Source of the DNA: Bacteroidales bacterium Bact_19
GTDB taxonomy: Bacteria > Bacteroidota > Bacteroidia > Bacteroidales > ML635J-15
DNA length: 58,024 nt
Assembly (NCBI GenBank): GCA_001603595.1
Contig: LUZK01000041.1
Span: 1-58,024 of the forward strand
Reading direction: 5' to 3'
A program made the position numbers and the translations under genes. Shown here piece by piece: positions 1-58,024 of the stretch; the stretch's first letter is position 1, and every line of letters starts with the position of its first letter. Below the pieces are notes generated by a model. That model did not search any database and was not told the origin of the DNA. It saw only the letters and a list, made by a program, of their open reading frames with translations.

Positions 1-14
1 CGCCAAATTTTTAA

Positions 15-48
15 AGAGACTGTCTCAAAAAGGCAGTCTCTTTTTTTT
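15..48 (+). terminator. rho-independent terminator between convergent genes
   Basis: A perfect 8-bp stem, AGAGACTG at 15-22 with CAGTCTCT at 34-41, encloses an 11-nt loop and is followed by a run of eight T. It would end a plus-strand gene lying before the window. On the minus strand the hairpin is followed by a weaker T-rich stretch, so it may also stop prfB transcription, which ends at 84. Confidence 0.85.
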
Positions 49-83
49 ATTAATTCAAAAATATTTAACTCAAAAAATCTTGT

Positions 84-1173
84 TTATCTTCCCCCAAATT
101 GCATTAAATATGCTTTTATGAAATCATGAATTTTGCCGTCTAAAACTGCTTGAGTGTTACCTGTTTCGTAGCCGGTACGCAAATCTTTTACGAGCTTATA
201 TGGATGCAATATGTAGTTTCTAATTTGAGATCCCCATTCAATTTTCATTTTTTGACTTTCAAGTTTATCCTTTTCTTCTTGAAGTTTTCTGAGTTCTAAT
301 TCGTAAAGTCTTGATTTTAAAAGTCTTAAAGCGTTTTCTTTGTTTTTTAACTGTGAACGGGTTTCACTATTTTCGATAATAATTCCTGTTGGGATATGGC
401 GCAATCTAACTGCTGTTTCAACTTTATTGACATTTTGACCTCCGGCACCACTGCTTCTGTAGGTTTCCCATTCTATGTCTGCCGGATTTATTTCGATATT
501 TATAGATTCATCAACCAAAGGGAATACAAAAACCGAAGCAAAGGAAGTGTGTCTTTTATGTGCAGCATCAAAAGGAGATAACCTTACTAAACGATGAACT
601 CCGGTTTCTCCCTTTAAGTAACCATAGGCAAATTCACCAGAAATAGTCATAGTACAAGATTTAATACCTACAGTATCACCTTCTTGCCTGTCCATTATTT
701 GCACTTTGTAATTATTGTCTTCTGCATAACGAATATACATTCTTTCCAGCATCTCAGCCCAATCATTACTTTCTGTACCCCCTGCTCCTGCATTTATTGT
801 TAGTACTGCATCCATTTTGTCTTCTTCGTTACGAAGCATATTTTTGAGCTCAAGTTCCTCAACAGCAGATTCTGCCTTGCAGTATTCCGCTTCTAACTCA
901 GATTCTGATATTTCTTCAGCTTTATAAAAATCAAATAATATTTCTAAATCTTCGAGTTTTTGATTAAGTTCATCGTACCAATTTACCCACGACTTTACAG
1001 AACTTATTTCTTTAAGTAGTTTTTGTGCATTATCAGGGTCGTCCCAAAATTCCGGGGATTCTGTTAATTTTGTTTTTTCAGAAATAATTTCTCTTTTTTT
1101 ATCAATGTCAAAGAAACCTCCTCAAAGCTTCACCTCGCTTTTTTAAATCTTTTATTTTTTCGACACTTACCAT
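84..1173 (-). CDS. prfB: peptide chain release factor 2 (programmed +1 frameshift)
   Basis: Release factor 2 reads UGA and UAA in the ribosomal A site and triggers peptide release. The reading frame is in two parts. A 21-codon zero frame starts at ATG 1173 and stops at an in-frame TGA (1110-1108). A +1 shift then reads GAC at 1109 and continues to the TAA at 84. The joined product is about 362 residues, normal for RF2. The SPF tripeptide, the UGA-specificity motif, is at residues 199-201, and the catalytic GGQ is at about 244-246 in [11 protein letters not shown]. An annotation starting at the internal ATG (839) would lose the whole N-terminal domain. The gene is last in the minus-strand run but has its own promoter-like boxes just upstream. 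Identification is firm. Confidence 0.97.
1107..1122 (-). promoter_or_regulatory. prfB: prfB programmed +1 frameshift site
   Basis: On the minus strand an internal Shine-Dalgarno AGGAGG (1122-1117) lies 3 nt before CTT TGA C (1113-1107). This is the classic autoregulatory arrangement: the ribosome stalls at the poorly read UGA when RF2 is scarce, slips +1 from CUU to UUU, and continues in the frame that encodes active RF2. The spacing equals that known from Escherichia coli prfB. Confidence 0.95.
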
Positions 1174-1186
1174 ATCTTTTTTTTTG

Positions 1187-1218
1187 CAAAGATAGTGTTT
1201 ATGAGACTTATCTCAAAA
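1187..1218 (-). promoter_or_regulatory. putative prfB promoter
   Basis: On the minus strand TTTTG (1218-1214) is followed after 19 nt by TATCTTTG (1194-1187), matching the Bacteroidota TTTG / TAnnTTTG arrangement. It lies 14 nt before the prfB ATG and overlaps the last codons of recX, so prfB can be transcribed apart from the upstream genes. Confidence 0.6.
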
Positions 1219-1672
1219 TACTTTGCAAAACTCTGTAAATCAAATTATTTTCAAAACCCCTTAATTGAGCAAACTTAAATACTTTCTCATATATTTTTTC
1301 GGGATTTTCATTTTTTAAACTTTTTACTTTTGATGTAATAATACTTTTTAAAGTCTCTTCATAAAAGGTTTCGTCAATATTTTTTAGAGCCGAATTAATT
1401 AGTTTTTCTGAAATACCTTTTTGTTCAAGAAAATAACGAATTTTTAGTTTTCCCCATTTATTGAATTTTATTTTATCATTAACAAAAGCCTCAACATACC
1501 GGCTTTCTGATATGAAATTTTCTTTTTCTAAAATTTCTATAATCATATCTTTTTCATCTTCGGTGCATTCAGATTTTTGTAAATAATTATAAATATCGGA
1601 ACTACATTTTTCTGATTTACTGCAAATTTTTCGTAGTCTAGAAATTATTTTTTGCAAATCTTTTTCATCCAT
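1208..1672 (-). CDS. recX: RecX family regulatory protein
   Basis: RecX proteins are small helical proteins that bind RecA filaments and modulate recombination and SOS activity in the cytoplasm. The 154-residue product is the usual length. It shows the family pattern of three-helix repeats: an N-terminal CSKSEKCSSDIYNYL segment, then FISESRYVEAFVNDK, WGKLKIRYFLEQKGI and a C-terminal RGFENNLIYRVL. The start ATG is separated from the upstream DUF2797 stop by a single base, so the two are almost certainly co-transcribed. recA is not in the window. The family call is strong, although RecX sequences diverge widely. Confidence 0.88.
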   Translation of the reverse strand: MDEKDLQKIISRLRKICSKSEKCSSDIYNYLQKSECTEDEKDMIIEILEKENFISESRYVEAFVNDKIKFNKWGKLKIRYFLEQKGISEKLINSALKNIDETFYEETLKSIITSKVKSLKNENPEKIYEKVFKFAQLRGFENNLIYRVLQSILR

Positions 1673-1673
1673 T

Positions 1674-2471
1674 TTAGTAAGTCAAAGAAATTAAATAACC
1701 TGAATGAGCTCGTACATTAAAAATGATACCGTTAGTAAAAATAAGGTATTGTCCTTTTATACCCATCAAAATACCACTAATTTGATTTTGCTTGTTACTA
1801 AAAATAAAATTTGAAAAATTGTCAAATTGGTAATTGTACGGATAACTAATGTTAGTGATTGTATTGTCGGTAGTTATATATTTTTTTAATTCATCGGGAA
1901 GAAGCGATATGTATTTTTGTTTTTCGGTAATTAGGTTAATATTGTGTGATTTTGTTTTTAACATCTTGTTTACATTTGTTTTGTCGCTCAGATGTTTTTT
2001 TAACTCAACTTCGATAGTTCCTGCAAGATTTCTATATGGAGTTTTACATATTTTTATTGCTGAAATTGCTCCCTGATCAATCCACCTATATGGAATCTGA
2101 TTAAATCTCGTAACACCAACTTTAAGATCGCCGGTAATTGCCAGATAAACATAATGATTGATGAGAGAGTATTTTTTAGACCATTCTATATCTCTGCTTA
2201 TTCCGAGATGCGACATATCTGTTTCAGGACGTAAAACTCCGGAATCACATTCAGGAACACTTATATAGCAGGAATAACAATATCCTTGATGAAAACTTTT
2301 CTGTGTTACGGCATTACATTTAATACAATTTATCTGATTCAAATAATTTATTTCGATTTTTCTTCCAATTAGTTCGTTCATAAATATTTCGGAATCTCCT
2401 ACAGGTAAAAAATATTTCACCGGAGTGTGATACTCCGAACGCATTTTTAGTAAATTAGTTTCGTACTTCAT
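1674..2471 (-). CDS. DUF2797 family protein with a four-cysteine cluster
   Basis: The 265-residue protein matches my recollection of the DUF2797 family, whose biochemical function I do not know. Visible features are a zinc-binding-like set of cysteines, CIKC at about residues 49-52 and CYSC at about 69-72, followed by CDSG near 80 and a middle section with GDLKVGVTRFNQIPYRWIDQ that resembles a GIY-YIG-like fold. There is no signal peptide, so it is probably cytoplasmic. It lies 3 nt after the LPP20-like gene and 1 nt before recX, inside one minus-strand operon. Proximity to recX might hint at nucleic acid metabolism, but that is inference only. Confidence 0.75.
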   Translation of the reverse strand: MKYETNLLKMRSEYHTPVKYFLPVGDSEIFMNELIGRKIEINYLNQINCIKCNAVTQKSFHQGYCYSCYISVPECDSGVLRPETDMSHLGISRDIEWSKKYSLINHYVYLAITGDLKVGVTRFNQIPYRWIDQGAISAIKICKTPYRNLAGTIEVELKKHLSDKTNVNKMLKTKSHNINLITEKQKYISLLPDELKKYITTDNTITNISYPYNYQFDNFSNFIFSNKQNQISGILMGIKGQYLIFTNGIIFNVRAHSGYLISLTY

Positions 2472-2474
2472 AAA

Positions 2475-4265
2475 TCAGTTAATTGAAAAATTTTCCAGTC
2501 CGATTATGCTCCCATCAGGATTTTTTTCGGGCTGCCAGGTTCGGACATAAATTACTGGATTATTAAGGTCGTTTAAATCTATCATTAAGAATAAATATCC
2601 CTTATCTGAATAATTTGTTGAATAATAGTTCTGTGCTAATTGAATCCCGAAAATTTTATTATTTCTGCTGCTCCTTTTGATAGTGCATTCTTCGAATTGT
2701 AGATTTATGTATTCGTTTGTGTTAAAGACACGTTCAAGATGTCTGAGATATTCAGCCTTTGTAAATTTGGTGTATCTAACATTTTGAGTTTCGAGATTTT
2801 TATACATATAGTCAATTGTTTCCTTGTATTTAAGTGCTGTTCCTACAATAATCAAGGCATCATCGGAAAAGAATTTTTTTATAAAATACAGATTTTCAAC
2901 AGAGTAAGCTGTTTTGTAGGTTTCCAGTAAGTTTATCAGAAAATATTTTTCATCAATATCTGCGAATTGTTCGCTTTTATTTAGTATGGAGTTTATTGTA
3001 GATTCATTCAGTCCGAAATTAACATTTACAATTTTTCCATTTTCATCAAAAATATAGATAATATCTTCAACAAACTTTTTTTTGCCATTCGAAAAACAAA
3101 AAAGCATTGGGAAAGACCTCACCATTGTATAAGAACCAACACGAATGACTTGCGGAGAAGTATTGTTTGATAATAGAGTTGCATTTCCGTATTGAATAAG
3201 TTTATTAAAATACTTAGCTCCAGTTTCTGAAAAATATTGATTGACTAAATCAAAATCTTTATTTATAATACATTGATTAATATTTGAAATTGCAGAAAAA
3301 ATCATTTCATTATTGGGATCAACATTTTGTATTTTAGTAGAAATAGAACCGGACACTGAATCATTAAAGTTTTTTATGTCAATACTTTTTTCTGCTTGTT
3401 TTATTTTTACAGCTGCCGGAGTTTCCAGTATTGCTTTTACTTCGGGGTCTAAATTGCTTCTGTCGGAATAAAAAAACTCAATTTTTAGTTGAATTTTAGA
3501 TAAATCTTTGGCCTGCCCGTGAAAATATTCTACAGCTCCCAATCCGTCTTTTACGGAATATAAATTTGAAAATGAATTTCCAATCCAGTAAGTGTAATCA
3601 AGATTTTGAACTTTTTGGCCTGAATATTTAAACTCAAGCATATAAGTTGTTTGGTCTTTATTAATTATAGCATCAACAATATTAATATTAATATTATTAA
3701 AAATTTCGTTCAATTTATTTTGTAGAAATGTAATAAGCGTGAATTCGTTATTTGCATCAAGTCTGATTTTAATTGTATTAAAATCCGGATGAGATTTTAA
3801 AAGAGAAATACTCCAATAGTAATATCTTATTGCGTCGCCAATTCTTAGGTCTTTTTCGGCGAGAATTCCAAGCCTGGCATAATCCAGAATTTTATCTTTT
3901 CGGTTTTCGAACATCTTATTCAAGCTTGTCCGGTCAATAAATCTTAAAACAGTATATTTATTTTTCTTTTTCTCGATTAGTCGTTTGGTGTTTTGTAGGT
4001 AGATATCGGAGTAGGTGTTTATTACAAGTTCGCTATATTCTTTTAAATCACTGCCTGATTCAACAATGGCATAAGTAAAATTTGATTTAATACGCGAAGA
4101 TATTTGACTGACAAGCATATTCAAAGCAGCAATGTCTGCTTTATCCAGGTATTTATTTGTAGCTTCGCCCCAAATATAATCAGGATTGCTTTTTATTTCC
4201 TTAAATTTTTGTGCAGTAACAAAAATGGAAAGTAGAAGAAATATGTGTAAAAGATAAATTTTCAT
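2475..4265 (-). CDS. secreted LPP20-like protein, function unknown
   Basis: This is a 596-residue exported protein with a cleavable signal peptide (residues 1-19, ending VTAQ) and no lipobox. The first part, with YIWGEATNKYLDKADIAALNMLVSQIS, resembles the LPP20-type domain seen in Bacteroidota periplasmic or outer-membrane proteins, where a W-G-E-G-like motif precedes an Ala-rich helix. The rest contains a helical TPR-like stretch (about 125-160) and mixed alpha/beta C-terminal segments that look like NTF2-like or SnoaL-like repeats, such as FIKKFFSDDALIIVGTA. I do not recognise a catalytic motif. It sits 26 nt after the DUF2148 gene and 3 nt before the DUF2797 gene, so it is co-transcribed with genes of unrelated appearance. 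Confidence 0.55.
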   Translation of the reverse strand: MKIYLLHIFLLLSIFVTAQKFKEIKSNPDYIWGEATNKYLDKADIAALNMLVSQISSRIKSNFTYAIVESGSDLKEYSELVINTYSDIYLQNTKRLIEKKKNKYTVLRFIDRTSLNKMFENRKDKILDYARLGILAEKDLRIGDAIRYYYWSISLLKSHPDFNTIKIRLDANNEFTLITFLQNKLNEIFNNININIVDAIINKDQTTYMLEFKYSGQKVQNLDYTYWIGNSFSNLYSVKDGLGAVEYFHGQAKDLSKIQLKIEFFYSDRSNLDPEVKAILETPAAVKIKQAEKSIDIKNFNDSVSGSISTKIQNVDPNNEMIFSAISNINQCIINKDFDLVNQYFSETGAKYFNKLIQYGNATLLSNNTSPQVIRVGSYTMVRSFPMLFCFSNGKKKFVEDIIYIFDENGKIVNVNFGLNESTINSILNKSEQFADIDEKYFLINLLETYKTAYSVENLYFIKKFFSDDALIIVGTALKYKETIDYMYKNLETQNVRYTKFTKAEYLRHLERVFNTNEYINLQFEECTIKRSSRNNKIFGIQLAQNYYSTNYSDKGYLFLMIDLNDLNNPVIYVRTWQPEKNPDGSIIGLENFSIN

Positions 4266-4291
4266 ATTTGTTAAAGAACAAAAATTAAGCC

Positions 4292-4822
4292 TTATGCTCT
4301 GTCAAAATAAATGTTTTTGTTTTCAGCAGAAATAGCTATTCCCATAATAATTTTATATCTGTCATCGAAAATTTTAAGTTCGCGAGCAGCCATTCCTACA
4401 GTGTACATAATTCTGTTATCCACGTGGTGCGTTGCTGCAACAGAAACAGCAGAACCAATTGCAATGCCAAGTTCGATATTGTTGAAAGTGCAAGGAAAGT
4501 TTTGATTTTTGGATTTTGTATCACAATTTTCAAAGCCGCATAATCCGCAATATTTTAGTCCGAGGCTATTAAGTTTAACTCCTAGCAATATTACGGCTGT
4601 AGAATTACGAATGTTTTTAGCATCTCTTTCAAAAAATGCTTGATTGTGTAGTTTTGAAATTTCCGTCATCTTTTTAGCCAGGATTTCGAGGTCTTCACCG
4701 GAGGCAATTTTTATGTCCAAATTGCTGATTCCTCGACCTTTGGGAGCAGTACGAGCTGCAATAGCCATGAGTCCCGCAATTATCAGTAAGCTGTCAGATT
4801 TAATATCGTTTTCGTTGGTCAT
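4292..4822 (-). CDS. DUF2148 ferredoxin-domain protein
   Basis: The 176-residue soluble protein carries the DUF2148 cysteine pattern CGLCGFENC followed by a further cysteine in NFPCTF, at about residues 92-112. This suggests a bound iron-sulfur cluster or other metal. Family members are small and usually annotated only as ferredoxin domain-containing; the substrate is unknown. The N-terminal ARTAPKGRGISNLD and the C-terminal Ala/Gly-rich segment IGSAVSVAATHHVDNRIMYTVG are typical of the family. Its start overlaps the 3' end of the upstream hydroxyacid dehydrogenase by 23 nt, indicating translational coupling. Confidence 0.82.
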   Translation of the reverse strand: MTNENDIKSDSLLIIAGLMAIAARTAPKGRGISNLDIKIASGEDLEILAKKMTEISKLHNQAFFERDAKNIRNSTAVILLGVKLNSLGLKYCGLCGFENCDTKSKNQNFPCTFNNIELGIAIGSAVSVAATHHVDNRIMYTVGMAARELKIFDDRYKIIMGIAISAENKNIYFDRA

Positions 4823-5765
4823 TGTCGTATATTTTTAAAATTTTATCTGCAAGTATTTCAGCAAGCTTTAATTTTGATTCCATAGTCCATCCTGCAATGT
4901 GAGGTGTCAAAATAACATTTGAAGAAGAAGCCAAAAATCTAAAATCATCAATTTCTAGCAAGTTTTTAGTAGATTCAAAAGAACTTTCTTCGTATTCCAG
5001 AACATCAAGAGCAACTCCGAGTATTTTTCCTTTTTTTAGTGCATTGCAAAGGTCGCGAGTATTCACAACAGGTCCGCGAGCTGAGTTAATCAAATATATA
5101 TTCTTTTTAAAGCTATTTATAAAATTTTCGTTGACGAGATATTTTGTTTCGTTTGTCAATGGAACGTGCAAACTCACGACATCAGCTTGTTGAAATATTT
5201 CATTTAATACAACTTCGGTAGTAAAGTTGTCGGAGTAATTTTTTTTATATTTATCATAAGAAATTACTTTGCAGCCTAATCCTGAAATTTTTTTTGCGAA
5301 ACTGCTGCCCATATTACCATATCCGATTATACCCACACACATATTTCCAAGCTCTCTGCCTCGGTTTTCTTCTCTTTTCCAGATTCCGTTTTTTACTTCG
5401 GAATCTGCTTTGTTGATATTATTAATTAGACTTAACAGCATCCCTAAACAGTGTTCTCCAACGGCGTCTCTGTTTCCTTCGGGGGAATTAAGGCAGATAA
5501 TATTTTTTTTCTGACAGTATTCTGTGTCAATACTTTCCATTCCGGCCCCAACGCGTCCAATAAACTTCAGGCTTTTTGCAGCATCAATAATTTCTTTATC
5601 AATAGTGATTCTGCTGCGGATAATTATCCCTTCATAATTTTCTATGATAGATAAAATTTGATTACGTGAGAGATTGTAGCCTTCGTGGAATTCAAATCCA
5701 AAGTCGGATAATTTTTCTATTAATACTTTATGTACAGTATCAATTAGTAAAATCTTTTTATTCAT
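4800..5765 (-). CDS. D-isomer-specific 2-hydroxyacid dehydrogenase (SerA/PGDH-like)
   Basis: NAD-dependent oxidoreductase of the D-2-hydroxyacid dehydrogenase family, closest in pattern to 3-phosphoglycerate dehydrogenase without the C-terminal ACT domain. With the start at 5765 the protein has 321 residues. The Rossmann motif GIIGYGNMG is at about 145-153. The catalytic Arg is in NSARG (about 230), the Glu in DVLEYE (about 257) and the His in TPHIAG (about 289). I chose MNKKILLID because the earlier in-frame start at 5786 lies inside a -7 box. Substrate cannot be fixed from sequence: phosphoglycerate, glyoxylate/hydroxypyruvate and lactate-type roles are all possible. It heads the operon ending in recX. 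Confidence 0.85.
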   Translation of the reverse strand: MNKKILLIDTVHKVLIEKLSDFGFEFHEGYNLSRNQILSIIENYEGIIIRSRITIDKEIIDAAKSLKFIGRVGAGMESIDTEYCQKKNIICLNSPEGNRDAVGEHCLGMLLSLINNINKADSEVKNGIWKREENRGRELGNMCVGIIGYGNMGSSFAKKISGLGCKVISYDKYKKNYSDNFTTEVVLNEIFQQADVVSLHVPLTNETKYLVNENFINSFKKNIYLINSARGPVVNTRDLCNALKKGKILGVALDVLEYEESSFESTKNLLEIDDFRFLASSSNVILTPHIAGWTMESKLKLAEILADKILKIYDNDQRKRY

Positions 5766-5783
5766 AAACATTAAGAATTCAAA

Positions 5784-5791
5784 CAAAGATA
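5784..5791 (-). promoter_or_regulatory. putative -7 box for the hydroxyacid dehydrogenase operon
   Basis: TATCTTTG on the minus strand, a full match to TAnnTTTG, lies 18 nt before the ATG at 5765. No clear -33 TTG was seen. It argues against the longer start at 5786. Confidence 0.45.
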
Positions 5792-5812
5792 TGATTAAAA
5801 AGTGAAAATTAA

Positions 5813-6181
5813 TTATCTGTGATAATTTTTTTTAACGGGGAATTCTGTTATTTGGTTATAAGGGTCTAGAGCTATAATAGTAAATTTAAGAATCACTACT
5901 GTATCGGTTCTTACGGAATCGGCTTCAAGGCTGTCAAGTATTTCGCTTTTATAAGTATCAAGTTCAAATGCTATTCGCCGTAATTCTTTTTCTTGTTTTC
6001 CTGCCAGAGCATCTATGGATTTAGGGATATATTTTTGTAAACATGATTTCGTTGCAGGAAAAGAATCAACTCCGGTAATACTTAAATCATAATTATATAT
6101 GGTCTCGCAAGAAATAATAAAAATTACCTGAAAACTTATAAATATTAAAATCAGAAATTTAAAAAGCTGTTCTTTTTTCAT
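5813..6181 (-). CDS. small lipoprotein, function unknown
   Basis: A 122-residue putative lipoprotein. The N-terminus is a hydrophobic stretch ending at FIISC with Cys25 as the lipidation site. The mature part is short and charged and contains AGKQEKELRRIAFELDTYKS, likely helical. I do not recognise the family. Its ATG overlaps the stop of the upstream thioredoxin-like gene by 4 nt (ATGA), so the two are probably translated together and may act together in the envelope. It ends 48 nt before the next gene, which has its own -7 box. Confidence 0.7.
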   Translation of the reverse strand: MKKEQLFKFLILIFISFQVIFIISCETIYNYDLSITGVDSFPATKSCLQKYIPKSIDALAGKQEKELRRIAFELDTYKSEILDSLEADSVRTDTVVILKFTIIALDPYNQITEFPVKKNYHR

Positions 6182-6933
6182 TTTGAGGTTTTCAAAATTT
6201 TGTAACTTTTAACTTGCGAATTATTATAAAACAATTGAAGAATCAATAAGCCGTTATAATTTTGTAAATTTACGTCAACGGAGTTTTCAGAGATTTGTTT
6301 TTGAGCTAAAATTAATCCATCTACACTAATTATTCTGTAGAAAGTAATTTCTTTGTCAAAATTAAAAATTGTGATATGATTATTTTCGTAATAGCTATAT
6401 GGGGGATTAAGGGATTCAAATTTATTTATTGAAGTGGTATTGAAGCAATAACTTAAATTTTCTACAATTTCATTTTGAGGTATTGGGGGAGAGACCTCGT
6501 CATTGCAAATAATTTTTATTTGTGGAGTATATTCAATATTGTAAAAGCTAAAAACATCGTCTGCATGACCTGTAGGAAAACATGGAAATTCTATCCCGGT
6601 TCTTGATTTAAAGTCCAAAATCATTTCGATATTAGCGTGTTGATAGGCAATTCCCCAAACCAATAAGTTTTGAGTCCCTTGACCAAATTGCTTATATATG
6701 GAATCAACGATTGGAGCAGCATGGTCACAATGAATGCAGCTTGTAGAAAAGAAAAATAGCAGAACAGTTTTTCCATTTTGCAATTCAGTAAAAAGGTTAA
6801 CAGTATTACCATCTGTGTCGGTAAGAGTAAAATCAACAGGATTTTCATGTTTCAAATCAGAATTCTGATTAAAAGCATAAAAGCCGGAAAGAATAATCAT
6901 TAGAAAAAGAATTATTTGTATAGTTGATTTCAT
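6178..6933 (-). CDS. secreted TlpA-like thioredoxin with C-terminal T9SS-type sorting domain
   Basis: A 251-residue exported protein. A signal peptide (about 1-21) precedes an AhpC/TlpA-type thioredoxin fold with PVDFTLTDTDGNTVNLF and the redox motif FFSTSCIHC (Cys66, Cys69). The last 60-70 residues contain a T9SS type A-like pattern: ITFYRIISVDGLILAQKQI, then VDVNLQNYNGLLIL and the terminal SYKILK. Known TlpA proteins are periplasmic thiol reductants; a sorting domain would instead send this one through T9SS to the cell surface or medium. It is co-translated with the small lipoprotein that follows (4-nt overlap). The thioredoxin call is firm, the sorting domain moderately so. Confidence 0.8.
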   Translation of the reverse strand: MKSTIQIILFLMIILSGFYAFNQNSDLKHENPVDFTLTDTDGNTVNLFTELQNGKTVLLFFFSTSCIHCDHAAPIVDSIYKQFGQGTQNLLVWGIAYQHANIEMILDFKSRTGIEFPCFPTGHADDVFSFYNIEYTPQIKIICNDEVSPPIPQNEIVENLSYCFNTTSINKFESLNPPYSYYENNHITIFNFDKEITFYRIISVDGLILAQKQISENSVDVNLQNYNGLLILQLFYNNSQVKSYKILKTSK

Positions 6934-6954
6934 AAAATGATATTTTTATAAAAA

Positions 6955-6962
6955 CAAAAATA
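6955..6962 (-). promoter_or_regulatory. putative -7 box for the thioredoxin-lipoprotein pair
   Basis: TATTTTTG on the minus strand matches TAnnTTTG and lies 21 nt before the start codon at 6933. No convincing -33 TTG at the right distance, so confidence is limited. Confidence 0.35.
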
Positions 6963-7103
6963 ATAAAAAATTGTTATAAGTTTCGTTTAGGAAAATACCA
7001 AAAACATAAATAATTCAATAAAATTTTTTTTTAGTTGAAAAAATTTTAGATTTTTGCATGATGAAACAGGAAAATAAATTCAAACTGATTATAAACTAAA
7101 ATT

Positions 7104-7109
7104 AGGAGG
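7104..7109 (+). promoter_or_regulatory. strong Shine-Dalgarno of hppA
   Basis: AGGAGG lies 8 nt before the ATG of the pyrophosphatase. Canonical ribosome-binding sites are rare in this window, as expected for Bacteroidota, so this marks a gene with unusually strong or different translation initiation. Confidence 0.7.
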
Positions 7110-7117
7110 TAAAATCT

Positions 7118-9319
7118 ATGTCTAATCTACCATTGATTTTTTGGTTTGTACCATTTGCGGCATTTACTGCCCTAGGATTTTCATGGTACTTTTACAAAAA
7201 AATGATTAAAGAGGATGAAGGAAACGAAACCATGAGAAAAATTGCATCACATGTTAGAAAAGGTGCAGGAGCTTATTTGAAACAGCAGTATAAAATTGTG
7301 GGAATTGTTTTCATAATTATTACTGTGATATTTAGTATTTTGGCTTATGGGCTGGGAGTTCAGAATCAATGGGTTCCTTTTGCTTTTATCACGGGAGGTT
7401 TCTTCTCAGGGTTAGCAGGTTTTTTGGGGATGAAAGCAGCTACAATGGCTTCAGCAAGAGTAGCGAATGCTTGTCGTAACTCATTGGATTCAGGATTAAG
7501 ATTAGCATTTCGGAGTGGAGCAGTAATGGGTTTAGTTGTTGTTGGGTTAGTACTGCTCGATATTTCAATATGGTTTACTATTTTGAATCAGTTTATTCCT
7601 GAAATGGAGGGTGGCTATCGTTTAATGACCATCACAGCAGTAATGTTGACCTTTGGTATGGGTGCTTCGACACAAGCACTATTTGCACGTGTTGGCGGTG
7701 GTATTTATACAAAAGCTGCTGATGTTGGTGCTGATTTGGTAGGTAAAGTTGAGGCAGGGATTCCTGAAGATGACCCGCGTAATCCTGCCACTATTGCTGA
7801 TAATGTCGGTGATAATGTAGGTGATGTTGCCGGTATGGGAGCAGATTTGTTTGAATCTTTTGCAGCTTCAATCCTATCAACTGCACTTTTGGGTGCTGCT
7901 GCTTTTATGAGTGCAGAACCGCAGATTCAAACTAATGCAGTTTTAGCTCCTATGTTAATTGCTGCTGCCGGAACAATTTTATCTTTAGTTGGAATTTTCT
8001 TTGTTCGCACAAAAGAAGGTGCAACAATGAAACAGTTACTAAAATCTCTTGGTTTGGGAGTTAATATCTCAGGCGTATTAATTATTATTGCCTCGTTTTT
8101 AATATTATATGCTTTAAATATTCCGAACTATGTAGGAATTTGGGGGTCAATTGTAATTGGATTATTGGCAGGTATTGGAATTGGCCAATCAACTGAATAT
8201 TTTACAGCATCTGCATATAGTCCTACACGAAAAATATCTAAAGCCGGAACTACAGGTCCTGCAACAGTAATAATAAGTGGTGTCGGGGTTGGATTAGTTT
8301 CTTCCGCAGTTCCTTTAGTGATAATAGCTGTTGCTATCACTTTATCTTATGGTTTTGCTACTAATTTTAATTTTGATTTTGCAAATTTAAATCAAGGGCT
8401 CTACGGAATTGCTATTTCAGCAGTAGGGATGTTGTCAACATTAGGAATTACTTTAGCTACAGATGCTTACGGACCTATAGCAGATAATGCCGGTGGTAAT
8501 GCTGAAATGTCGCACCTTGGTCCAGAAGTACGTAAACGTACTGATGCTTTAGACTCTCTCGGAAATACAACAGCAGCAACAGGAAAAGGTTTTGCAATAG
8601 GTTCTGCAGCACTTACTGCATTAGCTTTATTAGCATCATATTTTGAAGAAGTAAGAATGATGTTTGTAAAGATACTGCATCAACCCGAAACATTAATTAA
8701 CGGTGTTCCTGCTAAAGACGCGGCATTCATTGATTTTGTTCACCATTATGAAATTCATTTAATGAATCCGATGGTAATTGTAGGTATATTTATTGGAGTT
8801 TTATCTGTATTCTTATTTAGCGGTATGACAATGAATGCCGTAGGTAGAGCAGCTCAAAAAATGGTTGATGAAGTTCGTCGCCAATTCAGAGAAATTGCAG
8901 GAATACTTGAAGGAAAAGCTGAACCTGACTATGCTCGTTGTGTTGAAATCTCAACCAAAGGTGCTCAAAAAGAAATGTTATTACCATCATTACTTGCTTT
9001 AATAATCCCTGTACTTGTAGGTTTAATATTTGGAGTTGCAGGTGTAACCGGATTACTTATTGGAACAATTTCCAGCGGTTTTGCATTGGCTATTTTTATG
9101 GCTAACGCCGGTGGAGCATGGGATAATGCCAAGAAATATATTGAAGAAGGTAATTACGGAGGAAAAGGTTCCGATGCTCACAAAGCTACAGTAATTGGAG
9201 ATACAGTAGGCGACCCGTTTAAAGATACGTCAGGACCGAGCCTTAATATTTTGATTAAACTTATGACTATGGCTTCTGTTGTTACTGTTGGAGTAGCAGT
9301 GTCTTATCATTTATTGTAA
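7118..9319 (+). CDS. hppA: K+-dependent ion-translocating membrane pyrophosphatase
   Basis: Integral membrane enzyme that hydrolyses pyrophosphate and pumps Na+ and/or H+ out of the cytoplasm. The 733-residue length and about 16 hydrophobic segments fit the family. Substrate-binding motifs are visible: [17 protein letters not shown] at about 209, the Asp-rich [19 protein letters not shown] after it, and the C-terminal [16 protein letters not shown]. The segment [10 protein letters not shown] (482-491) has Ala486 and Gly489 where K+-independent enzymes have Lys and Thr, so it should be the K+-dependent type; in Bacteroidota relatives such enzymes pump Na+, sometimes with H+. It is monocistronic, with a strong Shine-Dalgarno and a strong terminator. 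Which ion is pumped cannot be fixed by reading. Confidence 0.96.
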
Positions 9320-9339
9320 TAACAAATATAAAATTTTTT

Positions 9340-9369
9340 AAAGGTCGTGAGCTTTCACGGCCTTTTTTG
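9340..9369 (+). terminator. rho-independent terminator of hppA
   Basis: An 11-bp stem with one G.T pair (9340-9350 with 9355-9365) encloses a GCTT tetraloop and runs into a T-tract. It lies 20 nt after the hppA stop. Confidence 0.9.
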
Positions 9370-9416
9370 TTTTATGTTCAGAAATTTGGATTTAATGGAG
9401 AATATTATTTAATGGT

Positions 9417-9534
9417 ATTCTTATTTAAATTTGTGTTGTTAATTTTTTTGCAAAGCAAAATGTACAATTAACTCGATAAGCTTTTCGAGGTAGGTAAGTT
9501 ATTTTGAATATATGTTTTGTAAATGTGTTGCTAA
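9417..9534 (+). repeat. outlying copies of the 15.6 kb direct-repeat family
   Basis: Copy 9417-9442 contains TTATTTAAATTTGTGTTGTT followed by AA and closely matches the array at 15556-16436. A weaker copy ending TGTGTTGCTAA lies at 9515-9534, about 92 nt further on. Both have the plus-strand orientation. Between them is an 18-nt imperfect palindrome (9472-9489, CTCGA / TCGAG arms around AAGCTT). The rest of the 327-bp interval between hppA and the methyltransferase shows no ORF of note. Confidence 0.6.
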
Positions 9535-9646
9535 TAATTTGAAAGTTATTTTAGTATGGGGAAATTATATATTTCCTTTATTTGATTTTGAGTGAAATTT
9601 AAGAAAACTGCTGATATGACTTTTTCAATATTATAAAAATTTTTAA

Positions 9647-10417
9647 TTAGATAAGTCTTCTTCTAAACTCGCTGCAAACAATACCGGCAGCAACTGAAAT
9701 GTTTAATGATTCTGCATGATTTCCATATTTATCAAAAGGCGGAATAAAAAGTTTTTTATCAATAAATGTTTTTGTTTGTTTTGAAATACCATGTCCTTCG
9801 TTTCCTAATACCAACAGAGCATATTTTGGCAGTTCTGTTTTGTAAATATTTTCTCCATCCAGAAATGTTCCGTAAATTGGGTTTTTGATTTTGGATTTAT
9901 ATTCGGATAAAAACAAATTGAAATCTTCATAGAAAACATTGACCCTAACAAAAGATCCCATAGTTGCCTGAATTGTTTTGGGATTAAAAATGTCAGCAGA
10001 ATTTTTTGAGCAAACTAAATTTTTAATTCCAAACCAATCACAGATTCTTATCAATGTTCCTAAATTTCCGGGGTCTTGTATATCTTCAATCGCAATGCAG
10101 AGCTCATCTTTTAGTTCGAAAATGTTAAGTTTTTTTTCGGGTAAATTTACTAAAGCCAAAACTGGGGAAGGATTTTTAAGATTTGAAATTTTTTTCATTT
10201 CATCATCAGTACAGGTGAAAGTTTTTATTCCGGGAAATTCTGATGGCTCGGTTTTGGATAAATTAAAGATTATTGAGTTTATCTTATAATCAGACTTAAA
10301 AATTTCTGTAATTATTTTCTGACCTTCGGCTATAAAAAGTTTATGTTTATTCCTGTATTTAGGATAAATGAGCGAATTTATCAAACTAATTTTTGCTTTT
10401 GAAAGTTTATGGTTCAT
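9647..10417 (-). CDS. TrmH/SpoU family RNA 2'-O-methyltransferase
   Basis: S-adenosylmethionine-dependent rRNA or tRNA ribose methyltransferase with a SPOUT knot. The 256-residue protein has an N-terminal substrate-binding domain (FIAEGQKIITEIF) and the three SpoU motifs: IQDPGNLGTLIRICDWFG (motif 1, Asn and Arg present), LLVLGNEGHGISK (motif 2) and ESLNISVAAGI (motif 3). The target nucleotide is unknown; RlmB-like and YsgA-like members look similar. The ATG overlaps the stop of the HhH gene by 4 nt and it is the last gene of the minus-strand transporter run. Confidence 0.92.
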   Translation of the reverse strand: MNHKLSKAKISLINSLIYPKYRNKHKLFIAEGQKIITEIFKSDYKINSIIFNLSKTEPSEFPGIKTFTCTDDEMKKISNLKNPSPVLALVNLPEKKLNIFELKDELCIAIEDIQDPGNLGTLIRICDWFGIKNLVCSKNSADIFNPKTIQATMGSFVRVNVFYEDFNLFLSEYKSKIKNPIYGTFLDGENIYKTELPKYALLVLGNEGHGISKQTKTFIDKKLFIPPFDKYGNHAESLNISVAAGIVCSEFRRRLI

Positions 10418-11517
10418 TCTACACTTATATAAGGTAATATTTTTTCGTAAAATTCTTTTTCGATTGCTTTTTGCTTTAAAAGCTCATCGAATGACTTTAT
10501 TTTGCCGGTAAATTCTCTGAAATTTAAAATAATTTTAGTGTGTTTTTCATCTATATATGGATGACTTATTAAAGTTTTGTAGTCAGCTGTATTTATATTA
10601 ATTTTATGAATTAAATCTGGATTAATATTTATATGGATTTTTAATTGTTCGAATAATTCGTCATTAATACCATAAATTTCTTTTAATTGTTCAATATTTA
10701 TAAATCCTCCAAGTCTATCGCGATATTTTATGATTCTGTTTGCATAAACGGGACCAATTCCTTTTATACGTTGCAACATTTCAGCATTGGCTGAATTAAT
10801 CTCAATCATAAAAGTTTGGGGTTGATCGTTGTTAGTAATTTCGTTCAGTGCAATATTTTCGATTTTAACATAATCTATTATTTCACTAACAAAAACAGAA
10901 TCTATTCCATAAATTTTATAAAGGTCTTCGGGAATGCTGAATTTGCCGCCTTTGTTTCTGTATTTAATTATATTATCTGCTTGCCAGTATTTGAATCCTA
11001 ATTTTAATAATGTCTCTTTGTCGGCGATATTGGGATCAAAATCAAAGCGGGAATATGTTTTTGAATAGCGAGAGTTATTTTTATAGAAGTTATCAGAGTT
11101 GTAATTCTTCTTTTTTTCAATGACGATATATTCTTTAATTATTTCAAAGTCAGATTCTTTCAAAGATTTAATTTTTAAAAGATCTTCGGGTTTGTAGAAT
11201 TTTCTTCCTGCCTTTCGAAATGAGTTAATTTCATTAATAATTCGTGGAGAAAATCCTAATTTGATTAATTCATCCGTGCTTGCAGTGTTTGGGTCGAAGC
11301 AAAATAATTCAGTATTTTCGAAATTGGTTGTCTGTAAACTTATAAATTCGTCAATTTCATTTTCAAATTTGGAGAAATCGTATCTTTTTCTAGGTTTATA
11401 GTTATTTTCAATAATTCTAAGTGAAAGTATTATTACCAGTATAATTCCGAGTATGATTAGACCATTAATTTCTCTTCTGGAAAAATTAAAATATTCTTTT
11501 ATGAATCTATTTTTCAT
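10414..11517 (-). CDS. membrane-anchored ComEA-like helix-hairpin-helix protein
   Basis: A 367-residue protein with a single N-terminal membrane helix (about residues 17-34, INGLIILGIILVIILSL), then four ComEA-type helix-hairpin-helix units. They begin at FDPNTASTDELIKLGF, FDPNIADKETLLKLGF, EINSANAEMLQRIKGIGPV and ININTADYKTLISHPYI. Only the third has the canonical GIGPVYANRIIKYRD hairpin. Such units bind DNA without sequence specificity; in ComEA they hold transforming DNA outside the membrane. A DNA-binding role at the cell envelope is therefore likely but unproven. The start overlaps the AGCS transporter stop by 11 nt and the stop overlaps the methyltransferase start. Confidence 0.82.
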   Translation of the reverse strand: MKNRFIKEYFNFSRREINGLIILGIILVIILSLRIIENNYKPRKRYDFSKFENEIDEFISLQTTNFENTELFCFDPNTASTDELIKLGFSPRIINEINSFRKAGRKFYKPEDLLKIKSLKESDFEIIKEYIVIEKKKNYNSDNFYKNNSRYSKTYSRFDFDPNIADKETLLKLGFKYWQADNIIKYRNKGGKFSIPEDLYKIYGIDSVFVSEIIDYVKIENIALNEITNNDQPQTFMIEINSANAEMLQRIKGIGPVYANRIIKYRDRLGGFINIEQLKEIYGINDELFEQLKIHININPDLIHKININTADYKTLISHPYIDEKHTKIILNFREFTGKIKSFDELLKQKAIEKEFYEKILPYISVE

Positions 11518-12904
11518 TTTTTATTTTACCATAAACATTTTTAAAGTAGTGGTCAACTTCTTTTTTCATAACCGGAGCTAACAAAATAAGGGCGATTAGA
11601 TTTGGAATTGTCATAAATGTAATTACCATATCCACGAAACTCCAGACTAATTCAAGTCCCCAGATACAACCAAGAAATACAAAAAGTCCATAAGCAAAAT
11701 AGTATGGTTTAATGGCTTTATCTCCCCACAAGTATTGGACGGCTCTATTCCCATAATATGACCAGGAAATTACGGTTGAGAAAGCAAACAGCAATAAACC
11801 CAAACTAACAATGTGTTTTGCAGTTCCACCGATACCAATCGCAGAAAGTCCGGATTTGAATGCCAAAATAGTCATATTAATACCTTGAGAATCGTTTGCC
11901 GTCCATGCACCTGTAACAACAATTACCATAGCAGTGAGAGAACAAATAATTATAGTGTCAACAAGAGGCTCCAGCGAAGCAACAAGCCCTTCTTGCATGG
12001 GGAATTCAGTTTTGGCTGCAGCGTGAGCTATTGGAGCAGAGCCTTGTCCGGCTTCGTTTGAAAACAATCCTCTTCGAACTCCCCATAATAATGTCATCAA
12101 GAAAGTTGACCCTACAAATCCTCCGGTGGCAGCGGTGCCGGTGAAAGCACTTTTAAATATTAAAGCAAAAGCATCGGGAATGTTTTTATAAAAAATAATT
12201 AAAACAGTAATTGAAGCAATAAAATATGCTACTGCCATAAATGGGACAAGCTTTGAGGTAACCTCTGCAATTCTTTTTAATCCACCTACAATAATTAAAA
12301 GAACTAAAAATGTAATAATTATTGCTGACACAATCTTTGGTACACTATAACTATTATATAATGCATCGGCCATGGAATTAGATTGAGCCATGTTTCCGGT
12401 TCCGAAAGAACAGAGAATTGCGGCTAAGGCAAAAATAATAGCCAGATATTTTGCAAATTTCCCAATTTTATCTTTTAGTCCGATTTCGATATAATACATC
12501 GGACCTCCCGATACGCTACCGTCGGGATTGATTTTTCTATATTTTTGAGCAAGAGTACATTCTACCATTTTGAGCATCATTCCCAGAAAGCCAACCACCC
12601 AAATCCAAAATATTGCTCCCGGACCGCCCCAGTGAATTGCTAAAGCTACACCAACAATATTCCCGGTTCCAACTGTTGCTGAGAGAGCTGTGGTAAGAGC
12701 TTTAAACGAAGATACATCTCCTTTGGTACGTCTGTCATTAAATTTTCCGGCAACAATTTGAATTGCATGTTTGAATTTACTAACTTGAAGAAATTTAAGA
12801 TAAAATGTGAAAAATAATCCTGTTGGAATAAGTAATGCTAAAATTGCATATGCTCCCACATATTCGTTATATGCATTTATCCAGGTATGTAGGGTTTGAG
12901 TCAT
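11507..12904 (-). CDS. sodium:alanine/glycine symporter (AGCS family)
   Basis: Inner-membrane Na+-coupled amino-acid importer of 465 residues with about ten membrane helices. Family signatures include ALTTALSATVGTGNIVGVAL, GGPGAIFWIWVVGFLGMM, SVSGGPMYYIE and GLFSNEAGQGSAPIAHAAA. The likely substrates are alanine or glycine. It follows the NSS transporter by 11 nt, and both use the sodium gradient that the nearby pyrophosphatase could sustain. The exact amino acid cannot be assigned. Confidence 0.93.
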   Translation of the reverse strand: MTQTLHTWINAYNEYVGAYAILALLIPTGLFFTFYLKFLQVSKFKHAIQIVAGKFNDRRTKGDVSSFKALTTALSATVGTGNIVGVALAIHWGGPGAIFWIWVVGFLGMMLKMVECTLAQKYRKINPDGSVSGGPMYYIEIGLKDKIGKFAKYLAIIFALAAILCSFGTGNMAQSNSMADALYNSYSVPKIVSAIIITFLVLLIIVGGLKRIAEVTSKLVPFMAVAYFIASITVLIIFYKNIPDAFALIFKSAFTGTAATGGFVGSTFLMTLLWGVRRGLFSNEAGQGSAPIAHAAAKTEFPMQEGLVASLEPLVDTIIICSLTAMVIVVTGAWTANDSQGINMTILAFKSGLSAIGIGGTAKHIVSLGLLLFAFSTVISWSYYGNRAVQYLWGDKAIKPYYFAYGLFVFLGCIWGLELVWSFVDMVITFMTIPNLIALILLAPVMKKEVDHYFKNVYGKIKNEK

Positions 12905-12915
12905 TTTTAAATATT

Positions 12916-14274
12916 TTATGTTAATCCTTCAATGAAAAATGCTCCAATCGCAATAGCTCCAATGGCAATAGGAGCAAAGTATTTTATTAGAAAGAATAAT
13001 ATATTTGCGAGAATGGGGTGAATTTTTTCTGATATTTTGAGTTCTTCAAAAAAAGGTTGTTTTTTTAATATCCATCCGCAGTAAATGACAATAAACAGTG
13101 CTCCAAAAGTTAAAAGAATATTGGCAGAGATGTAGTTCATTAAATCAAAAACAGTTTTGTCGAAAATCTTAAAATCTTTTAAAGGGCCGAAACTTAGTGT
13201 GCATAATACTCCAGTTATACTGATTGATATTGCTCCAATTATTGTAGCTTTTGGGCGGGACATGTTTTTTTCTTCAACCAAATATGCAACAACAACCTCG
13301 AGAACTGATATAGTACTGGTTAAAGCTGCAACTGCCAGTAATATAAAAAACATTACGGCAAAAAATTCACCTGCCGGCATTGATTCAAAAAGTTTGGGCA
13401 GAGTAATAAAAACAAGTCCTGGTCCTGCTGCAGGGGATTCTCCAAGAGCAAAAAGAGCGGGGAAAATCATTACTCCCGATAAAACTGCTATTGTGGTGTC
13501 AGCTAAAGCTACGTCTGTTGAAACTTTAATCAATGGAGTATCTTTGCGAATGTAGGATCCATAAGTAATCAAAGCTCCCATTCCTATACTAAGCGAGAAT
13601 GCAGCTTGCCCAAGCGCTAATAAAACTGTTTGTGCTGTTATTTTATTGAAATCGGGTTTAAAAAGAAATTTTAATCCTTCATAGCTTCCTTCAAGACTAA
13701 GGCTTCTTATGCAAACTACAATAATCATTATTAAAAGCAGAGGCATAAGAATTTTTGTGTATTTTTCGATTCCTTTTTGAATACCCGCAAAAACAATCCA
13801 TGCTGTGAGTAACATAAAGATTAATTGCCATAATAAAGGACGAAATGAAGAGGCCGTAAAATTATTAAAATCATCTGCCAATTCAGTGGTTGATTTATTA
13901 TGGAACCCGCCTGTGATTGATTGAACAATATATTCAAGTGTCCAACCTGCAACTGTGGTGTAAAAAGACAAAATTACGAATGCAGCAACTATGCCCATAA
14001 GTCCAATCAACCACCAAGGCTTTCCGGGTGAAAGCTTTCGAAAAGCACCAAGTGCATTTGCTTGTGATTTTCTACCAATAACAAACTCCGATAAAATAAC
14101 TGGAATTCCAAGCAAAACAACCGCCAAAAGATAAATCAATAGAAATGCTCCACCGCCATTTTCTCCGGTAATATAAGGGAATCTCCAGATATTACCTAAT
14201 CCAACTGCTGACCCCGCTGCTGCAGCAATAACTCCAAATTTACCAGAAAAACCATCTCTATTGGTTAAACTCAT
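12916..14274 (-). CDS. sodium-dependent transporter, NSS (SNF) family
   Basis: A 452-residue, LeuT-fold Na+-coupled amino-acid or amine symporter with about 11-12 membrane helices. The diagnostic first helix reads GSAVGLGNIWRFPYITGENG, containing the Na+ and substrate site; bacterial members of this type transport tryptophan, tyrosine, leucine and similar solutes. The gene follows the aldolase by 44 nt and precedes the AGCS transporter by 11 nt. Substrate is not determinable from the sequence alone. Confidence 0.93.
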   Translation of the reverse strand: MSLTNRDGFSGKFGVIAAAAGSAVGLGNIWRFPYITGENGGGAFLLIYLLAVVLLGIPVILSEFVIGRKSQANALGAFRKLSPGKPWWLIGLMGIVAAFVILSFYTTVAGWTLEYIVQSITGGFHNKSTTELADDFNNFTASSFRPLLWQLIFMLLTAWIVFAGIQKGIEKYTKILMPLLLIMIIVVCIRSLSLEGSYEGLKFLFKPDFNKITAQTVLLALGQAAFSLSIGMGALITYGSYIRKDTPLIKVSTDVALADTTIAVLSGVMIFPALFALGESPAAGPGLVFITLPKLFESMPAGEFFAVMFFILLAVAALTSTISVLEVVVAYLVEEKNMSRPKATIIGAISISITGVLCTLSFGPLKDFKIFDKTVFDLMNYISANILLTFGALFIVIYCGWILKKQPFFEELKISEKIHPILANILFFLIKYFAPIAIGAIAIGAFFIEGLT

Positions 14275-14318
14275 AGGTTAAAAATTTACGGAATCTATAA
14301 AAATAGAAAGTTTTATTT

Positions 14319-15398
14319 CTATAAAACATTAACACAGTTTAAGTCGCTAAATGCAGTTTTTATTCTTTCAATCATAGATTTTTCTCCTTCACGTAACCAA
14401 ACACGAGGATCATATTTCTTTTTATTCGGTTTGTCTTCACCTTCGGGATTACCAATTTGTGATTGAAGATATCCTTCGTTTTTAATATAGTATTTGCGAA
14501 TACCATCCCAAAATGCCCATTGTGTATCAGTGTCAATATTCATTTTTATAACTCCGTAAGAAATGGCTTCACGAATTTCTTCAATACTTGACCCCGAACC
14601 TCCGTGGAAAACAAAATTTACTGGATTGTTTTTAGTATTAAATTTCTTTTGAATGTATTCTTGAGAGTTCTTTAAAATTTTTGGTTGTAAAATTACGTTT
14701 CCGGGTTTGTAAACTCCGTGAACATTACCAAATGAAGCAGCGATTGTAAATTTATCACTTATTTTTGATAATTCTTCATAAGCAAAAGCAACATCTTCAG
14801 GTTGAGTATAAAGTCTGGAGTTATCAATTCCGGTATTGTCAACTCCATCTTCTTCGCCACCCGTTACTCCAAGCTCAATTTCCAGAGTCATTCCGATTTT
14901 GGACATTCTTTCGAGGTACTTTTTACATAATTCAATGTTTTCATGCAAAGGTTCTTCCGATAAATCAAGCATGTGTGAACTGAAAAGAGGAGATCCGAAC
15001 ATTTCAAAAAAATCTTCTCCTGCATCTAGCATTCCATCTACCCAGGGTATAAGTTTTTTAGCGGCATGATCTGTGTGTAATATTACCGGAATGCCGTATA
15101 ATTCTGCAAGCTGATGTACATGTTGAGCTGCACAAAGTGCTCCCGTTATTGCAGCTTCTTCATTTTCGTTTGATAATCCTTTGCCGGCATAAAATGCAGC
15201 TCCACCATTCGAAAGCTGTATAATTACGGGAGATTTTACATCTCTGGCAGCTTCCAGAACTGAATTAATAGAATTGGTCCCAATAACATTTATTGCAGGA
15301 ATAGCATAATTGTTTTCTTTAGCATGATTGAAAACAATTTGTACATCATCACCTGTAATAACACCAGGTTGAATTAAGTCTAATAGTTTTTGTGCCAT
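14319..15398 (-). CDS. fbaA: class II fructose-bisphosphate aldolase
   Basis: Zinc-dependent aldolase that interconverts fructose 1,6-bisphosphate with dihydroxyacetone phosphate and glyceraldehyde 3-phosphate. The 359-residue product is the class IIA length. Zinc and substrate residues are visible in VILHTDHAAK, EIELGVTGGEEDG, GNVHGVYKPG and FHGGSGSS. The ATG at 15398 (MAQKLLDLIQ) is preferred over the TTG two codons upstream. The gene lies downstream of the repeat-bearing 1.1 kb gap, with a -7 box 26 nt before the start, and may be co-transcribed with the transporters after it. Confidence 0.96.
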   Translation of the reverse strand: MAQKLLDLIQPGVITGDDVQIVFNHAKENNYAIPAINVIGTNSINSVLEAARDVKSPVIIQLSNGGAAFYAGKGLSNENEEAAITGALCAAQHVHQLAELYGIPVILHTDHAAKKLIPWVDGMLDAGEDFFEMFGSPLFSSHMLDLSEEPLHENIELCKKYLERMSKIGMTLEIELGVTGGEEDGVDNTGIDNSRLYTQPEDVAFAYEELSKISDKFTIAASFGNVHGVYKPGNVILQPKILKNSQEYIQKKFNTKNNPVNFVFHGGSGSSIEEIREAISYGVIKMNIDTDTQWAFWDGIRKYYIKNEGYLQSQIGNPEGEDKPNKKKYDPRVWLREGEKSMIERIKTAFSDLNCVNVL

Positions 15399-15424
15399 GA
15401 TCAATGCTTTTTTGTTTTATACAT

Positions 15425-15432
15425 CAAAATTA
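15425..15432 (-). promoter_or_regulatory. putative -7 box of fbaA
   Basis: TAATTTTG on the minus strand matches TAnnTTTG, 26 nt before the fbaA ATG. No clear -33 element. Confidence 0.4.
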
Positions 15433-15555
15433 TAAAATATTCATAAACTAAAAACTAAATTGAATAAAAATATTGAGATAAAAGAATATAGAAAGATGAA
15501 AATTAAGCTTAAGGGTAAAGTTTAAGTTTTTTGTGAAAAGTAAAAAGTAAAAATT

Positions 15556-16436
15556 ATTCTTATTAAAAATTATGTTGTTATGTTTAAGAAAAAAGATGGA
15601 ATATAAAAAGTATAAAGTTTTAATTTTTGATTTATGATTAGGTCTTGAATTTACAAGTACTTATTTAAAATTGTGTTGTTAACAAATTAGAGTTAAATCG
15701 GATATATCAAATTATACAAAATAGTGTGTTTAAAAAATTTATATGTTCATTGACAAAACTTGTTTTGAATATTTTTAAATGAGTAGTACTTTAAGTTAAT
15801 TTTGATATTCTTATTCAAAATTATGTTGTTAAAAAATCAAATGAAAACATTTTTAACAAAGATTGATTTTAATTATGCAAAATTATGTGGTTAAGAATTT
15901 AGCAAAAGGAATATGGTTCAAGGTATAAATGGATTATAACTTAGTTTGATTCTTTTAATTCAATTATTTATATTCAAAATTATGTTGTTGAAAATTAGGT
16001 AAAAGGGAAAATGAAAAATATGATACTAAGATTTGTGCTTGTAATTATTCAGATGTATTATTCAAAATTGTATAGTTAATTTTTTAAATCAGAAAGACTA
16101 AACGGTAGTTATTTTTTATATTATAATTCAAAATTGTGTGAAAAATTTAGGTTGTTAATTATTATAAAGCAATTGAGGTCCTTAATAAAATGTTGCAAAT
16201 TAGTTGAAAGATAAAAATTAAACTTGTTTAGGTTTAAGTTTACACGATTTTTGAAATTCATATTCAAATTTATGTTGTTAAATTTTTTGAAATTGAAATA
16301 ATGTTATTTGCTTTAATATTAAATATGTATTTATATATTGTCTGAATGATCTTAAGGAATAATGAATAATAGAATTTTGATGATTTAAATTTAAGATTTA
16401 TAACTTATTATTTTTTATTTAGGATTGTGTTGTTAA
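15556..16436 (+). repeat. array of a degenerate ~22-bp direct repeat in a 1.1 kb gene-free gap
   Basis: At least nine copies, all in the same orientation, share the core TTCAAAATTRTGTTGTTAA, usually preceded by TA or TTA. Positions: 15556-15580, 15661-15682, 15807-15832, 15873-15894, 15971-15991, 16059-16079, 16125-16158 (interrupted by about 13 nt), 16256-16281 and 16415-16436. Weaker copies are at 15712-15733 (18 of 22 matches) and probably near 16181-16203 and 16290-16309. End-to-end spacing is irregular, about 50-155 nt. The spacers are AT-rich and not obviously similar to one another. The gap (15399-16477) has no credible ORF, tRNA or terminator. Function unknown. Confidence 0.75.
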
Positions 16437-16477
16437 CAAACTATGGTTTCTGAAAACCCCGAAAACAATATTGATTT

Positions 16478-18412
16478 TTAATCATTAACAATCAGAATTT
16501 TAAAATTTTTACTGATTGATTTTTGATTAATTTTTAGGATGTACAATCCATTTTTAAAGTTTGTCAAATCTAAAATTTCCTGGTTGGATTTTGATGAAGT
16601 TTTATAGAGAATTTTTCCGGAAATATTGGAGATAATAATTTCTGAATTTTCATTCAAATTATTGATAATCAAATTTTTATTTATTGGATTATTTAATGAG
16701 ATTGAAAAATTTTCATTAAAATTAGAATTTGTACAGTCAAGTACATTTATATAAGCAATATCGGAGGCTGAGCATTGATTTTGGTCTGTATAAAGATAAT
16801 TTATTAAATACTGTCCCGGCGTTAAATTTTGAGAATTAAAAATATTATCATAAACTCCTGTTCCGGAGAAATTTCCTCCCGATGGACTAGCAATTAAATA
16901 AATGCTTTCACCCTGACAAATTTCATTTTCCTCTAATTCAATATTAACTGTCGGATTTTCAAATACTTGAATATTTTTAATGATTTCACTTTGATGTTGA
17001 GGATCGACTCCGTTAACAATTCTAAGTTTTACTTGATAAGTTCCAGGATCATCAAAAATATGTGTAATATTTCCTTGCGTTGTATAGTCAATGTTTCCAT
17101 CATTGTTAATATCCCAGAAGTACAAACTCTCCTCCGTAACTCCTGTACTAAGGTCAGTAAAAATGGTTGGTTGACCAATACATACTGATGTTGCTTCAAA
17201 ATTAGCTATTGGTTTGAAATAATTAAACAGTTGATTCATCGAAACCTTAACGTTATCCAAAGAACCAACAATAACAAAACATCTGTATTTGTAGATTCCC
17301 GGTGTTACCGGAGCCTCTCTGAAAACGCTGTTCCATTTAACGCAACTCGGGAAACGAAATCTTCCGTAACCTACCCAATTCCAGTTGGGTTGAGGTAAAT
17401 CGGGAGAATAAATTCCCATAGCATAAAGATGATTTGGTTTAGAAAATATAATTGGAAGTGGCTGTTCTTCAGGGGTGTCGGATAGAGCAGTTAAATCTTC
17501 TGTTGCAGGATTATAAGTATAAAATTCTGAAAAGCTTGAAGGCATGTATCCGGTTAAGACTTCAAATACTCCACTTTCGAAATAATCCGGTTGAGGTATT
17601 TCAAACTCTGTGTAATATTTAATAACATGTTGCATTCCCGGCATTCCAATAGTTATTTTTTTTCTGAAATAATGTGAAGATCGAGGAGTAGTATTTAATG
17701 TTGGGCCACATTGTGGTGAGACATACCCCGGTTGTGTCCAATAGGCAGGCAGAGTTTGTGTTTCCATGTAATTACCTTCGGCATATTGATACATCAATAA
17801 ACTTGTACTTGTTGGACCTGTGTCATCCTGAGCACAACCGGCTTCGGTTGGATTAAAACATTCTCCCCAGTTATTGTATGATGTTGCAGATTGGAGTTGA
17901 CGACCGTGGTCATAACTATCAATAAATTCTACCCCATTCCAGGTTAAAGAGTGTATTGCTCCTGCTAACCTATTTGTTGTTGTTATGGTAATGTTTGAAG
18001 GTCCTGCCTGATTACTAATGGTAGCATCGCCAGAATAATATGTTCCGAAAAAGTTAGGGGTATTCGAAAGCTTGGGATTTTCGCCCCCACCATAATTAAT
18101 AGCATAAACAGTTATCTCATGGCGCAAGTTCATATCTATCCCTGAAAATACAAAAGAAAATCCGTGATAGGGGTCAGGAGCTATGTTAGCTGCGACTAAA
18201 TCCGGACGTTCCTGGTTCGCTGTTATTTCCATATAAAATCTTCCGTCTATATATATATGAACATCTATAGGATTGGTACCTGCATCTGCGTCATATGCCC
18301 ATCCATATCCTCCATTATTATCAACATAATCAAGATAGCCTATTGGTGTATAATTTTGTGATAAGCCATCAAGAAAACATACAATAAGCAAAACTAAAAA
18401 CAACTGTTTCAT
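16478..18412 (-). CDS. secreted protein with PKD domain and type A T9SS sorting domain
   Basis: A 644-residue exported protein: signal peptide 1-18 (ending GLSQ), a large beta-rich N-terminal and middle part (about 20-395) that I cannot name, a PKD domain at about 403-485 with SLYFWDINNDGNIDYTT and FDDPGTYQVKLRIVNG, a short Ig-like linker, and a C-terminal T9SS type A domain at about 570-644 containing IIISNISGKILYK, LTNFKNGLYILKINQ and the terminal FKILIVND. It is probably anchored on or released from the cell surface. The first part contains YGWAYDADAGTNPIDVHIYI, which resembles carbohydrate-interacting beta-sandwich segments, but no catalytic site is recognised. It stands alone, separated from fbaA by the repeat array. 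Confidence 0.85.
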   Translation of the reverse strand: MKQLFLVLLIVCFLDGLSQNYTPIGYLDYVDNNGGYGWAYDADAGTNPIDVHIYIDGRFYMEITANQERPDLVAANIAPDPYHGFSFVFSGIDMNLRHEITVYAINYGGGENPKLSNTPNFFGTYYSGDATISNQAGPSNITITTTNRLAGAIHSLTWNGVEFIDSYDHGRQLQSATSYNNWGECFNPTEAGCAQDDTGPTSTSLLMYQYAEGNYMETQTLPAYWTQPGYVSPQCGPTLNTTPRSSHYFRKKITIGMPGMQHVIKYYTEFEIPQPDYFESGVFEVLTGYMPSSFSEFYTYNPATEDLTALSDTPEEQPLPIIFSKPNHLYAMGIYSPDLPQPNWNWVGYGRFRFPSCVKWNSVFREAPVTPGIYKYRCFVIVGSLDNVKVSMNQLFNYFKPIANFEATSVCIGQPTIFTDLSTGVTEESLYFWDINNDGNIDYTTQGNITHIFDDPGTYQVKLRIVNGVDPQHQSEIIKNIQVFENPTVNIELEENEICQGESIYLIASPSGGNFSGTGVYDNIFNSQNLTPGQYLINYLYTDQNQCSASDIAYINVLDCTNSNFNENFSISLNNPINKNLIINNLNENSEIIISNISGKILYKTSSKSNQEILDLTNFKNGLYILKINQKSISKNFKILIVND

Positions 18413-18622
18413 AACGATATTTTTGATAATTATATAAACTAAATATTGAATAATTTACAAAATTGTTAAAATTTTTAGAAATTTTATAAGAAAAATGAAA
18501 AATTTATACTATAAACAGACTGTCCAGTATTTATAATCAAAAATTAAATTTTAACTATTAATGGATTAAAACAAAAACATTTATAAAGATTTTTATGTTT
18601 AATTAGAAACTTAAAAAATTAT

Positions 18623-18630
18623 TAACTTTG
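18623..18630 (+). promoter_or_regulatory. putative -7 box of clpPX
   Basis: TAACTTTG matches TAnnTTTG and lies 22 nt before the clpP ATG. The -33 element is weak. The 240-bp divergent gap (18413-18652) holds no other clear element. Confidence 0.5.
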
Positions 18631-18652
18631 TGGTCAAATAAAAAAAATAAAT

Positions 18653-19333
18653 ATGGACAAAAATGAATTCAGAAAATTTGCTACCCGTCACATGGGAATA
18701 AACAGTTTGGTGTTTGACCAATATACCAGCATTTATAATAATTATATTTCACCGACTATTATCGAAGAACGTTCACTGAATATTGCAACAATGGATGTAT
18801 TTTCGAGGTTGATGATGGATAGAATTATTTTTCTTGGTCTTCCGATTGATGATTATGTTGCAAATATTATTCAAGCACAGCTTTTATTTTTAGAAAGTAC
18901 AGATCCCAACAAGGATATTCAGATATATTTGAATACCCCCGGAGGTTCGGTTTATGCCGGTTTGGGAATTTACGATACAATGCAGTACATTAGCAGTGAT
19001 GTTGCTACAATTTGTACCGGTATGGCTGCATCTATGGGGGCTGTTCTGTTATGTGCAGGAACAAAAGGTAAGCGTTCTGCATTAAAACATTCACGGGTAA
19101 TGATTCATCAACCAATGGGAGGTGTTCAAGGACAAGCTGCAGATATTGAAATTACTACTCGCGAAATAATAAAACTTAGAAATGAACTTTATCAAATAAT
19201 TTCTCATCATTCCGGAAATCCATTCGAAAAAGTTGAAAAAGATTCTGACCGTGATTACTGGATGACTGCCGAAGAAGCAAAAGCTTACGGAATGATTGAT
19301 GAAATTCTTTTCAGAGAATCAAGTCATAAATAA
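18653..19333 (+). CDS. clpP: ATP-dependent Clp protease proteolytic subunit
   Basis: Serine peptidase forming the double-heptamer chamber that degrades proteins unfolded by ClpX or ClpA. The 226 residues contain the catalytic triad Ser127 (GMAASMGAV), His152 (IHQPMGG) and Asp201 (SDRDYWM), with the canonical 25-residue Ser-His spacing. The N-terminal 30-residue extension before the conserved core is long enough for the propeptide found in many ClpP. The gene is followed 37 nt later by clpX, the usual partner order. Confidence 0.97.
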   Translation: MDKNEFRKFATRHMGINSLVFDQYTSIYNNYISPTIIEERSLNIATMDVFSRLMMDRIIFLGLPIDDYVANIIQAQLLFLESTDPNKDIQIYLNTPGGSVYAGLGIYDTMQYISSDVATICTGMAASMGAVLLCAGTKGKRSALKHSRVMIHQPMGGVQGQAADIEITTREIIKLRNELYQIISHHSGNPFEKVEKDSDRDYWMTAEEAKAYGMIDEILFRESSHK

Positions 19334-19370
19334 TTTTTTTATCCAACAAGTAAATTAAAAACTATATAAT

Positions 19371-20585
19371 ATGAATAAATGTTCTCTATGTGGTAGACAT
19401 GGGAATGAGGTTGATTTAATGTTTTCCGGTGTTTCAGGAAATGTTTGTAGTGATTGTATTGAAAGAGGATACGAAATTCTTAAAGAAGAAAAAAAACGTA
19501 ACTCTAAATCAGGTAATAAAGCTATAAAACTTCAAAAACCTATTCAAATAAAAAAATTTCTCGATCAATATGTTATTGGTCAGGAATATGCCAAAAAAGT
19601 TCTTTCTGTAGCTGTTTATAACCATTATAAAAGAATTTTGCAACCCGACACTGATGATGTCGAAATAGAAAAATCCAATATCATCATGGTGGGAGAAACC
19701 GGAACAGGAAAAACACTTCTGGCGCGTACTATTGCTAAAATGCTAAATGTTCCTTTTGCGATTGTTGATGCAACAGTTTTAACCGAAGCCGGTTATGTTG
19801 GTGAGGATGTCGAAAGTTTGCTAGTTCGCCTTTTGCAGGATGCCGATTATGATATTAAAGCAGCCGAACGTGGTATAGTATTTATCGATGAAATTGATAA
19901 GATTTCCAGAAAAAGTGATAACCCAAGTATCACTAGAGATGTATCAGGTGAAGGCGTACAACAGGGACTTTTGAAATTGTTGGAAGGTTCAATAGTTAAT
20001 GTTCCGCCCCAAGGTGGAAGAAAACATCCCGAGCAACGAATGATTGCTGTTGATACTAAAAACATACTTTTTATTTGCGGCGGTGCTTTTGAAGGCATTG
20101 ACAGAATTATTGCAAAACGTTTGAATACCCAAGTAGTTGGTTATGGGGCTCACAAAAAATCTGAACAGATTGATAAAAATAATTTACTTCAATATGTTCT
20201 TCCCGATGATTTAAGAAAATTCGGACTTATACCTGAAATTGTTGGCAGATTGCCGGTTTTGGCTTACCTAAATCCACTTGACAGAACAGCTTTGCGAAGA
20301 ATTTTAATTGAACCTAAAAACTCAATAATAAAGCAATACATTAAGCTGTTCAAGATGGATAATATAAAACTAAGTTTTACTGATGATGCTTTGGATTTTA
20401 TTGTTGATCAGGCTGTGAATTTTAAACTTGGAGCTCGAGGGTTAAGAGCTATTTGCGAGTCTATAATGCTTGAAGCAATGTTCGAAATGCCTTCAAAAAA
20501 ACTTGAAGAATTTGTTGTTGATAAAGAATATGCTCAACAAAAAATGAATATAAATTCTGTTTTAAAATTCAAAAACGCAGGATAA
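19371..20585 (+). CDS. clpX: ATP-dependent Clp protease ATP-binding subunit ClpX
   Basis: AAA+ unfoldase that recognises tagged substrates and feeds them to ClpP. The 404 residues show the N-terminal C4 zinc domain (Cys4, Cys7, Cys26, Cys29), the Walker A motif GETGTGKT (108-115), Walker B with IVFIDEIDK, and sensor and arginine-finger regions with [12 protein letters not shown] and LGARGLRAI. An ClpP-binding loop of the IGF type is not obvious in this reading; the equivalent stretch reads LRKFGLIPE, which also contains the family RKFG pattern. It is in an operon with clpP. Confidence 0.97.
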
Positions 20586-20626
20586 TTTTTTAAAAATATT
20601 AAATTTACGGCAATAAAACTAATCTT

Positions 20627-21703
20627 ATGAAAAATTTTGTTGCCTTTTTTATATTTCTTGTGTTTAGTGGTCTTACTATTTCTCAAAACGATACTGTTTT
20701 AAAATACCAAATAGACGAACTCTACAAAATAATTAAAGATTATGAACATCGTTTTGATATTTTGGAGAAAATGATTGACGATCAACTATTTTACTCTCGT
20801 TTGGGAGACCTAGCATTTGTTGATAAGGTTTTCATTTATGGAGATCCTCCTGCAAAATCAAAAAATCCCGAAAAACTTGGGGCTTTTAATCCCGTGAAAT
20901 TTTGGTCCTATGTTTTTATTCCCAAAAATATAAATCTGAATAAAAAATATCCTTTGATTGTTTTTCCTCATGGAGGTGTTCATGCTAATTTCAGTACTTA
21001 TTATGTTCATATTTTAAAGGAACTGCTTGTTCAAGGATATATTGTTGTAGCTCCAGAATATAGAGGCAGCACTGGATATGGTAAAGATTTTTACGAAAAA
21101 ATTGATTACGGTGGACGAGAAATAGGTGATGCTGAAGCTTCCCGTAAGTATATGGTTGATAATTATCCATTTGTTGATGCTGAACGTGTAGGAATTTTCG
21201 GTTGGAGTCATGGTGGTCTGATAGCCTTGATGTGTTTATTTGAGTATCCTGAAAATTTCAAAGTCGGATTTGCCGGAGTTCCTGTTTCTGATTTAATAAA
21301 ACGAATTGAAATACACGGCAAAGATTATGAGAAATATTTTTCTGCAGAATATCATATCGGACAAACTGTTGAAGAAAATCCCGAAGAATACAAAAAAAGA
21401 TCGCCGGCATATAATGCTCATAAATTGAAAACCCCTTTGATTATTCATACAAACACAAATGATGATGATGTCTATGCCGAAGAGGTAATGAGTTTAATAG
21501 AGTCTTTAAAAAGAGAAAACAAAGAATTTCAATATGAAATTTATCAGGATCTACCCGGAGGACATAGTTTCGACAGGATGGATGTAAAGTTTTCAAGAGA
21601 AATTAGATTCAAAACATATAAGTTCATGGAAAAATACTTAAATCCTCCTGTTAAATTTAAAAGTCCTAAAGATTTGGAGAAAAAAGTTTATTATGATTTT
21701 TAA
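20627..21703 (+). CDS. secreted alpha/beta hydrolase, prolyl oligopeptidase (S9) type
   Basis: A 358-residue exported enzyme with signal peptide 1-19 (ending TISQ). It has the S9-like alpha/beta hydrolase core: oxyanion motif FPHGG (113-117), the strand and turn VVAPEYRGSTGYGKDFY, nucleophile Ser194 in GWSHGG, an acid near Asp280 in NTNDDD, and His313 in GGHSFDR. The N-terminal beta-propeller of full S9 peptidases is absent, replaced by a short helical segment. Substrate could be a peptide or an ester. It begins 41 nt after clpX, so read-through expression is possible, but no functional link to Clp is implied. Confidence 0.85.
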   Translation: MKNFVAFFIFLVFSGLTISQNDTVLKYQIDELYKIIKDYEHRFDILEKMIDDQLFYSRLGDLAFVDKVFIYGDPPAKSKNPEKLGAFNPVKFWSYVFIPKNINLNKKYPLIVFPHGGVHANFSTYYVHILKELLVQGYIVVAPEYRGSTGYGKDFYEKIDYGGREIGDAEASRKYMVDNYPFVDAERVGIFGWSHGGLIALMCLFEYPENFKVGFAGVPVSDLIKRIEIHGKDYEKYFSAEYHIGQTVEENPEEYKKRSPAYNAHKLKTPLIIHTNTNDDDVYAEEVMSLIESLKRENKEFQYEIYQDLPGGHSFDRMDVKFSREIRFKTYKFMEKYLNPPVKFKSPKDLEKKVYYDF

Positions 21704-21760
21704 CTCGTATAGATCAAAAGGAATTAAATGGATTATTGCGGTATTTTCCCAATCTGATTT

Positions 21761-22462
21761 TTACTTTGAACAGCAATAAATTTTAACACCTCCGAAAATA
21801 AAATTACGAACTTTAACATTTGTGAAATTATGTTTGCTTAGCATAGATTTAATGTCGTACCGTTTAGAGAAATCAAATATTGATTCGGCAAGATATTTAT
21901 ATGCCTGATAATTTCCGGTATGCATATATCCTAAAAACGGAACAACATATTTCACATAAAATTTAAATCCAAGTGCAGGTATAATGTTTTTCGGTACGGA
22001 GAATTCCATAATAGCAAGTTTTCCTTCCGGTTTTAAAATTCGGTAAAATTCATCAAAAGCCCGGTTAATATCAGAGAAGTTTCTGACTCCAAATGCAACT
22101 GTAATTAAATCTGTAAAATTTTCGGGCAAAGGTATTTCTTCTGCTTTTGCAATTATAAATTCAGCATCCGGGACTTTTGTTTTTGCGATATTAAGCATAT
22201 TCACCGAAGGATCAATTACAATATATTTTTTAGCATTCATTTTTTTTAATTCTGCCAGCATATCGCCTGTTCCGGCAGCAATATCACTAACTATTTCAAA
22301 ATTTTTATTCGTATTTTTAAGGTATTGAGTAAGTTTTTTTCTCCAAGTGAGATCTAACCCAAATGAAAGTTTGCGATCAAGGCGATCGTATTCTTCAGCA
22401 ATTTCGTTAAACATTATTGGAGTAAGTTCTTTTGTCAATACGTAAGTTTTAGCCTGTTTCAT
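21761..22462 (-). CDS. ubiE: demethylmenaquinone methyltransferase
   Basis: S-adenosylmethionine-dependent methyltransferase that converts demethylmenaquinone to menaquinone, the respiratory quinone of Bacteroidota. The 233-residue protein shows the class I motif VSDIAAGTGDMLAELKK, the family motif FNEIAEEYDRLDRKLSFGLD near the start, ITVAFGVRNFSD and a C-terminal GGVKIYCCSK. It is the last gene of the five-gene minus-strand operon and follows yidC by 23 nt. Confidence 0.94.
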   Translation of the reverse strand: MKQAKTYVLTKELTPIMFNEIAEEYDRLDRKLSFGLDLTWRKKLTQYLKNTNKNFEIVSDIAAGTGDMLAELKKMNAKKYIVIDPSVNMLNIAKTKVPDAEFIIAKAEEIPLPENFTDLITVAFGVRNFSDINRAFDEFYRILKPEGKLAIMEFSVPKNIIPALGFKFYVKYVVPFLGYMHTGNYQAYKYLAESIFDFSKRYDIKSMLSKHNFTNVKVRNFIFGGVKIYCCSK

Positions 22463-22485
22463 TTCTGAGAAGTCTAAATATTAAA

Positions 22486-24423
22486 TTACTTGCGTTTTTG
22501 TTGTTGTTTAAGTCTTTGCTGTTGCATCTTTTGAGCTTCTTCAAGTCTTTGCTGCCATTTTGATTTTGGTTTGGCAGGTTTTTTCTTATTGGCTTCTATT
22601 TCTGCAAGCAATTTTTTCTCGTCAATGATAAACTTCTGAATGATAATGGTCTGCAAAATTGTAATAAGATTAGCGAGGAAGTAATAATAACTTAATCCTG
22701 AAGAATATTTATTAAACCAGAAAATCATCATTAACGGCATAATATACATCATGGTTTTCATTCCCGGCATATTACTGTTTGATGGTTGATTCGAACTTGT
22801 CATCCAGGTAGAAATTAGCATCGAAATTGCCATTAATAAGGTAAATAGACTAATGTGATTACCATAAATATTAGTCAGTATTGGAATGTATGTATCCCAT
22901 TCAATAATTGCATCGTATGTAGATAAGTCGTTAGCCCATAGAAAACTTTCCTGACGAAGTTCGATAGAAGCTGGGAAGAATCTGAACATAGCTATAAGGA
23001 TAGGGAACTGTAATAATAACGGCAAACAACCACCAAACGGACTTACTCCTGCCTTTTTGTAGAAACTCATAATAGCTTGTTGTTTTTCCATTTCTTTTCC
23101 GGCAGGAAATTTCTTTGTAATCTCGTCAATTTGTGGTTTTAAAACTCTCATCTTAGCCGATGACAGATAGGATTTGTAGGTTAGTGGGAATAAGCCTATT
23201 TTAATAATTAATGTTAAAAGTAATATAATTATTCCAAAATTGTCAATAAATTTTCCTAACCAATTAAATATCGGAATAACAATAAATTTATTTACCCATC
23301 CGAAAATTCCCCATCCTAAAGGAACTAATTTTTCAAATTTTAAACCGTATGATTTTAAAATGGAATACTTATTGGGGCCAAAATAAAAACTGAAGTTATA
23401 AATTTGTTCGTCTGATTTTTTCAATGGCAATGTAAATTCAGAGCTAAACTCCTTTAGATATTTACTTTTATTATCTTTAAACTTTAATAGGCTTATTTTG
23501 GGATTATCGAGTTTATCTTTTGCAACAAGAATAGACGAAAAGAATTGTTGTTTATAAGCAACCCATTGAATACTCCCTCTGCTTTGAAAACTGTCTTTTT
23601 CTTTTGTTTCACTTAAATATTCAAATTCGTTTTCTCCCGACATTTTAACATATATGGTGGTGTTGTTGGATTCCCAATCTCTGCCTCTTTCCAATCCGGG
23701 AATTTTCATTTTCCACAATAGATTTATATAAGGATTGTTCTCGAGTTCTTTATCAAGTCCGATAAATTTAATGTCATAATCTAACATATAATCGTTGGGT
23801 TTGATAATATACTCGAATTCTATATATTGTTTTTCGGATGCTTCCAATCGCATGGAAAATCTTTGTTCTTTCCCGCTGACTTTAATATTTTCGGAATTTA
23901 ACGTCGGGGTAAAATACAGCTCATTTGTTGAAATTCCTTTACCATCAACCATTAATTCAATACCGAAGATTGAATTTGAATCATTTTCAAAAAGAATTAA
24001 AGGTTCTTGATAATAAGTTTTATATTCTTTAAGTTCTACTGAATAAATTTTTCCACCTTTATTGGTGAAAGTTATAATCATTTTTTCATTTTCGATTTTG
24101 TAGAATTTTTCTTCTCCAACAGCAGCATCGCTGAAAATTCCATATTTTGATTTAATGTTAAGCTGTTTAAGAGAATCAGAAATTTCTGCATTAAATGTTG
24201 AAGTGTCATTTATGGCTTCTAATTTCTTTAAACTGTCTTCTCTTGCAGCAAGGATTTCTTTCTGTAATTTTTCTATAGAATCTTTTTCGTACTTAACTCG
24301 TGCGATAGAATCTTGCTTTCTTTTCATTTCTGCTATCTCTTCTTTGCTGGGCTTTGTTATAAACATGTAGCCAATCAAAAGAAGAGCAATTAACACCAAT
24401 CCAATAATACTGTTTTTATCCAT
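22486..24423 (-). CDS. yidC: membrane protein insertase YidC
   Basis: Inserts proteins into the inner membrane alone or with Sec. The 645-residue gram-negative form has an N-terminal membrane helix (about 5-23), a Lys/Glu-rich linker, a periplasmic beta-supersandwich domain (about 95-345) and a conserved five-helix core with FPLTYKSYLSSAKMRVLKPQ, AGVSPFGGCLPLLLQFPILI and a final helix followed by a very basic tail ending QQRLKQQQKRK. That tail can interact with ribosomes. pyrG stops 5 nt upstream. The usual neighbours of yidC (rnpA, rpmH) are not here, which is common in Bacteroidota. Confidence 0.96.
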   Translation of the reverse strand: MDKNSIIGLVLIALLLIGYMFITKPSKEEIAEMKRKQDSIARVKYEKDSIEKLQKEILAAREDSLKKLEAINDTSTFNAEISDSLKQLNIKSKYGIFSDAAVGEEKFYKIENEKMIITFTNKGGKIYSVELKEYKTYYQEPLILFENDSNSIFGIELMVDGKGISTNELYFTPTLNSENIKVSGKEQRFSMRLEASEKQYIEFEYIIKPNDYMLDYDIKFIGLDKELENNPYINLLWKMKIPGLERGRDWESNNTTIYVKMSGENEFEYLSETKEKDSFQSRGSIQWVAYKQQFFSSILVAKDKLDNPKISLLKFKDNKSKYLKEFSSEFTLPLKKSDEQIYNFSFYFGPNKYSILKSYGLKFEKLVPLGWGIFGWVNKFIVIPIFNWLGKFIDNFGIIILLLTLIIKIGLFPLTYKSYLSSAKMRVLKPQIDEITKKFPAGKEMEKQQAIMSFYKKAGVSPFGGCLPLLLQFPILIAMFRFFPASIELRQESFLWANDLSTYDAIIEWDTYIPILTNIYGNHISLFTLLMAISMLISTWMTSSNQPSNSNMPGMKTMMYIMPLMMIFWFNKYSSGLSYYYFLANLITILQTIIIQKFIIDEKKLLAEIEANKKKPAKPKSKWQQRLEEAQKMQQQRLKQQQKRK

Positions 24424-24428
24424 CTGAA

Positions 24429-28337
<3,909 letters not shown>

Positions 28338-28354
<17 letters not shown>

Positions 28355-30350
28355 TATTATTTTCATTATTAGTTTTTAATTCTCTTTCGGCAAGATCGAG
28401 AATTTTTTTCTTTTCTTTTAAGAGTTTTATTTCTTCTTTGGCTTTTTCAATTTTTCTGTTAAATTCTTTTAAAATTTGTTCAGAACCTGATGAGAAGAAA
28501 CCAAGATTTGTTTCTATTTGTATAATATCCGAGTTTAACTCCTGAATACGTTTTTGGATTTTTTGTCTTTCTCTTTCTATTGTTTGAATTTGATTCGTTT
28601 CTTTCAGTAAATCTATTCTCGATTTAAAGTTACTTATTTCAAGCGAATCTCTGTTTAAATTAAGTTGTTCGAAAATGTTGTTTATGGCTGTTTTGAATTC
28701 ATTATATAACCTGTCTTTGTCTTGCGCCGAGACAACTCCTATTTCAGACCATCTATTCTGGAATTCTTTAATTTTAGCTACGTTTTCAGCGTGGTTTTCA
28801 GATAAAACGAAATTCTTAACTTCTTGTATCAAAGTTTCTTTCTTCGCAAGATTATTCTGAAGTTCTACATCTATGTTTTTGTAATATTCTGCTTTTGCAT
28901 TAAAGAAATGATCGCAAGCAGCTCTAAATCTTTTCCATATTTGATCGGAGTGTTTTTTTGGAACGGGGCCTATTTCTTTCCATTGTTTCTGAAGTTCAAG
29001 AAATTTTTCTGTAGTGCGTTTCCAATCGGTACGATCCTTAAGCATTTCTGCATTAACGCAAATATCAAGTTTTTTCTGTAGATTTTCGTTGAGTTCGTTA
29101 TTTATTTCTGAAAAGAATTCTTTCTTAGCTTCGAAAAATTTACTGCAAGCACTGCGGAATCTTTCGTAAACTTCGGTATTTACACTTTGAGGAACTCTTC
29201 CTATTGTTCTCCAAATTTTTTGAAGTTCTACTATTTTTTCTGAAAGCTCTGCCCACTCTTTTGATGTTTGTGGATTTTGTTCTAATATCTCTTCAACTTT
29301 TTCGCAAAGTGCTAACTTCTGTTTATAATTTGCTTCTTTTTCTTCTTTAATCTTCTCGAAATGTTCCTGATATGCCTGACGAATCTTTTTACTTGCCAAT
29401 GTAAATCTTTCCCAGATTTCTTCTCTCTTATCTGCAGGAACAGGACCTAACTCTTTCCATAAATCATGATATTCCTGCAATTTCTTGTATGATTCTAAAA
29501 TGTCGGGATGTAATAACAATTCTTCGGCTTTTTCGCATAGCTCTATTTTTTGTTCAAGATTTTTCTTTAAATCTAAATCACGAAGCTCATTACTTATTTT
29601 AACAAAATCATAGAATCTTTCAATTTGAAGTTCATAATTTTTGTAAACTTCAGTGGCTTTATTTGCAGGAACTGGACCTATTTCTTTCCACTCTTTTTGC
29701 AGCTTTTTTAATTCTGTAAAAGTTTTATTCATTGACTCTTCGCTATTGGCAAGAGTTTTTATCTTTTCTATTATTTCCTCTTTTTTACGAAGATTTTCCA
29801 ATTTGATTTCTTCTTGTTGACGATTATATTCCGCTTTTTTCTTTTTATAATCGTTCAGCAATTCTTTTAAATACTCTTCGGTACTGTCTTTGGGCATTTC
29901 AATCGCAGCAGCTTCGCCTGTAGTTGCACGCAAATCTTCAAGCTGTTTTTGATATTCAGCCTTACGAATTTTATAATATTGAATTTTTAAATCTTCAATT
30001 TGCTTTTTATTTTCCTGAATATTCGTTTCATGGATATAATATCTGAGCTTTTCAAGAATCTCTTCTTTGCTCAAATCTTTGTACTCAATGTTACCTTTTG
30101 AATCCAGATTCTCGTCTGATTCTAAAATGTCTTCTGAAACTTCTTCTTCTTCAATTTCTTCCGAAGCTATTTCTTCAAAAATTTCATAACGATTTTCATT
30201 AGATTCAAATTTTTCTACTTCGGAAACTTTTTGTTCTTCAGGCATTTTATTAGTTATTTCTCCAATTTCATTGGTATTTGAAGCCTGATTTTCTTCTAAA
30301 TTTAATCCGTTTTCATTAAATTCTCCCAGGTTTTTAATCTCTTCGTTCAT
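28338..30350 (-). CDS. DUF349 repeat coiled-coil protein
   Basis: A 670-residue, highly charged cytoplasmic protein. An acidic N-terminal region of low complexity (about 1-95) is followed by long coiled-coil segments and five DUF349 repeats. Each has a W-x-x-I/L-G-x-V core: KEWKEIGPVPANKATEVY, HDLWKELGPVPADKREEIW, QKIWRTIGRVPQSVNTEVY, QKQWKEIGPVPKKHSDQIW and QNRWSEIGVVSAQDKDRLY. DUF349 proteins are widespread but uncharacterised to my knowledge. The stop overlaps the start of the TonB-dependent receptor by 17 nt, making it the first gene of the DUF349-receptor-pyrG-yidC-ubiE operon. Confidence 0.9.
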
Positions 30351-30408
30351 AGTATTTTATTGATAATCAATTATTTAACCATTTTTCAAATTCTCACTTT
30401 CAGACCTA

Positions 30409-30440
30409 CGAAAGTAAAGTTTTAATAAATTACAAACAAA
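30409..30440 (-). promoter_or_regulatory. putative promoter of the DUF349-pyrG-yidC-ubiE operon
   Basis: On the minus strand TTTG (30440-30437) is followed after 20 nt by TACTTTCG (30416-30409), one mismatch from TAnnTTTG, 58 nt before the DUF349 ATG. The 308-bp divergent gap (30351-30658) contains otherwise only AT-rich sequence and the trmD -7 box. Confidence 0.4.
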
Positions 30441-30640
30441 TTTTTGTTAATAATTCTGTAAAAATAAGCTCAAAAGCAATCATTCTGGCGGTAAAAATAT
30501 CTTTTAACATATTTACTGCACATTATTTTTGTGAAAATTTTTAAAAATTTTTCAATTTTATCGTAATTAACTTAAAACTCGGTTAAATTCTATAAATTAC
30601 TTTTGATGTATTATTCTGCTCGAAATTATTTTATTTTGAG

Positions 30641-30648
30641 TAATTTTG
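30641..30648 (+). promoter_or_regulatory. putative -7 box of trmD
   Basis: TAATTTTG matches TAnnTTTG and ends 10 nt before the trmD ATG, implying a very short 5' untranslated region. No -33 TTG at the expected spacing. Confidence 0.4.
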
Positions 30649-30658
30649 CAAAAAAAAT

Positions 30659-31333
30659 ATGCGAATTGATATTATAAGTGTATTACCTGAAATAGTTAAT
30701 GGCTCTCTAAATTTTTCGGTAATCAAAAGAGCAATAGAAAAAGGGCTTGTTGAGGTTCATGTTCACGACTTACGTGAGTACGGACTTGGAAAACATCGTC
30801 AGGTTGATGATTATCCGTTTGGAGGTGAACCCGGGATGGTATTACGCATAGAGCCGATTTTCGAAATTATCAATAAATTAAAATCCCAACGAAACTACGA
30901 TAAAATTATCTATACCTCACCAGATGGTAAAAAATGGGATCAAAAAATAGCTAATCGCTTTTCTCTTTTTGAAAATATTATGATTCTCTGCGGACATTAT
31001 AAAGGCGTTGACCAACGCGTTAGAGACTATCTGATAGATGAGGAATACAGTATTGGAGATTATGTGCTCACGGGCGGAGAATTACCTGCTGCAGTAATGT
31101 GCGACAGTATAATAAGGTTAATCCCCGGAGCAATTGGCGACGAACAATCTGCTCTCACTGATTCTTTTCAGGATAATTTACTTGCTCCTCCTGTTTATAC
31201 TCGCCCGGCCGAATTTAATGGTTGGAAGGCACCTCCGATTTTACTCAGCGGCAATTTTGCCGAAATTGAAAAATGGAAAGACGATCAATCTTTTGAACGA
31301 ACACAGAAACTTAGACCCGATTTGTTGAAATAA
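30659..31333 (+). CDS. trmD: tRNA (guanine-N1)-methyltransferase
   Basis: Methylates G37 at N1 in tRNAs with a G at position 36, preventing frameshifting. The 224-residue SPOUT enzyme has the N-terminal [12 protein letters not shown], the [20 protein letters not shown] substrate loop and the trefoil-knot SAM site with [13 protein letters not shown] and [16 protein letters not shown]. Length and motifs are standard. It begins a plus-strand pair with the ABC-F ATPase 19 nt downstream. The usual rimM-rplS neighbours are absent. Confidence 0.96.
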
Positions 31334-31352
31334 TATCAAAAATTATCCCTTT

Positions 31353-33233
31353 ATGAGCAGTTTGTTGCAGGCAGAAAATTTATGTAAAAGATACGGGGAA
31401 AAACTTCTTTTCGAAAATATAAATATTTATATCTCCGAGGAGCAAAAACTTGCTCTTGTAGCAAAAAACGGAACCGGAAAAACTTCCCTTTTAAATATTC
31501 TTGCAGGTAAAGATTCTCCTGATTCGGGAGAACTAAGTTTTAAAAGAGGTATAAGAATTTCATATCTTCCGCAGGAAATTTGTTTCCCGCCAAATATGAC
31601 AGTTTTGCAAGCTGTTTTTTATCAGGAAGATGAAATTATTTCAACAATCAGAGAGTACAATAAAATAATTGCATCAAAATCACACGACGGTTTACAAGGC
31701 ATTCTGGATAAAATGGATTCTATGAATGCCTGGGATTACGAAGCCAGAGTGCGTCAAATTCTGGGCAAACTCGATATTCATGATTTTGATGCTCAGATTG
31801 GAACGCTCAGCGGGGGACAGCTTAAACGTGTAGCTCTCGCCGGTACTCTGATTTGTGAACCCGACCTTTTGATACTCGATGAACCTACAAACCATCTCGA
31901 TCTCGAAATGATTGAATGGCTCGAAGAATATCTGTCCAAAATTCCTGCCGCAGTTTTTATGGTTACTCACGATCGCTATTTCCTCGACAGAGTTTGTGAC
32001 ACAATTCTTGAAATGGAAGATGGAAATATTTTTACCTACAACGGCAATTACTCTTATTTTCTGGCAAAACGAACCGAACGAATCGAAAACTTGCAGGCAA
32101 ATATCGAAAGGTATCAAAATCTTTTCCGTCAGGAGCAGGAATGGATTCGTAGAATGCCAAAAGCACGTACAACGAAAGCTAAATACAGAGTTGAAGCTTT
32201 TGATGAAATTAAACAAAAAGCATTTCAGAAAATAGATAATTCTAAACTCGAATTAGATATAGCAACAGAACGATTAGGAAAAAAAGTTATTGATATTTAC
32301 AATATTTCTAAATCTTTCGGTGATAAAGTTTTATTCAGAGATTTTTCATATAAAATTGCTCGTAATGAAAAAATCGGAATTGTTGGAAATAACGGAAGCG
32401 GAAAAACTACTTTTTTAGAAATTATTGCCGGAAACCTCAAACCTGATAGCGGTCATATCGAAATTGGAACAACAGTAAAAATCGCCTATTATAAGCAAAT
32501 CGGACTCAATTTTGACCCGGACGACCGGCCTATTGATATTGTCAGAAAAATCTCCGATTCCATAAAACTTAAAAATGGTAAGACATTCTCTGCTTCAGGT
32601 TTTTTAAATTATTTTCTTTTTAATCATGAAATGCAATATACGCTTGTGCGAAAGCTTAGTGGCGGAGAAAAGAGGCGTTTGTATCTATGCACGGTTTTAA
32701 TGCAACAACCGAATGTCTTAATTATGGATGAACCTACAAACGACCTTGATATTATTACTTTACAAGTTCTTGAAGAATATCTTAATGAAATCGAGGCCTC
32801 TGTTATTATTGTTAGCCACGACAGATTTTTTATGGATAAAATTGTTGACCACATTTTTGCATTCGACGGTAAAGGAAATATTAAAGATTTTGCAGGTAAT
32901 TACACGCAATTTCGCGATTCTGATTTACACGAAAAATTAAAACTAGACGAAAAACAAAAAAATTTAAATCAAAAGCTTGAAAAAAATATCCGCAAACCCA
33001 AAGTTGAAGATGGAACTAAGCCACGAAAGTTAAGTTTTAAAGAAAAATACGAGCTTGAAAATCTTGAAAAGGAATTACAAGAATTATATAAGTTAAGACA
33101 AGAGCTTGAAAAACATCTAAATTCGGGAGTGCTTACTCATGAAGAGTTGATAGAAAAATCAAAAGCTTATGCTATATTAATTTCAAAAATTGATGACAAA
33201 GAAATTCGCTGGATGGAATTAACGGATATTTGA
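31353..33233 (+). CDS. ABC-F family ATPase (Uup-like)
   Basis: A 626-residue soluble protein with two ABC nucleotide-binding domains and no membrane segments, as in ABC-F translation factors that act at the ribosomal E site. Domain 1 has Walker A AKNGTGKTS, signature LSGGQLKRVAL and Walker B with DEPTNHLDLEMIEW. Domain 2 has GNNGSGKTT, LSGGEKRRLYL and DEPTNDLDI. The inter-domain P-site tRNA-interaction segment (about 240-300) is present, and a C-terminal coiled coil (about 525-620) with ELEKELQELYKLRQELEKHL is typical of Uup. First Walker A has Ala instead of the usual Gly. Precise ribosomal role not inferable. Confidence 0.92.
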   Translation: MSSLLQAENLCKRYGEKLLFENINIYISEEQKLALVAKNGTGKTSLLNILAGKDSPDSGELSFKRGIRISYLPQEICFPPNMTVLQAVFYQEDEIISTIREYNKIIASKSHDGLQGILDKMDSMNAWDYEARVRQILGKLDIHDFDAQIGTLSGGQLKRVALAGTLICEPDLLILDEPTNHLDLEMIEWLEEYLSKIPAAVFMVTHDRYFLDRVCDTILEMEDGNIFTYNGNYSYFLAKRTERIENLQANIERYQNLFRQEQEWIRRMPKARTTKAKYRVEAFDEIKQKAFQKIDNSKLELDIATERLGKKVIDIYNISKSFGDKVLFRDFSYKIARNEKIGIVGNNGSGKTTFLEIIAGNLKPDSGHIEIGTTVKIAYYKQIGLNFDPDDRPIDIVRKISDSIKLKNGKTFSASGFLNYFLFNHEMQYTLVRKLSGGEKRRLYLCTVLMQQPNVLIMDEPTNDLDIITLQVLEEYLNEIEASVIIVSHDRFFMDKIVDHIFAFDGKGNIKDFAGNYTQFRDSDLHEKLKLDEKQKNLNQKLEKNIRKPKVEDGTKPRKLSFKEKYELENLEKELQELYKLRQELEKHLNSGVLTHEELIEKSKAYAILISKIDDKEIRWMELTDI

Positions 33234-33308
33234 ATTTACAAAACAGGCAACCAAATTCAAAAAAAATAGTCATTATGAAAAAATTAAATAGAATTTAATA
33301 ATTTTTTT

Positions 33309-33316
33309 TAAATTTG
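33309..33316 (+). promoter_or_regulatory. putative -7 box of the giant surface protein gene
   Basis: TAAATTTG matches TAnnTTTG, 40 nt before the ATG at 33357. It supports the 33357 start because the upstream in-frame TTG (33321) would lie right at the expected transcription start. Confidence 0.4.
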
Positions 33317-33356
33317 CTAGTTGAATATTTCAAATATTGAGCACATTTTAAACATT

Positions 33357-36300
33357 ATGAAAAAAAATATTTTTAGCATTGTTTTAGCACTATTGCTTAT
33401 GCCTGTTCAGATAGTTTTAGGGCAGAGTAACTGTGCAAATGCGGTACAATTAGACTTAAATGTTTACGGTACTTGCGGCGACATGTTTTTTACAAACGTA
33501 GATCTTAATGGAGCAGTAACTTCAGCAGATGCTCCTTTACCAACTTGCGGTAATTTTAATGCTGCCACCAAAGATATGTGGTATCGCTTTACAGTACCGG
33601 CTGGAGTTACAGAACTTGCATTTCATGCTTTTAATGCAGTTCCTCCATCTCCTGCTATTCCGCCATTAATTCCAGGGTCTCCGGCTTGTGGCCCCGGTAT
33701 GGCTGTATATAGAGGTTCATGTGGAGCATTGACTTTATTAAATTGCTTCAATGCCACTGATGGATTATTACAAAATGGTGAAATAAGATGGGAATTAATT
33801 AATGGCTTAGTCCCCGGAGAAACAATTTATGTTAGATTGTGGGAAGAAGATAACGATGTAACCTCATTCTTTTTTGCTGCATCTATTCTAACATCATTGC
33901 CTGAATCTGACTGTAATAATCCACCTCAGCTCCAAACATCAGGTTGTAATATTTTAGCTCCTGCCGGAACTATTCAGGCCCCTGATGATTGTGGTTGGAC
34001 TTCTACTGATAATGTTGTTTTTTATAGTTTTCAAGTCAATCCCGGTGATCCTCAACCTGTAGTTATAGAGGTTGAATATGGTACATGTTGGAATAATGAT
34101 GTCTCAGGATTCATACCAAGCCAACCTGAAATTCAATTTGCGGTTTATTCATGGAATGGTGTTAACTGTAGCGGTATAGGCGGCAGCCCTAACTCAGATC
34201 CGCCGAATAATACAACTTATCATGGTTGTGTAAATGGAACAGGAACTGTAACATATTCTCAAAACCTTTCCCCCGGGTTATATGTTTTAGCAATGGATGG
34301 CTATAGTGATCTTGCCGGAACGTCATTATGTATTTTTGGAATACAAGGTTCTTTTCTGGATCCTGATCCCGATCCCGATCCTGACGGACCATTGTCGGTT
34401 AGTTTAAATACCGTAAATCAGGCTTGTGGTGAAATGGGATCCGCTTCAATTACAATTAATTCATCATGTAGCGGAAATCCTACAGTAACATGGTCAACAG
34501 GGGCAACGGGTTTGTCAATTAATAATCTAGTTGCAGGGAATTATTCGGTTACTGTTTCTGATATTGCACCTTGTGTTGATACAATTATCAATTTTAATAT
34601 TTCCAATCTTTCTAATTTTGCTATTTCTATAACAACAACCGGGGACCCGTGCACTCTGCCAATTACTGCTACAGTTCAAGTTATGGGAGCTGATCCAAAT
34701 GTTGTGAGTTATTCTTGGTCTAATGGAGCAAACGGTAGAATTGTATCTCTGAATATGCCCGGAACTTATTCAGTTACAGCAACTTATGGAACCTGCACTG
34801 CAACATCTTCCATCATTGTTCAAGATGCAAATTTTAATATTAATGTTGTTTATGATTCTGCCGTCTGTGAAGGAACCACCGGTTCTGCAATGGTGCAGGT
34901 TTTAGAAGGCTCCGGAAATTATATGTATGAATGGTCAACTGGTTCCATTGCTCCGGGTATAGTAACTCTGCCCGGTCATAATTACTGTGTTACTGCAATT
35001 GATGCCACTTATGGATGCTCTCGTTCCCAATGCTTTACTGTAGGTTCGTACGAAGCAATTGAAGTTAGTATTGATAAAGAAGATATTTCTTGTAAAGGCA
35101 GTGTTGATGGTCAGGCTGTTGCTGTAGTTACAGGAGGACAAGAACCATATACATACGCCTGGAGTACATTCATGAGTTCGCAAGGAATATATAATCTTAT
35201 TTCAGGAAATTACTCAGTTACAGTTACAGATGCAAATGGATGTACCGGAACTGCAAGTGTTTTCATTGACGAACCCCCTCAATTTAATTATACCGTAACT
35301 CCTAACCAAGGCATTTGTTTGGGTCAACAAGCCACAATAAGTATAAACGCTACTGGAGGTGTTCAGCCATATACTTACTTTTGGAGTGATGTTCCCGGAT
35401 TGAATGTTAGTGCCCGAATTGTTTCTCCCACAGAAACAACAACCTACGGAGTTACTGTACTTGATGCCAACGGATGTACAGCTACACCTAAACAAACTAC
35501 TGTATTTGTTAGTCAACCTATTATCATTGATCTTTCGAAACAAGATGTATTATGTCATGGATTATGTACAGGTAGTGCAAATTTAAATATTTCGGGTGGT
35601 ATTCCGCCATTCGTTTATTCTTGGGAAAGTACTAATAATAACATTTCAAATCTTTGTGCCGGGGATTATTCTGTTACTGTTACAGATTTATATAATTGTT
35701 CAGGTTCTGTAAACTTTACAATTACACAACCTGACACTATTTACCTGTTTACTGAATACGGGTCACCAACATGTTTTGGATACACAAACGGTTATGTAGA
35801 AGTTGATGTCTTGGGAGGTGTTCCATTCTTTGACGGAACGAATTATTATTACCACTATCAATGGAGCAACGGAGCTACAACAGATTCTCTGGCGGTAGGA
35901 GCAGGTTTGCATACTGTTACCGTAACCGATGCGAATGGATGTGCTCATACAGCCTCGATACTTGTTGATCAACCAGAAGCTGTTTATGTAACAAATCCCT
36001 GGGGAGGAACAATTTGTATTGGTCAAACATTCGAAACTTTTGTTAATGCTACCGGAGGTCTTGGTCCCTATGATTTTATTTGGCAAGGTTCGGACGGATC
36101 AATTACATTTGGCCCGATTTTAACTGTAAGTCCTACATCTACAACAATTTACTCTTTAACCACAACCGATTCTCGCGGTTGTTACGGTCCCGTTAAGCAA
36201 ATCACTGTAAAAGTTAATCCTCCGATAAGTATTGTAGGGACAACCCGCTTCCCGGATCAGGTTTGTATTGGCGAAAGTGTTAATGTTGAAATGGAGATTT

Positions 36301-37280
36301 TAGGTGGAAATGGGGGACCTTATACAATTTTCATGCATGAATATGGTGTGGTAAATATGCCTCATACATTTACACCATCATCATCAGGATATTATTATTT
36401 CACAGTTTCCGATGATTGTGGCTCTCCAACAGCAACTGATTCTGTTTACGTTACTGTTCATCCATTGCCGCATGCGGCGTTTTATGCCGATAAAACAGCT
36501 TCTTGTCCTCCAGGAACATTTCAATTTACTGAAGTTACTCCAGATCAGGGACAAACTTATTTATGGGATTTCGGCAACGGAGGTTTTTCTGTACAGAAAA
36601 ATCCTGTTTATACCTATACAAGAACAGGAACATATAATGTTTCTCTCACTGTTTGGTCGCAGTATGGATGTAATAAAACCATTACATATAACAACATGAT
36701 TAACATTTATCCTGTTCCGAGAGCTGATTTTGCTGCTGTTCCCGAAGTAGTTTCTGTTTTCGACGGACAGGTCGAGTTTAATAATTACAGCGAAGGGGCT
36801 ACAAATTTCTTCTGGGATTTCGGTGATGGAAAAACAACGCTTTGGACTAATAATAAACAAATTCACACTTATACTGCAGTTGGAGATTATTATGTTGTTT
36901 TGATTGCCAAAAATCAATATGAATGCTACGACACAGTTACTAAACGCGTTAAAGTTCATGATGAATTTACCTTATATGCTCCAACAGCATTTACTCCTAA
37001 TAATGATGGTATCAACGATGTTTTCTATGTTATTGGTAACGGAATTAATAAGAATGATTTTTATCTTTGTGTATATGATAGGTTTGGAAATAGAGTTTTT
37101 GAAACTTTCACATACGACCCAGAAAATCCTTCCAGAATGGCATGGGACGGTTCCTTCAACGGCTCTGTAATTAAAGGAGATCCTGTTCTTACAAATGGTA
37201 TTTACAAGTGGTATTGTAAATTTACTGATTTCCTTGGCAGACCACACGAAGAAAGTGGAACAGTGAATCTGATAAGATAA
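33357..37280 (+). CDS. giant SprB-like/PKD surface protein with type B T9SS sorting domain
   Basis: A 1307-residue secreted protein starting at ATG 33357, with a signal peptide ending VLGQ. Order of parts: an N-terminal Cys-rich beta-sandwich region (about 25-330) that I cannot name; an Asp-Pro linker DPDPDPDPDG (335-344); about seven SprB/Ig-like repeats to about residue 1030, recognisable by GNYSVTVTDANGC-type sequences; two PKD domains (about 1035-1200) with YLWDFGNGG and FFWDFGDGK; and a gliding-motility-associated type B C-terminal domain (about 1203-1307) with APTAFTPNNDGINDVF and YDRFGNRVFET. It should be exported by T9SS and displayed on the surface, as an adhesin or motility-related protein. 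The ligand is unknown. Confidence 0.93.
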   Translation: MKKNIFSIVLALLLMPVQIVLGQSNCANAVQLDLNVYGTCGDMFFTNVDLNGAVTSADAPLPTCGNFNAATKDMWYRFTVPAGVTELAFHAFNAVPPSPAIPPLIPGSPACGPGMAVYRGSCGALTLLNCFNATDGLLQNGEIRWELINGLVPGETIYVRLWEEDNDVTSFFFAASILTSLPESDCNNPPQLQTSGCNILAPAGTIQAPDDCGWTSTDNVVFYSFQVNPGDPQPVVIEVEYGTCWNNDVSGFIPSQPEIQFAVYSWNGVNCSGIGGSPNSDPPNNTTYHGCVNGTGTVTYSQNLSPGLYVLAMDGYSDLAGTSLCIFGIQGSFLDPDPDPDPDGPLSVSLNTVNQACGEMGSASITINSSCSGNPTVTWSTGATGLSINNLVAGNYSVTVSDIAPCVDTIINFNISNLSNFAISITTTGDPCTLPITATVQVMGADPNVVSYSWSNGANGRIVSLNMPGTYSVTATYGTCTATSSIIVQDANFNINVVYDSAVCEGTTGSAMVQVLEGSGNYMYEWSTGSIAPGIVTLPGHNYCVTAIDATYGCSRSQCFTVGSYEAIEVSIDKEDISCKGSVDGQAVAVVTGGQEPYTYAWSTFMSSQGIYNLISGNYSVTVTDANGCTGTASVFIDEPPQFNYTVTPNQGICLGQQATISINATGGVQPYTYFWSDVPGLNVSARIVSPTETTTYGVTVLDANGCTATPKQTTVFVSQPIIIDLSKQDVLCHGLCTGSANLNISGGIPPFVYSWESTNNNISNLCAGDYSVTVTDLYNCSGSVNFTITQPDTIYLFTEYGSPTCFGYTNGYVEVDVLGGVPFFDGTNYYYHYQWSNGATTDSLAVGAGLHTVTVTDANGCAHTASILVDQPEAVYVTNPWGGTICIGQTFETFVNATGGLGPYDFIWQGSDGSITFGPILTVSPTSTTIYSLTTTDSRGCYGPVKQITVKVNPPISIVGTTRFPDQVCIGESVNVEMEILGGNGGPYTIFMHEYGVVNMPHTFTPSSSGYYYFTVSDDCGSPTATDSVYVTVHPLPHAAFYADKTASCPPGTFQFTEVTPDQGQTYLWDFGNGGFSVQKNPVYTYTRTGTYNVSLTVWSQYGCNKTITYNNMINIYPVPRADFAAVPEVVSVFDGQVEFNNYSEGATNFFWDFGDGKTTLWTNNKQIHTYTAVGDYYVVLIAKNQYECYDTVTKRVKVHDEFTLYAPTAFTPNNDGINDVFYVIGNGINKNDFYLCVYDRFGNRVFETFTYDPENPSRMAWDGSFNGSVIKGDPVLTNGIYKWYCKFTDFLGRPHEESGTVNLIR

Positions 37281-37337
37281 AATTCTGCATAATAAAAATT
37301 TTATTTAGCCGTTTTGCTTAGAAAGTTATTTAATAAA

Positions 37338-38807
37338 ATGTTAAAAAGTGGATACGTAATTTGCGGGTTATTTTTATTTGTTTTACTCAGCTTTTATTTT
37401 TCATCGTGCGATAGAGATATTTTTACAAATGATCCAAAGGATAAATTAGTATTTTCAACGGATACGGTAAGTTTTGATACTGTTTTTACATCTATAGGTA
37501 GTGCTACAAAATATTTTGTTGTTAAAAATTCCAATAAAAGCAAATCTATTCGAATTGACAGAATTTTTCTTGCAAAAGGCACAAATTCAAAATTTAGACT
37601 AAATATTGACGGGAGAATGTCGAATGATGTTCGGGAAGTGGAAATTTTACCCGGGGACTCGATTTTTATTTTTGTGGAGGTTACAATTGACCCATCAACA
37701 GATGATTTGCTTGAAATAGATTCTGTAATTTTTTTGTCTAACTCAAACGTACAGGATGTGAAACTTGTGGCATTCGGTCAAAATGTTACATTGATAAATG
37801 GTCGCTATATTATTAATGATACTACCTGGACAGCAGAAAAACCTATTCTTATTTATAATTCTGCCTTAATAGATACGTTTACTACCGTAAATATAATGCC
37901 TGGTGCTAAAATTTATTTTCATAGAGGGTCCTCTCTTTTTGTAAAAGGCACAATAAAAGCTCTTGGCGAAGTTGATAACCGAATAGTTTTTACGGGAGAC
38001 AGACTGGAATCATATTATTCCGACATTGCGGGACAATGGGGAGCTTTCTTAACAGATAATAATGGAAACACTGTTGGAATTTTTGGAGGAATACATTTAC
38101 TCGCCGGTTCCCGAAACAGTGTATTAAAAAACGTTGATATCAAGAATGCGATTATAGGCTTACAGGTTGATTCTTGTGTTACTCCGGGCATTCCAACAGT
38201 TATACTGAAAAATACAAAAATTGAAAATTCAAAAATAATCGGACTTTATGCTTTAGGTGCTCATATAGAAGCCGAGAATTGTGTTTTTGCTAATAGCGGT
38301 CAATATAATGTTGCATGCCTTATAGGTGGAAATTACAGGTTTATTCATTGTACCATGGCAAACTTTTGGGTTGGTAACAGACGTACACCTCAATTGATTC
38401 TGAATAATTATTATACATATAAAAATAGTTCAGGCAATACAGTAGTTTCTTACAGAGATCTTACCAATGCTTATTTTGGTAATTGTATTATTTACGGATC
38501 AAGAGAAAACGAACTACAACTCGATTTTGTTGAAGGAGCAATGTCAAATTTCAGATTTGATAATTGCTTAATAAGATCAAAAGAGTTTCAAAACATTTCA
38601 TCTGACTTTTTTATTGACAATATCTGGAATGAAAATCCAAAATTTAAAAGTATTTCTAATCCTTATGATTACAGTTTGGACACGCTATCTCCGGCAAAAG
38701 ATAAGGCAAAAATATCAATTTCAAATTTAGTTCCTCTTGATATTTTAGATAATAATCGGCTTTCGGATGGAAAACCTGATATAGGAGCTTTTGAAAGAAT
38801 TGAATGA
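37338..38807 (+). CDS. beta-helix repeat lipoprotein
   Basis: A 489-residue predicted lipoprotein (lipobox YFSSC, Cys24). The mature part begins with an Ig-like or choice-of-anchor-like segment (DTVSFDTVFTSIGSATKYF, to about 150) and then a right-handed parallel beta-helix of pectin-lyase type with repeated NVDIKNAIIGLQVDS, LKNTKIENSKIIGLYA and ENCVFANSGQYN. The C-terminus LSDGKPDIGAFERIE is typical of Bacteroidota beta-helix proteins. The ATG at 37338 is chosen over the upstream TTG because it places the lipobox normally. No catalytic residues identified; polysaccharide binding or lysis is possible. It follows the giant T9SS protein by 57 nt and its stop (38805-38807) lies 45 nt before the next start. 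Confidence 0.83.
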   Translation: MLKSGYVICGLFLFVLLSFYFSSCDRDIFTNDPKDKLVFSTDTVSFDTVFTSIGSATKYFVVKNSNKSKSIRIDRIFLAKGTNSKFRLNIDGRMSNDVREVEILPGDSIFIFVEVTIDPSTDDLLEIDSVIFLSNSNVQDVKLVAFGQNVTLINGRYIINDTTWTAEKPILIYNSALIDTFTTVNIMPGAKIYFHRGSSLFVKGTIKALGEVDNRIVFTGDRLESYYSDIAGQWGAFLTDNNGNTVGIFGGIHLLAGSRNSVLKNVDIKNAIIGLQVDSCVTPGIPTVILKNTKIENSKIIGLYALGAHIEAENCVFANSGQYNVACLIGGNYRFIHCTMANFWVGNRRTPQLILNNYYTYKNSSGNTVVSYRDLTNAYFGNCIIYGSRENELQLDFVEGAMSNFRFDNCLIRSKEFQNISSDFFIDNIWNENPKFKSISNPYDYSLDTLSPAKDKAKISISNLVPLDILDNNRLSDGKPDIGAFERIE

Positions 38808-38851
38808 TATTTAGAAATAATTATTATTTTTACACTTTATTTTTTAGTGCA

Positions 38852-39928
38852 ATGAAAACAAAACTTTTATTCATATTTTTTATTGTTCTTATCGTTTTTT
38901 CATGTAAATCGGGGAAGGAATTTTCGGAGAAAAAATTTTATATAGAGTCTTACGGGGATCGGTATAGAATAATGTTCTATAACGTTGAAAACCTGTTTGA
39001 TCCAGAGAATGATCCTAATAAAAATGATGATGAATTTACTCCGGAAGGAGCAAGATTCTGGACTGAGTACAGAAAAAATGAAAAATTAAAAAATATTTAC
39101 AAAGTTATTACAGCGGTAGGAGAGTGGGATTTACCAATGATTGTGGGACTATCTGAAATTGAGAATAGGAGAGTCCTCGAACAATTGATTTCTTACACAC
39201 CTTTGCACAAGGCAGATTATAATATTATTCATTATGAATCTCCGGATTTTCGAGGAATAGATGTTGCGCTACTATACAGAAAATCATTATTTACACCTAT
39301 TAATCATAATATTATAAGAGTTATATGGCCAGCACACCTTGGAACCGGAACAACAAGAGACGTACTATATGTTTGGGGCAGAACCATTAACGGGGATACA
39401 CTTCATTTTTACGTAAATCACTGGCCATCGAGATATGCAGGTCAGATGGAAACAGAAGAAAAAAGAATTTATGTCGCAGGATTAGTAAAAAAACATACTG
39501 ATTCTGTTTTAAGTGTTCATCCTAATGCAAAAATAATTATTATTGGCGACTTAAACGATCATCCTACTGATAAAAGTGTAGCTGAAGGTCTTAAAGCCCA
39601 ACTTCAATTTGATAAAATTGTTCCAGATAAACTTTATAATCTTACTTATTATGTCGAAAAATATAAAGGCAAAGGCAGCCATAAGCATGACGGAATGTGG
39701 GGAATTCTCGACCAAATAGTTGTTTCGGGAACATTATTGGATACAACACAAAGCATATACACTCGGACGGAATATGCTGATGTTTTTGATGCAGATTTCT
39801 TGCTCGAACCTGATGAAAAATTTACCGGCAAAAAAGTTTTTAGAACATATATAGGATTCAAATATCATGGAGGTTTTAGCGATCACCTTCCTGTATTTCT
39901 TGATTTAAAACGAAAACTTAGCGACTAA
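38852..39928 (+). CDS. endonuclease/exonuclease/phosphatase-fold lipoprotein
   Basis: A 358-residue protein that starts at ATG 38852 with a lipobox (IVFSC, Cys18), placing an EEP-fold enzyme in the envelope. Catalytic signatures are present: NVENLFDPEND near the N-terminus, the metal-binding Glu in VGLSEIENR, FRGIDVALLYR, VNHWPSR, IIGDLNDHP and the terminal SDHLPVFL. It could act on nucleic acids or on phosphodiesters such as sphingolipids; secreted Bacteroidota relatives are usually annotated only as endonuclease. An upstream in-frame ATG at 38804 would overlap the beta-helix gene and spoil the lipobox, so I reject it. Confidence 0.88.
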   Translation: MKTKLLFIFFIVLIVFSCKSGKEFSEKKFYIESYGDRYRIMFYNVENLFDPENDPNKNDDEFTPEGARFWTEYRKNEKLKNIYKVITAVGEWDLPMIVGLSEIENRRVLEQLISYTPLHKADYNIIHYESPDFRGIDVALLYRKSLFTPINHNIIRVIWPAHLGTGTTRDVLYVWGRTINGDTLHFYVNHWPSRYAGQMETEEKRIYVAGLVKKHTDSVLSVHPNAKIIIIGDLNDHPTDKSVAEGLKAQLQFDKIVPDKLYNLTYYVEKYKGKGSHKHDGMWGILDQIVVSGTLLDTTQSIYTRTEYADVFDADFLLEPDEKFTGKKVFRTYIGFKYHGGFSDHLPVFLDLKRKLSD

Positions 39929-40297
39929 CTATTTTTTGAAAATAAAATAAACTGCCAGAATTAAGAAAACAAAACCAATAAGGTGATTTATACGGAATTG
40001 TTCGGTTTTGAAAAATATTAAAGAAAAAATTACAAAAACACTTAAAGTAATAACTTCCTGAAGTACTTTTAATTCCACTAATGAAAACGGGCCTCCATTG
40101 CCCTTAAAACCTATTCTATTTGCCGGAACCTGAAAAAAGTATTCGAAAAGTGCAATTCCCCAACTAATTATTACTATACCTACTAAGGATAACTTTGCGA
40201 GAAATGGTATTTCCTTGAATTTTAAATGTCCGTACCATGCAAAAGTCATAAATGTATTCGATAAAATCAATAAAATAACAGTATAGAAACCTTTCAT
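39929..40297 (-). CDS. DMT-superfamily small membrane protein (DUF486)
   Basis: A 122-residue integral membrane protein with four hydrophobic helices, matching the DUF486 group of the drug/metabolite transporter superfamily. Signature segments are TFMTFAWYGHLKF, FEYFFQVPANRIG, GGPFSLVELKVLQEVITL and a final HLIGFVFLILAVYFIFK. Substrate unknown. Its stop codon is directly adjacent to the stop of the convergent EEP lipoprotein gene, with no bases between them. It is 93 nt downstream of lptB on the same strand. Confidence 0.85.
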   Translation of the reverse strand: MKGFYTVILLILSNTFMTFAWYGHLKFKEIPFLAKLSLVGIVIISWGIALFEYFFQVPANRIGFKGNGGPFSLVELKVLQEVITLSVFVIFSLIFFKTEQFRINHLIGFVFLILAVYFIFKK

Positions 40298-40390
40298 AAT
40301 TCTGAGATTAAATTTTTTGAATGCAAAATTATAAATAAAATTAAAAAAGGATTAACTTGATTTGATGTTGACAAAAAAGATTTTTAGGGT

Positions 40391-41116
40391 CTATCTTCTA
40401 AGTTCAAAGTTTGATCCAAGATAAAGTTTGCGTACTTGTTCGTCGTTGCTGAGTTCTTCGGCTGTACCGCTTTTTAATATCGTTCCGTCGTATAATAAAT
40501 ATGCTCTGTCGGTTATGGAAAGAGTTTCGTGTACGTTATGGTCGGTAATTAAAACTCCGATATTTCGTTTTTTTAATTGCATAACAATTTTCTGAATGTC
40601 TTCAACTGCAATTGGATCAACACCTGCAAAAGGTTCATCGAGGAGCATGAATTTAGGATCTATTGCAAGGGCACGAGCAATTTCTGTTCTACGTTTTTCA
40701 CCTCCGGATAATTGATAGCCTTTGTTTTTTTTAATAGGACCTAAACCAAATTCTGCCATCAATTCAGATGTTTTTCTTAATTGCTCGCTTTTCGACAAAT
40801 TAGTCATTTCAAGGATAGAAAGTATATTTTCCTGGACTGTCATTTTCTGAAAAATAGATTCTTCCTGCGATAGATATCCAATCCCTTTTCTGGCTCGCTT
40901 GTAGATAGGTTTTTTTGTAATTTCGAGCTCGTCTAAAAAAATTTTACCTTCGTTTGGTCTAATTAATCCAACGATCATATAAAAAGTTGTTGTTTTTCCG
41001 GCCCCGTTAGGACCAAGCAAACCAACAATTTCTCCTTGTTTAACCTCAAGGCTTACTCCTTTAACTACAGTTCGTTTTCCGTATCTTTTTACCAATCCTT
41101 CGGTATATAATTTCAT
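40391..41116 (-). CDS. lptB: LPS export ABC transporter ATP-binding protein
   Basis: ATPase of the LptB2FG complex that extracts lipopolysaccharide from the inner membrane and drives it along the Lpt bridge. The 241-residue subunit has Walker A GPNGAGKTT (35-43), the Q-loop region YLSQEESIFQKMTV, signature LSGGEKRRTEIARAL, Walker B FMLLDEPFAGVDPIA and the switch His in ITDHNVHET. A -7 box is 15 nt before the ATG. It sits with lpxH, an earlier step in lipid A synthesis, on the same strand. Confidence 0.94.
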   Translation of the reverse strand: MKLYTEGLVKRYGKRTVVKGVSLEVKQGEIVGLLGPNGAGKTTTFYMIVGLIRPNEGKIFLDELEITKKPIYKRARKGIGYLSQEESIFQKMTVQENILSILEMTNLSKSEQLRKTSELMAEFGLGPIKKNKGYQLSGGEKRRTEIARALAIDPKFMLLDEPFAGVDPIAVEDIQKIVMQLKKRNIGVLITDHNVHETLSITDRAYLLYDGTILKSGTAEELSNDEQVRKLYLGSNFELRR

Positions 41117-41130
41117 TATGCTGTTTTTTG

Positions 41131-41138
41131 CAAATATA
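41131..41138 (-). promoter_or_regulatory. putative -7 box of lptB
   Basis: TATATTTG on the minus strand matches TAnnTTTG and lies 14 nt before the lptB ATG in the 68-bp gap after the TM1410-like gene. No clear -33 element. Confidence 0.4.
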
Positions 41139-41184
41139 TGAATAAATATTGAAATGGATTTTAACTAAAATTTCTTATTCAGAA

Positions 41185-42147
41185 TTACCCTCTGTGGTAC
41201 AAAAAGAAATATGATTCGGTATTATCTAAAAATGCTCCATCAAAACCAGCATCTATAATCTTTTTTATATATGAAGAATCATTTCCAAATATTATGTTTT
41301 TCCATTCCTGATTCCAGAATTCAACTCTGTATTCGTCTCCGTAGCCTTTGTATTTTTTCTTTATCCATGCAGGTTTACCAAGTTTCCATCCCGGTTGCCA
41401 GTAATATCGGTATTCTTCTGCTGCACCTATATTAATGTAAGATATCACCAATCTTTTGCTTCCATTCTTTTTTGTTTTTAATTGAGTTATTTCGTTATTA
41501 GTAAATATATCATCAACAAAAAATAAATCTATCAACAATAAATCATAATTAGTGTTTTTTAATGCATTAATCATTTCATTTTTTGTTGCAAAATTTTCTG
41601 AGTTTATAAGGTAAAGAAAGTTTTTAATCTCAGACAAATTATTTATGTTTTCGGAGTTTTCATTATAAATGAAGTCAGGAATTTGATTGTAATAATAATT
41701 GTTTTTTGTTCTGACAAAACATACAAAACCTTCGCTGGTATTTTTTTCAACAGCATCAGATATTTGTTCTTGATCGGATACATATTCGGAAACAATAATT
41801 TTTTTTACATGGTTTTTTAGTTGTCTTAAAATATTGAGTCTATATTGGTCAGCGGTCAGAGTTTTGTTATAAAATAATTCTTCTACTGCAATTCCATCAA
41901 TTGCTGCAAAATATTCAAGCATGAGGTTATTGTCAGGGTTGGCATCAATGTATCCCAATTCAATTCCATTTTGGGGGATTATAATAAAATTCGGATTAAT
42001 TGATTTAGAATAGTTTGAAATTTCAATAACAAATTCTTGCATTTTAAGTGCTGCATCTTTTGTTTTCTCTTCTTTTTTGCAAGAAAGCGCTTGCAAAACC
42101 ACTATTAACCAAATAATTACTTTAAACGATAATTTAATTTTCTTCAT
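41185..42147 (-). CDS. TM1410/GH114-like lipoprotein (putative glycosidase)
   Basis: A 320-residue predicted lipoprotein (lipobox ALSC, Cys23). The sequence carries the TM1410 or GH114-like (beta/alpha)-barrel pattern: LGYIDANPDNN, NYDLLLIDLFFVD, RLVISYINIGAAEEYRYYW, WLPW-like segments such as WKLGKPAWIKKKY and the C-terminal acidic DAGFDGAFLDNTESY. GH114 enzymes hydrolyse alpha-1,4-galactosaminogalactan, but many relatives are uncharacterised, so the substrate is open. The gene overlaps the lpxH stop by 14 nt and precedes lptB by 68 nt, so it may act on envelope polysaccharide or lipopolysaccharide sugars. That last step is inference. Confidence 0.75.
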   Translation of the reverse strand: MKKIKLSFKVIIWLIVVLQALSCKKEEKTKDAALKMQEFVIEISNYSKSINPNFIIIPQNGIELGYIDANPDNNLMLEYFAAIDGIAVEELFYNKTLTADQYRLNILRQLKNHVKKIIVSEYVSDQEQISDAVEKNTSEGFVCFVRTKNNYYYNQIPDFIYNENSENINNLSEIKNFLYLINSENFATKNEMINALKNTNYDLLLIDLFFVDDIFTNNEITQLKTKKNGSKRLVISYINIGAAEEYRYYWQPGWKLGKPAWIKKKYKGYGDEYRVEFWNQEWKNIIFGNDSSYIKKIIDAGFDGAFLDNTESYFFLYHRG

Positions 42148-42889
42148 TGTAAATAAATTTTTTTAATTCTACATTTTTATCATCAATAACTACATAACTA
42201 AAATTAAATAGCCAATCTCCTATATTTGTAAAAAGGGAGTTTTCACTTAGTTTGTACTGAAAAGGAATATGTCTGTGCCCAAATATGAAAAAGTCAATAT
42301 GTTGTTTTCTCAGCATTCTTCTAGCATATTTAACCAGCCATTCCTTTTCGTAATCAACAACTTTAGGAAATTTATGATATTTTCTGCTGTTCGATGACCA
42401 TACTGTTGCAATTCTGAAAGAAATAGAAGGATGAACGAAGCGAAACAAACATTGAAAAAACGTGGATCTGAAAATCATTTTTAAAAAATTATATTTTATG
42501 TCGTAAGGACCAAGACCGTCTCCGTGTGCAATAAAAAACTTTTTGCCGTTTCTTTCAAAAATTTTGTAATTATCAATTATTTCCGCATTCATCACTTCTT
42601 TAAGATATCCGAAAGTCCACATGTCGTGATTGCCCTTGAAGAAACTGATTTTTATGCCGCGATCGCTTAATTCCCTGACTTTTGTGAAAAATTTAAAGAA
42701 TCCTTTGGGAACTAGGTATTTATATTCGAACCAAAAATCAAAAATATCACCTGCAAAAATTATTTCTTCGGCATCGCATTTAATTTCATCAAGCCATTTT
42801 ATCAAGAGATTCTCTCTAAATTCAGATGAAAATTTACTGCCTATTCCCAGATGTGCATCTGAAACTATGTAGATTTTTTTATTTGTCAT
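42134..42889 (-). CDS. lpxH: UDP-2,3-diacylglucosamine diphosphatase-like phosphoesterase
   Basis: Calcineurin-like phosphoesterase of the LpxH type, which hydrolyses UDP-2,3-diacylglucosamine to lipid X in lipid A synthesis at the inner-membrane face. The 251-residue protein has the metal-binding motifs VSDAHLG (Asp11, His13), FAGDIFDFWFEY (Asp48), FKGNHDM (Asn87, His88), IAHGDG (His122) and IFGHRH (His205, His207). The ATG at 42889 gives MTNKKIYIVSDAHL; the TTG one codon upstream is rejected. It overlaps the upstream TlpA-like gene by 11 nt and the downstream TM1410-like gene by 14 nt, so translation of the three genes is coupled. Confidence 0.9.
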   Translation of the reverse strand: MTNKKIYIVSDAHLGIGSKFSSEFRENLLIKWLDEIKCDAEEIIFAGDIFDFWFEYKYLVPKGFFKFFTKVRELSDRGIKISFFKGNHDMWTFGYLKEVMNAEIIDNYKIFERNGKKFFIAHGDGLGPYDIKYNFLKMIFRSTFFQCLFRFVHPSISFRIATVWSSNSRKYHKFPKVVDYEKEWLVKYARRMLRKQHIDFFIFGHRHIPFQYKLSENSLFTNIGDWLFNFSYVVIDDKNVELKKFIYNEEN

Positions 42890-44075
42890 CAAAATTTAAA
42901 TTAATTATCTTATCAAAGCTCTCACCAAAAGAAAGTATTTTTTTATTTTTATCAATGGATATATAAAATGGAATTTTCTTAACTCCGTAAAGATAAACAA
43001 CCGGACTTTCCCATGATTTGAAATCGCACACATTCACAAATCCATGCAGAGAATTAGATTTAATTGCGTTTATCCATCGATCTTTGTTGTTGTCAAGTGA
43101 TACAAAAATAAACTCTGTTTGCGGGGTTGATTTTGCATAAGTCAAAATTTTGGGAATTTCTTTTGCGGCCGTCTTACTCCATGATGCCCAAAAGATTATC
43201 ATAACAGGTTTATCATCAACGGAATACAGTCTGAAATCTTTATTCTCAGTATTTTTTAGTGTGAAATCAGGTAGTAAATCACCAACTTTTAAATTCAAAT
43301 ATTCTCTTTTTAGATTTTGTTGTTTTAATTTATATTTACTGATTTCACTTTCGAGAATTGCTGTTTGTTTGAGATCAGGATGATATTTTTGTAAATTTTC
43401 CAAAACAAATTCAAAAATTTCAAAATCATTATCAATTTTTAAAAGAGGAGAAATGCCAACATATTGATAAAGACCTAAATATATTATGGAAAGATTTTTA
43501 TTTTCATGGATAAAATCAATGATAAACTTTTTGTCGTTTTCAAAGATTTCTTGAACTTCGACATTCATAACATGAATGAGTGAATCTATATTATAGCCTA
43601 TTATTTTTGAGGAATCGGTAACTATTTTTTTCCTTTTTTCTATTTCGTAAAAACTTATCAGCAACCTTTCGTTAATCTTCTTTATTTTTTCACTTTCCGA
43701 AGACCCTGATATCTGATAATTTTTACTTATGTCGGGATAAGTAGCCGTAATTTGAATGTGTTCTCCCGGATAAATCTTTAATGGGATAAAATTGTTATTG
43801 TCAATTTTTAAACGATGAAAAGAATTTTCAATTCCGTTAAGCGTTATTTTAAATTTTCCTTCTTTAGAAATTTTTGTAGTTACAATGGTATCAATAAATC
43901 CCGGATATGTTTCTTCGAGTTGAATTTTTTTATTTTCGGCTCCGATGATATTGCCTTCGATTACGACTTCGCTGTTTTTATTTTTGCATGAGCTTATAAA
44001 AAAAATGGAAATTCCGATAAAAAATGTAATGCCGAAAACAAAAATGACTTTTTTTATGTTATTTAAACTTAGCAT
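42879..44075 (-). CDS. TlpA-like thioredoxin-fold lipoprotein lacking the redox cysteines
   Basis: A 398-residue predicted lipoprotein (Cys30 in FFISSC). The N-terminal part (about 34-130) resembles DUF4369, as in many Bacteroidota TlpA fusions; a helical middle follows, and a thioredoxin-like domain starts at about 265 with VGDLLPDFTLKNTENKDF. Where active TlpA proteins read W-C-x-x-C, this one has WASWSKTAAKE (296-306): both Cys positions (300 and 303) are Ser and Ala, so it cannot form the usual disulfide. It may be a structural or binding version. It is first in the run to lpxH, TM1410-like and lptB and is divergent from ribF. Confidence 0.85.
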   Translation of the reverse strand: MLSLNNIKKVIFVFGITFFIGISIFFISSCKNKNSEVVIEGNIIGAENKKIQLEETYPGFIDTIVTTKISKEGKFKITLNGIENSFHRLKIDNNNFIPLKIYPGEHIQITATYPDISKNYQISGSSESEKIKKINERLLISFYEIEKRKKIVTDSSKIIGYNIDSLIHVMNVEVQEIFENDKKFIIDFIHENKNLSIIYLGLYQYVGISPLLKIDNDFEIFEFVLENLQKYHPDLKQTAILESEISKYKLKQQNLKREYLNLKVGDLLPDFTLKNTENKDFRLYSVDDKPVMIIFWASWSKTAAKEIPKILTYAKSTPQTEFIFVSLDNNKDRWINAIKSNSLHGFVNVCDFKSWESPVVYLYGVKKIPFYISIDKNKKILSFGESFDKIINLNFDDK

Positions 44076-44079
44076 TTTC

Positions 44080-44087
44080 TAATTTTG
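44080..44087 (+). promoter_or_regulatory. putative -7 box of ribF
   Basis: TAATTTTG matches TAnnTTTG and ends 15 nt before the ribF TTG start. It lies in the 27-bp divergent gap; the ATG of the TlpA-like gene is just 5 nt away on the other strand. The -33 region would lie within the TlpA-like coding sequence. Confidence 0.4.
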
Positions 44088-44102
44088 TAAAAATTTTGAG
44101 TT

Positions 44103-45029
44103 TTGAAAATTTACACAAATATAAACGAAAATATTCCAAAAGATTGCATAGTTACAATCGGAATTTTCGATGGTGTCCATCAGGGACATAAATTTTTATT
44201 AAATAATCTGATTAAAAATGCCGAAGAAAAAAGTAAGGAACACCTTGTAATAACACTCTGGCCACATCCCGGAATATTCTTTGGCAGAGATCTAAAACTT
44301 TTGAATACTCCTGAAGAAAAATTTGAAATCTTCAGAAATCTGGGGATTAAAAATGTTTTGGTTTTGGAGTTTAACCAGCAGCTTGCAAATTTTTCGGAAA
44401 CTGAATTTGTTCGATTTTTAAAACATAAAGCAGATATTTCTGGGATTTTAAGAGGATATAATAATTCTTTTGGAACAAAAAGCAATTCAGCACAAAAAGA
44501 AATAGAATATCCTGTTGAAATAATCCTTTTGGATGAATATCGCCATGAGAAATTTGGAAAAATAAGTTCCACGGTAATTCGCAACAGCATTCTTGACGGA
44601 AATATTTCGGAGGCTAATCAGATGTTGGGATATAAATATCGGATTTCGGGAAGAATTGTTGACGGTTATAAGATAGGACGCACTTTAGGATTTGCTACAG
44701 CAAATGTAGGAGATATTCCGGAAATTAAATTACTTCCAAAAATCGGAGTTTATGCTGTAACCGTTGATGTTGATAAAATGACACATCCTGCAATGTTAAA
44801 TTTGGGCTTTCGTCCCAGCTTCAACGGAAATAAATTAGGTATGGAGTTCCATATTCTGGACTTTGAAGGAAATATTTACGGTAAAGAAGTTACAGTGAAT
44901 TTTTTTGAAAGAATACGCGATGAGAAAAGATTTGAGAATATTGATACTTTGATAGAACAACTAAAAAAAGATAAAATAGAAATTTCGAAATATTTTGAGA
45001 AACAAGGATTTTTCGGTTTGCATTATTAG
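44103..45029 (+). CDS. ribF: bifunctional riboflavin kinase / FAD synthetase
   Basis: Converts riboflavin to FMN and then FAD in the cytoplasm. The 308-residue protein has an N-terminal nucleotidyltransferase with GIFDGVHQGHKF (about 22-33) and an ISSTVIRN motif (about 157-164), and a C-terminal riboflavin kinase domain with GRTLGFATANVGD (about 194-206) and HPAMLNLGFRPSF. The start codon is TTG (44103); the next in-frame ATG is too far in. It is divergent from the TlpA-like gene, with only 27 nt between the two starts. Confidence 0.94.
   Translation: MKIYTNINENIPKDCIVTIGIFDGVHQGHKFLLNNLIKNAEEKSKEHLVITLWPHPGIFFGRDLKLLNTPEEKFEIFRNLGIKNVLVLEFNQQLANFSETEFVRFLKHKADISGILRGYNNSFGTKSNSAQKEIEYPVEIILLDEYRHEKFGKISSTVIRNSILDGNISEANQMLGYKYRISGRIVDGYKIGRTLGFATANVGDIPEIKLLPKIGVYAVTVDVDKMTHPAMLNLGFRPSFNGNKLGMEFHILDFEGNIYGKEVTVNFFERIRDEKRFENIDTLIEQLKKDKIEISKYFEKQGFFGLHY
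44116..44123 (-). promoter_or_regulatory. putative -7 box of the TlpA-like/lpxH operon
   Basis: TATATTTG on the minus strand matches TAnnTTTG, 40 nt before the ATG at 44075, and lies inside the first codons of ribF. The -33 element is not obvious. Confidence 0.35.
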
Positions 45030-45098
45030 TTTTAGGCGAGAAGTTGAGAAATGTAAAAAATAACTTTAATTGCTATCCGGGAAATCCAATAAAGTTTA

Positions 45099-45129
45099 TT
45101 GAAAGGTATATAAAAATTTTGTATTTTTG
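45099..45129 (+). promoter_or_regulatory. putative ahcY promoter
   Basis: TTG at 45099-45101 is separated by 20 nt from TATTTTTG at 45122-45129, an exact Bacteroidota -33/-7 arrangement, 28 nt before the ahcY ATG. No SAH riboswitch-like GC-rich structure is seen upstream. Confidence 0.6.
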
Positions 45130-45157
45130 TAAATTAAATATTTAATATAAAATAAAG

Positions 45158-46573
45158 ATGGAAGAATTAATAGCAACAAATCCTTATAAAATTAAGGATA
45201 TTTCACTGGCTGATTGGGGAAGGAAAGAGATAAAACTTGCCGAAACTGAGATGCCGGGATTAATGTCTTTGCGTAAAAAATATGGTAAAGATAAACCGCT
45301 CAAAGGCGCAAGAATAACCGGATCACTGCACATGACAATTCAGACAGCAGTATTAATAGAAACACTCGTAGAATTAGGAGCCGAAGTACGTTGGGCAAGT
45401 TGCAATATATTTTCAACACAAGACCATGCTGCTGCAGCAATAGCTAAAGCTGGTATTCCTGTATTCGCATGGAAAGGAGAAACTCTTGAAGAATATTGGT
45501 GGTGTACATTGCAAGCCCTTTCGTTTCCTAATGGGGATGGACCGACTTCAATAGTTGATGATGGTGGTGATGCAACGCTTTTAATTCATTGGGGATACAA
45601 AGCCGAAAACGATCCTTCATTTCTCGAAACTCCTTCTGCATCGGAAGAAGAACAAATTATAAAAAATTTGTTGAAAAAAGTATTGAAATCTGATCCGAAC
45701 AAATGGCATAAGATGGTTGAACACATTCGCGGTGTTAGTGAAGAAACAACAACCGGTGTTCATCGCTTGTACCAAATGTACGAAAAAAAGGAACTTCTTT
45801 TCCCTGCAATTAATGTTAATGATTCCGTTACTAAGTCTAAGTTTGATAATCTTTACGGATGCCGCGAGTCCTTAGCTGACGGGATTAAACGTGCTACCGA
45901 TATTATGATTGCGGGTAAAGTTGTTGTTGTTGCAGGATATGGTGATGTTGGGAAAGGTTCCGCACGCTCGATGCGTAGTTATGGAGCAAGAGTTATTGTT
46001 ACAGAAATTGACCCTATTTGTGCTCTCCAGGCTGCAATGGAAGGTTTTGAAGTTACAACAATGGAAGAAGCAGTGAAAGAAGGAAATATTTTTGTAACTA
46101 CTACCGGAAATTGTGATGTAATTACTCTCGAACACATGCTTGCCATGAAGAATGAGTCTATTGTTTGTAATATTGGTCATTTCGATAACGAGATTCAGGT
46201 TAACAGACTTGAAACATATCCCGGAATCAGACGTGTAAACATAAAACCACAGGTTGATCAATATATTTTCCCCGATGGACATTCGATAATTCTACTTGCC
46301 GAAGGTAGATTAGTTAATCTTGGTTGTGCTACAGGTCATCCTTCTTTTGTAATGAGTAATTCATTTACAAATCAAACTTTAGCTCAGCTCGACTTTTATA
46401 AAAATAATTACGAAATAGGAGTTTATCGGTTACCAAAACATCTTGATGAGGAAGTTGCTCGTCTTCATTTAGAACATATTGGGGTTAAACTGACAAAACT
46501 TACCGAAAAACAGGCAAATTATATTGGTGTCCCAATAGATGGACCATATAAGCCTGAACATTACAGATATTGA
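45158..46573 (+). CDS. ahcY: adenosylhomocysteinase
   Basis: Hydrolyses S-adenosylhomocysteine to adenosine and homocysteine, clearing the product inhibitor of methyltransferases. The 471-residue NAD-bound enzyme has [48 protein letters not shown], the Rossmann motif [14 protein letters not shown] and the C-terminal [10 protein letters not shown]. Length is within the family range. Monocistronic, with its own promoter and terminator. Confidence 0.97.
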
Positions 46574-46591
46574 TACTTTCTCCATAAATGT

Positions 46592-46623
46592 AAAAGCTGC
46601 TTAATTACCAGGCAGCTTTTTTA
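46592..46623 (+). terminator. rho-independent terminator of ahcY
   Basis: A 9-bp perfect stem, AAAAGCTGC (46592-46600) with GCAGCTTTT (46612-46620), loop 11 nt, followed by further T. It lies 18 nt after the ahcY stop. Confidence 0.85.
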
Positions 46624-46759
46624 TTTAATAAGAAAAAAAACGTATTAGCCATCTGGAATTTAATTACTAAATACTTAATAAGACTAACTGATTAATAGAT
46701 CTTGTAGGATTTTTATTAATTCGAATTTATTTCTGAGTCATTTAATAATTACATTAATA

Positions 46760-47194
46760 TTAATAGGTATTGAAAATATAAAGAATATTATTCTCCAAAT
46801 AAGTGCCGTATTGCAAAGCCGGATATTTAGCTGGACCTTCAATTTTTGATCCATCCGAGAGCATAAATTTGGAATGGCAATGTTTACAAACAAGGAATAA
46901 ACCGGTAGAATCAACATCCAAAACAGCATCCGGGTTTGAAGGTTCGTAAGGGCAATTTCGTTCAAATGCTCTGTATTCATCAGTAAAATAACAGTAAATA
47001 ATAATCCCTCTTACTCCACCTGTAATTTTTAAGTAGTTGCCCGGCGTTTTTAAGTCAGAAAATTCAGGAAGATCTAAATAAATCCTATAATCTACGTCTG
47101 CATACGGAATTCTTTCTTCTTTGTGGCATGAAAAAATGAAAATTAACATGAGAAAAATCGAAAAAATAAATATTTTTGTAAAATAGTGTTTCAT
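46760..47194 (-). CDS. Rieske-like lipoprotein without histidine ligands
   Basis: From ATG 47194 the product is 144 residues with a lipobox (IFSC, Cys23). The rest has the Rieske fold pattern (GGVRGIIIYCYF, EYRAFERNCPYEPSNPDA, GLFLVCKHCHSKFMLSDGS, GPAKYPALQYG). Canonical Rieske proteins use C-x-H and C-x-x-H to hold a [2Fe-2S] cluster; here the positions read Cys81-Pro-Tyr83 and Cys103-Lys-His-Cys106, so both histidine positions are changed. Cysteine replacing histidine is seen in other Bacteroidota family members that I recall. The longer start at 47275 would overlap the divergent gene and displace the lipobox, so 47194 is chosen; a -7 box (47213-47220) supports it. Electron transfer is unproven. 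Confidence 0.78.
   Translation of the reverse strand: MKHYFTKIFIFSIFLMLIFIFSCHKEERIPYADVDYRIYLDLPEFSDLKTPGNYLKITGGVRGIIIYCYFTDEYRAFERNCPYEPSNPDAVLDVDSTGLFLVCKHCHSKFMLSDGSKIEGPAKYPALQYGTYLENNILYIFNTY
47171..47178 (+). promoter_or_regulatory. putative -7 box of the small basic protein gene
   Basis: TATTTTTG matches TAnnTTTG and lies 30 nt before the ATG at 47209. It sits inside the first codons of the divergent Rieske-like gene. Confidence 0.4.
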
Positions 47195-47208
47195 AAATGA
47201 TAGATTAA

Positions 47209-47562
47209 ATGACAAAATTAGTAAAAAGTTTTTTATTGCCATTAATAACGTCAATATTGATATTTTTATTTCCATTAAATTCTTATTCGCAGTATAGAAG
47301 TATTGACGACGAAAAATTCATGAAAAAACAAAAAACACGTCATTATCGTCCCAGTCCTGAAGAAAGACGAGTGATGAAAATAGAAAAGCAACAAGAAAAG
47401 AAGAAAGAAAAACAGAAAAAGAAGGATGAACGCTTGCATAAAAAAGCTGTGAGATTGCATAATAAAAAAATTAATGGAGGAGGTAGAGATGTTGTTGATG
47501 GCAAAAAAACATATAAGCGAATGAAAAAGTCAAAAAGAGAAGCAAAAGAAAATAACAAATAG
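47209..47562 (+). CDS. small secreted lysine-rich protein, function unknown
   Basis: A 117-residue exported protein with signal peptide 1-28 (ending NSYSQ) and a very basic mature part: RRVMKIEKQQEKKKEKQKKK and further Lys/Arg through the C-terminus. It is likely helical and may bind nucleic acid, lipopolysaccharide or an acidic partner. I do not recognise the family. The gene starts 14 nt from the divergent Rieske-like start. It is a separate unit before the receptor gene at 47.7 kb. Confidence 0.7.
   Translation: MTKLVKSFLLPLITSILIFLFPLNSYSQYRSIDDEKFMKKQKTRHYRPSPEERRVMKIEKQQEKKKEKQKKKDERLHKKAVRLHNKKINGGGRDVVDGKKTYKRMKKSKREAKENNK
47213..47220 (-). promoter_or_regulatory. putative -7 box of the Rieske-like gene
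   Basis: TAATTTTG on the minus strand matches TAnnTTTG, 18 nt before the ATG at 47194. It lies inside the first codons of the divergent small basic protein gene. Confidence 0.4.
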
Positions 47563-47704
47563 TTATTTTAAACAGCAAATAGGTAGAATTTTAACAAAAA
47601 GTTGTATATGTTTTAAAAAAAAGTTAAATTTAGTTTGTAAAAGATTTGGTACATTATTTTTTGTGTATTATTTTTACAGCTTTCAAATTGGGTTAAGTAC
47701 TTAT

Positions 47705-50700
47705 ATGAAAAGATCTATTATGATACGAAGATTATTAAACACTTTTGCAGCACTGATATTAAGTGCAGGTTTAATGGCTCAAAGCGGAACGTTGAACGGA
47801 CGAGTCACTGATGCGAATACCGGAGAACCAATTCCATTTGCAAATATTGTTATAGAGTTAAATGGATCAACGGTTACCGGAGGTACAACAGATTTTGACG
47901 GGAATTTCAGTATTAAACCTATTCCTGCCGGTAAATATGATGTAGTTGCATCTTATGTAGGATATGCGGCAGTTAAAGTTACAAATGTACAGATTCCTGC
48001 CGGAAAAATTACTTTCCAGAATTTTACTCTTAAACCGGCTGCAGAAATTCTCAAAGAAGTTGAAGTTGTTGAATATAAAGTTCCTTTGATTTCGAAGGAC
48101 CAAACTTCTTCAGGAGGAACAGTTACTTCTGAAGAAATAACTAAAATGCCGGGGCGTTCTGCTGCAGCGGTTGCAACAACAGTAGCCGGCGTTTATTCAG
48201 AAAATGGTGAAGTTGGAAGCATAAGAGGTGCACGTTCCGAAGGAACAGTTTACTATGTGGATGGAGTAAAGGTAAGAGGGAGCTCAGCTGTACCAAAATC
48301 TGCAATAGAACAAGTACAGGTTATAACTGGTGGATTACCAGCCCAATATGGTGACGTTACCGGAGGTGTAATATCTTTAACAACTAAAGGTCCAACTAGA
48401 GAATTTTTCGGAGGAGCTGAATTTGTAACTTCTCAATATCTTGATCCCTATGGATATAATTTAGGTGGTGTAATGCTTTCCGGACCAATCATTTCTGTTA
48501 AAGAAAAAGGCTCTGAAAGAAAAAGAACTTTAGCAGGATTTTTGATTTCTGTTGAAGGAAATTATGTAAAAGATGATTATCCATCTTTTGTGGGTGAATG
48601 GAGAGCAAACGATGACGTGAAAGAATATATACGCCAAAATCCATTAAGACTTGTACAAACTGTTGATGGTGCAATTATCTATCAAAATGCCGATTATTTA
48701 CACAGCGATTCTTTCCAAAATTATAAAACTCGTGCTAATGCTGAAAATAAAGGTATTAATGCTGCAGGTAAAATTGATATTTCTCCTATCAAAGATTTAA
48801 ATTTAACTTTCGGCGGAACAGTTGATATTAGAAAAAATAGACTTTATAGTTATTCAAACCAATTATTTAATTCTGAAAATAACGGACACCAATTCTACAA
48901 TAACTGGAGAGTGTATGGCCGTTTAACTCAGAAATTTAGAGATAACAGCGATGAAGAAAAAGTTGCTATCATTAAAAATCCATTTTATACAATTCAGGTA
49001 GATTATTCAAAAACATTTAATAAACAATACAACGAAAAATTTGATGATAATTTCTTTGCATATGGTCATATTGGAAAATTTATTACTGTTCCCGAAAAAT
49101 ATTATCAATGGGGAGTAGATACATTAACAGGTTTGGAAGGATATATTCATGAAACTTTTTTCTATAGAATGACCGACTTCGAAAGAGGTCCTTATAATCC
49201 TGATTTAGCAAGATATACGGAATTATATTTTGACTACTTTAAAGACTATTATTACAAAGATAGAAATAGTGTAATACTTAATGGTGGACTATTAAACGGT
49301 ATGGGGGCACCAAGTATTTATAGCATATGGGCAAGTCCAGGTAATCCTTATGCAAGCTATACCATAAGTGATGCTACTCAGTTCAGAGTTTCTGCAGCCG
49401 GTAGTGCCGACATCAAAAACCATGAAATTAGTTTAGGATTTGAATTCGAACAGCGCAAAGATTCTTATTTTGGATTAGCACCTTTCGGATTGTGGACACT
49501 TGCACGAAGTCTTACAAATTTCCATATTCTTGAAAGAGATTTATATAATCCTATCATTTATAGAGATGCTAATGGAATTTTTAAAGATACAATTGATTAT
49601 CCACGATTGTACAGCCCTGCATCACAATCTCGATTTGACAAAAAATTCAGAGAAAGTTTAGGTCTTGCAATTAATGATCTTACTTGGTTAGATGTTGATT
49701 CTTATGATCCTGATGTATTCAAACTTGAATGGTTCAGTGCAGATGAACTATTTAATCAGGGAAGCTCATATGTTGCTTATTATGGATATAATTATTTTGG
49801 TCAGAAATTAAATTATAAACCTACTTTTGATGATTTCTTTAACAAAACAGATGAAGAAGGATATAAAGAAAGACCAATTGCTCCATTTGAACCAAACTAT
49901 GTTGCCGGATATATTCAGGATAAATTTGCTTTTAAAGATTTGATATTTAATATCGGTGTACGTGTTGACCGCTATGATGCCAATCAAATGGTTCTGAAAG
50001 ATCCTTATTTATTACATGAAGCATATACAGTAGGTGATGAAGATGAAAAGGGATTAATTCCTAATACCTTGCATCCTGATAATATCCCTTCAAATGCAGT
50101 TGTATATGTTAATGACTTGAATAATCCTACAGCAATAAATGGTTACCGTGTAGGAAGTGTTTGGTATAATGCTCAAGGTATAGAAATTGAAAACCCGAAT
50201 GCAATTGCTTCTTCAACAGGGATAGCTCCATATTTAATAGATCCTGATGCAGAGCTTAATTCAAAGGCTTTTGAAGATTATAAACCTCAGATTGTTGTTA
50301 TGCCTCGTATCTCTTTCTCATTCCCAATATCTGACGAAGCTCTGTTCTTTGCACACTATGATATTTTGTCAAAACGTCCGACTTATGCTGCAAGACTTAA
50401 TCCTATTCAATATTTATTTATCAGACAATTAAACAATGATCTTTTAAATAATCCAAATCTTAGAACTGAAAAAACTATTGACTATGAATTAGGTTTCCAA
50501 CAAAAAATTTCAAATACCTCATCATTAAAATTATCTGCTTTTTACCGTGAAATGCGTGACATGCAACAGGCCATTGCTGTTTATGGAGCTTATCCGGTTA
50601 ACTACTATACTTATGGTAATATTGACTTTGGTACTGTAAAAGGATTTAGTACAACCTATGATTTGAGAAGAACCGGAAATGTGTCAATGAGAGCCTCTTA

Positions 50701-51349
50701 TACACTGCAGTTTGCTAACGGTACAGGTTCAAGTTTTGAGTCCGGAGCTGCAATTGTTAAATCAGATAAACCTAATTTAAGAACTACTATTCCTTTAGAT
50801 TTTGACCAGAGACATAATTTAGCATTAACGGTGGATTATCGTTATGGTGGAAAAGTTAGTGGAACTACATATAATGGTCCAAAAATTTTAGGAAAGAGTA
50901 TTTTGGCAAATACAGGTGTTAATTTTGTTATAAATAGTGGTAGTGGGTCACCTTATACAAAACGTAATCGTCCAAGTGGAGGAACAATTGTTGGATCTCT
51001 TAATGGTTCGAGAAAACCTTGGAGAACAAGCATTAACATGAGAGCTGATAGAGATATCAGAGTATTATTGGTTGACAAGAAAGAAGATGGATCAAAAGAA
51101 AAGTACGGTTACATAAATGTTTATATCGAAATATCTAATTTGCTAAATTCAAGAAATGTTCTTGGTGTATACGAATATACCGGAAATCCTGATGATGATG
51201 GGTTCTTGAATTTTGCTGATTATCAGTCGCAAATTGCAACACAGAATGATGAAATAGCTTTTCGTAATTATTATGCTATGTATATCAATTCTCCCTATAA
51301 TTATAATTTACCAAGAACTATAAGGCTTGGAGTACAGTTTAATTTTTAA
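47705..51349 (+). CDS. TonB-dependent receptor of a PorV-linked system
   Basis: A 1214-residue outer-membrane receptor from ATG 47705 (MKRSIMIRRLL; a further in-frame ATG at 47720 is possible). Signal peptide ending GLMAQ, a carboxypeptidase-regulatory-like domain with SGTLNGRVTDANTGEPIPFA and YDVVASYVGYAAV, a plug domain with MPGRSAAAVATTVAGVYSEN and VYYVDGVKVRGSSAVPKSA, then a very large beta-barrel ending in GVQFNF. The 28-nt gap to the next gene indicates one transcript. No SusD-type lipoprotein follows; instead a 1377-residue secreted protein and a PorV/PorQ barrel do. Confidence 0.93.
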   Translation: MKRSIMIRRLLNTFAALILSAGLMAQSGTLNGRVTDANTGEPIPFANIVIELNGSTVTGGTTDFDGNFSIKPIPAGKYDVVASYVGYAAVKVTNVQIPAGKITFQNFTLKPAAEILKEVEVVEYKVPLISKDQTSSGGTVTSEEITKMPGRSAAAVATTVAGVYSENGEVGSIRGARSEGTVYYVDGVKVRGSSAVPKSAIEQVQVITGGLPAQYGDVTGGVISLTTKGPTREFFGGAEFVTSQYLDPYGYNLGGVMLSGPIISVKEKGSERKRTLAGFLISVEGNYVKDDYPSFVGEWRANDDVKEYIRQNPLRLVQTVDGAIIYQNADYLHSDSFQNYKTRANAENKGINAAGKIDISPIKDLNLTFGGTVDIRKNRLYSYSNQLFNSENNGHQFYNNWRVYGRLTQKFRDNSDEEKVAIIKNPFYTIQVDYSKTFNKQYNEKFDDNFFAYGHIGKFITVPEKYYQWGVDTLTGLEGYIHETFFYRMTDFERGPYNPDLARYTELYFDYFKDYYYKDRNSVILNGGLLNGMGAPSIYSIWASPGNPYASYTISDATQFRVSAAGSADIKNHEISLGFEFEQRKDSYFGLAPFGLWTLARSLTNFHILERDLYNPIIYRDANGIFKDTIDYPRLYSPASQSRFDKKFRESLGLAINDLTWLDVDSYDPDVFKLEWFSADELFNQGSSYVAYYGYNYFGQKLNYKPTFDDFFNKTDEEGYKERPIAPFEPNYVAGYIQDKFAFKDLIFNIGVRVDRYDANQMVLKDPYLLHEAYTVGDEDEKGLIPNTLHPDNIPSNAVVYVNDLNNPTAINGYRVGSVWYNAQGIEIENPNAIASSTGIAPYLIDPDAELNSKAFEDYKPQIVVMPRISFSFPISDEALFFAHYDILSKRPTYAARLNPIQYLFIRQLNNDLLNNPNLRTEKTIDYELGFQQKISNTSSLKLSAFYREMRDMQQAIAVYGAYPVNYYTYGNIDFGTVKGFSTTYDLRRTGNVSMRASYTLQFANGTGSSFESGAAIVKSDKPNLRTTIPLDFDQRHNLALTVDYRYGGKVSGTTYNGPKILGKSILANTGVNFVINSGSGSPYTKRNRPSGGTIVGSLNGSRKPWRTSINMRADRDIRVLLVDKKEDGSKEKYGYINVYIEISNLLNSRNVLGVYEYTGNPDDDGFLNFADYQSQIATQNDEIAFRNYYAMYINSPYNYNLPRTIRLGVQFNF

Positions 51350-51377
51350 TGTTTAAGATTTTTTTAAAGTTCGAAAT

Positions 51378-54300
51378 ATGAAAGGTTTGAAAAGTTTATT
51401 TTTAATTGGAGTTTTGGTTCTGTTTTCGATAGTATCTTATGCTGATGTCTGGAAAGGACAAACCAATCCAAAACCAACCCCAAGATCTACCGGAGGATGT
51501 GAACCAGGTAAAACGTCAACTGAACTTGCATATAATAATGTACGTGCATTAATACACACTGGTGGTGATATGTGGTGGGATTTGCAAGGAAAAGCAAAGT
51601 ATGAAGTACCTAAAGGTGGTGGAGTGAGCGCACTCTTTGCCGGTGCAATTTGGGTAGGAGGAAAAGATGCAAATGGACAGTTAAAATTAGCCGCACAGCG
51701 TTTTCGTCAAGATGGAATTGATTATTGGCCTGGGCCACTAATCACATCTGGGCCTGATCAGGCTTCAGTTTCGCGTGAAATTTGTCGTACTTATGATAAA
51801 CATTTTGTGATTACTAAGGATGAAGTTAAAAAATTCCGTGAATGGTGGGCATGTACAAATGATCCTGATTGTACATTAGGTGAAGATTTTGATGACTATC
51901 AAATACCTGATATTATATTGAATTGGCCGGCTCATGGCCCTGCAGGTGGGTATGATTATTATTTGGCTCCTTTCTGGGATGTTGATGGGGATGGATATTA
52001 TAACCCATTGAATGGAGATTTTCCATATTACGAATTTCCAAATGAGGGAATTACTGATGACCCTGATTGTATAAGACCAAGAAACAGAAAACCTAAATTA
52101 TTTGGTGATTACACTTTATGGTGGGTATATAATGATAAAGGTAACGTGCATACTGAGACGGGTGGTGCATCAATAGGTATGGAATTTAGAGCTCAAGCTT
52201 TTGCTTTTACCACAAATGATGAGTTGAATGATATGACATTCTATAATTATAACATTATAAACCGTTCAACTTATACATTGTTTAATACTTATTTTGGTGT
52301 ATGGACTGATGCTGATTTGGGGTATGCAAAAGATGATTATACAGGTTGTGATGTACAGCGAGGGTTAGGATACATGTATAATGGAGATGATATGGATGAA
52401 ACTGCTGAAGGTATTCAAGGTTATGGAAAACAACCTCCTTCAATAGGGATTGACTTTTTTGAAGGACCTTATCAGGATCCCGATGGTGTTGACAATCCAA
52501 ATAGTTATGATACAATAAATGGTCGTTTAGTCTTGAATTGCAATAAAGGTGATATTTTAAATGGTAATATCAATGGGTTAAATTTCGGTGATGGAACTAT
52601 TGATAACGAAAGATGGGGTATGCGTCGTTTTCTGTATTTCAATAATTATGGTACTGGAGCACATCCTGCAACTCTTGATCCTCACACCGCTATTGATCAT
52701 TATAATTATCTAACTGGATTTTGGAAAGATAATACTCCACTTTGTTATGGTGGAACAGGACATTATGCCGGAGGTGGAGATATAAATACCCCAACAGATT
52801 TTATGTTTCCCGGAAAACCTACCACTGACCCATGTGGATGGGGACAAGGTGGTATACCTAAACCTGATTGGTCTGAAGAAACAGAGCAAAATCCTGCCGG
52901 AGATCGACGTTTTGTTCAATCTGCAGGTCCGTTTACTTTAACTCCAGGTCAGGTTAATGATATTACACTTGGAGCAGTATATGCTCGAGCTCCGTCGGGA
53001 GGCCCTTGGGCTTCTGTGGAAGCTGTGCGACGTGCTGATGATAAGGCTCAAATTTTATTTGAAAACTGTTTCCGAGTTCTTGATGGTCCTGATGCTCCAG
53101 AATTGAAAATAATTGAAATGGATAGAAAGTTAATATTCCATATATATAATAAACCTAGTAGCAACAATTACTTAGAAGCTTACATTGAAAAAGATCCTTC
53201 AATCGTTTGCGGAGGCGAAATTAGCCCTTGTGATGAATATTATAGATTTCAGGGTTATCAAGTATTTCAATTAAAAGATAAGTCTGTTAGTATCTCTGAC
53301 AGATATAATAATGCTTTAGTACGCGAAGTCTTCCAATGCGATATTAAAGATGGGGTATCTCAACTTGTTAATTATTATTGGTCTGATGAATTGCAAGCAA
53401 ACATTCCTGTTCAGGAAGTTAACGGTACTGATAATGGAATTGTTCATACTTTTGTTATTGAATATGATAAATTTGCCAGTGGTGATGCTCGTTTAATTAA
53501 TCATAGAGAATATTATTTTACGGCTTTAGCTTATGGATACAATGCTAGTTTACGTTATAATCAAACTGTTCAGGAAACATTCTTAGGGCAGAAAAAGCCT
53601 TACATAGCAGGACGTAATAATATTAAAACTTACAAAGCAATTCCTCATATTAACACCCCTGAAAATAATGGCACTATATTACAATCAGAATATGGTGATG
53701 GAGTTGAAATCACTATGTTAGAAGGACATGGAAACGGTAATCAAATAATTGATTTATCGGAAGAAACAATAAATCAAATTATGAGTGGATATCCATGGAA
53801 GGTTGATGCTAGAAAGTATGTTCTTGGCCGTGGTCCTATAAATGTTAAAATTATTGATCCTCTCAATGTTCCTGAAGATGAATATGAGTTGCGATTTGTT
53901 AATATAGATATTAATTCTTATGGATTATGTGGTTCCACAAATGTAGATTTAGCACAATCATTATATAAACCTTTCGATTATATATTAATTAATTCTAAAG
54001 GAGATACTATTTACAGTGAAGTTAAAGTTCCTTATGGTGACGGCTACGAACAGTTATTCCTAAATTATGGTTTTTCTATTACGATAAGTCAAAAGAATTT
54101 TGCAGGATATAGGGATCGTAATGATTTTCAGAATGGATTTTTAGAAGCCACCATAGAATTTAAAGATCCAACCAAACCTTGGTTATTGTTCTTACCAGAT
54201 GGAGACGGTTTTGACGAAATGAACTGGATAAGAGTCGGAACATACAAAACTAATGAAACCGGAGATTGTGCGGATAAGAGTTGGGATGATATAATTGGAT

Positions 54301-55511
54301 GGGACGATGAACAAATTTATGAAAAAATACTTAATGGCACTTGGGCTCCATTTAGATTTGTTAACTCAGGTAGATATGGCTTCGCTCTCGATGGAGCAAG
54401 AAATTTCCAAAAAATCGAACGTTTCGAGCCATTGTCAAGCGTTGATTTAGTAATTACAAGTGATACTTCGAAATGGACAAGATGCTGTATCGTTGAAATG
54501 TCTGAAAATGAATGGATTCCAGATCCAGATTGTCCGGGTTTATTTAAATTAAAGTCGCCATGGGTTAATTATCTTAGTAAAGGAAATGCTTTAAAATATG
54601 CATTAAGAAAAGATCCATCGGTTGACAAAATGGGTAATCCAGATAATAGTGGTACTTACGGAATGGGATGGTTTCCCGGCTATGCTATAGATGTTCGTAC
54701 AGGTCGTAGACTAAACATAATTTTTGGTGAAGATTCATGGTTAATCGGTGATAATGGTGGTGATATGAAATGGAATCCGACTTCAAATATTTATTCTCAA
54801 ACCGGACCTGTATTTGGAGGTAAACATGTAATTTATATAATGGGAGACAATCAAAACTTTACACAAGCTGCCTTTAATGCTCCTCACTATGATTCATGTA
54901 AATGGATTTACGAAAACTTAAAGAAGTATGATGAAACCGGAGTTGCTGCTACTTCTCTAAATCGAGCATGGGCAGCAGCAATGTGGGTATCAATTCCATT
55001 ACAAAATCCAAATTTTGATTTTCTTGCTACAGATGTGAAAATTCGACTACGTGTTGCAGGTCCTTACCACAAAGGGATGAATGAATTTGCTGTTATGGAT
55101 TCTGCTAATGTTAAGAATGATAACTTCCCATTATTTAAATTCCATACGAGAGATGTTAAGACTATTAAGAGCGATAATCCTACAGCTGTTAATGCTTTAG
55201 ATATTATACGTGTTGTGCCTAACCCTTACTATGGTAATTCTTATTATGAAAATACACAGTTGGATAACTACGTGAAGATTACCAACTTACCAGAAAAATG
55301 TATCATAAGCATCTATAATATTAATGGAACTTTGATACGACAATTTAATAAGGATAATAAGAACACTTATTTAACTTGGGATTTAAAAAATACATATGGT
55401 ATTTCAATTGCCAGTGGTGTTTATATTATTCACATAAATGCTCCCGGAATCGGAGAAAAAGTGATTAAGTGGTTTGGAGCTTTGCGTCCAATTGATTTAA
55501 ATAATTTCTAA
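51378..55511 (+). CDS. giant secreted protein, probable T9SS cargo
   Basis: A 1377-residue exported protein: signal peptide ending SYADV, long beta-rich body with several Trp/Asp/Gly-rich segments such as DYYLAPFWDVDGDGYYNP and GDYTLWWVYNDKGNVHTE, an internal segment DTAEGIQGYGKQPPS-like with Gly/Pro, and a C-terminal region (about 1270-1377) with RVVPNPYYGNSYY, CIISIYNINGTLIRQF, ASGVYIIHINAP and a terminal RPIDLNNF. That tail has the T9SS type A / FlgD-like pattern, with an extended end. No enzyme motif is recognised. It sits between the receptor (28 nt) and the PorV/PorQ protein (20 nt), so it is likely the cargo or surface partner of that system. Confidence 0.85.
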   Translation: MKGLKSLFLIGVLVLFSIVSYADVWKGQTNPKPTPRSTGGCEPGKTSTELAYNNVRALIHTGGDMWWDLQGKAKYEVPKGGGVSALFAGAIWVGGKDANGQLKLAAQRFRQDGIDYWPGPLITSGPDQASVSREICRTYDKHFVITKDEVKKFREWWACTNDPDCTLGEDFDDYQIPDIILNWPAHGPAGGYDYYLAPFWDVDGDGYYNPLNGDFPYYEFPNEGITDDPDCIRPRNRKPKLFGDYTLWWVYNDKGNVHTETGGASIGMEFRAQAFAFTTNDELNDMTFYNYNIINRSTYTLFNTYFGVWTDADLGYAKDDYTGCDVQRGLGYMYNGDDMDETAEGIQGYGKQPPSIGIDFFEGPYQDPDGVDNPNSYDTINGRLVLNCNKGDILNGNINGLNFGDGTIDNERWGMRRFLYFNNYGTGAHPATLDPHTAIDHYNYLTGFWKDNTPLCYGGTGHYAGGGDINTPTDFMFPGKPTTDPCGWGQGGIPKPDWSEETEQNPAGDRRFVQSAGPFTLTPGQVNDITLGAVYARAPSGGPWASVEAVRRADDKAQILFENCFRVLDGPDAPELKIIEMDRKLIFHIYNKPSSNNYLEAYIEKDPSIVCGGEISPCDEYYRFQGYQVFQLKDKSVSISDRYNNALVREVFQCDIKDGVSQLVNYYWSDELQANIPVQEVNGTDNGIVHTFVIEYDKFASGDARLINHREYYFTALAYGYNASLRYNQTVQETFLGQKKPYIAGRNNIKTYKAIPHINTPENNGTILQSEYGDGVEITMLEGHGNGNQIIDLSEETINQIMSGYPWKVDARKYVLGRGPINVKIIDPLNVPEDEYELRFVNIDINSYGLCGSTNVDLAQSLYKPFDYILINSKGDTIYSEVKVPYGDGYEQLFLNYGFSITISQKNFAGYRDRNDFQNGFLEATIEFKDPTKPWLLFLPDGDGFDEMNWIRVGTYKTNETGDCADKSWDDIIGWDDEQIYEKILNGTWAPFRFVNSGRYGFALDGARNFQKIERFEPLSSVDLVITSDTSKWTRCCIVEMSENEWIPDPDCPGLFKLKSPWVNYLSKGNALKYALRKDPSVDKMGNPDNSGTYGMGWFPGYAIDVRTGRRLNIIFGEDSWLIGDNGGDMKWNPTSNIYSQTGPVFGGKHVIYIMGDNQNFTQAAFNAPHYDSCKWIYENLKKYDETGVAATSLNRAWAAAMWVSIPLQNPNFDFLATDVKIRLRVAGPYHKGMNEFAVMDSANVKNDNFPLFKFHTRDVKTIKSDNPTAVNALDIIRVVPNPYYGNSYYENTQLDNYVKITNLPEKCIISIYNINGTLIRQFNKDNKNTYLTWDLKNTYGISIASGVYIIHINAPGIGEKVIKWFGALRPIDLNNF

Positions 55512-55531
55512 AATTTATTAAAGTATAAGAT

Positions 55532-56638
55532 ATGAAGAAATTTAAAGTAATATCCGGTATAATCATAGTAACAATGATTTTATCATTGTCGAATCCCATA
55601 TTTGCCGGTAATGAGCAAAGAGCCGGGTCAAGTGGAGCATCAGAGCTTTTAATAAATCCTTGGGCTAGGAGTTCCGGTTTAGGTAATGCTAACATAGCAA
55701 ACATAATGGGTGTTGAAGGGATGGGACTTAATGTTGCAGGTTTGGCATTTACAAAAAAGACCGAATTAATATTTACCAACACTCAGTGGTTGCTCGGTTC
55801 GGGTGTTATTATTAACAGTGGAGGTTTTTCCACTAAAGTTGGTGAGGCAGGTGCTCTAGGCATAAGTATAATGAACATCAACTGGGGTGAAATTGAAATT
55901 ACTACTGACGCATTACCCGAAGGAGGTATTGGTAGATATTCTCCGACATTTAGTGTTATTGGACTTTCATATGCTCGTGAATTCTCGAACAGTATTTATG
56001 GTGGATTAACTTTGAAAGTTATAAACGAAAGTATATTTAACGTAGGAGCTTCCGGAGCTGCCTTAGATGCTGGAATCCAATATGTAACAGGAGTTGGAAA
56101 AGATAAAGCAGGAAATAGAAATAGAGATAATTTACGCTTTGGGATTACTATGCAAAACGTTGGTACTACCATGAAATATACCGGCGATGGGATGTCTTAC
56201 ATGGGTTGGTCAACCAATGGAACTAGTATGACAGTTGAACATCGTAGCCAAGAATTTGAATTACCATCTTTAATTAGAATAGGATTTTCATATAAAATGA
56301 GATTATTTGGTGTTGTTAACGAAAACGAAGAAGTTGATGCAAAACATTTTCTAACCTTGATGGGTAGCTTTACTTCTAATTCTTTTACAAAGGATCAATA
56401 TCATTTCGGATTAGAATATGAATTTAATAATATTCTTTTCTTGAGAGGTGGTTATATGTATGAAGATGGAATAAATACCGTTAATACTCAAACAGCATTG
56501 ACAGGTCCTACTGCCGGTATGAGTTTGCAAGTACCAATTAATAAAGAAAATAAATCTGTATTGGCAATTGATTATTCATATAGATTTACAAATCCTTTTA
56601 ATGGTATTCATACTTTTGGAGTAAGAGTAACTTTATAA
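55532..56638 (+). CDS. PorV/PorQ-family outer membrane protein
   Basis: A 368-residue outer-membrane beta-barrel with signal peptide ending PIFAG. N-terminal residues GASELLINPWARSSGLGNAN and GVEGMGLNVAGLAF, followed by alternating barrel strands and a C-terminal FGVRVTL, match the PorV/PorQ family (UPF0164/DUF3308-like). PorV is the T9SS shuttle that binds cargo C-terminal domains. Here it is third in a unit with a TonB-dependent receptor and a giant secreted protein, and would fit a dedicated export or surface-retention role. A chromosomal porV for general T9SS may be elsewhere. Confidence 0.88.
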   Translation: MKKFKVISGIIIVTMILSLSNPIFAGNEQRAGSSGASELLINPWARSSGLGNANIANIMGVEGMGLNVAGLAFTKKTELIFTNTQWLLGSGVIINSGGFSTKVGEAGALGISIMNINWGEIEITTDALPEGGIGRYSPTFSVIGLSYAREFSNSIYGGLTLKVINESIFNVGASGAALDAGIQYVTGVGKDKAGNRNRDNLRFGITMQNVGTTMKYTGDGMSYMGWSTNGTSMTVEHRSQEFELPSLIRIGFSYKMRLFGVVNENEEVDAKHFLTLMGSFTSNSFTKDQYHFGLEYEFNNILFLRGGYMYEDGINTVNTQTALTGPTAGMSLQVPINKENKSVLAIDYSYRFTNPFNGIHTFGVRVTL

Positions 56639-56645
56639 AATTTAG

Positions 56646-56676
56646 TTGCGTATTTAAAAATTATTATGTATATTTG
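56646..56676 (+). promoter_or_regulatory. putative greA promoter
   Basis: TTG at 56646-56648 and TATATTTG at 56669-56676 are separated by 20 nt, an exact Bacteroidota arrangement. It lies 60 nt before the greA ATG and immediately before a hairpin. Confidence 0.6.
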
Positions 56677-56677
56677 C

Positions 56678-56707
56678 AAAAGAAATCCTGTCAAAGGGAT
56701 TTCTTTT
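56678..56707 (+). terminator. hairpin/terminator overlapping the greA transcript start
   Basis: An 11-bp stem AAAAGAAATCC (56678-56688) with GGATTTCTTTT (56697-56707), 8-nt loop, T-rich 3' arm. It would terminate the receptor/PorV operon 40 nt after its last stop. It starts 1 nt after the greA -7 box, so the greA mRNA would begin inside or next to its left arm. Confidence 0.75.
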
Positions 56708-56735
56708 GTTTTATATCAAGTTAAAAAAAATGATT

Positions 56736-57209
56736 ATGTCGGAAATAGTGTACTTAACGGCTGAAGGTTTACAGAAACTTAAAGAAGAATTAGACAGACT
56801 TATTAATATCGAAAGACCGTCCATTAGTAAGCAAATAGCCGAAGCAAGAGATAAAGGCGATCTTTCGGAAAATGCTGAATATGATGCTGCTAAAGAAGCT
56901 CAGGGCCTTCTTGAAATGAAAATAAGTAAATTGCAACAAACATTACTTAATGCCAGAATTATTGATCCGAAACAGATTGATACTAATTCTGTTCAAATTT
57001 TAAATAAAGTTACTTTAAAAAATTTAAAAACTGGCACTACAATGGAATATACTATTGTTTCGGAGTCTGAGGCTAATCTGAAAGAAAAAAAGATTTCTGT
57101 AAACACTCCTATCGCCAAGGGATTACTTGGCAAAAAAGTTGGTGATGTTGTAGAAATACAAGTTCCTAATGGTGTTGTTACTTTTGAAATAATAAACATT
57201 TCGATTTAA
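56736..57209 (+). CDS. greA: transcription elongation factor GreA
   Basis: Stimulates cleavage of backtracked RNA by RNA polymerase. From ATG 56736 the length is 157 residues, the family norm, starting MSEIVYLTAEGLQKLKEEL. N-terminal coiled coil with the acidic tip in GDLSENAEYDAAKE (Asp42, Glu45) and a C-terminal FKBP-like domain with TPIAKGLLGKKVGDVVEI. An upstream in-frame start at 56706 lies in the terminator hairpin and is rejected. The HIT gene starts 1 nt after the greA stop. Confidence 0.96.
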   Translation: MSEIVYLTAEGLQKLKEELDRLINIERPSISKQIAEARDKGDLSENAEYDAAKEAQGLLEMKISKLQQTLLNARIIDPKQIDTNSVQILNKVTLKNLKTGTTMEYTIVSESEANLKEKKISVNTPIAKGLLGKKVGDVVEIQVPNGVVTFEIINISI

Positions 57210-57210
57210 T

Positions 57211-57609
57211 ATGGCATCAATATTTACTCGAATCATTAAAGGTGAAATTTCTTGCTACAAAATAGCTGAGGATGAAAATTTTATTGCATTTCTTGATATT
57301 AATCCATTAAAAAAGGGGCATACTCTTGTTGTTCCAAAAAAAGAGGTAGATTATATTTTTGATAATTCAGATGAAATACTATCCAAAATTTTGGTTTTTG
57401 CTAAACGTGTTGCCAAAGCAATTGAAAAAAATGTTACTTGCAAACGTATCGGAATCGTTGTAATTGGCTTAGAAGTTCCTCACACGCACATACATTTAAT
57501 ACCGATGGACAAGGAATCTGATTTGTCATTTTCTAATCCTAGAGTAAAATTAACAGCAGAAGAATTTTCAGAGCTTGCAACGAATATCTCCGCATCTGTT
57601 GTATTATAA
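57211..57609 (+). CDS. HIT family nucleotide-binding protein
   Basis: A 132-residue histidine-triad protein, likely a hydrolase of phosphoramidates or nucleotide conjugates. Conserved parts are IFTRIIKGEISCYKI, FIAFLDINPLKKGHTLVVPK and the triad VPHTHIHLIPM (H-x-H-x-H). Its ATG directly follows the greA stop, so translation is coupled. Substrate unassigned. Confidence 0.93.
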   Translation: MASIFTRIIKGEISCYKIAEDENFIAFLDINPLKKGHTLVVPKKEVDYIFDNSDEILSKILVFAKRVAKAIEKNVTCKRIGIVVIGLEVPHTHIHLIPMDKESDLSFSNPRVKLTAEEFSELATNISASVVL

Positions 57610-57635
57610 AAAAATATATATATAATTCATAATTG

Positions 57636-58024
57636 TCAAAATAAGGGAATTTTACATTTTCTTATTTTGCTTTTATCGGGACAAATTTTTACTAGTTGGT
57701 TTATCGAAAGGTTTAATTCAGGATGAACAAAATTGGGGTTTATTTCATTCATAGGTAACAGTACGAATAATCGGTCAGTAATACGAGGATGTGGAATCCT
57801 CACCAAATTATTTTTTACAACTAAGTTATTAAAAAATAAGATATCTATATCCATAGTTCTGGCTTCGTAGCCTTGTGAATTGCGAACTCGTTTAAGTTCA
57901 TTTTCAATCTCTAAGGCATTTTCCAAAACTTGTAAATAATCTAAATTAGTTTCTAAATAAACTACTGCATTCAAAAAATATTTTTTATTTTCAAATCCCC
58001 AGGGTTCCGAAAGAAAGGGAGAAG
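57636..58024 (-). CDS. folK: 2-amino-4-hydroxy-6-hydroxymethyldihydropteridine diphosphokinase, 5' partial
   Basis: Transfers pyrophosphate from ATP to 6-hydroxymethyl-7,8-dihydropterin in folate synthesis. The reading frame runs off the window end at 58024, so the N-terminus (roughly 40 residues in the family) is missing; the internal TTG at 57974 is not the start. Visible motifs: SEPWGFENKKYFLNAVVYLE, the Mg-binding RTMDIDILFF (Asp-x-Asp), and IPHPRITDRLFVLLPMNEI. The gene ends 26 nt from the convergent HIT gene. Confidence 0.92.
   Translation of the reverse strand, partial: SPFLSEPWGFENKKYFLNAVVYLETNLDYLQVLENALEIENELKRVRNSQGYEARTMDIDILFFNNLVVKNNLVRIPHPRITDRLFVLLPMNEINPNFVHPELNLSINQLVKICPDKSKIRKCKIPLF

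Follow-up and report, generated by a model that had tools for sequence, protein, structure and literature searches.

A conserved receptor, type IX-secreted protein and PorV-family barrel gene trio in Bacteroidota: a candidate outer-membrane surface complex

Three adjacent genes of a Bacteroidales bacterium, encoding a TonB-dependent receptor, a giant secreted protein and an outer-membrane barrel, form a conserved, co-diverging unit, which occurs in several copies in some genomes and is well shown. An initial annotation of this DNA, made from the sequence alone, had suggested that the three genes belong together, and this is borne out: the same arrangement is found in different families and classes, divergence is shared by all three proteins, and the genome has a PorV, a PorQ and a PorV2 besides this barrel. 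The trio probably encodes one outer-membrane surface complex, in which the giant protein (the 'cargo'), exported by the type IX secretion system (T9SS), would be held by its C-terminal domain (CTD) on a barrel of its own and would act as the surface partner of the receptor. It is plausible, if somewhat doubtful, that the trio represents an uptake system widespread in the phylum, in which the T9SS, and not the surface-lipoprotein route, supplies the partner, and a PorV-family barrel holds the uncleaved CTD permanently.

Organization of the locus

The window, i.e. the whole stretch of 58,024 nucleotides that was analysed (contig LUZK01000041.1), contains the following features.

47720..51349, + strand: TonB-dependent receptor of about 1209 residues with CarboxypepD_reg-like and Plug domains
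51378..55511, + strand: giant secreted protein (cargo) of 1377 residues, with the CTD as its sole curated domain
51498..53078, + strand: predicted beta-supersandwich (cargo residues ~41-567, structure model), like the N-terminal domain of GH15/GH65/GH94/GH116
55179..55511, + strand: cargo CTD of the long, PorU-like class; this tail is kept in 31 aligned Bacteroidota sequences
55532..56638, + strand: outer-membrane barrel of the PorV/PorQ family, distinct from PorV, PorQ and PorV2
56706..57209, + strand: gene that we take to be GreA-like; a synteny marker outside the system

The three open reading frames originally proposed are all found on the + strand, with 28 nt (51349 to 51378) between the first two and 20 nt (55511 to 55532) between the last two. 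The start of the GreA-like gene lies less than 400 nt from the barrel gene in 53 of the 65 loci that have an adjacent barrel.

The receptor frame is open from a GTG at 47663, and its start was originally placed at the ATG at 47705. A methionine that is invariant across 31 aligned receptor sequences corresponds to residue 6 of the frame read from this ATG, which makes 47720 the likeliest start. Both the CarboxypepD_reg domain (69.5 bits, cut-off 32.3) and the Plug domain PF07715 (37.3 bits, cut-off 23.9) score above their cut-offs, and the Pfam barrel model is absent among the receptor matches. The SusC-family model TIGR04056 (cut-off 368 bits) gives 87.1 and 53.1 bits with two distant receptors, and no SusC model matches the window receptor at E<=0.1, for which reason a SusCD pair was rejected. 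The receptor had been described as having no SusD partner, and no SusD model is among the matches of the three trio proteins.

Conservation of the gene order

Among the related loci with sufficient room (n=66), the barrel gene lies downstream of the cargo in 62 and the trio is complete in 61. The receptor gene is directly upstream of the cargo gene in 70 of 78 loci among the matches listed; L080, whose cargo gene is split, is for this reason scored as being without a receptor. The cargo profile matches 67 of the 395 genomes of a phylum-wide sample. At least 58 of these 67 have a trio-barrel match on the same strand no more than 4.5 kb downstream, and nine have no barrel match within 4.5 kb among the matches listed.

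A set of 30 loci picked by cargo or barrel, and never by receptor, consists entirely of complete trios (30/30), 28 of them from outside the class to which the window belongs; L108 and L109 are the two from this class. L098 and L131 are counted as complete though the receptor gene runs off an end of the sequence. The 30 do not include L106 and L107, which are 2-kb stretches of other genomes, L105 and L110, where a contig end interrupts the locus, or L111, an additional fragment from G337. Extra copies picked by a CTD match are complete in 17 of 20 cases, a count obtained with models rebuilt with distant members, some of which come from the same 20 stretches; L165, L167 and L182 have no complete trio. 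The first models, used with a filter that drops open reading frames overlapped by longer ones, had found all three genes in 11 of the 20. L056 and L060 have a trio-type CTD and no barrel in the stretch.

Conservation throughout the phylum sample shows that the order is not due to chance, and a local accident of gene order was rejected on account of the complete trios in 61/66 related and 30/30 fetched loci. Two findings had been named in advance as speaking against a common function, namely an order confined to close relatives and a barrel gene that is the only one of its type in the genome. Neither is observed: the order is also kept in very distant relatives, and the genome has other PorV-type genes.

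Divergence of the three proteins

The trio alignments comprise 56 loci with near full-length genes and the window. In 49 loci and the window, the partial correlations given GreA are 0.87 between receptor and cargo body, 0.76 between body and barrel, and 0.74 between receptor and barrel; that between CTD and barrel, 0.41, is the weakest of the set. Copies of the trio within one genome (45 pairs in six genomes) give r values of 0.89, 0.77 and 0.88, the first being that of receptor and cargo, and none of 2000 label shuffles reached these values. The divergence of the three proteins is hence coupled, even among copies of the same genome, which answers the question of co-evolution raised by the initial annotation. 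In the same 50 sequences, the mean pairwise identity is 0.64 for the CTD, 0.50 for the body and 0.65 for GreA; the column identities refer to differing sets (57, 57 and 31 rows), and the comparison of CTD, body and GreA uses the common 50 sequences.

The C-terminal domain of the cargo

The cargo scores 25.5 bits with the T9SS type A CTD model TIGR04183 (cut-off 23) and 19.1 bits with the Pfam Por_Secre_tail model PF18962, which is below the cut-off of 27. It is also matched by the CTD part of the PorZ model (1.1e-8), and its CTD has a type A fold, closest to PorZ, PorU and the RemZ CTD. A type B CTD (TIGR04131 or CHU_C) was not found at E<=0.1, and the assignment of the cargo to the type B CTD proteins was rejected in the absence of such a match in Pfam and NCBIfam.

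As judged by sequence comparison, the cargo CTD is closer to the CTDs of PorU and PorU2 of its own genome than to those of ordinary substrates. The type A CTD model matches 118 stretches of this genome. Below 1e-3, the trio CTD profile matches, besides the cargo, just PorU (4.5e-8) and PorU2 (4.6e-5), and this is the CTD comparison that does not involve a sample selected by the authors. The motif W[DN][GLM] is present in 57/57 near and 49/51 distant trio-type CTDs, in 13/13 PorU and in 5/7 PorU2 sequences. It occurs in 0/36 sampled substrates, which were taken from the upper part of the 118 type A matches and therefore lean to typical CTDs; one of these 36 (L211, 19.6 bits) equals several PorU CTDs on the trio CTD profile. 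Five relatives of the cargo that are not part of a trio have a short CTD of the ordinary kind, and no barrel gene adjoins them. The trio CTD profile also picks up, in G064 and G178, proteins whose position marks them as PorU2 and PorU, and in G064 it has a further match, C61, of 782 residues (all among the matches listed). In genomes outside Bacteroidia such as G337, G353 and G148, dozens of open reading frames are matched by the C-terminal part of the PorU model, so that the CTD class is no marker of retained partners there.

The CTD of PorZ, which by precedent is also retained, fits the trio CTD class poorly. PorZ of the own genome is not matched by the trio CTD profile at E<=1, it does not carry W[DN][GLM], and the PorU CTD model scores it no better than the substrate model does.

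The properties of the CTD bear on an alternative function of the barrel. It could be a second shuttle, which would bring the cargo from SprA to PorU for cleavage and attachment and would then be recycled, while the receptor is co-transcribed for regulation and works alone. The barrel does belong to the PorV family, PorU and PorZ are present in the genome, and PorV is taken as a recycled shuttle for type A substrates in part of PMC12618676. However, divergence of the receptor follows that of the cargo, even among copies that share a genome (r 0.89), and none of the 30 fetched loci lacks the receptor. PorU and PorU2 have the CTDs nearest to that of the cargo, and substrate CTDs are less similar to it. 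A shuttle is thus unlikely.

The body of the cargo

The N-terminus of the cargo is hydrophobic and signal-like, and a lipobox is not seen, both as judged by eye. The cargo had been described as having a T9SS-like tail and no other recognised domain, and its family matches are indeed to CTD models only. The body gave no domain over cut-off in Pfam or NCBIfam, either in the window or in distant cargos (five for Pfam, four for NCBIfam), and no solved structure with a related sequence was found for the cargo at E<=0.01. The length of the protein varies from about 750 to 1480 residues across the loci seen.

The structure model of residues ~41-567 (pLDDT 81.9) predicts a beta-supersandwich of the sugar-enzyme type in the N-terminal part of the cargo. 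VIA-align superimposes it on 9ju0 with Z 17.6, 253 aligned residues and an rmsd of 3.2; Foldseek finds the same chain with E 1.2e-5 but with low TM-scores of 0.26 and 0.22. In the GH15, GH65, GH94 and GH116 enzymes, the beta-supersandwich is followed by an (alpha/alpha)6 catalytic barrel. A helical barrel is not seen in the secondary structure of two models of parts of the cargo, each folded apart. Function does not follow from the common supersandwich fold. The VIA matches for the C-terminal part of the cargo cover the CTD alone and not residues ~765-1265.

A large and presumably exposed protein next to a TonB-linked receptor might also be expected of a sensing or adhesion system, in which the cargo would attach to a surface or a partner, and the receptor, without importing anything, would pass on a signal or provide an additional anchor. 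TonB-linked receptors with N-terminal extensions can signal. This arrangement is nevertheless improbable: a Plug domain is present in the receptor, and no adhesin or repeat family matches the cargo at E<=0.1.

The barrel

The barrel was correctly placed in the PorV/PorQ family by the initial annotation, as it scores 145.5 bits with the PorV_fam model NF033709 (cut-off 90). Its scores with the equivalog models of PorV (NF033710, 69.8 bits, cut-off 250), PorQ (NF033711, 49 bits, cut-off 220) and PorV2 (NF052325, 43.3 bits, cut-off 325) are all below cut-off. The proposal that it is a separate PorV paralog holds as well. Beside the trio barrel, the genome has its own PorV (469.9 bits), adjoining the C-terminal part of PorU, its own PorQ (369.6 bits) and its own PorV2 (460.3 bits), adjoining PorU2. 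The trio barrel was therefore rejected as the general PorV of the genome, being below the PorV cut-off while a separate PorV exists.

In the barrel tree, which is rooted on the PorV side, the node that unites all trio-type barrels has a local support of 0.249. PorQ and PorV2 are represented by one sequence each, the latter because none was picked up beside PorU2 of other genomes. A few of the 72 barrels counted as 'trio' come from truncated or incomplete loci (L105, L110, L182 and the extra one of L115).

It is very improbable that the barrel is a FadL-like or BamG-like pore or scaffold on which the T9SS protein is only a lid, as BamH is on BamG: PorV and BamG are called FadL homologues and extracellular loops of BamG are described as binding BamH in portions of PMC12578637, and TbuX and TodX match the barrel profile weakly (E 0.005 to 0.009), as does BamG one distant trio barrel (23.1 bits, cut-off 250), but the PorV family model scores far higher and the best solved relative is PorV (1.8e-15).

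Possible mechanism of the proposed complex

The SprA translocon is present in 67/67 genomes that have the cargo, compared with 303/395 overall, and SprA of the own genome scores 2671.9 bits. Because SprA accompanies the cargo in every case, a surface complex with its own barrel anchor is favoured over a separate export route.

By combining these observations, it is possible to outline how such a surface complex would operate. The signal-like N-terminus and the CTD suggest that the giant protein would leave the cell in two steps, first through Sec and next through the T9SS translocon SprA. Its CTD would be taken up by the dedicated trio barrel, rather than by the general PorV, and by analogy would stay bound to it uncleaved. 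In a type A substrate, PorU cleaves off the CTD, and the protein is then set free or joined to LPS. A section of PMC10202324 reports that PorU remains attached to PorV, and PorZ to PorQ, through their CTDs, and type B proteins are held on PorP-like barrels according to part of PMC9143113. All type A CTDs are recognised by PorV according to a passage of a 2025 paper (PMC12618676), which counts against a dedicated barrel. The extracellular body, led by the supersandwich, would then lie over the receptor and capture a ligand or hand it over. The receptor would import the ligand using TonB energy, and the role of the cargo would resemble that of SusD for SusC. The export of the cargo, its retention on the barrel and the uptake of a ligand are all inferred.

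Comparison with known systems

In the SusC/SusD (RagA/RagB) complexes of nutrient uptake, as in the trio, a receptor with a CarboxypepD_reg-like N-terminal domain and a Plug domain is encoded directly beside a presumably surface-exposed partner, and some genomes have several copies. In the trio, however, the partner is not a SusD but a CTD-bearing T9SS protein, and in nearly every case the unit has a PorV-family barrel as well.

The pairing of a PorV-family barrel with a CTD protein is shared with PorU-PorV, PorZ-PorQ and PorU2-PorV2, and PorU and PorU2 are of the same long CTD class as the cargo. The trio differs from these pairs in that its CTD protein is neither a sortase nor PorZ and in that the unit includes a receptor. 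A gene for a surface protein beside that for its own shuttle or anchor barrel is also known from type B CTD proteins and PorP/SprF-like barrels (parts of PMC12618676 and PMC9143113), whereas the CTD of the trio has the type A fold and its barrel is PorV-like. The relevant part of PMC12618676 describes no specialised shuttles for type A. BamG-BamH of the Bacteroidota BAM complex is similar in that a large surface protein is carried by a FadL/PorV-like barrel (part of PMC12578637), as is proposed for the trio, but in the trio this is a T9SS protein, and a TonB-dependent receptor is present. A description of such a trio machine was not found in the open-licence PMC literature searched, where absence carries little weight.

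If the proposed complex is real, a PorV relative that goes with a single cargo and a single receptor in many lineages of the phylum would break the rule, given in part of PMC12618676, that all type A CTDs are handled by PorV, and PorV-family genes with no assigned function would gain a testable role. TonB-dependent uptake could then employ a partner exported by the T9SS, and a surface complex could be assembled by an additional route, besides those that use SusD-type lipoproteins or PorP/SprF-type anchors. Such an uptake system might be older than the split of Bacteroidia from the other classes of the phylum. The trio may have been overlooked so far because the cargo is present in only 8 of the 98 genomes sampled from the class of the window, and all 78 loci among the matches listed come from metagenome-assembled or uncultured organisms.

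Trio locus and conservation of the gene order

The three genes are tightly spaced on one strand:

47720-56638, + strand: TonB-dependent receptor, 1377-aa secreted protein (the cargo) and PorV-family barrel, with intergenic gaps of 28 and 20 nt

The two genes that follow are presumably GreA-like and then HIT-like. The genome (3.07 Mb in 186 contigs, the window being contig 94) encodes the T9SS translocon SprA, PorU and PorZ, as judged by model matches, and 118 stretches match the model of the type A C-terminal domain (CTD).

The association of the three genes beyond chance is well established. Among the 78 matches listed from one scan with the cargo, all titled as metagenome-assembled or uncultured organisms, the receptor lies directly upstream of the cargo in 70. 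The barrel lies downstream in 62 of the 66 loci with room for it, and 61 of these 66 have both neighbors; a GreA-like gene starts less than 400 nt from the barrel in 53 of the 65 loci with an adjacent barrel. The cargo profile matches 67 of 395 genomes of the phylum at 1e-30, and the cargo occurs in 8 of 98 genomes of its own class, Bacteroidia. A trio-barrel match is found on the same strand at most 4.5 kb downstream in at least 58 of the 67 cargo genomes, and SprA is present in all 67, compared with 303 of 395 overall. The loci fetched for comparison were selected by the position of the cargo or the barrel, never by the receptor. All 30 contain the complete trio, including those of genomes G243, G132 and G124, where the cargo stayed short of 1e-30; in the 28 outside Bacteroidia the cargo is 1008 to 1269 aa long. 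The recurrence of the order, raised as a question in the initial annotation, is thereby confirmed. Extra copies selected by CTD match have the complete trio within 400 nt in 17 of 20 cases, and genomes G030, G352 and G353 each carry several extra trio copies.

Identity of the barrel and joint divergence

Six stretches of the genome match the PorV family model. NCBIfam models identify one PorV (469.9 bits, adjoining the C-terminal part of PorU), one PorQ (369.6 bits) and one PorV2 (460.3 bits, adjoining PorU2). The trio barrel exceeds the cut-off of the NCBIfam PorV family model only (145.5 bits against 90) and falls below those of the PorV, PorQ and PorV2 models. The barrel had been proposed to be a dedicated PorV paralog, and by these cut-offs it is distinct from all three. 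It is not the general PorV, as the genome has a separate one and the trio barrel misses the PorV cut-off. A tree of 88 barrels, with its root placed on the PorV side, groups the 72 from trio-type loci with no other barrel among them and separate from the 13 PorV proteins; support for this node is only 0.249.

Distance matrices computed for the receptor, the cargo body (the cargo apart from its CTD) and the barrel over 49 loci and the window correlate with each other at 0.91 to 0.96, and less well with GreA (0.78 to 0.86). Given GreA, the partial correlations in this set are 0.87 for receptor and body, 0.76 for body and barrel, 0.74 for receptor and barrel, and only 0.41 for CTD and barrel. Copies within one genome have an identical species history. 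In 45 such pairs from six genomes, r is 0.89 for receptor and body, 0.88 for receptor and barrel and 0.77 for body and barrel, values that none of 2000 label shuffles reached; for CTD and barrel it is 0.65 (p 0.0015). Joint divergence, which the initial annotation proposed to check, is seen both across loci and between copies inside one genome, and the trio seems to have been duplicated and retained as a whole unit.

Structure of the cargo

The predicted model of the N-terminal part (pLDDT 81.9) resembles the beta-supersandwich of GH15, GH65, GH94 and GH116 enzymes, with matches to 9ju0 (Z 17.6, 253 aligned, 3.2 Å; Foldseek TM-scores low, 0.26 and 0.22) and 7fe3 (Z 16.2, 229 aligned, 3.1 Å). 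The aldose epimerase 3nre matches less well (Z 11.7, 199 aligned, 3.2 Å). In the secondary structure of the two cargo parts, which were modelled separately, no helical catalytic barrel is apparent. The predicted fold hints at sugar binding but does not by itself assign a function.

The end of the cargo is predicted to adopt the T9SS CTD fold, with PorZ as the top match (Z 10.7, 89 aligned, 2.5 Å) and further matches to the RemZ CTD of the SprA-PorV complex and to PorU. A conserved tail closes it (31 aligned sequences). In the genome, only two other sequences match the trio CTD profile below 1e-3, the CTDs of PorU and PorU2; reciprocally, the trio CTD is picked by the PorZ model. The trio CTD and the PorU CTD measure 97 and 95 aa from the PNP motif to the C-terminus, compared with a median of 69 in ordinary substrate CTDs of the genome. 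The motif W[DN][GLM] is present in 57/57 near and 49/51 distant trio-type CTDs, 13/13 PorU and 5/7 PorU2, and in 0/36 substrates drawn from the upper part of the 118 CTD matches. Mean pairwise identity in the same 50 sequences is 0.64 for the CTD, 0.50 for the body and 0.65 for GreA. Outside trios, five proteins related to the cargo body (one in L069, four in L086) carry ordinary CTDs and are without an adjacent barrel.

According to the available text of a review (PMC10202324), the PorU CTD remains on PorV and that of PorZ on PorQ; the authors raise the possibility that CTDs are shielded from cleavage by cognate PorV-like barrels. The trio is consistent with this idea. Other observations run counter to it: the trio CTD profile has no match to the PorZ CTD of the genome at E<=1; this PorZ CTD lacks W[DN][GLM]; it scores no better on the PorU CTD model than on the substrate model; and one substrate (L211) matches the trio profile as strongly as several PorU CTDs. 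PorU-like CTDs also occur on many proteins outside Bacteroidia, and the argument from CTD class is therefore weaker there.

Proposed mechanism

The initial annotation proposed that the three proteins work together as a specialised export or uptake complex, and we reason that the process is probably as follows. By homology, the cargo would be exported via Sec and then SprA, and its CTD would be captured by the dedicated trio barrel. The CTD class and precedent suggest that the cargo is then held at the cell surface, where, given the receptor and the gene order, it may serve the TonB-dependent receptor as a surface partner in uptake.

The barrel might instead be a recycled second shuttle, which we regard as unlikely. 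That the trio is a sensing or adhesion unit is less probable still. A FadL- or BamG-like scaffold is very improbable, the best solved relative of the barrel being PorV (1.8e-15).

The proposed export-and-uptake unit shares its layout with two known kinds of system, a receptor with a surface partner (receptor and cargo) and a CTD protein with a barrel (cargo and PorV-family barrel). No description of the trio was found in the open PMC literature on PorV-like proteins or paralogues or on receptor-T9SS units, and a term look-up in the 2024 translocon paper (PMC10994853) returned no mention of PorV homologues, paralogues or PorQ in the text covered. There is a real chance that the trio merits a class of its own.

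Variant loci and other observations

The PorU gene of the genome is apparently split over contigs C88 (model positions 1-1038) and C122 (738-1095), and by these positions the two parts overlap. In the parts available, PMC12618676 states that all type A CTDs are recognised by PorV and assigns cognate PorP/SprF barrels to type B proteins, and PMC9143113 describes PorP-like barrels as holding type B proteins. At 33321-38807 of the window, a protein with SprB repeats and a type B CTD precedes a 497-aa protein with no family over the cut-off, where one might look for a PorP/SprF barrel.

L086:5911-18731 contains five cargo relatives in tandem, four of about 800 aa with short ordinary CTDs and a fifth truncated where the stretch ends; no barrel or full receptor was recognised in this array. 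At L069:3357-11092, a cargo relative with an ordinary CTD lies directly behind an M4-type metallopeptidase carrying its own sorting domain. An Fn3-rich protein with an FlgD_ig-like C-terminal domain replaces the receptor upstream of cargo and barrel at L182:1481-8367. Four Bacteroidales loci have another cargo behind the barrel (L012:12512-16624, L014:12317-16468, L016:12567-16709 and L019:12363-14542); the copy in L019 is cut by the contig end, and the three complete ones stop soon after KWFG, without the tail that is conserved in the first cargo. The shortest trio cargo seen, only about 750 aa, is at L172:2740-9360. One locus, L115 (G337:C18:199001-219000), carries two complete trios in tandem with a further barrel and a cargo piece in a single genome.
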